Source: Chalara sp. BL73 (Eukaryota; Ascomycota; Leotiomycetes; Helotiales). Taken from it: a DNA stretch of 64,000 nt. A model generated the notes under the pieces. The model saw nothing but the letters and a program-made list of their open reading frames with translations. It ran no database searches and was not told where the DNA came from. Positions 1-64,000 of the stretch are shown piece by piece (position 1 is the stretch's first letter; the number at the start of each line of letters is the position of its first letter). The stretch covers positions 62,001 to 126,000 of the forward strand of contig CAKJVC010000021.1 of NCBI GenBank assembly GCA_918026815.1, given 5' to 3'. The position numbers and the translations under genes were made by a program.

Positions 1-1537
1 TGAAATGAAAGTGTTTGTATCGATACCTCTAGAATAGATTAGTTACTGAATGGGGTGGGTCATATCCTCATCCTTTCATTTAACCTTCAACAATTAGATC
101 ACATTCAACCCAATAGGCAACTACGTAGCAATTACGTGGTGTTGCCACGGGTAGAGTGATCCCACAGAAAGCTTTCAATCCCATGACAAATGAAAGCCAG
201 TGGATCGTTAGTGAGAATTTGACTCCGAGCGGCCATAAGCTGGCCTAGCAGAGGTCTAGCAATAGTCTCGGGGCCTTCCTTGGCTCCTGCAAAGCGTGGT
301 TGGGCATCACGGTTGAATAGGCGTAAGGGGGGCGTAATGCTAATCCACCCCCTGCATGTGGAAGAATATGCCACTGTTACACAGCCTGCAAGCACAACTA
401 ATCTATGTTTGAATTGGTGGGTTCTTCCTTGTCATCGCCATCGGCCCCCGCATGCCAAGTTACTGGCGGATTCAAGGATACATTTGACTACAGCCTCATC
501 GTGTGTTAGTATGTGGAATATAACGCGAAGACATTGTAAAGGCTTAAATAGGGTGGAAACTGCTTCGTATTGAGTAAGCTAGCTAAAAGTGTTGTGATTG
601 CCTGGAAAGCAAAAAAAAGAGGAAAAAGAAGATGTAGCTAAGTATATTGGGTGACGAGCGGAGAGGCTCCAAGTAGACATATTCCAATCATGTAGAGGGA
701 AATATCAAGATAGTTGTCACAAGCACTTCCTTCAGGTTGATTGTCAGATTCGTGCAAGGCAAAAGTAGCCTGGACCCCGAAACGCCACGCATTCTTTGAG
801 ATACTACTTCAACCAGGTTTAGAGAGAGCTGAGTCTCGTAGAGTTCTTCACTCGGTCAGTTTATCACGTAATATAGCGTTTTAAACTGAGACTACTATGC
901 CGTATAAAATAGCTTTAAGAGTTAAAATCGGGATGTTAGACAATGCTAATAGTTATAATGAAATCTTGAAATATTTCTCGATATATATCAAATCTAATCT
1001 AGCATTATATATTTTTTAAACGAAAATTAAGCAGTGATCACATACCCAATTAGTTTTTCGTAAATTGAGTTTCAGAACCCCAAAGTCCGGGCGAAGTTTC
1101 AGCCTCGCTCGAATGGCAACTTTTAGTGAATCGCCAAGCGTTGTGGCGATGGCAGCTGCCAGCGATGCATGTAGGTGTGTTACATCAGCTCAGAGAATCA
1201 GCATAGCTCTAATTCAGGTATGGTTACGAACTCAAAAGACCTCATCTCCATAATCTTGTGTCACACACCGTCCTTACACCGTACTGGCCAGATGGTATGC
1301 AGCCATGTAATCAGATCCCAGCCTCAGGGCAAATTAGTCACAGGCCAGGTAAAGTAGGCGCATCAAGTAATCCTACTTGAGATCGATACTTATAGGTGTT
1401 AGTATTCGCCCCTACGAGAAGTTCTAAATTTCTTCTGACAAGATCAAGCCTTTATTTTCTTGAACATCTTGCCTTTAGGTTTCTACTTTAACTCTTTACG
1501 TCGAAACGAGCAGACTTTCTAAACTAGAAACGTAGCT
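1..1537. other. Left-edge intergenic stretch, no gene recognised
   Basis: Only short overlapping open frames occur on both strands, none with a recognisable domain or convincing splice structure. About 890-1020 is strongly AT-rich. The last part should hold the promoter and 5' leader of the Fig1-like gene that starts at 1538. Confidence 0.5.
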
Positions 1538-2576
1538 ATGGCTAAAGGTCACAATTCAAAGAAACCCGGTGAGCTTCTAGATGACGCTAATACTTCCATT
1601 CTTTTGACGCTAATAGAGTTATTACAGCTGGCAGAAAGAGCAGCGGTTGGAACTTCCTGTTCACATGCTTGGTGGTTTTATCATATCTGGCAGGAATTAT
1701 CTTAGGCAGTAAGAAGCATTCCGATTGCCGAAATGATATTCATCTGACGGAGTCCAGTCCTTGTCTTAATCGGTTGTATTTCAGCTAATGCTGGTATCAA
1801 CCGCTTGTATATTGCCGAGCTGCATTCTAACAAGACATACGATCTTTCACTTCGTGTTGGATACTTCGGTAAGTGGTCGACACTTCCGCCTCAAGATGTA
1901 ATATAGCTAAAGTGGCAATGTTTTCACAGGTGGGTGCCTTTCCATCACCAACACAACCCAAAACCCAGGTGGGAGTTATAACAACTCTTCAATGGACCAA
2001 CAGACAAAGTGCTTGGCGAATCTGCGCAGTATAGACCTAGACGACTTGAGCGAGGAGTTCTGCGAAGATCTCAGTCTTACATCCGATGTTCAAAATCATG
2101 TCAAGGCGACCTTTAACACCACGCTTCCTCTTCTCAAGCACTTGCAAGAAGATGTGTTCTTGTGGGAACTACCTTTGTTCCATTTTGTCTCATTCGTGAT
2201 CAGCGGTGTAATGCTCTTTACGGCTTTTGCGGGCACATCGCACAAACGACGTTATAGGATGGTATTGGTGATCGCTACGCTCATAAGTGCATTTTCACTA
2301 AGCCTAGCACTTGTTACGGCGATCGGCTCACTCCAGGCTTCAAATGCTCTTCTGGGAGGAGCGAAATCTAAGGACCAGCGAATGATTGGTGCTGATATTT
2401 ACCTCTCACGCGCCGGCTGGCTAGATCACCTCCAAGCAGGCCTTGCAGCTGTCGCAGCTCTTTTCTATGTGTCTATGGGGGTTCTCTTTGGACGAAGGGA
2501 GCCAGAAGGAGGGAAGAATATCTTTCAGAATTTCCAGTGGATTAACAATGGCTTCATATCTACTAAGAAATGGTAA
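1538..2576 (+). CDS. Fig1-family (claudin-like) four-TM membrane protein, four exons
   Basis: Spliced model: exons 1538-1568, 1628-1708, 1785-1868 and 1930-2576, all introns GT-AG, phases closing to 280 aa. Seen: a first membrane segment at about residues 18-37, an ectodomain with GYFGGC (63-68) followed by a second cysteine near 93, then three more membrane segments at about 146-168, 174-198 and 232-253. The G-hydrophobic-hydrophobic-G-x-C...C signature and four-TM layout are those of the Fig1/Dni1 branch of the claudin superfamily. Known role of the family: plasma-membrane proteins needed for low-affinity calcium influx and for membrane fusion or cell-wall remodelling during mating and hyphal fusion. 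Length is close to yeast Fig1 (about 300 aa). The long last exon alone shows only three of the four membrane segments. Family assignment is firm; the mating role here is inferred. Confidence 0.85.
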
Positions 2577-2824
2577 GAAACTATTGTCCTTACCGCCAAT
2601 GACTAGTGGAAGTAAGGATTGAGAGCTATTGTCTAAGGCCAAGGGTGAGGATACAGTTTATTGATGGTTGTATGTTTAAGATTGCGCCAAATAACTTGGT
2701 GAAGTCGCGAGGATGTCAACGTTTGGATTGAGTCTATTCAGAGTTTTTGTAATATAAGCAGATGTTTAACAATGGTATTTGATTTGTCTTTATATTGACT
2801 AAAATCTTTTTTTGTATACTCGAT

Positions 2825-2856
<32 letters not shown>

Positions 2857-5745
2857 TATTATATATATATATTGGAGATACGTAAAGGGGGTGGGGCGTT
2901 AGAAAAGAGGAACCGCTCCATAACATTAGTGGACATAAGGTCCTTGCTCATTTATATAAATTGGAAACATTTAAAAAAGACATTCGTTTTGAGCTTGAAA
3001 TAATTAGGCATATTGTTGATGCGTCCTATAGGCTTACGACAGACTGACAGGCTAGTCAATGTTAAGTTCATATCGCCCAGATCACTGACTTCTAAGAGAT
3101 TAATTAGAAAAATTCACTTGGACGAGAGAAGTAGAACTTTCTCTAAGTTTTTGTAAGCTATTTTCTCCTATTGCAATTGGCCTCCCTGCTCCAAGGTTAG
3201 AGCGCCTTGCATCAACGTTATGCTCTGATAGGAAGCGTCCTTCTTCCTACAACTTCTCCTCCCTTGGACCCTATTTGCTTGGCATACTTCTCAAATGAAC
3301 CACGTAGCCGTCCTTCACGATAGACCCACCAAGCGCGTCAAGCGATGCAAGCGGGAATACAGGCCAAGGCTGGACTGATACGGTAAATTCGAGCTGTCTC
3401 ACGGGACGATCCGCTATTGGTTATCGCTGGTCAAGTTGTTGGTGAAGAACTACAAAGGAGAAATTCTGATTTTGATAGGCTGCCCAACTAAGCGCCATTT
3501 AGTCTCTATTTCCAACTATTGGGTTTCAAGTACCAGCACCCCTGAAGTTCCATCGAGATTCAGGAACCGTTATTACGCAATAGTTTCAGTTATCCACAAT
3601 CTTACGGTCCTGCTAACTGACTATGACTTCTATATTCACTTTAGTATCTTTACGTGAAGATGGATACACTTCTTGAATAAAGAACCGAAAATCAACCAAC
3701 AATCTACCAGCGGAAGCATCCTGGTAGGCTTTTCCTAGAGAATTTTCCACCCTTTGCTCTCTTGGTATCAACCTAATGTCCCGATCTCCAGTGGGACCGC
3801 ATGGATTGGCCCCAAAGCGAGGTATATGCCTTGGTGTAACTATTATGCAGCCATGAATCGGCCTGAGTAATATGTTACTCACAGCCTCGTAAGATCAGCT
3901 TGCATACAAATCCTTTAGTGTCCAAGCTTTCAGCCGGCTTTCGAATCCTGAATCTCAACTTTGCGCCTAGAATAGCTACAGGAATCTAAGCCGTGAGTTT
4001 GAGGGGTGTCAGCTATGATAGAAAGGCCGCGGTAAGGGTCACCATTTGCAATGCATTGCTTATTATTAGAGTCCAGATCTTCTATAGGACGGCACAGAGT
4101 ATGAACCCGCAAGCCATAAGTGTCAGTAAGTTGGGGGTTCCCGTAGGTGGACAAAGGGCCGACTACCATTTTAAAAAGTGGCTACATGATAAACGTCAAT
4201 GACGAGTAGGATTCGCAGCTCATTTAAAGGATGCGTACTCTTAGTCAGTCATAGCCGCCCAAAATCAACTGCATATCATCCAATAGCTCAGAGCCAAGAA
4301 ATACTTTGTTTTTCGCGTTTCCCCAGATGCCCTAGAAGACAAATAAGAGTCTCTGCCAAGCATAGCATGCAGAATAGATACTTTTACCACACTCCCTTCA
4401 TACAGCTAGATACGGAATATTCCTTGCCCTTGGCGGTCCGTAAACATTAAATCGGTGTAGATATCGATAATAAAATCTGCAGCCTCGCCAATGGAAGCAA
4501 AGGCGAGGAAAATAACAACAACCCCCCCCCCACCGAAAAGTGGCGTCAGCCTTATTTGTAGCATTGCCTTATGCCAAGTTCTCTCTTTGGGGTCCGCCGC
4601 TGGGAGACCATTCAATTTTTGATCACGTTTCAAGCTAAAGCCTCCTATGTTCTAATATCGGCAACTATTGCATAGAGAATTGTAGGCAGCAGTCCGAAAC
4701 GGGCTTGCCCTGATTGCATTTTCCAGTCCTCAAAGAAGTAACTAACAGATCAGGAAGTAAGACCAATAAAATCACCTACTCCTGTTCAACAGAGCAGGAA
4801 GTATGGGCTACATGAATTATACCAACTCAATGAGTCAAAACTATGGTATGGTGCTATATTGCCTGAGGCTCAAAACCTAATACTCGTCTTGGTGAAACGC
4901 TTTATCTATCCCTCAATGGTATTAAAACATGTGCCACTTAATTTTAAACATAGTTCTTATAGCGCCACGCAATTAGACATAGCTGTAACGGTATACGTTA
5001 GATTTAACCTTAAGATCCAATAGAATAAGCACTCTATGAAAGTTTAATTCTGAAAGTGATGCTCATATATCTAGACGGCACGGCGGCTTTTCCCGCTGCA
5101 AGGTTCAAGTACCGCAGCTGATCGCATTCCATAACCTGGCTCCAGACCCTGCAATACTGGAGTTCTTGGGGTTAGTTGAGTATATGAACACGCGTCTTTG
5201 CTTAAAGGCTCTGTCAAGGGATGTTTCGACGTAGAGAGGCTGAAATATACTAGGTTGCGGCTGGCAGTGGGGAATACGAATTATATGGGTCCATTTAGAT
5301 AAAGATGTTATACATGCTGCAAGTCAGGATAAAGTTTAAAAGGCCATCTTTCGGGCTTTTTAGGGGACCAAAAACTGTAATGTCACAAACAAGGATAGTA
5401 TCTTAAGCGACATTAAAGACAAGTATAACAGTAACAACTATGTGAGGAGGTTTATTACAAAGACTCTTTCCTAACCGCCTAGCTCCTTAGAATGGGTTTG
5501 ATTCGTAACGCATTCTATTTTTCTCTTGAAGAATTCCCACTCAGCATCTGCTGCTAGGATGCATGCTTCCGTTGTTCATTTCTGATTAGATATGTGCTAT
5601 TCTGATGCCCTGAAAACACCAAGTCCTGTTTCTTTATACATAAACACCGGATACGTCACAAACCCGAATCGCAAAGAGATATATACAATTGACATCTTAG
5701 CTCAGCAGTCAGGAAAGAGCTGTTAGAATCTTCACATTTCTCAAG
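2577..5745. other. Gene-poor stretch with low-complexity tracts
   Basis: I find no protein I can name. Open frames are short, occur on both strands and lack splice-consistent partners. Low-complexity sites include a T8-A25 tract with AT repeats at 2824-2873 and a C10 run at 4522-4531. The stretch may hold old decayed genes, but I cannot identify them. Confidence 0.45.
2824..2873. repeat. T8-A25 homopolymer tract followed by AT dinucleotide repeat
   Basis: Eight T (2824-2831) are followed by 25 consecutive A (2832-2856) and then a run of alternating T and A. The tract lies about 250 bp after the Fig1-like stop codon. It could be a retroposed poly(A) tail or simple slippage; no retroelement body is visible next to it. 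Confidence 0.8.
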
Positions 5746-6005
5746 ATGTTTAAGCACACAATGTCTCTGGCCAGTATCGCGAATCAAACCAACGAAGCGG
5801 ACCAGAAGCTGACTCTAGGTAGCGGCTAGCAAAGCTTGATTCATGTTGTATTTCAGATATAGATACTGGAGCCAACAACGCGTGCTTTACACGTTATAAG
5901 ATATTCTGGCTACGTGATTATTTTGACCAAAACAATATCGTTCTTATTCGAGTGAATGATAGCGGAATAAATAATGACAAGAATACGATTGTAAACGAAG
6001 AATGA
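5746..6005 (+). CDS. Possible small two-exon gene, 73 aa, unknown
   Basis: ATG at 5746 opens a frame to 5818. A GT...CAG segment (5819-5856, 38 nt, short for a fungal intron) can be removed to join 5857-6005 in phase, giving 73 aa ending in TGA. The second half reads like an ordinary soluble protein, with hydrophobic residues spaced between polar ones. I recognise no family. It stands alone in a gene-poor area, so it may be a relic exon. Confidence 0.25.
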
Positions 6006-7047
6006 TGCGAAGCCTAAGCAAGGTCTCTGATACCGAGGAACATACAACATCAAAGACCTCAAGATTAATGGACACTGCAACCTTTAACGACGGAATACGC
6101 CGAACGATTTATCCCTAAGCTGCCAATTACTACCTCAGAAGTCTTCTGATTTTCTTCTTTGTTTTTGGAATAGAGCCTTGGAATAGCTTGCTTACTTATA
6201 GCTAATACCCACCAACCATCTCGGGAAAACCAAAACATCAGTCACGAATAAAAACACACATCTAATTCTATAAGATATCGCATACCCCTATTATGCTGTG
6301 GTTGGCGGAGCAAACGTTTATAAGCGAACACCATTCCCTATAAGTGCCCGCGGAACATAAGAAATGAAGTTAACGAGATCAGTTCCAATGGAGGGAATGT
6401 ATGAAGAGCCAGCAGAGATAATGTGATGATTCTGGTACATCGTGCCCTGTCCAGCAACTTGCACAAAAATATGCGCTAATCCGTAGAGATAAGCCACACA
6501 GATGGTAGAAGCTCACTGGCTGTAAGGTAGATAAAAGCAAAAACATTAGCAACAGCAGAATACTCAATGTACGCAGTTAGAAGGAAGTAGGAGGCTTCCG
6601 GCACTTGAATTGCTTACTTGAATCAAAATGATTAAGTGCAGATGAAGATCGGCAACGCCACTTTGCAGTCTTGTCGCCTGACATTATATCCAGCTTCTTC
6701 TGCAGCATTTTTTATCATGCCTGTGTGGAACAGTGGAAACGCAAAGTTTTGGCACAGAAAGACAAGAATCAAAACAGTCGGAAAAAACCGCAAAATACGT
6801 GAACAAAAATTGCGGATATGACAGGAATGTATGTCTATTGTCTTATGCAAAATGCTGACTACTGATGTAACCCGGCCATGCCCCTATGCATATCCATCCC
6901 GTAGCCAAAACCCCAAAAGAAATCGAGAAGAGATGTATCATGTAATCGTAAATGCAACTCCTTTTAAATCAAAACCCGAAAAAATAAAAGTAAAAAAAAC
7001 AACGCCAAGACCTATATGCCCGTGAACTCGCACGTACATCTGTTGAA
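6006..7047. other. Intergenic, nothing recognised
   Basis: Short frames on both strands (for example around 6379-6567 and 6632-6850) show no family signature. The last part holds the 3' end of the minus-strand gene whose stop codon is at 7048. Confidence 0.4.
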
Positions 7048-8733
7048 TTATACACCCCAGCTTCCCATCGCTCCCGTGCTAGCGACCAGGCTTCCGCTCC
7101 CTACGCTTCCCGTCCCATGTCCAAAATCCCAATAATGTCTGCTCCCTGTACTGCTTTGACTCGTTCTCTTGCCTACACCACTCATTCGTTCACTTCCGCA
7201 CACTGAACTACCACGCCGGATGTGCGCTGTTTCCTTGCCTGGGACGCTGACTCGGAATGTACGAGGCCGTGAAGGACGAGAAGTGACGAGGGGGTGGTGC
7301 TGTCGGACACGGGCTGCGCGCGCAGCGGTATCGACTGTGCTGGCCGTTGCGAGGTGTGATGTGCTATGAGTGAAGACAGAGGGCGCTGAGGTAGAGCGGG
7401 TAAAGCGAGAACGAAGGTAATGATAGACCATTTTGATGTCGAGGTCGCGCTCCCAGTCCTCCTTTGATAGGGATTGAGGGGCCGGTGAGGGACGAGGTGT
7501 TAAATCGTCTGGCTGGGAGACGAGGGAAGCTGTTAGAGCCGGGATAGGGAGCGGAGCCGATTGGAGAGTTGGTTGGAATTGTACGGTTGTGAGATTGGAT
7601 TGCTCAAGAGGTACAGTGTTAACGTCTCGGGCGGATTCGGGAATCACGGGAAGACCAGCATACGGGAGAGGAGTTTGTTGAGTTTCTAGATATGCCGAAA
7701 AGGCGCCAGGATGGTCGGATATCTGGCTGACAAGGATCCCGAGTTCGCGTGCTATCCGTTCTAGAAGTCTGTGTTCCCAAGACGACTCATCGTATCTATT
7801 GATCGCAATGATGCTATTGGCCGCATCCACTTGTGACCTGGCAGGAGGCGTTGTAGACAAGTCATCGTCTTCTGGCAGTTTTTCTCCGAAAATGATGGAT
7901 AGCAAATCGTCATCGATGCCCATTAGATCTCGGATGACTCTTCTAGTGATTTTGTTCCAGAAACTCTCATTATCGTTGACATTCTCACTCACTTCTTGAG
8001 GATCAACATCGCTCAAAGTGGCGACATCCTCCTGCTTCCTCTCTATTATGGACGTCCGCCTCTCGCTTGACATCGATTGTCTCCGTCTTCGCGTCTCTCG
8101 CTGAATCTCCTCTACGAGTATGCGGCTCTGTTCCGCTCGCCATTCTTCTATTCTCCTCGTCCTCTCTATATCAGCGGCTCTCTCACCTTCCAACTCCAAC
8201 ATGCCTAGCTCCAAGCTCTCGCGCCGTCTCTTGACTCTCCTCGGATTGTACCTTTCAAACGCATATAAATGTTGTTGCATATCCTCTCCGGCGTTCATAG
8301 GGTCTATCCTAAAACTGCCCAAACCATCGTGAGTCGGTAACACCGTACCGCCTTGCTCTACTGTCTCTTCTCTATAAACGCTTGGGTCTGTTCTGAACTC
8401 GTGTAGATGGGAGTCCAGACTATCCAGTTCTCCATCTTCCTCCTCATCTATCGCTTCCTCTGTATGTTCAGAAGCCTGGTCATACGATCGAGCTGCGGTA
8501 TCTAAGCTACCGAAGTCACTGATTCTCGACCGACCAGCGGTGCGAGTCCGTACTGTTGAGGTCGTGTAAGCCCGATCCGTAGTAGAAGCTGCACTTGGAG
8601 AGAAGAGAATCCATTCTTGAGAGTCTGCAAGAGGCTGGGAGTGTTGGGAGGTTTGTTGAGGTCCTGTGTTGACGGGTCCACTGTAAATACGCTGAGAAGT
8701 AGCAGGTTGCTGCGTTGAGTGTCGGAATGCCAT
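7048..8733 (-). CDS. Uncharacterised fungal protein, low complexity with a charged helical segment
   Basis: Single open exon. The frame is open a little further up, but the first ATG is at 8733, giving 561 aa. Seen: a Ser/Thr/Gln-rich N-terminus, an acidic patch (EEAIDEEEDGELDSLDS) near residues 93-110, an Arg/Glu-rich helical stretch likely to form a coiled coil (about 175-230), a central folded-looking part with Trp and aromatic residues (about 255-350), a Pro/Ser-rich linker and a Gly/Ser-rich C-terminus. I recognise no catalytic motif, membrane segment or signal peptide. Length and composition argue for a real gene. A small upstream exon on the minus strand cannot be excluded. Function unknown. 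Confidence 0.7.
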   Translation of the reverse strand: MAFRHSTQQPATSQRIYSGPVNTGPQQTSQHSQPLADSQEWILFSPSAASTTDRAYTTSTVRTRTAGRSRISDFGSLDTAARSYDQASEHTEEAIDEEEDGELDSLDSHLHEFRTDPSVYREETVEQGGTVLPTHDGLGSFRIDPMNAGEDMQQHLYAFERYNPRRVKRRRESLELGMLELEGERAADIERTRRIEEWRAEQSRILVEEIQRETRRRRQSMSSERRTSIIERKQEDVATLSDVDPQEVSENVNDNESFWNKITRRVIRDLMGIDDDLLSIIFGEKLPEDDDLSTTPPARSQVDAANSIIAINRYDESSWEHRLLERIARELGILVSQISDHPGAFSAYLETQQTPLPYAGLPVIPESARDVNTVPLEQSNLTTVQFQPTLQSAPLPIPALTASLVSQPDDLTPRPSPAPQSLSKEDWERDLDIKMVYHYLRSRFTRSTSAPSVFTHSTSHLATASTVDTAARAARVRQHHPLVTSRPSRPRTFRVSVPGKETAHIRRGSSVCGSERMSGVGKRTSQSSTGSRHYWDFGHGTGSVGSGSLVASTGAMGSWGV

Positions 8734-9720
8734 CACGTTTGCACTTGAGATTGATGGCAAACTATGTTTGCAGCAAGAGCCTCAGGAGAGGTTGATGTAG
8801 AGCGATGTGGTTTGGTTGGGGGCCGGCTGAATCAGGGTATTTAGAGATGGTGACAGTGACAGCGACAGCGGGGACAGGGGTCGCTGATCTTGCGATACCG
8901 CCACCAATATGATTCCCTCGTGTTTTGTTGACAATGTTTCCAAGTCGCAGATTTTTAACCAAATAGTCTCTCGTAGCAAGAGATGGCTGTGCAAAGAGGC
9001 GACGACAAGTGATTTATTAAGGTGTTGAGTCTCGTGTACTGTCTTAGGTTGAGGATCAGTGACGAGCTGTGGTGTGACGATGATGATGATGATCGTAGCC
9101 GCGTGGGGCTTTATCGCTACGAAAGCTCTAAAAAGAATGAAATGAGCTGGTCAGAGAGGCTCTATATACCGAAAATATCAGGATTACTCAAATTTTCCCT
9201 GTTTAAGCAATATTCGATTATTCATATTGCATATGTTTTTTCCATATGTTTTTTCAACACATCATCATGCCCATGTCATCATTTAATACCTGTAGTTCGC
9301 GATAAGACGCGATTACGACTCAGATAACAACCAGGATCATTTCTGCCGAAGGTAGCCCGAAAGCGTGACAACAAAAATGTAATGGCCTGATAGATAGACA
9401 TATTGGAGAAAGGTCTAGAAAAGTGCATGGCGTAGAGAAGGGGAATAATGTCTGGAGGGGAGTTCGAGAACCTGTACACCAGAATGAAAATGCCATTTGA
9501 TGGTGGCCCTTTGCGCGCTATTTTCAAGGATCAACAAAACACACAATGAGGTCAGTCACCATAAACACAATGCACATCGTGAATAGACACAAGTAATACG
9601 CTGCAAAAGCAGTAGCCATTCCCTAAATACAATAGCTGGAGAGCTAAACGTCGCGTAAGACATCACGTCATCCTGCCATCGCAAATGTAACGCCTCTGCC
9701 CATCCCAAATGCAAACCCAT
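8734..9720. other. Intergenic between the 7.0-8.7 kb gene and RPL10
   Basis: Holds the promoter side of the upstream minus-strand gene and the 3' side of RPL10. The only structure noticed is a direct tandem duplication of a 13-base unit (catatgttttttc) at 9230-9242 and 9243-9255. No gene seen. Confidence 0.5.
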
Positions 9721-10758
9721 CTATGCTTCCTGGAAAGCAGCAGGGAAACGTCTGATGTTGTCGGCCAAGTTGCCTTTGTTGCTCAAGAACTGGACGTAAG
9801 CACCATCGACCAAGACCTTTCCAGTTTGCTTCTTCTCCATGTACTCCTCGCGGCGGAGAGGCGTGAAGCCCCAGTTCTTGGAAACGATGATCTTTTGGCG
9901 ACCTGGGAACTTGTATTGGGATCTTCGGAGAGCCTCGATGGCGGCGGCACGGTCTATATAGTGGTTAGGCTATATATCTCCCTGATAAAGTACATTTACT
10001 TACTAGAATCACGGGTTCGGAGAGACAACAAAATCTGACCAATGTTGACACGAGCAACAGAGCCGTTAGGCTTTCCCCAAGCTCCACGCATTCCAGTCTG
10101 CAATCTATCGGCACCAGCGCAGGACAACATCTTATTGATGCGGACAACGTGGAATGGGTGAACACGGACGCGGAGATGGAAGGATTCCTTTCCGGTGGTC
10201 TTGACCATATACCTAGTACATTAAACATTAGCCTCTTGATCACTTGCATTTTCCTTTCCATCTATTTCAACATTGCGTAATGTTGATGGTGATCGAGCTG
10301 TGCCAAATCATCATCTCCACAATCCAACTTGTTTGATGCCCCGCCATATCCCTCCAGGGTGCACTCACTTGTTGGCGCAAATACGGGCAGCTTCCAAAGC
10401 TTCAGAGCTCAATTGTTCGTATTCGTTGGAAACCAAGTGGACGCAAAGAGGGAACTCGTCGACATTCGCCTTCTTACGGCCAAGATCAAAGATACGAATC
10501 TTAGGATCAGGGACACCACGGTTGAACCGGGACTTTGGGTATGGCTACAGACTCATCTGTTAGTTTTTCTCCGTTGAATCGCATATTCAAGTCGCCTGCT
10601 TAATCGCGATATGGCTACTACCAGAGCTCTTGCAACCAAAGTGGCGGGCAAAAGGAAAGTGTCCATATCTCGCTTCAACAGTTGACCAAAACAGCTAGAA
10701 CATCCCTACGCACCTTGTTCTTGCAGTAACGATAACATCTTGCTGGTCGGCGTGCCAT
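9721..10758 (-). CDS. RPL10: 60S ribosomal protein uL16 (RPL10)
   Basis: Four exons on the minus strand: 10714-10758, 10369-10544, 10004-10212 and 9721-9953. Phases close exactly to 220 aa, the usual length of eukaryotic uL16. The N-terminus [15 protein letters not shown] and later motifs ([39 protein letters not shown]) are those of RPL10/QM. uL16 sits near the peptidyl transferase centre and is loaded late in 60S maturation in the cytoplasm. The first exon has only 15 codons. It is followed upstream, on the same strand, by RPL30. Identification is essentially certain; exact splice sites are well supported by phase and protein conservation. Confidence 0.97.
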
Positions 10759-11250
10759 CTTGGATGATTTCAAGGTGGTTTGTCGTGGGTATGTTGGTGA
10801 GATGAGGTTGCGAAGTCGAAACTTGGGTTTATGTTCGATCCTCCAAGTGCTGCTTGGAAATCAAAAACTCGCTTAGAATTGTGGGGTGGCGCACAACGGA
10901 GATTTCAGAATGTGCGTGAAAATGAGTCACTCCCCGGCGAAGGATGAATGATATCGTTTAAGGGAATTATTGTACAGACAATAGATTTTAAATTAAAAAA
11001 ACCATTAGGTTCTGCCTTTGGCATGCTGCATACATAAGACGTGACCCACAGAGGCGACGTATAAATCATTTGAAGTCCAACCGCTGGATACTCACTCGTC
11101 ACAGCAAATGTAAAGTTTATAATACCTGAAGGCTCAGGGAACGTCTGAATTGAGTACAGATCAAATATTGTCTATCGCTATGCTACGATTAGGCTGTATG
11201 TCCAAATATAACCCGTGTATGCCTCATTCCGTCCTCACAAAGGGACGCAC
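10759..11250. other. RPL10 promoter / RPL30 3' region
   Basis: A gap of about 490 bp between two ribosomal protein genes transcribed in the same direction. It must contain the RPL10 promoter and the RPL30 3' UTR. No further gene or distinctive motif seen. Confidence 0.6.
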
Positions 11251-11815
11251 TCAAGCAGTCTGTCCGCTGAGGATGTCGGAATCGCCCCCATCTAGCACAG
11301 CCATTGTCGAGCAGCGGAAGAGCTTACCGCAGGCCGTGCCAAGTTCAATCTGTTGATTTCATGTTAGTTACGGTAACCCTCCAAAGTCGTGAGACTTTAT
11401 CTCTGGGCAGGTCCCTCTGAGCCACATAGTGCGTCTCGTCGTTGGGCAGAATGTTCAGGAAGGACGTACGTTGTTTCCGTTGAAGTGGTGGACGTTGGTC
11501 TTGGACAGCATGGAGTAGTACTCGAGCTCACTCTTGCGGAGAGGTGGGGTGTTGCCAGCTGTGTCAAAGTCAGCTTCCAATTCCTATATTTGGAGTTCAG
11601 TGCGCCATACCAATAATGACGAGCTTCGCCTTTCCACTGCGGAGGGACTTAAGGGTTGATTTGTATCCGAGAGTGACCTTTCCAGACTTCATCACCAGCC
11701 TTTGCAAAAGTTCAATGTCAGTAATGATCTGGTCGAGTAGCAGCAGGAACACTTACGCAAGGCGCGAGTTGATGGAGTCAGCAGTCTTCTTGGTCTTCTT
11801 TGTTGTGGGTGCCAT
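11251..11815 (-). CDS. RPL30: 60S ribosomal protein eL30 (RPL30)
   Basis: Four exons on the minus strand: 11757-11815, 11611-11699, 11470-11558 and 11251-11349. All phases close to 111 aa, the family length. Motifs seen: [44 protein letters not shown] in two pieces, [17 protein letters not shown] and the C-terminal [12 protein letters not shown], all characteristic of the L7Ae/L30e fold protein eL30. It is a component of the large subunit at the intersubunit bridge. In yeast Rpl30 represses splicing of its own transcript; whether that applies here cannot be read from the sequence. Identification is firm. Confidence 0.97.
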
Positions 11816-12540
11816 CGTGAAGCGCAAGATATTTAATTGATCTTGTAGATGTCGTCGATTGATGCTCTCCGGCTTAGTCTAGAATTTTGAAAAGTTCAAA
11901 AAGTTCAAAAAGTTCAAAAAGTTCGCGAACCAAAACTATTTGGTGCGAGAGCTAATCCGCCTTGGCACATATTCATGCCTAAGGCAATTAACACGTGATA
12001 TTCATGTTGAAACCCTTCAACCTTGAGCCTCATCTGAATTTCGGTTTCGTCCCATAATTTGCTTTTGGTGAAATAATAGTTTGTTCTGCAATTGCAATTT
12101 TCCCGTGATTATATTCTAGAAGTTTTGTACGGACCTTTTGTGGCTTCTTGACTAGCAATCCCATGTTGCTCATGAAACCGGCTCTTCATGTCATCGCTTT
12201 ATAATGACTCGGAACTTTATTATTTCATGCCGATATACGCAGGGGATCAATAATAAACAATAAACACGTACAACCTTGAGCCCTCATCATCATTGAAACG
12301 TATCCAAATCAAACCTATCCGTGTCTATCATTCGTAAAGCCTGAGCGAAAGCCACCTCTTCAACGGCGCTGAAGATTTAACCTTTCTCTTGTCCAACGGC
12401 AGGCTTAGCACCGCATGCATTGCGAGATAATTATAGAACCTGGAACCTTAATCTTATCGTCAAACTTTCTGATTGCAACGTCACAACAACATACCTAGAA
12501 TACCCTACGAATTCTCAATTTACCGTTATCACTATCGAAA
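11816..12540. other. Divergent promoter region, RPL30 (minus) and coiled-coil gene (plus)
   Basis: 725 bp between two start codons facing away from each other. It contains the AAAAAGTTC repeat array close to RPL30 (listed separately). The remainder is AT-rich with no gene seen. Confidence 0.6.
11890..11930. promoter_or_regulatory. AAAAAGTTC tandem array upstream of RPL30
   Basis: Four near-perfect copies of a 9-base unit (aaaaagttc; first copy one A short) at 11890-11924, ending in the palindrome gttcgcgaac (11921-11930). The array lies 75-115 bp upstream of the RPL30 start codon, a position suited to a promoter element. Regulatory function is inferred from position only. Confidence 0.45.
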
Positions 12541-14493
12541 ATGTCGACTGCGACCAAGAAACCTCCTGTCGGCACGGTAGGAGGCCGCCGGCCCCCTTCG
12601 ACAGATTCACCACTGTCACCAGTCTCTAGGACTTCTCCATCGCGTTCCCCTGCGCCGTCAACAGCTCCTGCAAATGGCGTAACACGGACGCGATCATTAC
12701 GAGGAGGGAGTCCTCTCTCTGCGCGAGCGGCTATGCAGAGGCCAGGCGCTGGCGCATCCAATCTTAGCAATAGCAGCCTACCATCAGACGCGGATGATGA
12801 TGCCCGAGCTGAGGCGGTCGCATTGCTGGACGATTTGAAAGAACGGCTTCACAAAGCCGAGACTATGTCTGAGCAATTTGAAAAACAGGCGCAAGTCCTA
12901 CAATTGCGATTGGACGAGGCTATATCTGAGCAAGCAAAGCTGGAGGATAGATTACATGAGAATGAGGAGAGGCTAGAGACACTGGAGAATGAGAAGAGGG
13001 ATGCACTTAGACAGAAACGCGAGATGGAATCTATATACGAGGCGGAGAGAAGCTCGATGACCAAGGAACGAGAGGAATCTGCCAACCGGGAAGAGGAGAT
13101 GCAGACTATAATTCAGCGATTGAAAGATTCCTTAAGTCAAAGGAACAATATCGATGAGGAGAGTAGAATCTCTCGTCGCTGTAAGTTCTCCACCCCTTTA
13201 TAAACTATAGAAACTATCAAGAGCTAACCTCTACAAGCAAACAATTCTTCACCTGGCTTTGACAGCCAATTTGCGCCGCCAGCTGGCTTGAACCGAAGCG
13301 ATTCTCGGAATAACTCCAAATTGGTTCTTCAGAAAGACAAATTGATCGAATCTCTCAGGCTGGAGTTAGCAGAGGCACAGATCAAATTAGTAGAATCAGA
13401 GAACATGGGAGGCGGGCGAATGCATGAAGTTGAGAGATTATTGCTTGAAGCACGCATGACAAATGCGCGGTTACTAGAAGACAACGAAAGCTATCAGTTA
13501 TTATTGTCACAAAAGACATTAGGAGGAGAGTTCCACCATAGCGAGTTTATGGGATCGGCATCGAACGCAGCTGCATTGAGTGCTCTAGAAGGGAGACCAA
13601 TAGGTACAAGCTTAGCAGATGAGCTTGCGGGTACCGAAGAAGATGATGGAGAACTTGATCCTAGGTCTCGTCGTCTTGAAGCCGATTTAAAGGCTTCAAA
13701 GGCAGAGAACAAAGCCTTAACACTATACATCAACAAAATCATTGAACGACTACTTCAACACCAAGACTTCGAGGCCATCCTTGACCAATCGTCTGAGTTC
13801 AAACCAGGCGCCGCCAGAGCCAACACGGAAAAGGATCTACCTCCGCCTCCGCCAGAACAGGCATCTGGAGCCTCGATCCTCCAACGAGCAAAGTCAGTCG
13901 CGATGGGTGCAACCCGACGGCCACGGCCACAATCCTATATGCCAGCGGCCAACACCACCGATCCAGGAACAGCACCAAGTATCCCGATCGGTCTCAACCG
14001 TACCTCCAGCTTCCGCACGGGGCGCCCCAAGAGCGAGCAATACACTGGCGGGGCCGCCAATGTCGTAAACGCCATGTACAAAGGCAACGGACAGATGTCC
14101 CCCACCCTTACTGGTCCGCAAACTCCACGACATTCACAATCCTTCTTCACGCCTCCTCCCGCCATCGGAAACCCCAACGCTGCATCTCGAGTCCCAAGCA
14201 CAGGTTCTCAAAGTGTTGCGGGGAACTTTCCCGGTATGAGGAGCGAGACGAGTAGTATGAGTGGGGACAGCGGGGAAGTAAACACGCCCGGGAACACGCC
14301 ACCAAGGAAAGAGGAGAAGACGACAACGTTTGCTGGGAATAAGCCAAGACCGCTGAGACTGGTGCAGGATCATCCAGAGAATGCGAGAAGGGCGAGTTTG
14401 TTGGATGGTATTGATTCGAAGAGGGCCAGCTGGATTGGGTGGGCGTTTGGGAAGAAGGAGGAGGCTGCGTTTGCGGAAAGTATCAAGGAATAA
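12541..14493 (+). CDS. Coiled-coil protein, fungal, unknown function
   Basis: Two exons, 12541-13180 and 13238-14493, GT-AG intron of 57 nt, phase closes to 631 aa. Seen: a Pro/Ser/Thr-rich N-terminus (1-85), a long heptad-like helical region rich in Glu, Gln, Arg and Leu (about 90-210 and again about 235-300), a shorter conserved-looking helix (ALTLYINKIIERLLQHQDF) near residue 365-385, then a disordered Ser/Pro/Thr-rich tail ending with a short Trp-containing segment (ASWIGWAFGKK). No catalytic motif. This composition fits a scaffold or cytoskeleton-associated protein; similar fungal proteins are often labelled 'M protein repeat protein'. Function is not established. Confidence 0.8.
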
Positions 14494-15741
14494 TTTAGAA
14501 CGTCGGTGTTGTAAGATAGGGATGGACGATTGAATAGAAGGCACGCAACTCAAATAAACTTATAGTTGGAAATGGGAATGACACGGCCGTAGGAGAGGTA
14601 TTGAAGAATACGGGGAAAGGCATGGGCAAGGGGACTCGAACAAGACATAACAGCCTGTTTACTTTGTCACTTGGAGAACAGGTTATTAAATCATGGGGAT
14701 TAGGATACCCAGGGGTGGAGGCACACTTTTCTTGCATTCAAAAGATGGCAGGTATACCATCCAGTAACTAATTCTCGTTATGAAGAAAGAACAACAAAAT
14801 ACGACAATAGCACAATCAAACGCTCCAAAAACTAGGCGGTTTCGTGATTTCAACATCCCTTTTCCTATATTCCTCCTCCTCTGTTCCTCCTCCACTGCTT
14901 CTCTTGCCCTGTTTCTCTTCCTCTGTCATCCTATTCACGTATGAACTCTCCCAACGTCAAAGTTTTCCGGCAGCCGAACATAGCTGGTCTTCTCATCCAA
15001 GCCCAAGAATAACGAAATACGAGTCTCTGCAGTCTGTTTTCCTTTCCAACATGAAATGGCGGCGTCGGCAAAGAGCGAGTATGAAATTCGTTTCGTCGTT
15101 ACTGCTTGATTTTTGCTCCCTGCTGTTGTCCTACGAGTACTGAATCCTGGTCATTACTGTTGTGTACTAGAAGAGATTCCCTACGCAACTGCCTACAAAG
15201 TTGTTTTATTAACTTTCCATCACAGCCAAGCCGTTTCATCAAAGTTTGAAGCTTGTAAATATGAATTTTGGATCAATTTACACCATATATCTCCAAGTTT
15301 CAGCGTTATTGGAGCACTTTGAAATTCTTTTGCAAATTGTTTTTCAGTGCTCCTGCTATACGGTTTTTTGGACAATTGAGTAGGAAAACCTTCCTTTTTT
15401 TTTCTTTTTTCTTTTTTTTTTTGATTGTATTGGGCTGGTCGTTATTATTGCTGTGCACGTTTCTTGTCGCCTGCTAGACCATAAAATATCATTGTCGACT
15501 CATGCTCTATTGCTACATCCGTAGATTCACGAATGATCGGTTAGCAGGTGTTTACTGAAAAATATATTCATCGTCATCGTCTTCCCCATGTTGATGTGCG
15601 CCAATAGACTCTTGCGAAGGTAGGTCGGCAGTACCACACAAGGGTTAGTACCATTTGCTGAGACTATTATCCGCCTACAAGCGATCACAGAGACGTAGCT
15701 TAGTTGTCCGAAGGTACTACAGCGCTTGCGATGACCATTTC
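14494..15741. other. Intergenic, pyrimidine-rich
   Basis: About 1.25 kb between two genes that converge here. It contains a C/T-rich tract around 14862-14935 and long T runs near 15389-15422. These can belong to the 3' UTRs. No gene recognised. Confidence 0.5.
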
Positions 15742-18327
15742 CTAGCCGCTGGTATTTGCTACTGTATACAGAGAGTCATGTCTGCTAGGCAATGCGTCCA
15801 CGGTGGTCGCACGATAACGTAGGCCGTATTCAATATGACTAGGAACTTGAGAATATAGGTGGTCTGCCTCCCCTGTGTGTAATCTGTCCGCTTGTAGGTT
15901 CGGCGGATGAAATGTCCTTCTCTTTGAATGGCGTCCAGACTCTTCTCTGACATCCCTTCTAGAGCTGTGCTCACTTGCTTGGTGTTTGCGCATTGCTTGT
16001 TGACCAGAAAACATTCGCTTGCAAGACTGGCAAGGTCGACAAACTTCTATATATGCGTCAGAAGAGCCCGCTATTTCAGCTCTGAAAAAATAACTTACGA
16101 TTCCTTTTATGTCTCCTAAAATTCGCTTCACGACCCATACCCGAGAACCTGGTGCCACACTGATCGCATAACAATTCTGCTGCATTTGTTTCAATATTGC
16201 TCGTGGTCGGGTTGATAATAGTAGTAGGTGATGGTGGATAGCTTCCTTGAGGGGCTTCTTGGCAGATCTGGCTCAGTGGTTGAAGGGGCCTCCATTGCAA
16301 ACCGTCTACTTTCTCGCTTTTTATGATCTGCTTATGTAGAAGCTGGACTTGCGGAACTCTTCGATTCTCTGATTGAGTCAAGAAGTTGGATGGTTTCACT
16401 ATAGCATCCGCCAAAGTATCGTGGGCAAAGGACGCCCTTTGGTCAGTTTGATACATAGAGATCGTGGCGTGTAGCCAATACTCAGGGCCACTTGAGGCCC
16501 TAGCAAGTGACTGTGAGGGTGTTGGAATAATCCGCATGCTCTGGTCACATGTTGCTCCTACAGGGTGAATGACGAACTCATACCTAAAGCATTAGGTCAG
16601 TTACGTGGTCATTAGCTAATAGGAACATTTGCTAACGGAACAAAGGTCGATGTTCCTGAGACTGTCTCGGAGCGGCTCCCTCCAAATTTTACTCACAAGT
16701 TACCAGTACCAACTGTTGCAACTTTAAATTTCAAAGCGGTCTCGAATAATGTCAGCAGAGAGTCGGTTCGACGCTTAGAAGGTCTCTCCGCCTGACCCCA
16801 ATCATCAACATCCACCTCATGCGCACTTGAGGGCGAGACGAAAAGAGGTGCTAATGCTTTGGTGAATCTAGCAACAAGGTGTGAAGCTCTGCGCAGGAGC
16901 ATGTTGCGGAACAACTCCCTGCTAGTGGCATGACGATACGCTGCCAGCTCGTACCTACGTAACACCTCCAAACCATCTACTCCATAGTCAGGTCTCTCCA
17001 CTCTTTCCATATCTGCAGACTAAAAGGTTTGGTGCACTTGCATGAACTTACCTGTGCTATGAAATGCTAATTCCCGATATGCCTCTAATAAAAGGTTCCC
17101 ACCCTCCGGAACAAAGCTTGGAAAGTCCGTATGGAATACCCAGTCCCGAATTGCAACCAAAGCAAGGGTTTTGATAATGTGCTCAGGTTGGTATTCTAGC
17201 ACATATTTCCTAAGCAGCGAGGTTCCCGATGATACAGTTGCATTGTTGGTTGGTGATGAAATAAGTGCAATAAGGTCGGATGTAGGCGGAAGCTCGGGTG
17301 TCAACAGTCTTCCACCCGTATTGTATTTGTGCATATGCAGTATGGAAGATAACTCAAATTCAATACTCGACATTGCTTCATCAATTGTACTATGATCGAA
17401 GCGAAAACTACTTTCCTCGGATGGGACGTCGAAAAGGCGAATAAGGTCTGATAGCTTCTTGTTTCGCTCGTATTGGCGCCACAGATCGTGGGTATATCTA
17501 TAGAACTCTCTTTCCAGAGGATTCTTGCTGTCTCTCTCCCGCTCTGCTTGAGCCATTATCATGTGGTGTATCTGAGTTTCTAGTACTCTCACTTTCTCTA
17601 GAAGCCTCTCCTCGTTCTCCTCTTTTTCTCGGATATTGTCTTCCATCCGCTTCCTAATTCTCTCTACTTCAGTAGATTGTGTCGAGGACTCAGCTCCTCT
17701 AACTAATGGCTGGGAAATTTGAGGTTCGCTTGGTGATACATGGCCTTGAGAGCCATATTCCTGCGAGTTCGTTGGCGGCCGAGAACTGATGTCCTCAGTG
17801 GGAAAATTCGAGGCAGTAGCATTTGGACTTGCCAAGACCTCCGGATTTCCCGAGGAGAGTGATTGTACCTAGCAAGGCATATGTTTAGACTTAATATCTG
17901 TAGAAGGAGCATACATGAGACATACGTTCTTGTAACTACGGTTATCCCCCCTAGTAGCCTCAATCAGAGAAGGATTCTCTCCTTGTAGTCCTGAGTTCAG
18001 TCGATAGTTCTCAACCTCCTGTCTTATCTCTGCATGAAATTCCTCAGGAAGTTTAGTCAACACATGGCTTCCATTTCTTTCCAGGTCTTCTCTCTGGCCG
18101 TGACTTCGTAAGCTACTATAGGCATTGGTGTGTTTTGTTCTCGCCAAGTTACCGAGCTTGTTCTGGACTTGGGAGTACGTAATTATGCCATTATTATTTC
18201 CCATAGCTCTCCTACGCCGGCTCAAATGCTCACATATAGTCTGCTTGAAGTCACGCTTGGTGGAGATGCAGAAATCTAGCCACGCCAGCATTGACACTAC
18301 ATCATACGGAAGAAACACGTTCTTCAT
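15742..18327 (-). CDS. C2H2-type zinc finger protein with N-terminal fungal WLDxCI domain
   Basis: Five exons on the minus strand: 17926-18327, 17052-17868, 16697-17012, 16099-16583 and 15742-16046. Every junction keeps phase, giving 774 aa. The first about 60 residues (FLPYDVVSMLAWLDFCI...DFKQTICEHL...NKLGNLAR) form a small helical domain that I associate with expanded families in plant-associated ascomycetes; its role is not known to me. Residues about 240-300 are a coiled coil. The C-terminus has two zinc-finger-like units: CDQCGTRF...FRRH with Cys instead of the usual last His, then CQSCKRMFSGQQAMRKHQASEH, a standard C-x2-C-x12-H-x4-H finger. Probably nuclear, DNA-binding or regulatory. 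The end of exon 5 after the finger is low in recognisable features. Confidence 0.8.
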
Positions 18328-19667
18328 TCTGTCTAATTAGCCTTGTGTACATCATTCAATGGTGAGGTTCCTATTTATCATTTAGTGGAAGTCCGGGAGC
18401 GTACTTACTCTCGATAGGTCCTAGTCTTTTACAAAAGATCGGCTTGACAGTAAGCTGAAGTCAAGTTGTTGCTTGGCGGGGTTGGTCGAAGCTGCAAATA
18501 ACCTAGTTCAAAAGCCGTTCCTGAGTTTGAAGCTTGCTAAGTCAATCCGGAGGGATCGGTCAAAGTATGCCAGAGATAATCGGGCTTATGAAAACCTGCT
18601 CTGTTTGTTAGACCAAAAAGCCATATAAGCGCAGAAGGTCTTTTACCCTAACCATAAGCTACCCCACTTCCCCCTCTAGGTAGACCTAGAAAAAGCCAAT
18701 CGGGGTATGGTTCTCGTGTGAGGCACACCACGCAGTCACCGGGATTAGAAAAAAAGCAAACAAGCCAACAAACTCCTATAATCTTGGCAATTACGGTAGA
18801 GCGAGATAGTAGGATCACAACACAAATCATTGATGTACGTGATATGGTAATCTCTATGAATGTGCCTTTGGTGGCTCCACGGGACGAGTTTATTGCCGTG
18901 TCTGAAGCTACTGTAATTGAAAAAGAAAAAGAAAAAAAGATAAGTTACTCTAAATAATCCTTTAATTTTGTCACTTTTTTTCTCCCATGTCTTACGTAGC
19001 CTCTCCGCTCGAATAAATACTTGTTGATATTATATGGCCTGTCATACCGGGCAGGCCCACCATGTCCCCTATGGTTGGAGCACAATCCTAATCACATCCT
19101 AAAGAGCAACATGGCGTCCTTTTGTGCTAAACTTGTTTATCCTGTAGACCATCAATAGCTCGTTCATTCCATGGAAGCATTCGGCTGCAATTTTCTACCG
19201 CTCAAGTGAATCGGCATATCTTGTGGCGTCAATACATGTAGAAAAGTATGCAAAAGAGTAGAATGAGTCAAAGGCATGCGGTAAGAAGGGTCTAGGTCGT
19301 TTCATGTTGCACAAGTAATCTTGTGATATGTACAATCTTCTTGCCCACTAGTCTCTTTACGTATTCAAGGAGCAGTAGGAAGGCAACACCTATGTCCCGA
19401 ACTAAGACTTTCCCACTTGCTGTAAGATTATAGGCCGTATTGAAAAATCTGCTTCCCCATTTCCAGCCTCATCGAAAAACAGGGAACAAAGCTGGTCCCT
19501 CGTTCCCGTTGGCAATTTAACACTTTCTTCTCCAGCAACCACAGCCTCCTCATCTGCCTGTCTCGAGTATCTATTGTCCGCTGCGTCTCCCTATCAAAAC
19601 GTAGTTTTGAACCTACTACCAGTAACCATAACTTGTTCTCAACTATTTCACAGCAACAGTATACACC
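18328..19667. other. Intergenic, promoter side of two divergent genes
   Basis: 1.34 kb between the C2H2 gene (minus) and the Hsp70-like gene (plus). A purine-rich AAAAAG repeat occurs around 18919-18941. Short frames on both strands show no family signature. No gene seen. Confidence 0.5.
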
Positions 19668-22393
19668 ATGACGCAATCATCAACACCCGGTGTTTCAAAT
19701 AGCAAGGTATATATGTTTACCTCTGGTTAGAGACCTGATTAATATATCGTCAGAAGTCCAAATCAAAGAGAAAACGCCCCGCTGCGGCCTCAGAGTCGAA
19801 CCTTCAGTTGATAGAAATAGCCCAGCGTGCTCAAAGCCTCGGTTGGCCGTCATCTGTAGGTACAATGTCGCAAGATGCTCATCACGATTCCCCCGAGCCA
19901 GTCTCAAAACGCCGGCCGAGCTGGATCGTTGGAGCGGATATTGGAACTACATACTCTTCATTAGCAGTTATCGAGTTACCCGCAGATCAGGATCGAGAAG
20001 TCATAGATCATTCCAAGATTTTAATGGTCAACAACTGGCCTGGAGACGTACCGCCTGGCCTCTCCCCGCAGGTCCCCACTCTGGTCTGGTATGGCTCTCA
20101 ACAGCACAGGGACCGAGAGCCGCCGAAGGACCAATTCGACAACCATGAGCTGGGTGAACTAAGTGACCTGATCGACGGTGAGTATCAAACGAGCAGTTTC
20201 ATACCAGCCGAAGAAGAGCTGTCAGAAGAAGACGGTGATATTCCGGATACCCAAGGAAGTGACAAGTTCCTTTGGGGCTTTAGTGTCAAGAATCACCTTT
20301 TCAGCAAACGTGAGGGCCGTGATCCTAAAAAGCTTATTTCCAAATCAAAGCTCATGCTCGTCCCGAATGAGTATACCAAAGATAGTCACGATTCCTTACG
20401 CTCGAATATAGATTACTTGATCGAGAAGGGATTGATCAGGAAATTTGGCTCACAATCGGAACCAGACTTGCGAGATGTCCGAGATCCCATTTCGGACTTT
20501 TTGGTTGCGTTTCTTTCACATGGCAGATCCTGGCTGAAGGACAAATCTACCTTCCAAGACACCGACCATGTGGAATTTGCTTTCGCGGTGCCGAGTATCT
20601 GGTCCGCGGAGGCATCCAGGGTATGGCAAGCTTCGATTGAGACGGCCATCCAAGCTTCGGGATTTGGTACAGCAGCATTACAGCAAGGAACAATTCAGGA
20701 CCTGTTTCTCACCACCGAGCCAGAAGCTGCGGCAGACTATCTGCTCTTGACAAAGAATTTTGCGTTGGCAAGTAGTTTCGTCTCTGTATGGTGTATAGGG
20801 TCGTCATAGCTAATCTTACGGTACATAAAGGCTGGTCAAGCATTGCTAGTGGTAGATTGTGGTGGTGGTACAGTTGATGTGGCGGCTTTTCACTGTTCCT
20901 CCAGATATCCACTACGGCTTCGGGAGAAAGTGGTTCTCCCGATAGGTATGTCTGTCCATTCTTAAGTGACTAAAGAGTTGCCCTTAAGTCTATCAGGGGA
21001 CAATTGTGGAGCGAGTTATGTCAATGTAAATCACGATAAACTCCTTCTCAACCGTTTAAGACCACAACAAAGGCATCTTGAGACTGTAAATGAACAGCCA
21101 CTTGAAGGTATCATTGCAGATCTAGCGCAGGAGTTTGAAGATAGAGTTAAGAGGAGCGTTGATTTCAACCGGAAAGGGACAGTCCTCCAAAGGCTGAAAA
21201 TTTTCGGTTTGCAAGGTGATCAAGAAACGGGCGTTGAAAATCGTTTTGATCACAACCACATGCTCATGGAACGGTAGTATCTCTCTTTGGTTAGCTCAAA
21301 AGTATTGAGCTAATCGTTACATATTAACTAGACAAGACTATGAGATCATCTTTCTACCTCTCTTCGAGAGGATTGGTAACCTCATTCGCCAGCAGATCAA
21401 AGCTGCTCGGGACGAGAAAGTCAGTGTCCAGGTAACTCTATCAATCTAGATGTTGTTATTGGCTGATTTTCTTGTCTAGAATATACTGCTTGTTGGAGGA
21501 TTTGGTGCGTCGCCATCACTGAGAACTTGGCTTAAAGAGTTCCTCAAGAACCTTGCCAAAGAGCTGCATCTGTCATATGAGTTTTCCCTTACCATACCAA
21601 CGCCTCATGACTGGTGGGTTTACCGTCATGGTACTTATAACCTATTTCATCTGACAGTGCGCAGTCTCATTGCTGTTGCAGGCGGCGCTATCACTCGAGC
21701 ATTGGACAAAAGAAATGGCCCCAAAAGAATACTTTTTTCAAGCTACGGTTTCTTACAGCGCATACCTTGTAGTCAAGGAGTAATGGATAAGACCGATGGT
21801 AAAAAATACATTACTGTAGTCAACTATTTTGCGATCAAGGTAAGTTACTGTACCAGAGAATAGCGCAAGCAATGAGCCCATAAGCGTATAGAGATGTTAA
21901 CCAGATCTAGGGAGAGCCGGTGCCGGAGAACCATGAATTTGCTCCAATTCAACTTACGCATACTTTCCTAGCCAACGAAGAGAAGTTTGTATGTGAGGAA
22001 CTGCTTTTTGTTTCTGACACAATCACCGAATCTGGCTATAATCTCAGACATGGGAAAACAAACGAGACCGAACGAGCATTTTTGGCAAGGAAAAAAAAAG
22101 ATCCAGGTGCGATCCAGCACAAATGTCAATTGCAGGGCCGGCTAATCGTGGATATGACTTTTGCACGAGATCACCCGCTTTGCGTGCTAATTGGCGCTGA
22201 GAACAATAAACCAGAGCATCATCCGTACTATCGAGTCGAATACGATTTGGTGCCTATAATTAAGGATCGAAATCTCAGATATGAGGTCAGGCACCAATAC
22301 CTTGAGCTTGAGGAAACCGGAAAGTACAAGATTGCGAAAGGGGGCTGCGGGTACGCCAGTCTCGCGGCTGCGTTCCAACCAGGCACGGCATAA
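19668..22393 (+). CDS. Hsp70-like ATPase-domain protein (HSPA12-like), eight exons
   Basis: Spliced model: 19668-19706, 19754-20785, 20831-20945, 20997-21273, 21332-21431, 21480-21613, 21665-21839 and 21911-22393. Phases close to 784 aa. Seen: phosphate-1 motif GADIGTTYSS near residue 73, TTEPEAAADYL near 330, phosphate-2 motif VVDCGGGTVDVAA near 365, and NILLVGGFGASPSL near 522, the adenosine-binding motif of the actin/Hsp70 superfamily. The C-terminal part does not resemble the canonical Hsp70 substrate-binding domain and lacks an EEVD tail. Such divergent Hsp70-like proteins are multi-copy in filamentous fungi and are related to animal HSPA12; client and role are unknown. The exon 6/7 junction was placed at the only phase-consistent acceptor. 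ATP binding is a good inference; chaperone activity is not shown. Confidence 0.88.
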
Positions 22394-23588
22394 AATTTGT
22401 TATGTCATTGAAACCTGTAAACTAGCTCCCCTATAAATTCGGCTCTTGAATGTAAAGTCTGAGTCAAGCCGTCTCTCATCCTCTTGAGTTGTATTGCCAT
22501 AGTGACGGAGGAAGGTTGAAGTTGCTAGCCTGGATTGTCTAGTTTATACCGTTTATGCAAAGTTGATGCTCCTAATAGGTTTACCTGCCTCTGCAGCGCC
22601 CGAAGAGACCTAAATATACAAGTATTATATAGATATAGCCAGCCTACAATCCCGTTATTAGACTTTGGACGGTTGAAAGAGGCTAAAACAAAGGAACGGG
22701 ACTACCTTGATGTGTAGAGCCTAGACGGAAATAATATACCATTGCCGCGTATTTCCTTTCTAGCTCAAATAGTAGTAAAGTATTTTAATAGTTGCTCCCC
22801 AATAAGCAGACAGTTGAAGCAGAAGAGTGGATTATGCACGGTGTTAGAGTTCAGGACGCCTCCTATCGTTGTATCAGGTGAGAGGTGAGCATTTTACTGC
22901 TGACGCGGATTCGCGGACTTTCGAGGAGCAATAATTGAGCACAAGAGCACCTTAATAACAGACTGATGCCTGAAGCACCAAGGCGTAGATGGAGGCGGAT
23001 GGTATTGTGGACAAACAGCATGTGGAAACTGGTTACTGCCATCGCGCCACTCTCCTGGCACCAAGTACAGACGTCATTAGCGGGCATGGCTGTGTTGCAG
23101 GTTGCAATATGTCTGCAGCCATTTTTGAAAGAATGATTCAATATTAGACCTATACAAAATAGAGCTTACCTTCAAATACAACCTTATATTTGTCGCTAAA
23201 GGTAATTCATAAGAGCAGGACTAACAGGGGACAGGTTATTTATCGAGGATGCAGTTTAGTTAAGGGTCCATTGGCCACTGAAGGAGGCGAGGGCCTTATA
23301 CCCGTGACAGTCATTAGCCCTCGCCCCCCTCGCCAGCCCTAAATAGGGGTGAGACGTCCCCATCTACATACACAATGACATCGTAGTTTGTTTGGCCTCC
23401 GGTTCAAAAGAAATTGAATTTACTATTCTCACTCAGTTGTAACTTCAGAGTTTCTTGGAGATGCGTTTCCTTTTTTGAAGAAACCTTTGTATAGGTCAGA
23501 TATCAGAACATCATGCAATGCTGCAAGCGATGCTGTGTATCCCCTGCCTCCGCTTGCCGAGCGCCTTACATGTCATTACGGAGCGTGG
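22394..23588. other. Intergenic between Hsp70-like gene and hAT element
   Basis: About 1.2 kb with no recognisable gene. A GC-rich inverted repeat is present: ggcgagggc at 23286-23294 and its complement gccctcgcc at 23317-23325, separated by 22 nt. Confidence 0.5.
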
Positions 23589-23596
23589 GATATAAA
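23589..23596. repeat. Target-site duplication of hAT element, left copy
   Basis: Eight bases, gatataaa, directly outside the left inverted terminal repeat. An identical copy lies at 27056-27063. An 8-bp duplication is the hallmark of hAT insertion. Confidence 0.95.
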
Positions 23597-23608
23597 CAGT
23601 GTATACAA
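23597..23608 (+). repeat. Left terminal inverted repeat of hAT element
   Basis: cagtgtatacaa; the exact reverse complement is found at 27044-27055. It begins with CAG, typical of hAT ends. Confidence 0.95.
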
Positions 23609-23735
23609 TTAGAGTTGAACTCTAGAGTTATATACTTAACTCTAACTCTAACTCTAAAATATTTTTATAACTCTAATTCAACTCTAATAGTATTAGAGTA
23701 ACTTTAAGTGACTTTAAGTTGATTAGAGTGAGATT
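23609..23735. repeat. Left subterminal ACTCTAA/TTAGAGT array
   Basis: About a dozen ACTCTA or TAGAGT units in both orientations, including three consecutive copies of taactc around 23637-23656. A matching array lies at the other end (26909-27040). In hAT elements such subterminal repeats bind transposase; that role is inferred here. Confidence 0.8.
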
Positions 23736-24135
23736 ACGTAAACCGGATAATTGATTTTCCCTGACCGGTTTAAGCCTAACTAAGCATTACTTAGATTTTA
23801 GCTTTAAAAAATAAGCGGTTTTTAGCGCGGAAAAACTTCGATCCGGTTAGTTTCGGTATTACAAATCAAAAGATTCTAAAATAATTTTTCAATTTCTAAT
23901 AACTTTATTAATAATAACTTATTTCTAAAAGCTTTTAATTGATTCTATATTTATAAATAAAATCTTTGATTGCTAATAAATAGAATCTTACCGAACTTAA
24001 TAGATTTTTTTAAATTTATTATAAAACTGTAAAAGATTTCAAAAAAAAAAATAACTTTTTAAAAATTTAAAAATAACAATCAATTACTTTAACAACTTTA
24101 TATCAAAACTTTTATATACTTTACTTTTGTATACA

Positions 24136-26800
24136 ATGCTTTATCAAACTTCTAAAAAAACAAATCAAGAACAAAATCAAATTGATTTTACTTTAGAATC
24201 ACTTAATCAACAACTTTCTTGTTTTAAATATAAACTATTTGAAAAAATACTAAATCTTATTTAAGAAAATATCGAAAAGCCAAGAACTTGTACAGTTAAA
24301 TGCTTTTATAAAAACTGCAAGTAAGTTATAATAAATATAATACTAAATTCTTTATTATTAACTTTTAATAGTAAAAAGTACTTAAATCAAAGACTTTACG
24401 AATCAACAAGCAACTATTTAAATCATTATAGAAATACACATAAAGCTTTTAACTTAAAAAAAGCTTTAGTCGGAAAAGAAAGTAAGTTTAAGTTTTTTTT
24501 TTATAAATGCTTTTTTAAATTAAATTAATAATTTTACTAATAATTAAATAAACGACGAATCTGATAATAGCTTTTCGCAACAAAGTCAATTTTCTATTAT
24601 TGATTTTTTTAGTCAATTACGAGCAAATAAACGACTTAGGTTTTTTGAAAAATTTGATAATAAAAAGTTTAAAGAATTACTTTTAAACTTTGTTATTTCA
24701 AATAATTTATTTTTTCGATCAATAACTACAATGTTTTTTAAAAAGTTAATTAACTTTTTAAATAAGTAAGTTTCAAATTTTCAAACTTTTTATAATCAAA
24801 ATATATACTAATTTTTTAAGCAATATACCGCCGATTTATCCTCAATTGTTAAAAGATGAATTAAATTCTTTTTTTTTAATTAAACAAACACAAATTAAAA
24901 ACGAGTTAAACGAGCAAATAAAAACAAACGGAAGTTTTTCTTTAACTTTAGATGCTTGGACTGCTATAAATCAAAACGCTTATTTTAGTATAACAATGTA
25001 AGTTAATTCTTTAATTGTTTTTATTTAGTTTTTACTAATAAATTTATTAGACATTTTATAAATCAAGACTTTATATTAAAGTCTTATTTATTAGGAATAA
25101 AAGATTTAAAAGAAAAACATTCAAGTGCTTATTTAAACGAAGTATTATTAAATACTCTAAATAAATATAATATTGATTTAAATATTACAAGGTTAGTTAA
25201 AATTTTACTTAATTACTTAAATGTCTAAAAGCTAAATCGTTCAATTTTAGTATTACACGAAATAACGCTAGTTTTAACGATACTTTAATAAAAGCTTTTA
25301 AAAAGCATTATCAAATTAATAATATTAAATTCGAAGGAAATATTGCTTGCGTAGCACATGTTTTAAATATAGCAGTACAAGCTATATTAAAAGTTTTAAT
25401 TAAAAACGATAATGATTATAACGCTTTTAATAATCAAGAAGTTTATAACGTCGAAAACGAAGACGAAGAAAATAATGAAAATTTAAATAGTAAGTTACTT
25501 ATACTAATTTAAAAATATAAAATATTAACTAATATAACTAACAGATATATTTGTTTAGCGAAAAATTCGAAAGATTATTATTGGAATTAAATATTCTCAA
25601 GAAAATAAACGATTATTAAAAGCTCAAATTAAAGCACAAAAAATAGAAAACCCTCGAATTCCGCAATTAAGTATATATATTTGCTTTTTTTATAATAAGT
25701 TTACTAATAATAAATAGATCAAAAAACTCGTTGGTCGTCAACTTATAATATGTTAAAAGATTTTTTAAATCTTTATAACTCTATTAAAGCTGTTATTAAT
25801 TTATCAGAAAGTAAAATTTTTAAGCAAAAAGCTTTACTTTTATTAACTAATAACGAGCTTGGATATATTAAAGATTGTTTAAAAATCTTTAATATATTTG
25901 TTAAAGCAACAACTAAATTGCAAGCTGAAAAATATCCGACTATATATTATATAATTCCGGAAATATATAGTATATATATAAAATTAGAACAAGTTCGAGA
26001 AGATTTAAACATAAGTTTTTTATAAAAGTTTTAAAGCTTTATTTACTAATATTTTAAAAATCCGGTTTTTAGTAATGCTATTAATAAAGAAATAGCAAAG
26101 TTAAAAAAGTACTATAACAGAAACGAAGTTAGTAGCACAAATAAATCTATTTATTTGTCTTTAATTTTAAATCCCCGAATTAAAAGAGAAAGTTTAGAAA
26201 CTCTTTTAAATCGAAGTCAAGCAAGCGAAATATATAATAAATTATACTTTGACTATCAAATGTAAGTTTAAATTATTAATATTAAAATTAAAATTTGCTA
26301 ATAAATTAGTAGTTATAAAAAAGACTATTTACAAGCTTTACCGGAAATATTTGTAGTTAATCAAAATATAAATCAAAATCAAAACGATTTAGATATATAT
26401 ATTGATAATAACGAAAACGAAGATATAAACGAATTTGATTTGTATTTTAAAGAAAAAAGATCAGGACGGCAAGTAAGTATTAAACACTTCAATTAATATT
26501 ATTATTACTAATTTTCAATAAATAAATCCTTTAGACTTTTGGCTTAAAAATAAAACAAAATTTCCTGTTTTATTTTTAATAGCCAGAAAGTATTTACAAA
26601 TTCCGGCTACTTCAGCTTCTTCGGAAAGATTTTTTTCTCAAGAAGCTTTAATTATATCTAAATTAAGGAATAAAATAAGTAAAAGTACTTTTGAAGCTAT
26701 TATAACTTTAAAAAGTTGAGGAATAATTGAAGAAAAAAATATAGAAAAAGAAATAAAAGAAAGTATTACTAATATACCAAATAACTTTGTAGTTAATTAA
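24136..26800 (+). pseudogene. hAT transposase with many introns, inactivated by C-to-T/G-to-A changes
   Basis: Read through GT-AG introns, each near a CTAAT/CTAAC-like branch site, the frame continues over 24136-24320, 24372-24481, about 24549-24765, 24821-24997, 25051-25191, 25251-25489, 25545-25670, 25718 to about 26010, 26073-26261, 26310-26472 and about 26525-26800. Domains: a BED-type finger (C-x4-C early, H-x4-H later), a DDE-type start (FSLTLDAWT), ITRNNASFNDT, CVAHVLNIAVQ, TRWSSTYNML, and the C-terminal dimerisation block (NPLDFWL ... YLQIPATSASSERFFS). Damage: TAA at 24262-24264 where Gln CAA is expected, TAG at 25556-25558 (CAG expected), TGA at 26717-26719 (TGG expected). Acceptors before 24549 and 26525 read AA instead of AG, and the donor near 26011 reads AT instead of GT. 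All are transitions of the RIP kind. Confidence 0.9.
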
Positions 26801-26908
26801 GTTTTAAAACTTATTAACTATTAAAAATCTTTTTTACGGTTAACGATTCTTATTATTTGTTATTTGTATTTGCTATTAGTTAATTAGTTTTTAGTTATTA
26901 TTTATTAG

Positions 26909-27040
26909 CCGTATTAGAGTTAACTTAAATTTGTTTCAAAATTAACTCTAACTTTAATCTAACTCTAATAAAATATTCTAACTTTAACTCTAATTTAACT
27001 CTAATTAGAGTTATTTAAGTCACTTAAAGTAGTTAGAGTT
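26909..27040. repeat. Right subterminal ACTCTAA/TTAGAGT array
   Basis: Dense ACTCTAA and TTAGAGT motifs in both orientations just inside the right end. It includes ttaagtcacttaaagt, which resembles ctttaagtgactttaag in the left array in inverted orientation. Confidence 0.8.
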
Positions 27041-27043
27041 ATT

Positions 27044-27055
27044 TTGTATACACTG
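27044..27055 (-). repeat. Right terminal inverted repeat of hAT element
   Basis: ttgtatacactg, exact reverse complement of 23597-23608. Confidence 0.95.
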
Positions 27056-27063
27056 GATATAAA
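27056..27063. repeat. Target-site duplication of hAT element, right copy
   Basis: gatataaa, identical to 23589-23596. Confidence 0.95.
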
Positions 27064-27540
27064 TGTTGGAGGATGGATCCCGATCCTATTTCACGCTAGA
27101 AGGTTATCTCTACAGTGGCCAGGTTTGAAAAGCCACCATCTTCCTCTCCTTGCATTCCATCAAATCTAGCCATCCCTTGAGAGCCCCTTATTGTCGGGTC
27201 GTCGTCCACGTTCCAATTTACTACCAATTGTGTTCATTCTATCCCTCACTACATTCTAATCTTGCATCTTATAGTCCTCCATCAGCTTGTATATATTCAA
27301 GCAGCCGTGAGACGCCTCCCTGCATGGTAACAGCGCATTTGGGTAGACTGTATGAATGAGCCGATAGCCTCTTTCCGTGCTCTAAATTCTGCTGCCACTG
27401 CCTCGAAAGCGCTTCGAGTTGTGTTCGTGACCTGACAGGGTCCTAAGTGGACTGGAGAGACTCTTTTGCTACTAGTGGTCATCTCAGCCCCGCAGGTGCT
27501 GCCCACTGGCCGTCTGTTTTTTCTGCCTTGACGTAGGTTT
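27064..27540. other. Flank of hAT element, no firm gene
   Basis: A minus-strand frame of 114 codons covers 27297-27641 and has a coding-like composition. It does not join in phase to the upstream ATG exon at 27679-27788. It may be the remainder of a decayed gene. Confidence 0.35.
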
Positions 27541-27788
27541 CTATTCTCTTTCATTTTTGAGGCTGAACTTTGAAAAGCGGTCTTTGGCTGTAGGGGTACA
27601 TGAACGTTGTTGGTATTTAACTTTTGGCCTGCCAGAGTCATTAACGTGTACAGTGCGCTGTGAATAATAGCAACTCACGATTCTTGCGAAGAGTCATCAG
27701 CTGCTACTTGTGAGCTCGAAGGATTCTCCTCGGACTCGCGAGTACAGGATGTCTTTCTCTTCTTAGAATTCGTCGACTCCGTCGCCAT
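27541..27788 (-). CDS. Possible small gene, 65 aa, or remnant
   Basis: ATG at 27788 opens a Ser/Thr/Lys-rich exon to 27679 with donor GTGAGT. An acceptor at 27629 joins 27541-27628 in phase, giving 65 aa. A longer frame through the same DNA (27297-27641) is in another phase, so a frameshifted larger gene is equally possible. I recognise no family. It lies in the transposon- and pseudogene-rich block. Confidence 0.25.
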
Positions 27789-29574
27789 CTCAATTGCGAG
27801 CCCATTCCACACTGACCAACTGACTATGCCACCTCGATAGCATTCTTTACCCGCAGATACGGCAACGGCGACAGGTTTCTGAGCATCTCAGCAAGCCTTT
27901 CTATATGAATTAGCTGTGCTATCTACCATTTCTCTGAAATTCCTCAAGCCTAGCTGAGCAGGCGACGCCACACCATTCACGACTGTTCTGCGTACAGCTT
28001 TGCTGAGAGCAAAATATTTCGTGAAGTTTCTCGCTCAGCTGCTGGCATGAAGTACCGCAAATTTTCGAGTATTTTTTAGAAGGCAAGTGCTCCGTCCACG
28101 ACTGAGAAATTTGTGGTCAATCTTAGTATAGGTATCCAATACCAATTCTTGTGGCCCAACCAATATGCTGGAATTGACGAAACTTTAATAAAGCAGGAAG
28201 ATCATTTGGAATCTAGTTAATTGCGATACTGAAGAGTTTTATAATTGAATCAAGAATGGTTGCCATATGATAAAGTGAAAAGAGCCTCCTACCCGATCCA
28301 AATCCAGCCCCCAATTGCTCAGCCGCAGAGCCTTCTTTTTAGCGGTAGTCACCACCAGCAATACAGCGGTCTTGCGCTCCTTATTCCTGGCAAACGAAGC
28401 TTTTCATTTGTACCAGTGCATCTGCAAATGGGTGATAAGAGTGTGGGTGCTCGCGGTATTTATAAGTATAAACAAAAGCATGTAGCTAGTGCAAAAACAT
28501 CACTGTTTTCCAAGGCGATAATGTCTGTCACAGCCGCGACACCACATCTAACGCGCGGCACACCCCTGGCGGTTTGTTTGTCCTCCCAGGCTGGCAGACG
28601 AGAAAGCCGTATCTGTATGTAGCGTTGATCAACCACCAAATCATTCTCACGAAGACGTTGTTATGGCCCGACGAGGCAACTAAAATATCCTAACCTAGCA
28701 TGCCTCTGTGCCACCCATCGCTACCTTGAAGTTCAATGCAGTCTGGAACCGCCGATTTAAGCAATGCGTGCGGTTTTCACCAATCTGCTGACCTTTGTCG
28801 CAGTCATCTGCGCCCGGGACATTATACCCCTAAGGCAGTCCTGAAAAGTGGCTTCATCACCTGCAAAACCTTGAAGCAAGGCATGTTGCTTTCCCGAGCA
28901 GCATGTTATTGAAAGCACCAGCATTCGTAACCCGACTGCAAGCCGGTAAATCTTGGCCATTCGATGCACTTCCGCAGCCTTCTTCACTTAGCTACGCCCC
29001 TTAAGCAGAGATTCCAAAGGGTGGAGCGCCTGTCATGCATGTATGCTATGTTCCGATACTCATACAGCAAGCCCTGTGCGCCCACGGGAAGGTTTGGACA
29101 ATCTGTGTAGAAAACGTAGTCCCTTTTCCGCTAATAAGGCAAGCGTCGTAATAACGCTATTAGAGTTCAAATATCGAAGTAGGTCGTTTGAGGAGTTGGC
29201 TTCAGATTATTCTATATCACGAGCTTTTATTAAAAAGACAAGCGTAGCAAGGCCTGTAGCCAACGGAAATCTAGGCGTTAAGAGCCCGGGGGAGGATGCC
29301 ATGCTAATGGAGGATAGAGGACAGCTCATTCGTGATACCCACCATTGCCTCTACCCCTCATTACGCAACAGCCTTTTGCATCCGAATCTATCTCCTGAAG
29401 GAACGATATATCTTCCTCTGCAATTTTGCGATCTTGTCGTCTGCCTTCTATAGCCTGATGTCATTCTGATATAAGTATTTCCCTGCAAGCTTGTTGTTGT
29501 TCCAAGAACACACCTTGCGAGTACTGGTTCCCACCCTTCAATATCTGTATTTCTGTCTTATGTTTATCTTTCTT
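27789..29574. other. Accessory intergenic stretch, nothing recognised
   Basis: Several short frames on both strands (for example 28245-28622 plus, 28757-28987 minus, 29043-29453 plus). None has a recognisable domain or matching splice partners. Probably decayed sequence. Confidence 0.4.
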
Positions 29575-30321
29575 CTATAAGCGTTTGACATCTCTTGTTA
29601 TCAATAATCTCTTTTCTTCGTTAACCACAAATTCTTTCCTATGAGGCTGAAGGTGTCCGAAACTGAAGTCATTGGTATGTTTGGTATAGTCAGACTCTTT
29701 TGTGAGCGATTGACATCGCTCATCCGTTGATGGTTTCGCCGTGTTGGAGCTCCCTATTGCATCAGGCCTCATCATCTTACTAGAAATCCGTGATGTTTTC
29801 GAGGAATTCCGTTCCTCGACTAGGCTGGACCTTATTAATTCATTTTGGGTTAAATTTTGCAGTGTTCATTTGTTAGAGAATGTCACAAAATGAAACACTT
29901 TAGACAACCACAAATAGAAAGATCCGGCTTACAATGTCGTGTTTTTTTCATTCTGCTTGCGAATTATACTCGACGTGTCAAGTCGTTTTCCCGACAAGCT
30001 CTAATATTCTTCTTATGTTCTTTTTCACTTTCTTCGAGAGTTCTGGGTTGAGTTTTCCAATGCAGCACTTTTATCTTTCAGTAGCTTCTACTTATTGTAG
30101 GGCAAAGTGCCATCTCTCCAGACATTTATCCTTGCCAAATAACAGAAGAATTTTGCGTATTGTTTGGTTATGAATTTGCCGTCCAAATGCTCGGCAATGG
30201 CCTTTTCAAAGTCAGCGTTTTTAACTATACACTGGTCTAGCCAAACGGGGAACATAATATCATCTGATTGATCAATATCCGTGAGAAATACATTATGTAG
30301 GGTTAAGTTGCAGGTGGGCAA
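29575..30321 (-). pseudogene. Decayed relative of the WLDxCI N-terminal domain gene
   Basis: The minus-strand frame starting at 30321 reads NVFLTDIDQSDDIMFPVWLDQCI..DFEKAIAEHL..., matching in order and spacing the first 60 residues of the C2H2 gene at 15742-18327 (NVFLPYDVVSMLAWLDFCI..DFKQTICEHL). It stops at 30088. Downstream the three frames contain pieces that look coding but are broken by stops (around 29930-30060), then a coding-like piece at 29575-29775. There is no zinc finger. Best read as a diverged, broken paralogue; a short functional gene with a different 3' part is possible. Confidence 0.5.
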
Positions 30322-31252
30322 ATTTTTGAAGCGTTATACCTGGATTTACTGCAGATTTTGAGAAATAATTTTATGGGTTTCCAGTGAAGGTATCGCCTTG
30401 TGAATGAAACTAAGCAGTGAGTGGAGAGGCTTCAGATGTTGTTACTTTCAGTTCCGATTTGTATGGGCCTGTAAAGAAATCTGCAGAATCTGGTTTTTAA
30501 TTCTAGAATATAAATGGCACTGAAACATGTGTGCGACACTTGTTTCTTTGCGTTAGGAATTACATAGGATAGAACAAACGGATATCAATGGCCACTTCCC
30601 TCTCTTGTCAAAGACAGATCCAACAACTTTGGCATAGGGAATTGCTTTGATTTGAAAGGTGAAATATAAAGTTAGCTTGAGTTTTCAGGTTCGAACCTTG
30701 AGGAATGGATAAAATCCAACAATTATTGTGAGTTTGCAGATGCGGTTGCGCAAAGCCGCTTGGCCACTGACCACTGCTTCTACGCCTCAGAATCCAGTAT
30801 GAACAATGCACGAATGTTTGCATAAGTGCCAGAACTTTCGATAGGCGTCACCCCTCCTCGAAAAATGCCTTCATCTTTCGTAACCTTCTATTAACGTTGG
30901 CCGAGGGAAGATGATAAGTGATTGAAGAACTATGTGCACGTAATCAAAATAACCTTCTCTCCTTTGAGCCATTTCATCTCTGATGATAATGCACCAGGCA
31001 TTGCCTTTAATTCATCTGTTTCAAAAAGGATTTGCTAGTATTTCTTATCTTTGCTCGGATAACTCCGACCTAATTATCCAAGTACAATGTTGGACTTGTG
31101 GAACTTATAGTTACATGACGACCTAACAGTAGTACCAGCTTACGGTTTTCAATATAAATAATCGCAAACTCCTCCAACTCTCAGTCACTATATCTTAAAC
31201 CATCCAATACTGTGTTGTCGTCGCAATCTAATTTGCTTCTCGACGGTCAGCT
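30322..31252. other. Intergenic upstream of SDR gene
   Basis: No gene recognised. The last 100-200 bp should be the promoter and 5' leader of the SDR gene. Short frames such as 30608-30823 (minus) have no family signature. Confidence 0.5.
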
Positions 31253-32176
31253 ATGTCTACAGCTAGTGTTCGGTTCAATCAAGCCAAGGACATTCCACCC
31301 TTGGATGGCAAAATTATCCTGATCACAGGAGGAAACAAAGGTATTGGCAGACAGGCTGTGATCGATCTATCCAAGCACAATCCATCTCAAATATGGATCG
31401 CAGCCCGCGATATCCAGCAAGCGGAGGCTCTCATCGTTGAGATACACCAAAATGTGTCTGGCGGGTTTCTAAATTTTCTAGAGCTCGACCTTAGCTCATT
31501 CGACTCTGTCAAAAAAGCAGCGCGAAAATTTCTGGCTTCTGTCTCCCGTCTCGATCTCCTCATACTGAACTCTGGTATCATGGGCGGCCCGCATGCAACC
31601 ACTACCGAAGGCTACGAAATTCGTTTCGGGGTGAATCACATGGGGCACGCATTGTTCCTCAAGCTCCTCATCCCGATTCTGCAAAGCACTGCATCGAGGA
31701 CCTCAGCAGCTTACGTTCGAACCATAATTCTTTCATCCAACGCATACAAGTCTGCTTCAGCGAAAGGCATTGAATTTGAGACCCTCAAGTCAAAGCAAGA
31801 GAACCTTGCTGTTCTCACGCAATACTGCCAAAGCAAGCTTGCGAATCGCTTATATGCGCAGGAGCTCGCAAAGCATTATCCGCAGTTCACGACGGTGTCG
31901 ATTCACCCTGGAGCCGTTCAAACAGATCTATTCAAGCCTAACGCAGGACTTTTGATGCTTATATTCAAGACCGTCTTCCTTCCATTTATAGGAGAGAAAG
32001 TCGAGAATGGAACAAAGAATTTACTATGGGCAGCAACAGCGAGCGATGTTGTGAGCGGAGAATATTATGAGCCTGTTGGACTGTCCGGGAAAGGAGTTGG
32101 ACTTGCCAAGGATCAGAACCTGGCGAGAAAGCTTTGGGATTGGACAGAAAAGGAATTGGAGGGCCACGAAAGTTGA
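31253..32176 (+). CDS. Short-chain dehydrogenase/reductase (SDR), retinol-dehydrogenase-like
   Basis: Single exon, ATG at 31253, 307 aa. Seen: the NAD(P)-binding motif TGGNKGIG (residues 25-32), LDLSS near 79, NSG (106-108, NAG in most SDRs), the catalytic Ser in LSSNAY (161-162), the YxxxK pair in QYCQSK (Tyr191, Lys195), and HPGAVQTDL near 218, as in the WWOX/RDH-like SDR group. These proteins use NAD(P)H to oxidise or reduce carbonyls and alcohols; the substrate cannot be inferred. It is the only clearly intact gene between the hAT element and the Zn2Cys6 pseudogene. It might once have been part of a small metabolic cluster with that regulator, which is speculation. Confidence 0.92.
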   Translation: MSTASVRFNQAKDIPPLDGKIILITGGNKGIGRQAVIDLSKHNPSQIWIAARDIQQAEALIVEIHQNVSGGFLNFLELDLSSFDSVKKAARKFLASVSRLDLLILNSGIMGGPHATTTEGYEIRFGVNHMGHALFLKLLIPILQSTASRTSAAYVRTIILSSNAYKSASAKGIEFETLKSKQENLAVLTQYCQSKLANRLYAQELAKHYPQFTTVSIHPGAVQTDLFKPNAGLLMLIFKTVFLPFIGEKVENGTKNLLWAATASDVVSGEYYEPVGLSGKGVGLAKDQNLARKLWDWTEKELEGHES

Positions 32177-32640
32177 GGAGGCAGCATTTTGTGGGCTTAT
32201 TGATGGCGTCAGATGTCTTAGACACTGCAGAACGTCTGACGAATGCATATGATTTCAAGGGGTCGGAATGGAGATATATGGGGGTGGGAGGATCAATAGC
32301 ATATCATACTAAAAATAGTCGGAACCGAATTGCCGTCCTTGTTAATTCTTTACATAGTATAGGATATACAAGTCTTTCCTCTGCTGGATCATTTGTGTCG
32401 TTTTAGTACTTCCCATCTCTGTCAGATATCTCGGCTAATAAAGGGGTAATATGGCCAATCAATGTCGAGAGAATTGAAGTAGGCCAATGATGATCATTCT
32501 ATCGTAACTCTGCTTGAGCCTCATCTCGCAGAATCGCTCGCACGTTATTCTAACAATGCCAGCAACTACAATAGGCATGCTGTGTACTCCCAAACTACAC
32601 AAATGTGACCTGAAGATGCGAGATATTTGTATCCCCGCTA
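32177..32640. other. Intergenic, SDR 3' side
   Basis: 3' region of the SDR gene followed by the start of the decayed transcription factor. Exact 5' limit of the pseudogene is unclear; an ATG at 32556 opens a frame that runs into the zinc cluster remnant. Confidence 0.4.
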
Positions 32641-34196
32641 AACAGGTAGCAAGACAACTACCACCTCGCACAGGAAAGGCTAAAGTGAGATGTGAAGTAG
32701 AATTCGAATGGTCAAATGTGATGACGGAAAGCCACCATGCCAGCGATGTCTGTGTAAAGGCAGCATCTGTAATGGATATGGCATTTAGGGCGAAGGCGGC
32801 ACGTCATTTAATCATTCACTGTGCCTAGTTCACTCATGACAATAAAGGTGAATCTTGAAGAGCACTATTATTTCGAGCGGTTCACGTACAAATCCCTTAA
32901 GAAACTGCCAGGTATCTTCCGCTCAATGTTCTGGGATTCCCTGTTGTGTCAGGCTAGTACCAATGAGCCAGCAGTTCCGCATGCTATCCTCGCATTGAGT
33001 TCCGTGCATTAAAGGTATAAGCATAATAGCCGTTATTTAAGGATTGTTCCAGATGAGCAAGAGCAGTTCATGTTGCAACAATATATCAATACAACCAGTC
33101 ATCTCAGCCACGCTTCTCTGTCACAGCAGACCTCGATTCGAGTGGCTTTAATAGCTTTCTCATTGTTTACACATCTGGAGCTTCTCCGTAGGCACTACAT
33201 AATGGCCGATGCTCGCTTGAAAAAGGGATTAAAGCTTCTTATAGAGAAGACTTTGATTGAAGATAGCATTGACAGACAAACACAAAGAAATTCTAACCAC
33301 GCGGGTGAGTGCATCATCGAGACCTTTATCAAACTTCATATGCAGGCTGTACTTCTAGGACTCTGTTCGCCTAATCTTTGTCGGCTCGAAAATCCTCAAG
33401 AAGAGATATCTAGGGCTAAGATATTCCTATCCGTTAATGAAACAAGAAACAAATGGATAGTTTGCTGTATAGATTATCTTGCATGACCGAGCACTATGCT
33501 GAATTAGAGCTTCTCGACGATGAAAAATTCCTTTCAAATTAATACGCCATCAAGGATATATCAGGAGAGATCTTGAATCCTGGATGCAAACGGCCCAGGC
33601 TTCCCTGACCAGCGTCGATTGGCAAATGACAAGCCAACACAGGCTCACCTACCAGTTTATATCTACCGTATCACGGCCGCGACCATGACTGCAACTTGCC
33701 TCAAGCCAGGCTACCAGGGACCTTTGGCTTGCATACCACGAAGTTTATCCCGATTCTCTCTCGGTCAACCGCTACGAGGAAAAAAGCCTTGTCCATCCCG
33801 ACGGAGAAGATTATATACGGGTGCACGGGGACGACGCCGAAGTCAATCGCAGAGGCAGGTAGTATCCCGCCGCTGTGTTACACAGTTATCAAATACAGGG
33901 TTCGCAGAATCAGGCTCTGGGAGGCTATTCATATGATACGTGCGATTCCACACAACTATCGCGTAGGAAGTAATGGAGATTCAAGAAAATAATCTCTACT
34001 TTGACTTGAATGACGATTTCGCTTTGGATAGCTTACCTACAGCGGCCGATAGATTGGTACCATTGGTACCCGAGTCTCAGAGAGCGCAGGAGGCGCAGGA
34101 AACATTCCCGGAATGGTTCTTTGGGACAGGTTGTTTTGAAATGTAGGCGGAAACGGAAGGATGGCAAGTGGAAAGCTTTTACGAACCGATATAATA
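32641..34196 (+). pseudogene. Decayed Zn2Cys6 transcription factor (fungal_trans_2 type)
   Basis: The second half of a zinc cluster is readable at 32714-32786 (KCDDGKPPCQRC...GSICNGYG, spacing C-x6-C-x2-C-x6-C). The part with the first two Cys is in another frame and disrupted. After a stop, the regulatory domain is still recognisable in pieces: FWDSLLCQASTNEPAVPHAILALSSVH (in two parts, 32938-33009), TAA at 33010, DEQEQFMLQQYI...SIRVALIAFSLFTHLELLRRHY (from 33052), then frame changes, IPPLCYTVIKYRVRRIRLWEAI near 33868-33933, and CRRKRKDGKWKAFTNRY near 34142-34192. At least three stops and several frameshifts. In life such proteins regulate neighbouring metabolic genes. The decay is clear; the target is unknown. 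Confidence 0.85.
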
Positions 34197-34453
34197 TACA
34201 TTCTCAGTGTCGGTCAGATAGATCAGTTCTTCATCGTCTTCCGTTTTCAACTGCAGTAGGATTTCGTCTGCATCTCCACCGACTGTAGAAAGTTCCAAAC
34301 TAGTATTTTAACATGGACTGTAATTGACCCATAAAAAAAGAACTGACCTGGCACGATGGTTGTCCTTGCTTTTCTGCGCCGCTTCGATAATGATACAGGG
34401 TTTCCATTACTTCCGTCACTTTCTACAGATTTCTGTTGTACGGGCTGGGACAT
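34179..34453 (-). CDS. Possible small spliced gene antisense to the pseudogene end, 69 aa
   Basis: Minus strand: exon 34348-34453 (ATG at 34453), intron 34283-34347 with GTCAGT...TACTAG...CTACAG, exon 34179-34282 ending in TAA. Phases close to 69 aa. The first half is basic (SLSKRRRKARTTIVP), the second acidic (LLQLKTEDDEELIYL). The donor, branch-like site, acceptor and phase agree, which is unlikely by accident but not conclusive in so short a frame. It overlaps the last codons of the Zn2Cys6 pseudogene on the other strand by 18 bp. No family recognised. Confidence 0.35.
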
Positions 34454-34965
34454 GGGCTTGTTCCGTGACTAATTAATACCTCAGCGACCAGAAACTTGAT
34501 CGACGGTAAACTATCTATTTAGCAAATATCCAAGTTTTTAGACACGTTTGATCATATATATAACCCAAATACCAAATTCCGATATTGAGGCTTTGATTTA
34601 TATACCGTCCAGCTGCTTCGACGAGAAACAGTCCCGTTCAGGTCCATCTCCTTTCTAGCGGACTAGATACTGTGGTGTGCTTCCTAAAAGTGTGTGTCTT
34701 GAGAAGCTACTAAATCCCATACCCCTCATCAGTCAGTGATACCGGCCGCTAGGTGGCCGGGAGCGGCATTGCTTTGTTTCTGGATTTTGTGATTTTCGTT
34801 GCTCATATAAACCACAAAATCGTATTTGGATGACCAATTCTGGAAATTAATGAAAGGAGAGAATGATGCGTATGTATTTGGCATTTCAGGTAATTTTGCT
34901 CTATTTTTTCGTTCATATTAACACACTTTGCCTATTCCTGTCTAGCCGTCTCACTGCTGCGAAGC
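34454..34965. other. Intergenic, nothing recognised
   Basis: AT-rich stretch between the small antisense candidate and the PhyH gene, including the 3' side of the latter. No gene or motif seen. Confidence 0.5.
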
Positions 34966-35901
34966 CTATATCTTTGTAAACCCTTCCTCCGGAGGCTGTA
35001 GCCAATTCCGGGCATCATAAATCGCGTCCTCACCTTCAATAACATGAAAAGTATAAATTATCCTTCCCTTCTGACTCGTATTCCTCTCACTCTTATGCAG
35101 CAAGTTTCCATGTATCAACACTAATGTCCCAGCCTTCACCTCTCCAAGTAAATACTCCCCCTCTGGACCTCCTTCCACCTTTTCTGCTCCCCTCGGAAAA
35201 CTCGCACCATCAGTATCCACGAACTCTGTCCCTTTATTCCCTTTCTGCCGCACAAACCGCTGCTCTACCGGCGCTGTCTTGTGGCTTCCGGGCAGGAAAG
35301 AAAGACATCCGTTCTCCTGAGTCGCATCCTCAAGCGCATACCAGAACCCTACCGCGCTGGGAGGATCGGTATACAGGAATGTACTATCTTGGTGCGGTGG
35401 CACCTCCCCACCAATTTCAGGCTGTTTGCAGATGACCATACTCTGTAAACACCGCGGATCTTTGAATCCCAGACTTCTCGCTATACTTCCGGGTTTCACA
35501 CCCTCTTCTCCTTCTAGGAGCTTCGCAAATGGCGGACTCAGTTTATGGAGATAGTGTCCGATCTTGTTTATAGCCTTCTCTTTTGGCTTAATGAGTTCGC
35601 CTGTAGGGGAGAAAGCATCCGTCTCGAAGAAGAAGCGGATCTTATCGCCAGAGGTCAAGAAGTAGTCGTCGCCATTGCTTTCGCTTGGGTCTTGCGAAGT
35701 GGAAAATTTGGTCATGGGGTGGTCTTTTAGGGAGAAGTTTGTAAGAAGTGAATGCGTCTCGGAGAGGAGGGAGGCGACAGTGGATGGTGAGAGGGCATTT
35801 GGGATTAGGAGGTAGCCATCGCGGTCAAAGGATTCCAGTTGGGACCTTGTAAGGCCAGTAGACGGCGAGGGAGGATCTGGAGAGGTTCGTGATGGTGCCA
35901 T
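34966..35901 (-). CDS. Phytanoyl-CoA dioxygenase (PhyH) family protein, PHYHD1-like
   Basis: Single exon, ATG at 35901, 311 aa. Seen: the N-terminal FDRDGYLLIPNALS entry of PhyH proteins, the iron-binding HxD pair in PPHQDS (His170, Asp172), the distal iron ligand His269 in LLHKSERN, and Arg280 as probable 2-oxoglutarate ligand. The order GFWYALEDATQENGCLSFLPGSH (180-207, in two parts) matches the PHYHD1 subgroup better than peroxisomal PHYH. Expected reaction: Fe(II)/2-oxoglutarate-dependent hydroxylation; substrate not known. No clear PTS1: the C-terminus is FTKI. No signal peptide. Length is close to human PHYHD1 (291 aa). Confidence 0.93.
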   Translation of the reverse strand: MAPSRTSPDPPSPSTGLTRSQLESFDRDGYLLIPNALSPSTVASLLSETHSLLTNFSLKDHPMTKFSTSQDPSESNGDDYFLTSGDKIRFFFETDAFSPTGELIKPKEKAINKIGHYLHKLSPPFAKLLEGEEGVKPGSIARSLGFKDPRCLQSMVICKQPEIGGEVPPHQDSTFLYTDPPSAVGFWYALEDATQENGCLSFLPGSHKTAPVEQRFVRQKGNKGTEFVDTDGASFPRGAEKVEGGPEGEYLLGEVKAGTLVLIHGNLLHKSERNTSQKGRIIYTFHVIEGEDAIYDARNWLQPPEEGFTKI

Positions 35902-36287
35902 TGCAGAAAGAGGTAGGGGTTTTTTGTAGAATAATGTTTGACATTGACATGTAAAGAGTGCTTATCGACAACCCCACCTGCGATAAGATAGAGGGGAACA
36001 AGCCTCAGTTAGCTCTATTCTTTGGTAAGCAGAGGGGAATGAAGATGGTTGAAGGATTGAAAATCGATGATATGAAATTCCAAAGCGCAGTGATGATCGA
36101 GCTTAGTCAAGGCAGTAAAGCAATCTAAAAGTCTGAATGTCTAACTTAATACTACGAATTAAAACACCCATTGCCTGATTAACATGGTTAATGTTTCTAG
36201 GCATCAAACGGCTACTGTCGGATGTTTAATGCAAATCTACATGATTCTAATATAGTATTTTCAAAGCACAAATTTTTTTCAAACATA
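35902..36287. other. Intergenic between PhyH gene and tRNA
   Basis: Promoter side of the PhyH gene and 5' flank of the tRNA gene. No other feature seen. Confidence 0.5.
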
Positions 36288-36462
36288 GCAGGTTTGGCCG
36301 AGTGGTCTAAGGGTTAGTAGCGCGCCCCTACCATAAACCCCAAATATGCCCTATTCTAACTAGTAAACAGCGGTGGTTTTAAGTTGAAGCGTGTCCTCCA
36401 GGACCACGACAGATTCATCACCACTATCGAGAGATGCGTGAGTTCGAACCTCACAGCCTGCA
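36288..36462 (+). tRNA. tRNA-Leu(UAA) with two intervening sequences
   Basis: Acceptor halves GCAGGTT (36288-36294) and AGCCTGC (36455-36461) pair with one G-U, discriminator A at 36462. The A box TGGCCGAGTGG (36295-36305) and T arm GTGAG-TTCGAAC-CTCAC (36438-36454, with B box) are canonical. The variable arm TATCGAGAGATGC (36425-36437) is very like that of yeast tRNA-Leu. Anticodon stem GTGGT (36373-36377) pairs with ACCAC (36420-36424); loop TT-TAA-G plus C gives anticodon TAA at 36380-36382. Between 36383 and 36419 is a 35-nt intron at the canonical 37/38 site. In addition the D stem is interrupted after GG (36311-36312) by 58 nt (36313-36370) beginning GTTAGT, containing CTAAC at 36356-36360 and ending ACAG. 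Removing both leaves 82 nt with a full D stem (GCC/GGC) and position-26 G. Confidence 0.85.
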
Positions 36463-36469
36463 TCATTCA

Positions 36470-36474
36470 TTTTT
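36470..36474 (+). terminator. RNA polymerase III terminator of the tRNA-Leu gene
   Basis: Five T on the coding strand, 8 nt after the discriminator base, the usual Pol III stop signal. Confidence 0.7.
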
Positions 36475-37031
36475 GAATATTTTTTGTCCTGAAAAAGTGG
36501 AAGGGTTGTGTGGAGAAGTTGTATGCAGCCAGTGGGAACCTAATATGCAGGCAAGCAAGTTCAGCTCACTCGAGCGAGCACCAGCCATAGCCGATGTTTA
36601 TATTCCTGAAGCACATTGCAAACATAACTTTTTACAGCAGGTAAACCACTACTTACGGTCTGGAGCAGATGGCAATCAAGAAGGTAGATTAATTCTAAAT
36701 GCGCTGGTTTCATTCGCAAAAAATGCGCACACGTGATCACGAGTCCGCCCAACGGCATTACATTCAAACCAAGTCAGTGTACATGACAACCAATTCTGGA
36801 GACCACGCGGCTATTGTTGTTTCATATCTCATTAACTGCCTAATGAGAAACAGGGCAAGCAACCCCATCAAAGAACATCAACGCCAGTAAGTTTTGTAAT
36901 TCCATCCCAAGCCCACCGATATAGGGGGCCATTGTGCCATGCAGACCTGAACGAAAACTGTAAACAATGCAAATTTGCCGCCATATCGTAGCACACCCAT
37001 GAGCCTCCCAACCCCCCAGGAGACGTGTCTA
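36475..37031. other. Intergenic between tRNA and HRP1 3' end
   Basis: No gene recognised. Should include the HRP1 3' UTR. Confidence 0.5.
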
Positions 37032-40021
37032 TCATCGCGCGTAAGGATGGAAGCCCCTTTGCCCACCTCTTCCACCTCCACGATAATTCGCACCAGGCTT
37101 TCCCGCATTCTTAGGCCCGGTTGGCGCGTTAGGGGGAGGAGCCTTTGCCGGATCAGAAGGAGCAGAACCCTTCGCGCTTCCTGCCTTTCCAGCACCATTT
37201 GAAACAGCCGGCTGAGGAACATCATCGTACATGCCCTCCCATGAAGTGGGCCCTCCTCCATATCCTCCCCCATATTGGGATGGATCTCTCTGGCGACGCA
37301 TCTGCTGCTGTTCATACTTCTGTTGCTCAAACATCTGCTGCTCATATGCATTATATCCCGGCGTGCCCATCCGTCCACCTGGGTTGTTCTGGCCTCCAGC
37401 CGCGTAGTTGTTGGCACCTCCACCCATCCCGCCCATCATCTGCATTTGTTGCATTTGTTGCATCATCTGAGGCGTCATGCCAGCCATACCCGCCATGTTT
37501 GGCATAGAATTGCCTTCCTGAGGGCTTTGGCTCCGAGTACCATTCGCTCCTCCCCCCTGCATTTGCTGCTGCATAGCTTGCATCGCCATCATCTGCTGCA
37601 TCATCTGAGGATTCATGCCCCCCATACCCATGCCCCTTCCCATGGCCATCTGCTGTTGCATCATAGCAAAGTATTGTTGCATTCTTTGCCAGTATTGAGC
37701 CATGACTTGTGGTGTCATGCCATTTGGGGCTTGTTGACCACCAAGCTGCTGTTGATTTGGGTTATTTGTTTCCTTGCGGAATTGTCCTCGTCCTGCGCCA
37801 TGATTACGCTCCTCCTCCTCGCGCATGTTGCCTCTTGGTTGTGCCTTCTTGACCTCAATGGGCTTGCCGTGGATCTCAAGTGGAACCTGTAAGCAGGCAT
37901 CAACTGCTGCCTCGTTGTCGAAAGTGACGAAACCAAATCCTCGGGGTCGGCCAGTATCCTTGTCCATCATAAGAGTAGCATCGACAACTCGTCCAAATTG
38001 AGTAAAGTAATTCTTGAAGTCTGCCTCGGTAGCTTCTTGTGAAACACCACCGACGAAGATCTTGCTGGTTCGCTCTTGCTCATCCCTTGGAATTGCTCTT
38101 TTTGGATCAATCTTTTTCACGTTATTAGTATTTATTTGCTTACGAATTCTTTTAAAAATAAAAAAATAAAATAAAAATTGCTCTGGTGCCATAGATAAGA
38201 AGATGCAGAAAGACGGTACTGTCGAATCTAAAGAAGCCGATAGTGTGGTCGAAAAAAACAGATGCTTACAGATTTCCCATCGAGCCAATGCTCTTTCACC
38301 ATCACAATATTGACAGTCTTTGGGTCTTTGAAGGTAAGAAAACCAAAACCTCTAGATCGACCAGAGGCGCCATCTCTCATAACCGTGCATTCTAAAACTT
38401 CACCAAATTGCGAAAAATAATCCTTCAGAGATTCTAATATCTAATTAGGCCCGTCGTTATGATTGTTATCACATCACTTACGGTCTGTTGTCTCCCAATT
38501 CAACCCACCAATGAACATCTTCCTGCACATTAATTAAGTTAGCAACTGAAACGGCCTAAATAATCGACCAAAAACTAGGTGAATAAATTCCAGGGTAAAC
38601 GGTTCAAATTCTCAGATCCCTGGGTATTTGCCTCTGAGGATGATAGTTGTAGCAATTTCCCATACGCAATGGGATATTTTCGGGGCGCGTATTTGCTAAG
38701 TTTTGGCACGCTAGAGCTTCCAAATGCCATGAAAATCTCAAGTAGACTCTATTTCATCCTTCCAACAAAGGACAGTAGTGGCAAAGAGTAAGAGAAGATA
38801 GAGTCCGTGATGAATGTCCTGGAAATTTGGCAACGCGAAACCCTTGATTGTGGGGAAGTTTTCCACACTCGAGAACAAAGCATCATTGACAGACAGCCAA
38901 ATGAATCCTGCAAGTCATGCAATGAAGTCTGACGCGACAAGAGATCCAAGAACAATCGTTGTTTGCTATCGTGATGCTAGGTACTGTTGTCGCGCTAGAC
39001 GCTCCCTCTTGTGCTATAGAGTTTATGTAGTCCTCTTCCATCCATGAAGCTCTATGAACATAACTAGGCTATGTAGTAGCTCATCTATGGCCGCAGATGA
39101 TGTTGGGTCCATAAGGCGAAGTTTTTGCTCCTCTAATCTCCATGTCTCCTACTCGTTCCTCTAGGTCTAATTGCACCTTCAAATGTTTATAGGCTTGCTT
39201 GACTCCGATCCCTAAGTTGACTCATCTCATGTTTAATGGCGGCTATGCTATCGTTGCTGAAGTTCATGCATTCCAGTTCATCCTCTTTTTATTTGCGATT
39301 TGTGTACCACGAATTGTCTGAGTATTGTACCCGATGATTACATCAAGCTAGCCACCATCGCCATTCGCTCAGGATTGTAATCCATTATATCAAGCAATTC
39401 GCTCAGATCTGAATCGAGCCCCATATAATTGACCACTCTGAATTCCTTCGCTTTCCCACGGATTCATTCTCAGGTACGGTCGCATCCCAGCCCCAGGATC
39501 TCGGAAGAATGCCTCCCCAGCTTGAGGATATAGTATCAGAAATAAAACTAAATGAAAATCATCTTACCCGTCTTCCTTGATGCCTGGACCACTTGATTCC
39601 TGATGTTGCGCAGGAGCATCATCATAACCACCGCCTCCTCCATTGCCTAGATTGAAATCTATCTCATCTTCATCTTCCTCGGCATACATCTGTTGGTCTC
39701 CATCGCCATTTTCCTCATGTTTCTCTTCTGCCTTAACCTCAGCGGGTGCTACGCTCTCGGATTTCGTTTCAGGGGCAGTATCGTGTTTTGCTGGTCCGTC
39801 GTCATCAGCATACCTAGACAAGGGTTAACAAATCAAATTCCGTAGAAGACGAAAAATGAGAGTGATGGACAACGAATCAATATCACCGAAATAGTTGTCA
39901 TGGTGTTCGGTGAGGGCGCTGGCTCGTACTAAAAAAGAACGGTCCTAATAGAGTATGAGGATAAAGGTTACACATACAGATCTGCAAATAGGTCGTCCTC
40001 AAAATTGTCCGCCTCTGCCAT
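37032..40021 (-). CDS. HRP1: HRP1/Nab4-type hnRNP, mRNA 3'-end cleavage factor IB
   Basis: Five exons on the minus strand: 39978-40021, 39568-39813, 38482-38522, 38270-38433 and 37032-38111, phases closing to 524 aa. Seen: an acidic N-terminus (MAEADNFEDDLFADL...), RRM1 with RNP2 FIGGLN (100-105) and RNP1 RSRGFGFLTF (about 136-145), the linker LDGKSIDPKRAIPRDEQE that is diagnostic for Hrp1, RRM2 with KIFVGG (about 182) and RPRGFGFVTF, then a Gln/Met-rich region (MMQQQMAMG type repeats) and an RGG-like tail ending RGFHPYAR. Yeast Hrp1 binds UA-rich elements in pre-mRNA and acts in 3'-end processing and export, shuttling from the nucleus. The intron between exons 2 and 3 is about 1,045 nt, far longer than any other intron in the window. 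Confidence 0.94.
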
Positions 40022-40445
40022 GATGTAAGTTGATGCAGTTTCAGTCGATGCCTATACTGATGTCGCCTTTCCGTTAATCGTCGAGTCTGCTGCTGTGAGG
40101 CCCGTACGCGCGAGCCACGAGACTGTGGTGAAGGATCAATGGCGGCCCTGGAATGAATGTAATTGGTACCACTGAAGATGAATAAAAAGAGATGAAGGAC
40201 AAGAAAGGGAAGATAGTTGGCTTGGTTGTTGGCTTGTGTGAGCAAAGGAGGAAGAAGCTTTGGACTACGGGATTGAACCTGAACCTCTGCAGGCTGACCT
40301 TTGATTGTAGACACTAGTCCCTGGACCCACTTTTCAAACTGGGTGCGACGGCAATCTTCCGAGCTCAGGTACCAACAAGCATGTTCCAATGACGGTGGAA
40401 TATTTATTGAAGATAGCATAAGTCCAGCCATCTGCTTCTGCCAAT
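40022..40445. other. Divergent promoter, HRP1 (minus) and GYP1 (plus)
   Basis: 424 bp between the two start codons, in head-to-head arrangement. No clear element beyond a general promoter region was identified. Confidence 0.5.
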
Positions 40446-42573
40446 ATGTTCTCCTCTTCGGGCAGTAGCAAGAAGCCGGTGCAACAGGTGAGCCCAAAAA
40501 ATTCTGTCCTGGCATAAGTAATTCTAACGTCTTTTCTTAGGAAATGGTTCAGGTCGGTGAGTCCACTTCAGGCCCAGAGCTTGCTTCACAGCTGCTATAT
40601 ATTCATTCGTGTTGAAACGAATATTGCGCTAATACGTGGTCCGGAAAATCTAGAGCGGACAGAGTATGTTCAATTCATCTCTTCCAAATCTATAGACTTC
40701 AAAGAAGAGAATACCCTGTGAAGGCAAGAGACAGTCCGCTGACTTGGTCACTAGGACATCGTCCCCTTTCTGGCGTAGCAGAACTTCCCTAGCCCGTCGA
40801 GATTCTTCTCCCATAAAGCAGGTGCGAGACCCGAGTCTGGTGGTTGGGGCATCATACTCCCACGCGGACATGCTAGCCTTTGATAACTTGTGTGTACTAT
40901 GGAAACCCGAGCTAGGACACAGTTGACTAGTTGCCTAGATCCCTATCGTCGAACTCAGCACGGCCCAAAACTCCACCAAGTTCTTCATCACATAAAGCCA
41001 GAAGCAGTACCCCTCCAATAAGAGGGGTATCTGGACTTACCTCACCCCCAAGGAGGACCTACACCGATTTTCTCTCACATACTAATGATGACTGGAACGT
41101 GGACGACGATCTTGAGGACGATGACGAATATGGGTACGATAATGATGATGGAGATGATTTTGGGTTGCCAAGTCTATCCAGCATGAAACGTAAATCAAAG
41201 AACAAGCCAAATCAGGGCAACGCAGCACCAAGTGGAAGTCTCTCACCGCTAGGGCTTGGTTTGCAAGGTAGTATTGGGGGCCTTGGACAACGAAGATTCT
41301 CAAATAGTGAAGATATCGCAATTGAACGACCATCGCCAACCTACCCTGTTGCCAAGAAGAGTGAAGGGAAGATATTGAGGCCACAGTATAAGGAGATTCT
41401 TCGAGACCCGGCGAACTCGTTACATCTTATCAATCACCCTCCGGTTCCTGTGACCGGAACGCCAAAAGAGCTCGATGTTCACTCGGCAAGAATAACAAGA
41501 ATAAATAAGTTCAAAAAGATTTTACAAGCTACTTCAATATCCTTAACAGATTTGAGATCCCTCGCATGGTCCGGTGTACCAGAAGAGGTTAGGGCTATGA
41601 CCTGGCAGCTGTTGCTCGGATATCTTCCAACAAGTAGTGAAAGACGAGTATCCACACTGGAACGCAAACGAAAGGAATATCTGGATGGGGTTCGGCAAGC
41701 ATTCGAGCGCAGTGGGAAGGATTCCTCGGTTCCAGGTAAAGCAAGAGGGCTTGACGAAACGATATGGCACCAAATCAGTATCGATGTTCCACGTACAAAT
41801 CCACATTTGGAACTGTATGGCTATGAGGCGACACAACGATCATTAGAGAGGATATTATACGTCTGGGCTGTGCGACATCCAGCCAGTGGCTATGTGCAAG
41901 GTATCAACGACCTTGTCACACCTTTTTGGCAAGTATTTCTCGCCAGTTACATTGGCGATTCAGATATTGAAAGTGGCATGGATCCAGGGCAGCTGCCCAA
42001 AACCGTTCTCGATGCAGTAGAAGCAGACTCTTTCTGGTGCCTGACGAAGTTATTGGATGGCATTCAGGACAACTATATTTTTGCTCAACCAGGCATACAG
42101 CGCCAGGTTGCAGCTCTTCATGATCTCACTGCCCGTATTGACGTACCGCTTGCAAAACACCTTGAGCAAGAGGGCGTTGAGTTTATACAATTCAGTTTCC
42201 GATGGATGAACTGTCTATTGATGAGGGAAATTAGTGTGAAAAACACTATTCGGATGTGGGATACCTATATGGTTAGTATATTCTAGGTTTATTGCCATCT
42301 GTAAACTAACACTACATTTAGGCTGAGGAACAAGGCTTCTCTGAATTCCATCTATACGTCTGTGTTGCCTTCCTCGTCAAATGGTCAGACAAGCTTCTTA
42401 AAATGGACTTTCAAGAGATCATGATGTTTCTTCAGGCTCTACCAACACGGAACTGGACTGAAAAGGATATAGAGCTTCTTCTAAGTGAAGCATTTATATG
42501 GCAATCGTTGTTCAAAGGATCCTCATCACATTTACGTGGCGGTTCTAGCACAACTCCATCATCAGCTACCTAA
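40446..42573 (+). CDS. GYP1: GYP1-type TBC-domain Rab GTPase-activating protein
   Basis: Proposed exons: 40446-40487, 40541-40552 (12-nt micro-exon), 40931-42271 and 42322-42573, all phase 0, 548 aa. The two last exons are firm; the third opens directly after an in-frame TAG, so the start must come from upstream, and 40446 fits without phase conflict. Seen: a Ser/Pro-rich, acidic N-terminus, then a TBC domain from about residue 220 with the arginine finger in ISIDVPRTNP (Arg near 306) and glutamine finger in YVQGIND (Gln near 341), FRWMNCLLMREI and the C-terminal FLVKWSDKLLKMDFQEIMMFLQ helix (in parts). Gyp1 stimulates GTP hydrolysis by Ypt1/Rab1 at the Golgi. N-terminal exon model moderate, identity strong. 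Confidence 0.88.
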
Positions 42574-43304
42574 ATCAGCAAATGCGACCCAGTGATTGAC
42601 TGGCCACTGTATAGTGACTGCTTGGAACTAGCGCTGTAATACATCTGAGCTTAAGGCTAGGCAATGCTTTTTCGATGGTCAAGTTGAAGAAACCGTTGGG
42701 GCAGCACATGTTAGAACACATGTTAGAAATGACACCTGGACACCAGATAAATATCCAATCACTGTTGAGATTTATGACCCTCTGACGCAAGAGAGTCTTT
42801 GAGATCTCGTATAAAGAGAAAACGCAGCCGATACTCTTGATGATATAGATCGAGTCATCAAAACTGACACCCACTGTGTTTCCATCTGTCATAGAGCAGA
42901 ACACCAAAATGCAGGCTTGAGAGATAGCCTAGAGGCAGATCAAACTATGGCAAATAGGCCCAGAGCGTCTCGAGCCCATCTGAGCTGTTTGAATGCATGA
43001 CATTCAAGGAGACATTCCCAGACAACAGGTTCTACCATCTAGAAGACGGATATGGCTAATTAGATGACAAATGCATTTATCACCATATCCGAAAGATTGT
43101 TCCAAAGAATCTCGTTTGCTAATTATCATAGCTGCCTACCCATGAATCCAAGTAATCGATATTTACGTGCATATGTAAAGACTCATTATCTTCCATGCTC
43201 CCAGCAAACGCCACTGTTTTCCTTTCCTTCCATCCCTCCATTATTTTTCATCGTAATTCGGCATATCCATCTATGCGCTCACTTTGGCTCTTACGATGAG
43301 AGAC
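42574..43304. other. Intergenic between convergent GYP1 and NASP-like genes
   Basis: About 730 bp. A minus-strand frame of 110 codons (42575-42907) has no ATG-led or family support. Nothing else seen. Confidence 0.45.
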
Positions 43305-44934
43305 TTATTCCTCCTTCACATCCTCGACCGTCACAACTTTTGCCTTCTTAGCCGACTCGCTATCTTCAGCGTCATCCTCGGCCTTGCGCTTTCCGTTAGT
43401 GGATGAGCTCTCGCCATTGGTAGGTGTTGCAGTTTCCGCTGGCTTCTTCTTGCGGATCAAGCCTGACAGATCGTTGGCACTTCTAAGTGGTTCTCGCATC
43501 AGCCTCCGCACGTGCATAAATCACAAAAAGCAGAGAAGATGCTTACTTGCTTACTTCCGCAATCCTCGCCTCTGCTTCAGCAGCTGATTCGCCCGCATTC
43601 GAACCCAACCCAAAGACAGACTCTTTCATACCCTTGACATCGACCGGAGGTTTTGACAAATCAGCCAACTAGATATGCTGTTAGGATCCTTTCCCGCCAC
43701 AAAACCTGAAAGGAAATATACCCTATTCTCCATATCCTGCAAAATCTCCTTCTGACTCCCAATTTGCGTTCGCAAAATATCATTGTCCTCCGAGTTCGCC
43801 GAGCTCGCGAGCTCAACCTCTTTATTTTGCAGTTTCAGCTTAATACTTTTGATTGCAGCTTCTGTCTCTCGCGCCGCTTCATCACGGATATTTTGGTCAA
43901 CTTGCGTGTCTGGCTCGGCGTCCTCGTCAGAGCCTTCAACGGGGACAGGCTTGATAGATGCGAACTCTAGGGCCAGGGACAGGAAATAGTGTGCTTCGGC
44001 GATGATCTCGTCTTCTTCAGGGTAAATTTCTCGTTTCAAGGAGAGAGCGGAGCGGAAGTCTGTTACAGCGCCGGAGAAGCTGTGTGGTGTTAGATAAGAG
44101 GAGACAAACAAAAGCTTGGAACGACATACTTCTCGTTCTCAAGATTGATTTCTCCTTGGAGAGCATGGGTATCAGCTAGCGTCTTTTTGATATGCTCGGT
44201 CATGGCAGAATCTCCAGCCCCCTTTGCTATCTCTTCTGCGGTTTCGGGTTGCTCTAATCTTCGTGTGAACAAGACCCGCGCAAGGTCAAGGACTTCATAA
44301 GCATTCGCTAGGTCGTCTTCTTCATCATCTTCATCATCCGCCTACATTCATGGTCAGTAATCGTGATCCCTAGATTAAGTGGAGCGAAGATGTCATGTCT
44401 CTAATAACCTACCTCTTGCTCCTCTTCGTCGGAGTCTTCAAAATTGTCATCTCCTGTGAATTGAAACAAAGGTTTCGCGGGATCGTCCTTCTTAAGTTCA
44501 GTCTGCCCCACAACAGCATCCACAGCCTCTGCAGCTTCTTCAGCTACTTTATCAATCTCATCTTTTGTCTCCTTGATAGTCTCGTCTTTGACTGACTCTT
44601 TCTTCGTCTTGTTCTTCGTCTTGTCTTTTGCCTTTTTTTTCTCACTGGACTTTCCGCCTAGAACATCACTTTTGGATTTTCCAACCTCGAATAAGGATCG
44701 CCCATATAGAAACAAGACATCGGCATTCTGGGGATCTGTCTCGCCTCTAAGCTTGGCTTGCAACTCTGACGCTTGCGCATACAAGTCTGCTGCGGCTTCG
44801 TAATTCCTGCGCGCAAAGTATGAGGTTGCTTTGGCGCAAAGATCTGCCAGAGATACTGGATCAGATGCGGGCGTGACTGTGGCTCCAGTTCCTTCTCCTA
44901 GATCTGGTAGGGGAGTGAGCGACTCTTCTGCCAT
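43305..44934 (-). CDS. NASP/Sim3/Hif1-family histone chaperone (SHNi-TPR)
   Basis: Five exons on the minus strand: 44413-44934, 44130-44341, 43722-44079, 43547-43668 and 43305-43482, closing to 463 aa. The open frame extends further up but the first ATG is at 44934. Seen: a first TPR (SLADLCAKATSYFARRNYEAAADLYAQAS, in two parts) near residues 30-60, a second TPR interrupted by a long acidic/Lys-rich insert (about 100-185) as in NASP, then ENFSGAVTDFRSALSLKREIYPEEDEIIAEAHYFLSLALEF (in parts), the SHNi-TPR core, a coiled coil (ETEAAIKSIKLKLQNKEVEL) and a basic tail with GKRKAEDD. The family binds H3-H4 (or CENP-A in fission yeast Sim3) and delivers them for chromatin assembly. It is head-to-head with DPB2 across 371 bp. 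Confidence 0.92.
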
Positions 44935-45144
44935 TGTTATGGATTGAGGCTGGTGTTGCTGGCTCAATTGTGTTGTAATTTGAATATAAGCTTGAATACC
45001 TTGAAGATATTCAGGTTAGATATCCCCTGCAGTGATTGGCCGATTGAATTGATCTTCTTTGATTTTGATTGATGAAAAGGTGATGTTAGGGTGAGCTTTG
45101 CGACAGCTTTGAAGCACGAGAGCTTGGAAGCTGAATCCCTGCCG

Positions 45145-45193
45145 ACGCGACAAGGCTATCCAAAATCCACTTAACGCGTCTTCCCAAACGCGT
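45145..45193. promoter_or_regulatory. MCB-type (ACGCGT) boxes in the NASP-like/DPB2 divergent promoter
   Basis: Two perfect ACGCGT sites at 45174-45179 and 45188-45193, spaced 14 bp, plus a near match ACGCGA at 45145-45150. They lie 113-160 bp before the DPB2 start and 211-260 bp before the NASP-like start. In yeasts ACGCGT is bound by MBF (Mbp1-Swi6 type) and drives G1/S transcription. The sites are seen; the control is inferred. Confidence 0.65.
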
Positions 45194-45305
45194 CAAATTC
45201 GATATTCACCACCACAATCTAAAATTTGGGCAATCTAGAAGCGGTGCAACACTCAAAACTCTGACTACGACGACAAAGTTGGCTTGCTTTATTTTTTGTA
45301 TAGCC

Positions 45306-47730
45306 ATGAGCCAACCGCGCCAGCCTCTGAAGTCTAAGGCTGCCCCAATCTTTAAAGGACTTGCCACACCTGCAACATTGAATCCAATTCCATCATCTTC
45401 CCCAGCGTTCGCAACTCCCGTACATCCCATACGACCTTTCAATCCAGCTGCAGCCCCTGCGAAGGGCAATAATATCCTGCCCGTCACACTTCCTCCTGCG
45501 AATCTGCGCCCCCTCGCTTTCAGAACCTTCACCAAGAAGTATAGTTTAACACTGACTACTTCCGCACTACAAGTGCTCGCTACGTTCATTGGCAAGCATT
45601 GTGGGACAGGATGGAAAGAAGAAGGTCTAGCAGAGAAAGTGTTAGAGGAGGTAGCCAAAAGCTGGAAGAGCAGAAATGGCGGAGTCATTGTGGAAGGGGA
45701 AAGCAATGACATGAAGGATATTTTGAAGAACCTTGAAGGCAGTATGGTTGGCGGAAAACTCGTTGCCTCGAGAGAACTTAGTCGCCAGAACATTCTATCT
45801 CTAGGATCTTCCCAGAATGGAGAAGTGTCACATACGAGACTGGGACTAAGGCCGAATGTTCTGGGGAGAGAGGACAGCCAATCTAGTTTTGGTATGTCGA
45901 CATTAGATGTCGATGATGACGAGGAAGATGCGGAAATTAAGGACCCCAGGAGGTGGTTGAAAGTTATCGATGCGTTTGAGCAACCGCGCCTGGTGTATAA
46001 TGTGGGTAAAAAACATTTTGATAAGTATGTTGATCCGAGTTAGGTGTCTGTTCTTGCTAAATGATGTTACTAGAGAGTTAACGAAGCCATCACTTTTCCC
46101 CTTGCCTTCACACAAGACCCAAGTATTCAGAAATCGCTATAACCTCATACACCAACGCCTTCTTCGGAACGAGTCTTTCCAAGCTTCTAGTATAGAAACT
46201 GCGAAAGTCCTTCCTCTTCGTCGGTCGTCCTCGGCCGTAGCTACACAACAGCAATCTTACAAGCTTACCCCGATTGCCAATCTCCTTGGACGTAATGGAA
46301 GTAATCACATGGTTCTAGGTCTCCTGACCATTTCTCCAACAGGAACGCTGGCTCTCAACGATTTGACAGGCAGTATTGCTTTAGATCTGACACATGCAAA
46401 ACCGATCCCTGAGGACGGAGCATGGTTCGCTCCAGGCATGATCGTCTTAGTTGATGGAACTTATGAAGAGGAGGACAACAACATGAGCGCAGCTCTTGGT
46501 GGTAATGGAGGTGTTGGAGGAACAATAGGCGGGAAGTTTATCGGTTTCTTCATTGGTGGGCCACCTTGTGAAAGAAGATCAGTCACATTAGGCCTGACTA
46601 GTCAGAATGGGGAGGGTGATACGACGGCTGGAGGTGGTTTTGGCTGGGTAGACTTTTTAGGAGTAGGGAGTGAACGTGCAGTTGGATCGAAAATGCGAAA
46701 ACTTGAGCAACGACTTATTAGGAGGCCCATGGATGAAAACGATCTAGGGGGACGGGGACGGATGGTGGTGTTAGGGGAAGTGAATCTTGACCTACCGCAT
46801 ACATTCCAAGCTCTTCGAAAGATCTTTGGTTTATATGCAGCGGAGCCGGAGGACGATACACCTATGACTTTTGTCCTGATGGGCAACTTCGTCCAGCACG
46901 CTATCATGGCACGAGGCGGAAGTGGTGGATCAGTCGAATACAAAGAGTGTTTCGACAGTTTAGCAGTCCTACTTGCGGAATATCCAACCCTCCTCCAGTG
47001 TGCAACCTTCATTTTCGTTCCCGGGGACAATGATGCTTGGGCATCTTCCTTCTCAGCCGGCGCCGCAACACCGTTGCCTCGGAAAGGGGTACCAGAAATG
47101 TTTACAACAAGGATAAAACGCACTGTCGCAGCTGCAAACGCAGAAGCTGAAAAGGAGAAAAGGACAAAAGCAGATGGGGAGGTGATATGGGCCAGCAATC
47201 CCTCACGCCTCTCAATATTTGGGCCCACGCACGAGATTATACTATTCAGAGACGACATGTCCGGCCGTCTGCGGCGCACAGCCATCAAATTCTCCTCAAA
47301 ACCCGCCGAAGACGACGAGATGGGCATGTCTCCTCCCCCAACCGCTGCTCCAGAACCAGAACCGGAGCCCGCAGAAATGGACCTAAACGCCGAATCCCAC
47401 ATCCCCAACCCTCCCCCTGAAGCCCTCTCCAGCGACATTCACGCCGCACGCAAACTTGTGAAAACCATCCTCGATCAGGGCTATCTCTCGCCTTTTAACA
47501 TGGCCATCCGCCCTGTGCTCTGGGACTATGCGAGCGCTCTGCAGGTCTATCCGCTTCCGACGGCGATGGTGCTGTGTGATGCGGAGGTGCCCGCTTTCTG
47601 TGTCACTTATGAGGGGTGTTGTGTTATGAACCCAGGGACTGTGGTTGCGCCAGGGCGGAGGGGGGTTGCTCGGTGGGTAGAGTATGATATTAGGGGGAAG
47701 GGGGGCAGAGTTAGAGAGGGATTTTTTTAA
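45306..47730 (+). CDS. DPB2: DNA polymerase epsilon subunit B (DPB2)
   Basis: Two exons, 45306-46024 and 46074-47730, GT-AG intron of 49 nt, closing to 791 aa. The frame is open before 45306 but that is the first ATG. Seen: an N-terminal Pro/Ala-rich part followed by a helical domain, VIDAFEQPRLVYNV and HFDK-ELTKPSLFPLPSHKTQVFRNRYNLIHQRLL across the splice (in parts), an OB-fold segment (LLTISPTGTLALNDLTGSIALD, in two parts) and the inactive calcineurin-like phosphoesterase domain with MVVLGEVNLDL, FVLMGNFV, FIFVPGDNDAW and SNPSRLSIF. This is the essential non-catalytic B subunit that links Pol epsilon to CMG helicase and leading-strand synthesis. A Glu/Pro-rich insert (PEPEPEPAE) lies in the last third. 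Confidence 0.96.
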
Positions 47731-48073
47731 TATCGTATGAAAGGGTGGTATGGATGGGATTGTGCATAGTCTGTAAGGCGTTTTGAGTTTGGTATAAACA
47801 CGTTGCATGGGAAAGTTATGGCATGAGAGCGACGAGTAATGAATCAACAAAGTAGATAAATAAGTACAACGAAGTCAGGCTTTGTATACAAAGCCTGTTA
47901 CCTTGATATGCATAGGAATTGCCTTGGGGCTATTTTCACGTTACGAGTCATACCCGTATGCAGTACCAAATATTCATAAATATATATGCTATGATTTATA
48001 TACGCTCATTTACCCATACAATAGACGCCTATACTCCACCCCTAGCCAGTACTCCTCCGATGTCCCATATGCA
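47731..48073. other. Intergenic between convergent DPB2 and MRC1
   Basis: 343 bp holding the two facing 3' UTRs. Nothing else seen. Confidence 0.6.
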
Positions 48074-51000
48074 CTAATCAAACTTCCCACCGCCAAATAT
48101 ACCACCCACAACCTTCCTCCTCGCCTCTGCACCCTTAACACGCTTCTGCTCCCGCCTCTTCTCTGTCTTTACAACTGCCGCCCTCCTCTCAGTCTCCCGC
48201 GCAAAATAATGCACACCGCTGTTCTTCCCTCCGCCCCTCCTAATCCCACCGCTCCCAACTCCACCAGCCATACGTTCCGTGGCACTCATAACACCACTCA
48301 CACTCGAGTTTGAGGTTTCCGATGTAATGCTGCTGTTCGTCGTAGCGCGTCTTAACAACGCAGGAACTTTGAACCCCGCCGCTGAAGATGCAGCTGAGAA
48401 TGCAAGACGGGTGCTAGAAGAAAGTGAGCTAGACGATTGGCGCTTGAGGGAGATACGATCGACGACTGGGACATTGGTCCGGCGCAGAGCGAATGGATTG
48501 CGATTTTCTTTATTCTTCTCCTTTGCAGGGCCGAGGTCGTCCGGCGTGCCTTCAATCTCGAGCCCGTCTTCTGACTCGGAGTCAGATTGAAGCGGCGCGA
48601 GCATGGCGTTTGGTTCTTCGATCAGGCTTGACAGCGACTCTCGGATCTCTGATATGTTGCTGGGTTTCTTGCCTAGCTTGGTGCGGCGGAGATAAGGTGG
48701 TGGTCTTATCGTAGCATCGTCAGATGCTTTCCTCTTTGGTGGACCCATTGAAGTGTCTGGTTGAGAGTCAGGAATCCGTTGCTGAGAATCACCAGCATCT
48801 TGTGATTGAGACTGAGAGTCGCTGGTCTCTTCTTGTTCGTTTAAGTCTTCCAAGAAGTCCATCTCGTCTTCACTGCCGCGGTCTTCAATAGCTCGTAGGA
48901 AGGCTTGACTTTTGGGGTTTTCGGCGATCTTTCCAATGCGCTCATCGGTCAAAAGAGCCTTGCGCATCTTAGCAAACTCCTTTCGCTTCATTCGTCGTCG
49001 AGCTTCCCCCCCATCATCAGAATCAGAGAGATCATAATCAGCGCCACGTTTCCGACGTAGCATTCCCTTGGTGATGTCATTGTAGAGCTTCTCAACTTGC
49101 TTCTCATCATTCTCTCTCTCCCGATCACTAGGAACTGGTTAGTTGATTTAACAAAGGCATACCAGGCCCACTTACGCGAAAAATGCAGCAAGCTTGCTTT
49201 CATCTACATGTTTACCACCTTCGTCGTCGATCATCTCCTTCACCAACTCATCTTCCTCATCAACGCTATCATCATCACTAGCACCACCGAGACCTGCATA
49301 CTCGTCTTCAGATTCCTCGGCTTGCTCATGTACCATTTCCTTGGCGTTGCTCTTCTTCTTATCGAATTCCTCTGCGATAACTTTCTTCTTGATAGCTTTG
49401 CGCATCACGTCGAAAGCATTTGCTGAGATCTCAAATTCGTCCTCGCCCACAGCGGCTGCCTTTGGCTCTTCATTCTCTTCATCCGAGAAAGCGGCTACTT
49501 GAACTCTCCTCCGAAGCCTTCCCTTCTTGACGACGGGAGTCTCGAAAATGGCTTCCGACATGGCATCTTGTCCAATGACAACAGTATCCATAGTAGATGG
49601 AGGCGGATTAAAGTATCTGCCAGCAATAGGGGTCCTATGCTGATATCCTACATCCTGAGTTGTTTTGAAGAAATCAGATTGTTGACTTGACATGGGCTCA
49701 ACAAGGCTATCAAATTGGTGCATTTGCGACTGACTGAAACCAAGATCTAGATCTTGCGATTGTGTGTCCATCTGTGAGTCCATAGGCTGTGATTCAGGAA
49801 TACAAGCGGGTTGGCTTTGCATTTCAGCGTCTTGAGTGTCCTGAACTGGTGTAGGGACAAAAGGAGGAAGTTCGGGGGCAGGAAGACGTCGCAGAAATGA
49901 CATTGATTCAGCGGCACGAGGTCCAGGTGTTGGGGCCGATGGAGTTTCTTCGTCATCATCTGCCTGACTTTGGTCCATGGTTCCTGCAAATATTTGGGTC
50001 AAACCAAGGCCTGCAGGTCCAGCAACTGTGAGACCAGGGATGAAAGTCTTAGTTGCAGATCGTAGAACAGAATTAGGTACGCCAGGCGAACCTGACTGCA
50101 GTTGTAAAGGTGACTCGATCCGAGGTACAACAGGAGTCTCCATTTCAGAAACTTCATCATCCTCATCATCAGATATAATATTGTTTTTCCGACCGCGAGT
50201 GTTCTTGAGCTGAATAACCACTTCTTCCTCATCTTCCTCCATATCAGGACCTTCTGCAACATCTTCGTCAGCAGAAAGTTTCCCCTGAGCTTCGTCGTCG
50301 TCCGTTTCATCCGCTTCTTTGTCGAACATAGAGTTCTTCCCCTTCTCATCTTCGCCGTCTTGATCGAGGCCGAGTTCTTCCTCACTATCCTCCTCATCGC
50401 TCGCCATTTCTTCATCTTCATCTGAAGCATCCCCATCATCTTCCAACCTAGAAGGATCTCCCACGGAACCCTGCTTCCCCTCTTCCCAGTCTTCATCATC
50501 GCTGCTGTCTCCGAGAGGATCAACCTCGCCATTAGCCTTTCGTTCCCGCCTCGCAGCCGCTTTCTCTCTTTGCTTAATCTCCTCGTTGTTGCGACGAGCT
50601 ATCTCAAGGAGGTCCTCCACATCTACCTGTTCCTTCACTCGCTCTTCGGCAGTCGGAATGTGAATTCCTTTGTCTTTCAGAGCTTGCAATTTCTCTTCTC
50701 TAGCAAGCCTAGCTTGCTGTATTCGTCGTTGGTTCAAAGAGAACTCCAGCTCGGTAGCAGTCATCGCGAGTTTCTTTTTTCTACCCACATTCCGTTTGTC
50801 TGGAGAGCCAATATGTGCGAGAGTTCTCATAACGTGTAATGAGTGTGACTGCTGGGCCTGCTTTTTAGGAACTCGATCAAATATTGAATCGAGCTTCTGA
50901 GCTCTAGCAGCAGGTAATTTTGTGACGATTTCCAGGTCGCTGTCTGAATCTTCAATTTTTGAAGACGCTTTCTTGGGAAACTTTGAAGGATATATTCTAA

Positions 51001-52219
51001 CAGGTCGTTGGGCGAAAGCATACTTAGACTGACCCCGCTCGGTTGCAGCTTCTTCGACAACCTTTCCTTTACCCTTTTCCATGCGCTGAGAGACCTCAAC
51101 TATGGAATTTTCGATTGCTGGAAACTCTTTTTCCGGCCGCTCCACCACCTGCAGGGTATCTGATGCCTCTGCCACTTTAGTTGAATTTGATGGAGATGGT
51201 GGAGATGAGGGTGGTGTTCCATGATTCTCACCATCAGAACTGAAGTGACGCGTTGGGCTACTGGTCGATACAATTGGGTCAAGGTTCGGCTTCTCCTCTG
51301 CTAGTATTGGCTGCTTGAACGTAAATCTTTTGGTAAAATCAGCCACCGTATATTTCTTCTTCGTGATAGGTGCGTGAGTCAATTGAACACTCCGGCTGAG
51401 GCGTTGGGTCTCTCGATGTATGTCTTCTAGTGCCTTCTTGCTCGCTTTTCGTGTAGGAGGATTCGATTGCGTAAGTCGACGCTCCACATCGTGGTCAACA
51501 AGATCTTCTTCATCCCGGAACATCGCCGTCTGTTTCCTCCTCTCTGCCTGTTTTCTTGCCTCAATTTCTGCGTCCTTTGCCTCTCTTTCCGCTCGCTCCT
51601 GCTTCTTCCTCGCCACAAGAGCTTGAAATCGAGAATTACCTGCATCTGGGAGCTCGAGATCAGACCCGGAATCATCAATAGCAGGAGTCGATGGTCTTTG
51701 TTTTGGTGGTGCGGGAGAGACGAAAAGTCCCGGGGATTCCGAGCGATCCCGTACGCTAGGAGTCGGTGTACTGCGGCGTGCTATTCTAACCTTTCGTTTC
51801 CTTGAGACCGGGGCTGCTGAAGCCTCACTCTCTTCGCTATGCTGGCTTGCAAGCTCAGGCGATCTGCTCTTACTGGGCCTCGATCCCTCTTTATCTGAAG
51901 CTGTATCGTTTTCCATTTCTGGTGAAGTCTCTCTTGCCAACATACGAGCCGCCATGCGGCCCTTTGGTCGTACTACATCTTCATCGTCCTCAGATTCGAT
52001 CTCTGTTGTACTCACATTTGATCGAGTCGTGTCATGGGTTGTGGTTGGTTGTTTCTTTAATGTGATCTTCAATCGATCCCTCGCAGTGGTCAGTCCAACT
52101 TCTTCCTCATCCGAATCGTCACTAAAAGTAGCCAGAAGTGCTTTGACTTTTGACGTGGGTGTCAATTGAGGCGTCAAGTTGGACGCTATCTCTGGTGAGG
52201 ATTCTCTCGAGGATGCCAT
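48074..52219 (-). CDS. MRC1: MRC1/claspin-type DNA replication checkpoint mediator
   Basis: Two exons on the minus strand, 49176-52219 and 48074-49127, intron of 48 nt, closing to 1,365 aa. Seen: an N-terminus with SPE and SDDSDEEE clusters, repeated SQ/TQ motifs (SQHSEE, TQSQD, SQSQMHQ, SQSQSQD), long acidic tracts around residues 560-720, the Mrc1-like domain near 935-1015 (NAFDVMRKAIKKKVIAEEFD, EDEYAGLGG, DDEGGKHVDESKLAAFF), the DREREN...YNDITKGMLRRKRGADYDLSDSDD stretch across the intron, and a basic Gly-rich C-terminus. Mrc1 travels with the fork, contacts Pol epsilon and is phosphorylated at SQ/TQ by Mec1/ATR to activate Rad53-type kinase. Next to DPB2, its functional partner. Promoter carries an MCB palindrome. 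Confidence 0.94.
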
Positions 52220-52919
52220 TATGTTGCAATTGAGAATCGAATCAATATTTGCTCGTGATACTCATGTGTAGGGAATAGAAGAGGGTCTCATCTCATGGAT
52301 ATAAGTTCATAGTTGTGGAATTTTAAAGAGGTTGGATCTGGCGATGCAAGAGAACGCGTCGCGACGCGATTTATCCCTGTCGTGTTGAAGCTCGCTTGGT
52401 GGGAGAGCTCCCCACTTTTGTTAAAGGGGCTGGACGGATCACCCAGAGGCGATAGTCCCTGCAAAGTAGTTCAGAAGTCAGATGTTAAAATCAAGGCGAG
52501 AACGGCGAGATAAGAGTAACTAAGCTGGGAGTGCTATAATGGAGCCCGACCGGCCAATGTCAGCACAGCTCTACACATCGTGAAGAACATGAGCTTATAT
52601 TAACATCAGGCCCATGCGCCAGAGAGCAATTGGCTTTTTTCTGTCATATCTAAAAAGTACCGTGATACCAAAGCTTCATTCGATCCTGCTTGATAGGACC
52701 CCATCCCACGTTTAGCTTACCCTGTATTTAATCACGCAATTCACTTCGCACTTTCGACAATGCGAGTCAGTCTTGGGCAGTCCATAAAAAGAAACTGTTT
52801 GCATTCAATTACATGAGGCATTCCTCGTGCGTCCGTCTTATTAGAATTAAGTATTCATCCAGCTGTTGTGTTGCATATTGGTGATTGTAAAGGTCACGTG
52901 TTTTCGAGATTTCTACGAG
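52220..52919. other. Divergent promoter, MRC1 (minus) and PHP hydrolase (plus)
   Basis: 700 bp between start codons facing away. It contains the MCB palindrome listed separately. No further gene seen. Confidence 0.5.
52354..52369. promoter_or_regulatory. MCB palindrome upstream of MRC1
   Basis: ACGCGT at 52354-52359 followed 4 nt later by ACGCGA (52364-52369). Together they form a perfect 14-bp palindrome, cgcgtcgcgacgcg (52355-52368), 135-150 bp upstream of the MRC1 ATG. Position and core match a G1/S (MBF) site; binding is inferred. Confidence 0.6.
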
Positions 52920-55478
52920 ATGAAGGCTCTCACTCCCACTGAGCTAGAGCAACGTATCGGATCATATAACTCGCCGAAAGGGATCTATCAGTACATTAAA
53001 TCTCTTCCCTTTCTCGGGTCCCTGCAAAGCAATATCTCAAACTTGACGGCAGGAGAGCAGACTGAGATCGTTATCACATATACCGTGGGAGGGAGCGGTC
53101 TTGCAGATGGGGCATGGATTAAAGGCACTTTCAAGTTCTATAGCGTAATTCGTTCTAGCTATTCCTCCCACAAAACCTAGCCTTCAGAAACCCAAGTTTT
53201 TGAGAGAATTCACGTCCATTTGTTTGAGATCAAAACAAGCTGACTGAAGCAGGATTGGGCATTATTCCAAACCTCAGATCCTAAGCAGGATAACTATGTA
53301 TCCGCAGAATATGTGCCTGGGAAGCTACTTGATGGACAAACCCCTGCTACCGTGCAAGACCTTGCTGTAAGATTTGATCAAAAGGGCCACGAGCGTCCAT
53401 TCCAGAAAGCTATCATTATCGATATTGTTGATGGATACTTGAATCCCGGTGATCAAATCATCATCCGCCTAGGCGATCGTAGATGGGGTGCAAATGGCAC
53501 ACGTGTACAGACATTTGTGGAGGAAGACTTTCGTATGAGATGGTATATAGACCCCGTCGGTACCTCAAGATTTGCCGCTATCAAGCCGGACCTTGTCTTC
53601 GCTATCAAAAATGGACCGATCGAACATCTTAAAGCCCACTCTCCAAGGCTGGTACACCCAGGAATACCGTTCCCAATTTACGTTCATACAGAGGATATTT
53701 GGGGGAATGCTACCACTGATCCGTCTCGAGACAACCTTTTTGTGGAACTATGGATAGCCAATGATCAAGACCAGTCTACCCTTGCCTTCAAGTCAGAGAA
53801 AGTATCCCCAAAAGGCTGGATATATGCTCATTTCAAGGATATCGTCATAGATAAAGAAGGTGACTATACCATCTACGTACTGCTGAAGGACTCGAATCCA
53901 AATCCGGCCGGCCATACGCGAGAGTACATCACAGTGTCATCCAGCTCTCCAGTTCCACGAATCCTCTTTGCAGATCTACATGTGCATTCAGACGATACAG
54001 TGGGCACCAACGACTCAGCATATAACTTTTCTTACGGCCAAAAAATTGCAGGTCTCGACATACTCGGCTATACTGCAAATGACTTCAACATCACGGCTGC
54101 AAAATGGGAATCAACGCTCTCGCTCATCCGCGAAATAAACCAGGAAGGTGAATTCATCGTCTTTCCAGGAACAGAATGGTGTGGCAATAGCGCCGCAGGT
54201 GGCGATCACAACGTTGTCTTCCTTGGTGATCCGTCAACAGCTCCCGAGTTTCCCTTTGACAAAAATGGCAACGTAGCTCGCAGCTTCGAATGGAACGAAG
54301 AAGGCCCTGCTGAGCTGCAACCTGGTGCCTGGCCATTGGATGAGCTCTACGCTACCTACGCGCACTCGCCAGAAACGCATCTCTTGATTCCACATGTTGG
54401 TGGCCGACGCTGTAATCTAGCTTGGCATCATCCAAAACTTGAAAGACTGTTAGAAATAGGTAGCGCATGGGGTCAGTTCGAGTGGTTACTCCGAGATGCC
54501 GTAAGGAGAGGATGGAAATTAGGCGTCTCTGCCAACTCGGATGAGCATCGTGGGCGATGTGGTGGTGGTGTACCTGGGACAGCAGTCTTCGGCACAAAAG
54601 GCGGGCTTACGGGTGTTATCGCACCTACTTTAGAAAGAGCTGCCGTGGCAAAAGCCCTAAGAGCAAGACGAACTTTTGCCACCACAGGAGAGAGACTTGT
54701 CGGGCTTCTCTCTACAGACTCGGGAGCCTTGCAAGGTGATGAAGTCACATTTTCTGGAGAAAAAGAGGGTGCCAAACTAAATTACGCCTTTTATGGCAAA
54801 AGCGGTTTCTCGTCCATTGAGGCTTATGATTCATCAGGCATTATTTTCTACCGCGACTTAGTACGAGAGGCGGCAGCATCGTCAAGCATCCATCCTCACT
54901 CATGGGCCACTCTCCGTGTGACCTGGGGCGGTGCACGCCTGTACGACAGATATCGTGAAGCTGTTTGGGCCGGAACAATTACCTTCCATGACACCACGAT
55001 TTCCTCCTTCAAGCCTTTCGGTGGTGTTTCCTATGTTCCCGAAGAAAACATCACTTGGAACGGGCCTTCCAGCATTAAGTTTTCAACGCACACGAGCGGA
55101 GACTTTGATGGGGTAGACATATTGTTCAAACCTGGTGCTCTTCCTCAATCCTTTATCATCTCTGGTACGTTAGGAGGGTATGTCAAAGTGGGGGATGCTC
55201 TCAAAGGTAACCCACACAAAGCGCAGCCTGAGTTCAGCCTGGACGGGACGTGGGACGAAGCATTGGCTGAGGGAGGGAAGAAGGTTGAAGTGAAGGGCGG
55301 AGCCGAATTGTTCATTAAAGCCGAGGTCGTGCCCGATGTCAAACTGTCAAGGAGAGTAGAGGGACAATTGGAGGTGTTGCTGGAAAAGCAAGCGGGAGAC
55401 CGAGCCATCTACTTTGTGGGGCGGGAATGGGACGGTGGTAAGGTGATTACGAGCCCGCTCTTCTTTGCTCCTGAGTAG
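52920..55478 (+). CDS. PHP-fold metal-dependent hydrolase, DUF3604/CehA-McbA-like
   Basis: Two exons, 52920-53144 and 53253-55478, intron 108 nt, phase 0, 816 aa. The first ATG in frame, 52920, was taken as start. The N-terminal half (to about 310) has beta-sandwich-like segments with ITYTVGGSGLADGAWIKG, known from DUF3604-type proteins. The PHP domain starts with DLHVHS (316-321), followed by GTEW (381-384), a His in LIPHVGGRRC near 455 and SANSDEHRGR near 500, the expected metal ligands of PHP phosphoesterase-like enzymes. No signal peptide or membrane segment. Bacterial relatives include carbaryl hydrolase CehA; the fungal substrate is unknown. The family is mainly bacterial, so old horizontal transfer is possible, but the gene now has an intron. 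Confidence 0.82.
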
Positions 55479-57393
55479 GATCAAGATTTCGGGCCCCGGG
55501 TACGTGAAGTCATGGCCTCATAGCAAGAGGAGAGGCCACGGACTGACATAAAGTCATTAGCGAAGGCCCCTTTTTGAACCTGGGCTTGGCCCAGACTCCT
55601 AATGTTCGATTTAAACTCGCACATTCGGACACTCTTCGTTTGGCTCCAGCGACTCCTCACCAATTCGACTCCTGCAGACACCAGACATGCTATTCAACAT
55701 GATTAGGTTATCATATTAGTAAATACCTCCTGTTTGCGTAATACTTCTCATCCCGCACTACCAAGGTGACCATTCCGCCCTACAAGCTTCTGCACAATTC
55801 ATCCCTCTTCCTCCCCCCACCCCATCTTCCCAACCAGCTAAAGAAATATAATTGCGCTATGCTCCAGATCGCACATTCGTTGCAGGAAACCAGATATCCA
55901 TCTCAAAAACGACAGCTCACCTTGTGGCCTCCGCAGCGTCTACGCCGGGATCAAATATGACCTATCTTTCTCCTCCTGGCCAATCAACGAGTGTCCTCAA
56001 AGACGTAGCAATTTTTGTGGCACGCACGATGGCGCTTCTGAAAGTCTGCTGTCTGCTTTGCCTTTGACGAATCACCGTGGTTCTATGCGTTGTATGGGAA
56101 AGATTGTTGCACATCTTTCCGTGCCATCCGAGACATCGCGGCGAGCTGGGGCGTCTTCGCGGCTCGTTTCTTGCATTCCACGGTTCGCCGCCGAAGCCAC
56201 TGCTCTCCTTTCCCGCTTGCTCGGGAGGCGAAGGGTGGCATGTGCGAATGAAACGTTCTTGGAGAGCTTTCCCGTTCCCGAGCAGTCGTTCCAGAATCAG
56301 CCTCCTCATAGGTTGCTTTCCCCAACATCACCACCATCCTCAAACCCGGATCGCTCATGCCGGCGCCCTCGCTGTTCCGGCGCTTTCAGACCAAGTCTTG
56401 TGCTCCTGTTACCTTTGTTTGCATCTTCCCTCCGTGCCAGCATCACCATCTCGCGTCCTCGCTCCTCCCACACCAGGTCCAATCAATCCGAAAGAGTGCT
56501 ACTTGCTGCATCACAAAATAAGCTAAACTACCAACAGCCCTACAGACCACACGATCAGAACAGAGTGATTCTCGGGATGTTTTGTACAACTACATAGCGA
56601 GCATTAACCCCGAAAGGGGGGGGTTGTGGGATGACAAGTCGTACACAATGTATCACGACATGTGGTACAACATCAATAACCTGCAAGAATGACACGGCTG
56701 GAATGTAGCCATCATAAAAAAGACCCTGCTTGTGCCTACAAGTCTGGCCACTGGCTCTAATGCGTCACAGGGGTGTAATAGATCAAATGCAAGGGGCTCG
56801 TCGAGCACAGTTTGGAGTGTTTATTTTTATTTGTTTTTCTCACATGGCTTGGCTTGCATCAATTGACTCTTCTCTTTCTCTTTTTACGCCAACGCACTAT
56901 ATCTTTTAATACCTCAGATTGGGGATTGTGTTTAACGCTAAAACACAATTTTGCTCTCATACTGTTTGTCACGCTGGTTTATATCAGCGATTCCCAGAGA
57001 AAATACACAAAGAAGTCGCATGAATGGCATCACAAAATATCTAGAGCGGAAACCTTGAAATGCCGTTCCTTATATTCTTCATTTGGGGTATTATCCTTTG
57101 TAGCATCCGTAATAGTAAATACATACCACCAGCCTATGACAAACGCCGATTGCATGATAAAGTACTACTATGCATGCCTTAAAACCACTGACCCGCTCAT
57201 GAAAGTTCTTGGATATGAATACCTGATCATGATAGTAAATGCCAACACCCAAAACGCCTATAAATGCAGAGTTGAGCCTTCCTGCCAAAACTTCCCCTGC
57301 TTTACCTTCGAATATATATTATAGAATTTCGACTTCCGTTGTACGCATTTGGCGGTGGTGTTAAAGGTTTGGAAGGTGTAAAGGGAATGGAGG
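55479..57393. other. Intergenic, nothing firm
   Basis: 1.9 kb between facing 3' ends of the PHP gene and the claudin-like gene. Overlapping frames on both strands at 55962-56597 (up to 179 codons) are Arg/Ser/Pro-rich and show no family signature. A G8 run lies near 56616-56623. Confidence 0.45.
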
Positions 57394-58351
57394 CTATCGC
57401 TGTAATCGCTCGCTAGGAATAAGCTCATAGCCGCCTTCACTCGGGAAGATAAACGCGGAGAGGCCGAGGAAGACTGCTGATAGTATGATTATGCTCCAGC
57501 TTGCGGTGCAGAGCATCCATCCATTGTCTAACTTCCAGCCGACGAAGAAGCGCTCATCGTTATCGTATAGATATGCCTGTCACGAGTCAGCTCGTTTCCT
57601 ATCACCTTCGTTCACCTCCTTGTTAAACTTTATCTTCTTTCCCTTGCTCTTCCCTTTCCATTATGAATACAAGTAAGTAAGGGGTGACATACCACGATAC
57701 TCATAGCGCCACACTGCAGCACCCCCACCACACCCAACAAGAACACCATTATCTTCCAGCCCGTCTCCCTCTTTTGTCGTCCGCCTGCGATGACTACGAG
57801 ATATGCGACGAGAGTGGCCAGCTCGATGGCGGCCGTGAAGGACATGATGAAGCCAACACTACGCCACATACTACAGAAATAGCGGTCTGTGGAGTGGCAG
57901 TCTTCGCGTTGAGGGAAGTGGTGGCATGTTGTTACATCTGTCTTTCAATAAGCATCAGTGTTCCCAATTGGAGGGTGTGAATAGTCTCTCTAGAGATAAG
58001 ACTAACAATAATAAGAAGCCATCGGGGCTTCTGAGAGTTTCGAGGGGAAAGGGAGATTGGTGACGTAGACATACCGTTTATAGTAGAACAACTCCTATGC
58101 AGCCCAATCCTTTTACTGATGGTTCCTCCACCCGTATTAGAGGTGACCGACCAGGAAATCCAATCCGGCAGGAATATAGAGGTGAATGTCATCGCGGTGG
58201 CTGTAGCTACGCATTAGCCTTCATTCCATTAACACCAGCCTTATCACCATTTTCCATGTGCGAAACATGGGGCGAAGTGACAAGATGCGTTGACAAACAA
58301 ACCTGCGACGAACGCGAGCAGCGCAATCCCATAGACCGGTGATCTCGTCAT
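57394..58351 (-). CDS. Claudin-like four-TM membrane protein, fungal, unknown function
   Basis: Four exons on the minus strand: 58303-58351, 58075-58200, 57693-57937 and 57394-57576, phases closing to 200 aa. A second acceptor 6 nt upstream would add two residues to exon 2. Seen: an N-terminal hydrophobic helix (GIALLAFVAG...), an ectodomain with FLPDWISW, four Cys including TTCHHFPQREDC and YFCSMWRSVGF, two membrane helices around residues 90-140, then AYLYDNDERFFVGWKLDNGW, a last membrane helix and the tail GGYELIPS. The W...C...C ectodomain and four-helix layout are claudin/Sur7-like. Such proteins sit in the plasma membrane or cell cortex; no function is established. Confidence 0.85.
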
Positions 58352-58995
58352 CCTGGCCGATTAAGAGGCGTGAGATTGATTGAATTAGATAGTTTCTTGG
58401 GAAGGAATGGGAAACGAGGTCGGACGAGGAGGTGAAAGAGGTTGGAGTGGGGGAGGGATTTTTTGGAGGGTGCCTGCTCGAGATCCCGCCAAGCTGAAGC
58501 TCACGATGGGCGTAAATTGCGGTCAACGAGTAATGCGTCTGAAAGGGATTGCTTGCATATACTTGAAATATGCAAGATATGATGGCTATAAAAGAACCCC
58601 TCAAAATAGAAGGTGGGGGAGGGATTTTTTGGTCGAGGGATGGGAATTTGTTTATGGAGAAGTGTTCAATCAATTCCGCCCATGACGTTTTGGAAGTGTG
58701 GCTCGAGGGTCGGACGCAAGAAAGAGGCGGCCAATGACCGGGCTGAGTGAATTGGGCTGCATACGCTTTTGATGCATATCGTGATGCGCTGCATGAGATG
58801 CTGTTCACGAGGTCCAATGCAAACAAGATAAGGGAGGGACATCTAACTCGTTTATTGGCAGTGACGGCAATTGAGATATATAGCTCCGTTAAAACACACA
58901 ACGTTCTCTAGAAGTTGAAGCGTACTTTGGGGGTATCATATAAATTAATTGCTCCAACTCCAAACTCCAAATTCTCAGCTCTCATATGCCTGCGT
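58352..58995. other. Intergenic, promoter side of the claudin-like gene
   Basis: No gene recognised; short frames on both strands only. Confidence 0.5.
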
Positions 58996-59056
58996 CCAAT
59001 GCATCAAAATATCTGACACATTGAATTCTAATGTATCAGAAACTTTGATGCATTGG
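58996..59056. repeat. 61-bp near-perfect palindrome (foldback)
   Basis: ccaatgcatcaaa at 58996-59008 is repeated exactly as its reverse complement at 59044-59056. Pairing continues inward to about 24 of 27 positions per arm around a central gaattc. It lies 43 bp downstream of the WKF-domain gene's stop codon. It could be a tiny foldback MITE or a 3'-UTR hairpin; no clear target duplication is seen. Confidence 0.8.
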
Positions 59057-59098
59057 AAACCTCTGCCTTTCCATGTCTAGTTTTTTCTATTTATCTAA

Positions 59099-60412
59099 CT
59101 AGCCACTTTCATCACTGTCATCGCTATCATCCTCCCCGCTGCTCGAGGTCGCATCGGCAGCATCAGAATCGCTCGTATCGTCGGATGAGCTTGAAGCGTC
59201 TCCCGAGGAGCTTGACGAAGACGACTCGACACGACCCTTCTGCATCTTTTTGGCCGGCCGGGTCTTCTCCTCTTCTGAAGCACTGCTATCGGAGTGGCTC
59301 TCTTCTTCGTCGCTAGATGAGTCATTTGCTGTTAGCAATGAGCGAGTCCGTTGCTTGCGCTTGCGCTTTCGTGATCCCACCGGCTCTGGCTCCTTGCTCT
59401 CCTCTTGCTCTTTGCCCTCCGACAGTTCTTGCATAATTTGCTCCGCTCTAGTCCTTCTTGCAACTCTCTTCTTCATGCCGAAATCCGAAATACCCGCCAA
59501 AATCCCTTCCTCATATCCCATCTTCGTAGTAGAATTCAACACTGTCATATTCGCAACATAGTCGCTGCAGCAGCGTTTATAGTCCTCCTGCTCCTTGAGC
59601 CAATTACGCTTCGCTTCCTCCGTCCATCCATCCATACTTGGTGATTCCTGATCCATAACTTTGACCTTAAGTGCCTCGTCTCGTAATCTAGATCTCACTC
59701 CGCCTTGTAGACCTCGAATGTATACGTAGATCTGGTGGACGTACTCGGAAGGAATAACGTCCACATCAAAGATATGCCTAAGTAAATGGTTTTGATGTGC
59801 TTTGTTGAACTTCCAATTGGGTCGGTCTTCGTGGTATATCTTGAGGTAGGCTAAAAATGGTGCGCTTTTCGGTTTGGTAGTCTGAACAGGCTTCGGCTTG
59901 ATGATTTTAGATTTCTTATCAGCCTTCGAAACGTTCAGCTTTTCTCTGCTTTGTCCTGGCTTCTTCACCCGCTTGACTCGTCGCTCCTTTTCAGGGAGCG
60001 TCGTGTCGACGTGCTCTTCGATATTGGGAGATTCAGGCGTGGCAAAAGCTTTGTTTGAGCTCAATTGAAATGATGGGTCTGCTGCTTTCTGCTCCGCAGC
60101 CCAGGAATTGAACAGCTGCTTAACACTGTCGCCGTCCTCGATCTTTGTTTCGGACGTAAAAGTGACGGACTTCTTCCTCGTCAGTTGAGGGATGCTTGAT
60201 GTATCCGTAGAGAGTGCCTCATTTGAGTTTTTTGCTTTTTTGAAAGACTCATTTCCCAATGACTTCTCTCGTTTACGCTTGGGAGAAGCGGTGTCTGGCA
60301 AATGTTCTGTTGCGTGTTGTGGCTCTGGTTGCGCAGCTTTCAACTTGAGTCCTAAGCGTTTCCAAGCAGGAACCCGTGAAGTAGTTGAGTCTCCCGTAGC
60401 AGAAGGCATCAT
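59099..60412 (-). CDS. WKF-domain protein (C7orf50-like), probably nucleolar
   Basis: Single exon, ATG at 60412, 437 aa. Seen: a basic N-terminal half with several KRKR/KKxK clusters, a central WKF domain near residues 185-250 (FLAYLKIYHEDRPNWKFNKAHQ, LLRHIFDVDVIPSEYVHQIYVYIRGLQGG, each in part), and a C-terminal tail of alternating Lys/Arg and Ser/Asp/Glu ending in a run of acidic serine repeats. The WKF signature (W-K-F-N-K ... LL ... IP ... Y...GL.G) is that of human C7orf50, a nucleolar protein linked to pre-rRNA processing. The nuclear signals and acidic Ser tail, typical of nucleolar proteins, fit this. Role here is inferred from family. Confidence 0.88.
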   Translation of the reverse strand: MMPSATGDSTTSRVPAWKRLGLKLKAAQPEPQHATEHLPDTASPKRKREKSLGNESFKKAKNSNEALSTDTSSIPQLTRKKSVTFTSETKIEDGDSVKQLFNSWAAEQKAADPSFQLSSNKAFATPESPNIEEHVDTTLPEKERRVKRVKKPGQSREKLNVSKADKKSKIIKPKPVQTTKPKSAPFLAYLKIYHEDRPNWKFNKAHQNHLLRHIFDVDVIPSEYVHQIYVYIRGLQGGVRSRLRDEALKVKVMDQESPSMDGWTEEAKRNWLKEQEDYKRCCSDYVANMTVLNSTTKMGYEEGILAGISDFGMKKRVARRTRAEQIMQELSEGKEQEESKEPEPVGSRKRKRKQRTRSLLTANDSSSDEEESHSDSSASEEEKTRPAKKMQKGRVESSSSSSSGDASSSSDDTSDSDAADATSSSGEDDSDDSDESG

Positions 60413-60806
60413 GAAAGGTGAAGCCGAGACCTTGGAAACTTCAATTCATTGGCGTTCAGCAAGAAGTGGTAGGAACATAAAGTACCACAATTGCATTTTG
60501 ACCTTCGTTTTACAAAAATATCTCCATTATTTTTCTTATCGGCGATAAGCTTCTTTATCGGATACAAATCTGGAGTTTCTGGTCACCGTAGCGGGCTGCC
60601 TCTACGTTCGCCTAAAAATTCTTCCAGGTCCGCCAGGCACAGGCGCGTCGTCAACTCGTGAAGCTCAAGAGCTTCAGGTGCAGCTGTCTATGTCCTATCT
60701 CCCCATCCACATCAACCTCTGAAATCCTCGAAATACTGCCTCAGCCTACGTTTTAAGACTCTTGCAACCGACCACCTTATTCTCAAACAACAGACTCGCA
60801 TTCAAG
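60413..60806. other. Divergent promoter, WKF gene (minus) and proteasome alpha-1 (plus)
   Basis: 394 bp between start codons facing away. A short inverted repeat, cttatcggcgataag (60535-60549), is present; no known regulatory box was recognised. Confidence 0.5.
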
Positions 60807-61894
60807 ATGTCGGGTATGCCAATACCTTGAGCCTCGAGAGCCACATTGGACCATTGCTAACCACTATTCGTATACAGGAAGTGCTGGGTATGACAGACAC
60901 ATTACAATCTTCTCTGATCAGGGAAGACTGTATCAAGTTGGTATGGTAGCCTTAAGGACCATAATCTTCGGCAACCATCCTTCATGCCGTGGTCGACGGC
61001 TTTAGGAAAGCTGCGGAATTGCATCTGCGCAGTACCGTCAGCTACATCTTCTCGCAACCCGTGCTAACGATCTATACGATTATAGAATATGCATTCAAGG
61101 CGATTACTGCAGCAAATATAATGTCGGTTGGCGTCAAAGGGAAGGATTGTGCAGTGGTTCTGTCACAGAAGAAGGTCCCAGTATGAATAAACTCAAATCT
61201 ATGTAAGACCCTGTGCTAATCCGGCGCTTTCAGGACAAGCTCATCGATCCAGCATCTGTATCGCACATCTTCCAGCTATCACCTTCCGTTGGTTGCGTAA
61301 TGACAGGTTCCATCGCAGATGCCAGAGCCTTTGTTCAAAGAGCTATTGGTGAGGCCGCAGAATTCAGATACAAGTTTGGTTACGAAATGCCCTGTGATGC
61401 TCTTGCCAAGCGTATCGCCAACATCAGTCAGGTCTATACTCAGAGAGTAAGCTTACTTAATCGGTCCGCTCGGCACCTTATGCGGACGGAGAATTAACAT
61501 TGCATAGGCTTACATGCGGCCTTATGGAGTTGCCACGACATTGATATCTTTGGATTCAGAATATGGTCCCCAGCTTTACAAGTGTGATCCAGCAGGTTAC
61601 TATACTGGTTATAAGGGTACAGCATCAGGACCTAAGCAGCAGGAGGCGTTCAACCACCTTGAGAAGAAGCTCAAGAACAAGGATTGCGCAGAAGGCAGCT
61701 GGGAGGATGTAGTTGAACTCGGCATTACTACGTTAAGCACGGTCCTCAGCGTGGATTTCAAGAAGGGCGAATTAGAGATTGGAATTGTAGGTGGGCCACG
61801 GACGGATGGCAAGGAAGGTACCGACCCCGGATTCCGAGCCCTTACAGAAGAGGAGATCGACGAGAGATTACAAGCCATTGCCGAGAAGGACTGA
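60807..61894 (+). CDS. SCL1: 20S proteasome subunit alpha-1 (SCL1/PSMA6 type)
   Basis: Five exons: 60807-60813 (7 nt, ATGTCGG), 60878-60940, 61086-61180, 61234-61446 and 61508-61894, all GT-AG, closing to 254 aa. Seen: [20 protein letters not shown] at the start, then the proteasome alpha signature [42 protein letters not shown] and [19 protein letters not shown] (last two parts split by an intron). [10 protein letters not shown] is specific for alpha-1. It forms part of the outer ring that gates the 20S core. Length matches yeast Scl1 (252 aa). The very short first exon rests on phase and conservation of the N-terminus. Confidence 0.95.
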
Positions 61895-63190
61895 TAGGTA
61901 CATGGTTGGTATGGTGATGAGACGAATACTAGCATAGGTCGTAACTGAGCGAGTGGTTACCAGCGGTTCTTTTGGGGCTTTTCCACTGCATCAATGAGTT
62001 TAGATTGGAGGGACATGACCTTTACCATCTTGTGTTATTAGCCTCTACTCAATAATGGAAAACGTTGAGAATTTTCCTTGGGGAAGTGATTCGATGAGAA
62101 GCGGTGGTGGTGGTGGTGGTTGTTATTCAAGTTGCACAGCACAGCCATGATGTGGCTTGACCTGAGATTTCGGCCTCATTTTCTGCATGTACGAATACCA
62201 CCATCCTTACACATATTGGATATCGGAACGAACAAACCAATAGTTTCTCGGCGGAAGGAAAGTATAAACGAAGGGACGAACCATTGACAGTTGATAGATC
62301 GGGCGTTCCATATCACATCGTGGTGTGTACATCTGGTGTCACCCAAAAACCTGCACTTCGCACAGGCGCAGTCGAGCGCACTTTACCGTTATCGCTTGAT
62401 TGCATACTCAGCTCTCACAAGCGAACGCATTAGCGATATCCTCATCCCCAATTACCCACTTCTATTTGCTGCAGCGCCTAAATACAGCCCATCTACCCCC
62501 TGGAGAGCGGCGTTTCTAAGGCTTTGCTCAGCACTCTCTACTGGGCTGCCACGAGGCATGGCGGGCCGTGGCGTCTCAAACGCCCGCTGAACATTGTAAG
62601 CGAGTCCTAGTCCAGCCAAACCTCTGGGACAGCGAAGAGGCTCTACCGGCCTCTCTCCCTTATCAGGACAAGGGCACTTCCGCCATCACACTCTAACAAG
62701 ATGTCCACATCTCTCCCATGACCAGCTCAGTAGGGATCAGCTTTTTAAGCTTTGCGCTCGCATCGTGTCCTCCTTTTGATGGAGTATCAAAATAGTGTCC
62801 TGCAGGTGGGGCTTGCCATATCTTTTGCGGCTCAAATGCACATTTTGTGACAGAATGGGAGATGCAGTAATGATGAGATATTGTCTGAGTATGCTTGTAG
62901 CCAGCCACGAAATGCCGGTTCTGGCGGAAGACGTTTAGTATGAATCTCGACCGTTGAGGATGAGCGTATGTGGAGGCTTCATATACTAATGTGATGGCTC
63001 CAGCTTTTGGCTTTTGAGACGTCAACGGCTTCTTCTTCTCTTTCTCTCTTTGCCTTTCATTCGCTCTGCTGTACAATCGCTTGCATAGTTATAGCTAGCT
63101 TGTAGCTCTATCTCCTTAGTTTGCCTCATTCGTTGTTATCACAGTCAAGCCAACCAAACTAATAAATCAATCACTCGCTCAATTTCGGAA
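61895..63190. other. Intergenic, with a GGT microsatellite
   Basis: 1.3 kb. (GGT)6 at 62103-62120. A minus-strand frame at 62693-63076 is Lys/Glu-rich at its start but has no ATG near its 5' end and no family signature. No gene accepted. Confidence 0.45.
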
Positions 63191-64000
63191 ATGGACGGAC
63201 GTAAGTCTAGACCTCTGCCTCCCTTCACTTTATCTCTAGCCGCAAGTGCAACGAGCCTTGTGGCCGAGTACCTGCTACCAGTATTTCAAAACATTCCACT
63301 TACAGATTATAGTCAATGACCAACGTACGGCACGGGTGGCAGACCTGCTCTCTGATTTCCGCACCCTACAGTACTACATCACAGCTGCACCAATTGATCC
63401 TCCTGACATGGACGACTACTACACAGAAGGCTGGGCCGCCTTACGGCAATGCTCTCTTGATGGGCAGCACATTCTCAACTGTGCAGCGGAGACTCGCGTC
63501 CCAAGAGTGCGAGGAGGACCAGAGGAGCAGGCGAAAGCCGAGCTGGGACAGTAGGTTTTACCCCTCTTCTCCCTATCAAGCTTCAGACTTGCCGAGTGGA
63601 ATGGAAATGGACAGGGAAAGATTAAGATGTGAAAGAGAGAAATGTGAAAATTGTGAATTTACTGATGAGAACAGGGTCCTGCTCGACGCCTACTCACGTC
63701 GCCACGAGGCCCAAAAAATCTATCTCCGCCAAGCTGCCGCGCAGCGTTGGATCGGATGGCGGGAGCACACGCTTCAAGGCGAGAGACCGCATGCCGGACA
63801 TACGGAGGGGTTGGCCAATTGTGATAGAGCTTTGCGAGCTGTAAGTTTTCCTCACCCCTTCCCAATTGAATTTTCACTATGAGTTGCGAGGTATAAAAGC
63901 AGAGACGATGTAAGATCAGGGCTAATAGGAGGGTAGGAGCTTGCACAAATCACAGACGACTCAATATACTCCGATATGCGATCCTCAGATTACCAGATGG
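63191..64000 (+). CDS. 5' part of an unknown gene running off the right edge
   Basis: Proposed exons: 63191-63200, 63247-63550, 63615-63840 and 63937 to the window end; phases agree throughout and each intron is GT-AG. About 201 codons are visible. Seen: WPSTCYQYFKTFHLQIIVND near the start, an acidic middle (DPPDMDDYYTEGW), and a charged part with Cys (RCEREKCENCEFTDENR) near residue 105-122 followed by a helical stretch (AYSRRHEAQKIYLRQAAAQRW). C-x2-C is too little to call a zinc finger. No family recognised. The 10-nt first exon and the 'CAAG' acceptor at 63246 are the weakest points. Confidence 0.5.

Follow-up and report, generated by a model that had tools for sequence, protein, structure and literature searches.

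The window, a 64,000-nucleotide stretch of Chalara sp. BL73 DNA, carries on its forward strand a tRNA-Leu(UAA) gene that is interrupted twice. Exon 1 (36288..36312, tRNA positions 1-24) comprises the 5' strand of the acceptor stem, the A box and most of the D arm, and the acceptor stem is formed by GCAGGTT and AGCCTGC (36288-36294 with 36455-36461). The A box, TGGCCGAGTGG (36295..36305), is uninterrupted and agrees with the consensus at 11/11 positions. Between positions 24 and 25 lies a 58-nt insert with the features of a spliceosomal intron (36313..36370). It starts with the 5' splice site GTTAGT (36313..36318), contains the branch-point motif CTAAC (36356..36360; branch A at 36359, 11 nt before the 3' end) and ends in ACAG, of which the last three bases (36368..36370) are read from the sequence as the 3' splice site CAG. 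Exon 2 (36371..36383) contributes C25, G26, the 5' strand of the anticodon stem, the anticodon TAA (36380-36382) and position 37. It is followed by a canonical 35-nt tRNA intron at 37/38 (36384..36418; i(39,35) according to ARAGORN) and by exon 3 (36419..36462), with the 3' strand of the anticodon stem, the variable arm, the T arm, the 3' strand of the acceptor stem and the discriminator A (36462). The B box, AGTTCGAACCT (36441..36451), is also uninterrupted and fits the consensus at 9 of 11 positions. A T5 Pol III terminator can be read at 36470..36474. The original prediction had described a complete, fully paired tRNA with both boxes and a T5 terminator, cut in its D arm by a 58-nt insert with these motifs and carrying a second, normal intron, and all of this is borne out by the sequence and by the 35-nt intron found by ARAGORN. 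The one-base shift that it allowed at the borders of the insert is real as well.

Standard tools do not see this gene: over the whole window, ARAGORN in its default mode reported no tRNA and Rfam gave no match at gathering thresholds. When applied to the gene itself with introns allowed, ARAGORN made no call on the intact sequence, and none when only the anticodon intron was removed. Removal of the 58 nt, in contrast, yielded tRNA-Leu(taa)i(39,35), and removal of both introns yielded tRNA-Leu(taa). The check proposed at the outset, i.e. detection with and without 36313-36370, had thus a clear outcome, tRNA-Leu(taa) being called solely after removal of the insert. At this locus ARAGORN also accepted two other GT..AG removals, calling Gly(ccc) in one case and Lys(ttt) in the other, both with odd introns. 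It therefore does not by itself fix the borders of the insert; these are set by the pairing and by the splice signals. A covariance model derived from the Leu(UAA) and Leu(CAA) genes of the same genome aligned the gene with a long D-arm insertion at 69.3 bits, which is a self-match by construction. Its border lies three bases earlier, giving a 59-nt insertion with the insert's own final AG and one non-standard pair, and this arrangement is less well paired. The original prediction had also pointed out that GTTAG at the start of the insert is complementary to CTAAC near its end and that the two could form a helix. The complementarity exists, though it is a consequence of the two splice motifs, and on their own the 58 nt fold weakly (-4.9 kcal/mol). 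A functional role for this pairing was therefore dropped.

The signals of the insert were compared with those of introns in protein-coding genes of the window, the comparison covering about five introns of two genes, one of them about 1 kb long. Intron 2 of gyp1 (42272..42321, +), which is a reference mRNA intron placed by alignment to Calycina marina gyp1 (P0121), is 50 nt long and reads GTTAGT...ACTAAC...TTTAG, with its branch A 12 nt before the end. Its 5' splice site is identical to that of the insert in the tRNA gene. Intron 1 of gyp1 has no clear CTAAY, and the long intron of an RNA-binding protein gene starts with GTAAGA and ends with GCTAAC...TGCAG. The latter gene (window 38523-39567, minus strand) has an intron of about 1 kb, which is long for a fungus. 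The protein nearest to its product comes from Bisporella sp. PMI_857 (95% over 91% of the query), which also has a protein 99% identical to the dioxygenase encoded nearby, and the gyp1 protein is closest to that of Calycina marina; Bisporella belongs to the Helotiales, Leotiomycetes. Homology-placed introns were used in this comparison, as ab initio prediction of mRNA introns by coding score had given 9 candidates versus 8 in reversed controls.

Fifteen ORFs of the window reach 250 aa or more; 11 of them together comprise 5067 codons, 49 of which are UUA, so that a tRNA-Leu(UAA) is needed. Further genes of this kind were sought in the 58.66-Mb assembly (199 contigs). When either the gene or the joined tRNA served as a DNA query, no locus was retrieved besides the one in the window (contig C18), and an exact D-arm-to-anticodon pattern had no match in the assembly. 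The motif TGGCCGAGNGGTNNAAGG, with at most one mismatch, occurs at 8 sites, the Leu(UAA) gene among them. One of the others (L014) is an intact gene with a normal D arm and a 32-nt intron, which ARAGORN labels Val(cac) and which we read, against this label, as Leu(CAA). Two more sites, L013 (C55) and L015 (C134), are degenerate Leu-like tRNA sequences with unpaired stems; our guess is that they are relics, possibly RIP-mutated. At the four further sites ARAGORN found no tRNA, and one of them (L017) gave a weak match to the model (14 bits, E 0.11). A D-arm-to-TTAA pattern was found at 10 sites with at most two mismatches, one being Leu(CAA), and at 8 sites in its gapped form. None of the remaining 17 sites had a model match at the site itself; the single match in these loci (13.3 bits, E 0.18) lies elsewhere in L030. 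Counting the tRNA-Leu(UAA) genes of the genome, as had been suggested, thus revealed no second one by DNA, pattern and model searches of the assembly. At this sensitivity, the window gene is the sole tRNA-Leu(UAA) gene found, although a strongly diverged copy may exist, as may one outside the assembly, which is perhaps incomplete.

The Leu(UAA) gene is not the only tRNA gene of this genome with such an insert. Altogether there are five unrelated inserts at six loci, in tRNAs of five identities and at five different positions. Besides the Leu(UAA) insert (C18, 24/25, 58 nt; GTTAGT, TCTAAC, CAG; branch A 11 nt before the end), a Lys(UUU) gene is interrupted between positions 9 and 10 by 54 nt (C121:417558-417611; GTAAGA, TCTAAC, CAG; branch A at 12 nt). 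Two duplicate Lys(CUU) loci, L080 (G000:C57:26006-26112, minus strand) and L081 (G000:C62:990685-990800, plus strand), share the same 50-nt insert in the T loop (C57:26055-26006 and C62:990735-990784; GTGAGT, GCTAAT, TAG; branch A at 10 nt). An initiator Met gene contains 55 nt after A14-G15 (C86:1179079-1179133; GTAAAT, ACTAAC, TAG; branch A at 11 nt), and an Ala(CGC) gene, L076 (G000:C83:86769-86912, minus strand), contains 52 nt in the D loop (C83:86893-86842; GTAAGT, TCTAAC, TAG; branch A at 11 nt). Like the Leu(UAA) gene, the latter also has a canonical anticodon intron, of 20 nt; a tRNA-Arg gene happens to lie within 0.3 kb of it. Once the insert was removed, ARAGORN called a tRNA at all five of these other loci.

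For several of these genes an uninterrupted counterpart exists. The Lys(UUU) gene on C49 equals the C121 gene minus its 54 nt, and the Lys(CUU) gene on C141 equals the C62 gene minus its 50 nt. The flanks that C141 and C62 have in common extend over 12 bp upstream and about 53 bp downstream (second aligned piece, 88.7% over 71 columns). An alignment of the C57 and C62 loci, 1001 columns long and with 7 gaps, shows 98.6% identity, and a one-base deletion has shortened the T stem on C57. The initiator Met tRNA has 4 matches in the genome, of which only that on C86 is interrupted. The latter differs from its uninterrupted paralogue on C11 at 8 of 72 positions, all of them in 4 fully compensated base pairs, which implies that the body of this gene was once under selection, though it does not date the insert. 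Two near-identical, insert-free initiator Met genes, L117 (G000:C134:27-99, minus strand) and L118 (G000:C82:213477-213549, minus strand), are one base longer than that on C11 and have a changed T loop (GGATCAAAACC); they are possibly decayed. No second Ala(CGC) gene was found, as a genome search with the spliced Ala(CGC) sequence returned only the C83 locus.

The survey from which these loci emerged favours whole genes, and it did not extend to many identities, Phe, Asp, His and Tyr among them. A search of the genome with the Rfam tRNA model gave at least 58 matches (63 of 2453 candidates scored), those on organelle-type contigs included, and 3 of the 58 were without part of the tRNA. With 18 tRNA genes from the same genome as the query, 38 of the best 40 of 46 places matched end to end and 2 were interrupted (C121 and C57); the Lys(CUU) gene on C62 was absent from these 40. 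Among the 38 end-to-end matches were a degenerate Ser sequence on C134 and, on the same contig, a Gly(TCC) gene (L120, G000:C134:267842-267925) whose anticodon loop contains an 11-nt intron; an intronless Gly(TCC) gene is found on C62. A query of eleven yeast, human and Neurospora tRNAs matched the genome at 4 places, each of them an initiator Met gene. The Ala(CGC) insert was confirmed by in silico removal of candidate introns across sampled DNA (357,810 bases from 121 sources). Removal of all 6779 GT-CTRAY-AG candidates of 45-80 nt led to 25 junction-spanning ARAGORN calls versus 11 for length-matched random deletions, many calls on both sides being trivial (beside the end of a tRNA or overlapping the same inserts), so that this procedure served as a finder and a check rather than as a statistic. 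The survey being partial, more interrupted tRNA genes are likely to exist.

All five unrelated inserts start with GT and end with AG, and in all five a CTAAC or CTAAT places the branch A at 10-12 nt from the end. The fungal branch-point consensus is RCTRAY, at 6-36 nt from the acceptor (PMC5832005). The distances observed in the inserts fall within this range, whereas R precedes the motif in only 2 of the 5 (Lys(CUU) and Met), the base in the Leu(UAA) intron being a T. For stretches as long as the inserts, the window offers about 127,900 positions, and an initial GT, a terminal AG and a CTAAY 5-25 nt upstream of the end coincide at 14-21 of them; for 58-nt stretches, the count is 14 of 127,884 positions on both strands, i.e. 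about 1e-4. The last exon base before the insert is a G in four cases and a T in one, and the border ambiguity deduced from the sequences amounts to 0-2 nt. With lengths of 50-58 nt, the inserts are close to gyp1 intron 2 (50 nt).

These findings argue for the spliceosomal option, which is clearly the best of the three offered by the original prediction in view of the four further unrelated inserts and of the window mRNA introns with the same signals. We considered the possibility that the interrupted genes are dead copies, i.e. that DNA resembling spliceosomal introns entered redundant tRNA genes and that a working Leu(UAA) gene was missed elsewhere. According to PMC4090602, D- and T-arm insertions in eukaryotes mostly affect a gene that has many synonymous counterparts, and such interrupted copies are regarded as pseudogenes. 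The existence of uninterrupted paralogues for both Lys genes and for Met fits this idea, and so does the state of the promoter boxes, one of which is split or weakened in each of the three other genes scored, namely Lys(UUU), Lys(CUU) and initiator Met. In Lys(UUU) on C121 the insert splits the A box, which scores 9/11 at its normal place and 10/11 across the intron end; in Lys(CUU) it splits the B box (8/11); and in the initiator Met gene on C86 the A box is weakened (10/11 at its normal place). Since the inserts disturb promoter boxes and uninterrupted paralogues exist, the interrupted Lys and Met copies may indeed be dead, the base lost from the T stem on C57 pointing in the same direction. 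Yet the Leu(UAA) gene has kept its stems, both boxes and its terminator, the searches turned up no further Leu(UAA) or Ala(CGC) gene, the changes in the Met gene on C86 are all compensated, and decay would leave unexplained the precise splice signals in five out of five inserts. The broken-copy option of the original prediction is therefore possible for the Lys and Met copies and less likely for Leu(UAA), and as an account of the whole set we regard it as improbable. From its sequence features we hold the Leu(UAA) gene to be a working gene, and the Ala(CGC) gene probably is one too.

The insert might also be a second tRNA-type intron, located at a non-canonical position and cut out by the tRNA splicing endonuclease. 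Some eukaryotes do have introns of this sort (PMC4090602), the Leu(UAA) gene already contains one endonuclease intron, and the sequences around the borders of the inserts can be folded into short helices. This idea does not predict GT, CTAAY with a branch A at 10-12 nt, and AG in each of the five, and the inserts are not at 37/38, the fungal position, since they lie at 24/25 in Leu and at other sites in the other four. We consider it very unlikely. A strict bulge-helix-bulge motif was found in none of four inserts (Ala left out), though also in none of three canonical control introns, which makes it a weak discriminator. Introners, which are mobile intron-forming elements, would account for several apparently recent insertions in one genome, as witnessed by identical genes with and without an insert. 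In a genome search that skips very common words, each insert matched only itself or, for C57 and C62, its duplicate locus, and this lack of similar introns elsewhere in the genome argues against introners. In addition, the four inserts compared (all but Ala) are no more alike than shuffles, and the border ambiguity is only 0-2 nt. The insertion of an introner is, in our opinion, the least credible of these explanations.

The most plausible interpretation is therefore that a Pol III tRNA gene has acquired the 58 nt as a U2-type spliceosomal intron, in one of at least five independent gains of this kind. We consider this conclusion likely; it is drawn from the anatomy of the insert, its recurrence in other tRNA genes, the uninterrupted counterparts and the lack of another Leu(UAA) gene in the searches. 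It suggests that, in Chalara sp. BL73, the mRNA machinery also has to trim tRNAs. In the mechanism that we propose, Pol III would use the intact A box and B box of the Leu(UAA) gene and transcribe it as far as the T5 terminator. The spliceosome would recognize GTTAGT, CTAAC and CAG and remove 36313-36370, thereby completing the D stem, and the pre-tRNA would then fold and lose 36384-36418 through the tRNA splicing endonuclease and ligase. Sen54, as reported in PMC4090602, contacts the D arm, and since this arm is incomplete before removal of the D-arm intron, the spliceosomal step would come first. The introns could have been gained, for example, when an intron was reverse-spliced into a tRNA and the product reverse-transcribed, or by another kind of intron gain, though this is a guess. 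With somewhat less assurance, we think it probable that the helotialean lineage to which this fungus belongs has repeatedly gained spliceosomal introns in D and T arms of tRNA genes, that transcripts of the Leu(UAA) and Ala(CGC) genes, which are the only genes found for their anticodons and contain both kinds of intron, need the spliceosome as well as the endonuclease, and that translation of UUA codons depends on the spliceosome.

If this class of tRNA introns is real, it would mean that the spliceosome acts on Pol III tRNA precursors in nature and that the decoding of a codon is linked to mRNA splicing. It would also make intron gain directly visible, through identical genes with and without an intron in one genome. 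As the Leu(UAA) gene escapes both ARAGORN and Rfam, tRNAs that are absent from fungal annotations may hide in the same way.

Among open-licence publications, judged by their titles and the beginnings of their abstracts, none was found that describes a nuclear tRNA gene with a spliceosomal intron. To our knowledge, the known tRNA introns are of the group I, group II or endonuclease type. The nearest precedents are the spliceosomal introns in U6, a Pol III RNA, and in U3, where they are described as normal spliceosomal introns. The introns of fungal U6 snRNA and U3 snoRNA are likewise of the mRNA type (GT-AG) and located in small structured RNAs. These are not tRNAs, however, whereas we deal here with five unrelated introns in five tRNA identities, two of which (Leu and Ala) have a canonical intron beside them. 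Spliceosomal introns are also present in the rDNA of lichen ascomycetes, and baker's yeast removed a lichen one from Pol I-made rRNA, as reported in PMC8527467; these too lie outside Pol II genes, but in Pol I-transcribed rRNA rather than in a tRNA.

The canonical eukaryotic intron at 37/38 is present in the same Leu(UAA) gene, and the insert differs from it both in position and in signals. The tRNA introns of archaea, nucleomorphs and Cyanidioschyzon are not known to have branch-point signals. These introns resemble the present ones in lying outside 37/38, D and T arms included, but they are ascribed to the tRNA splicing endonuclease, with a bulge-helix-bulge in Cyanidioschyzon, according to PMC4090602; there, non-canonical introns in eukaryotes are supposedly rare and known from nucleomorphs and Cyanidioschyzon. 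In tRNAscan-SE 2.0, the analysis of non-canonical introns is described for the archaeal search model (PMC8450103).

The U6 gene of S. pombe contains an intron, as titles cited in PMC5832005 indicate, and a U6 intron of this kind would have been a precedent within the genome of Chalara sp. BL73. None was present in the 6 above-cut-off genome matches, each of which covers the whole model in 97-110 bases, and this candidate was abandoned; a seventh match is weak (18.9 bits). Separately, contig C115 of the assembly (G000) is AT-rich and carries organelle-type tRNAs. On it, four pairs of tRNA matches recur at a spacing of about 43.7 kb, which looks like a mitochondrial genome assembled twice in tandem.
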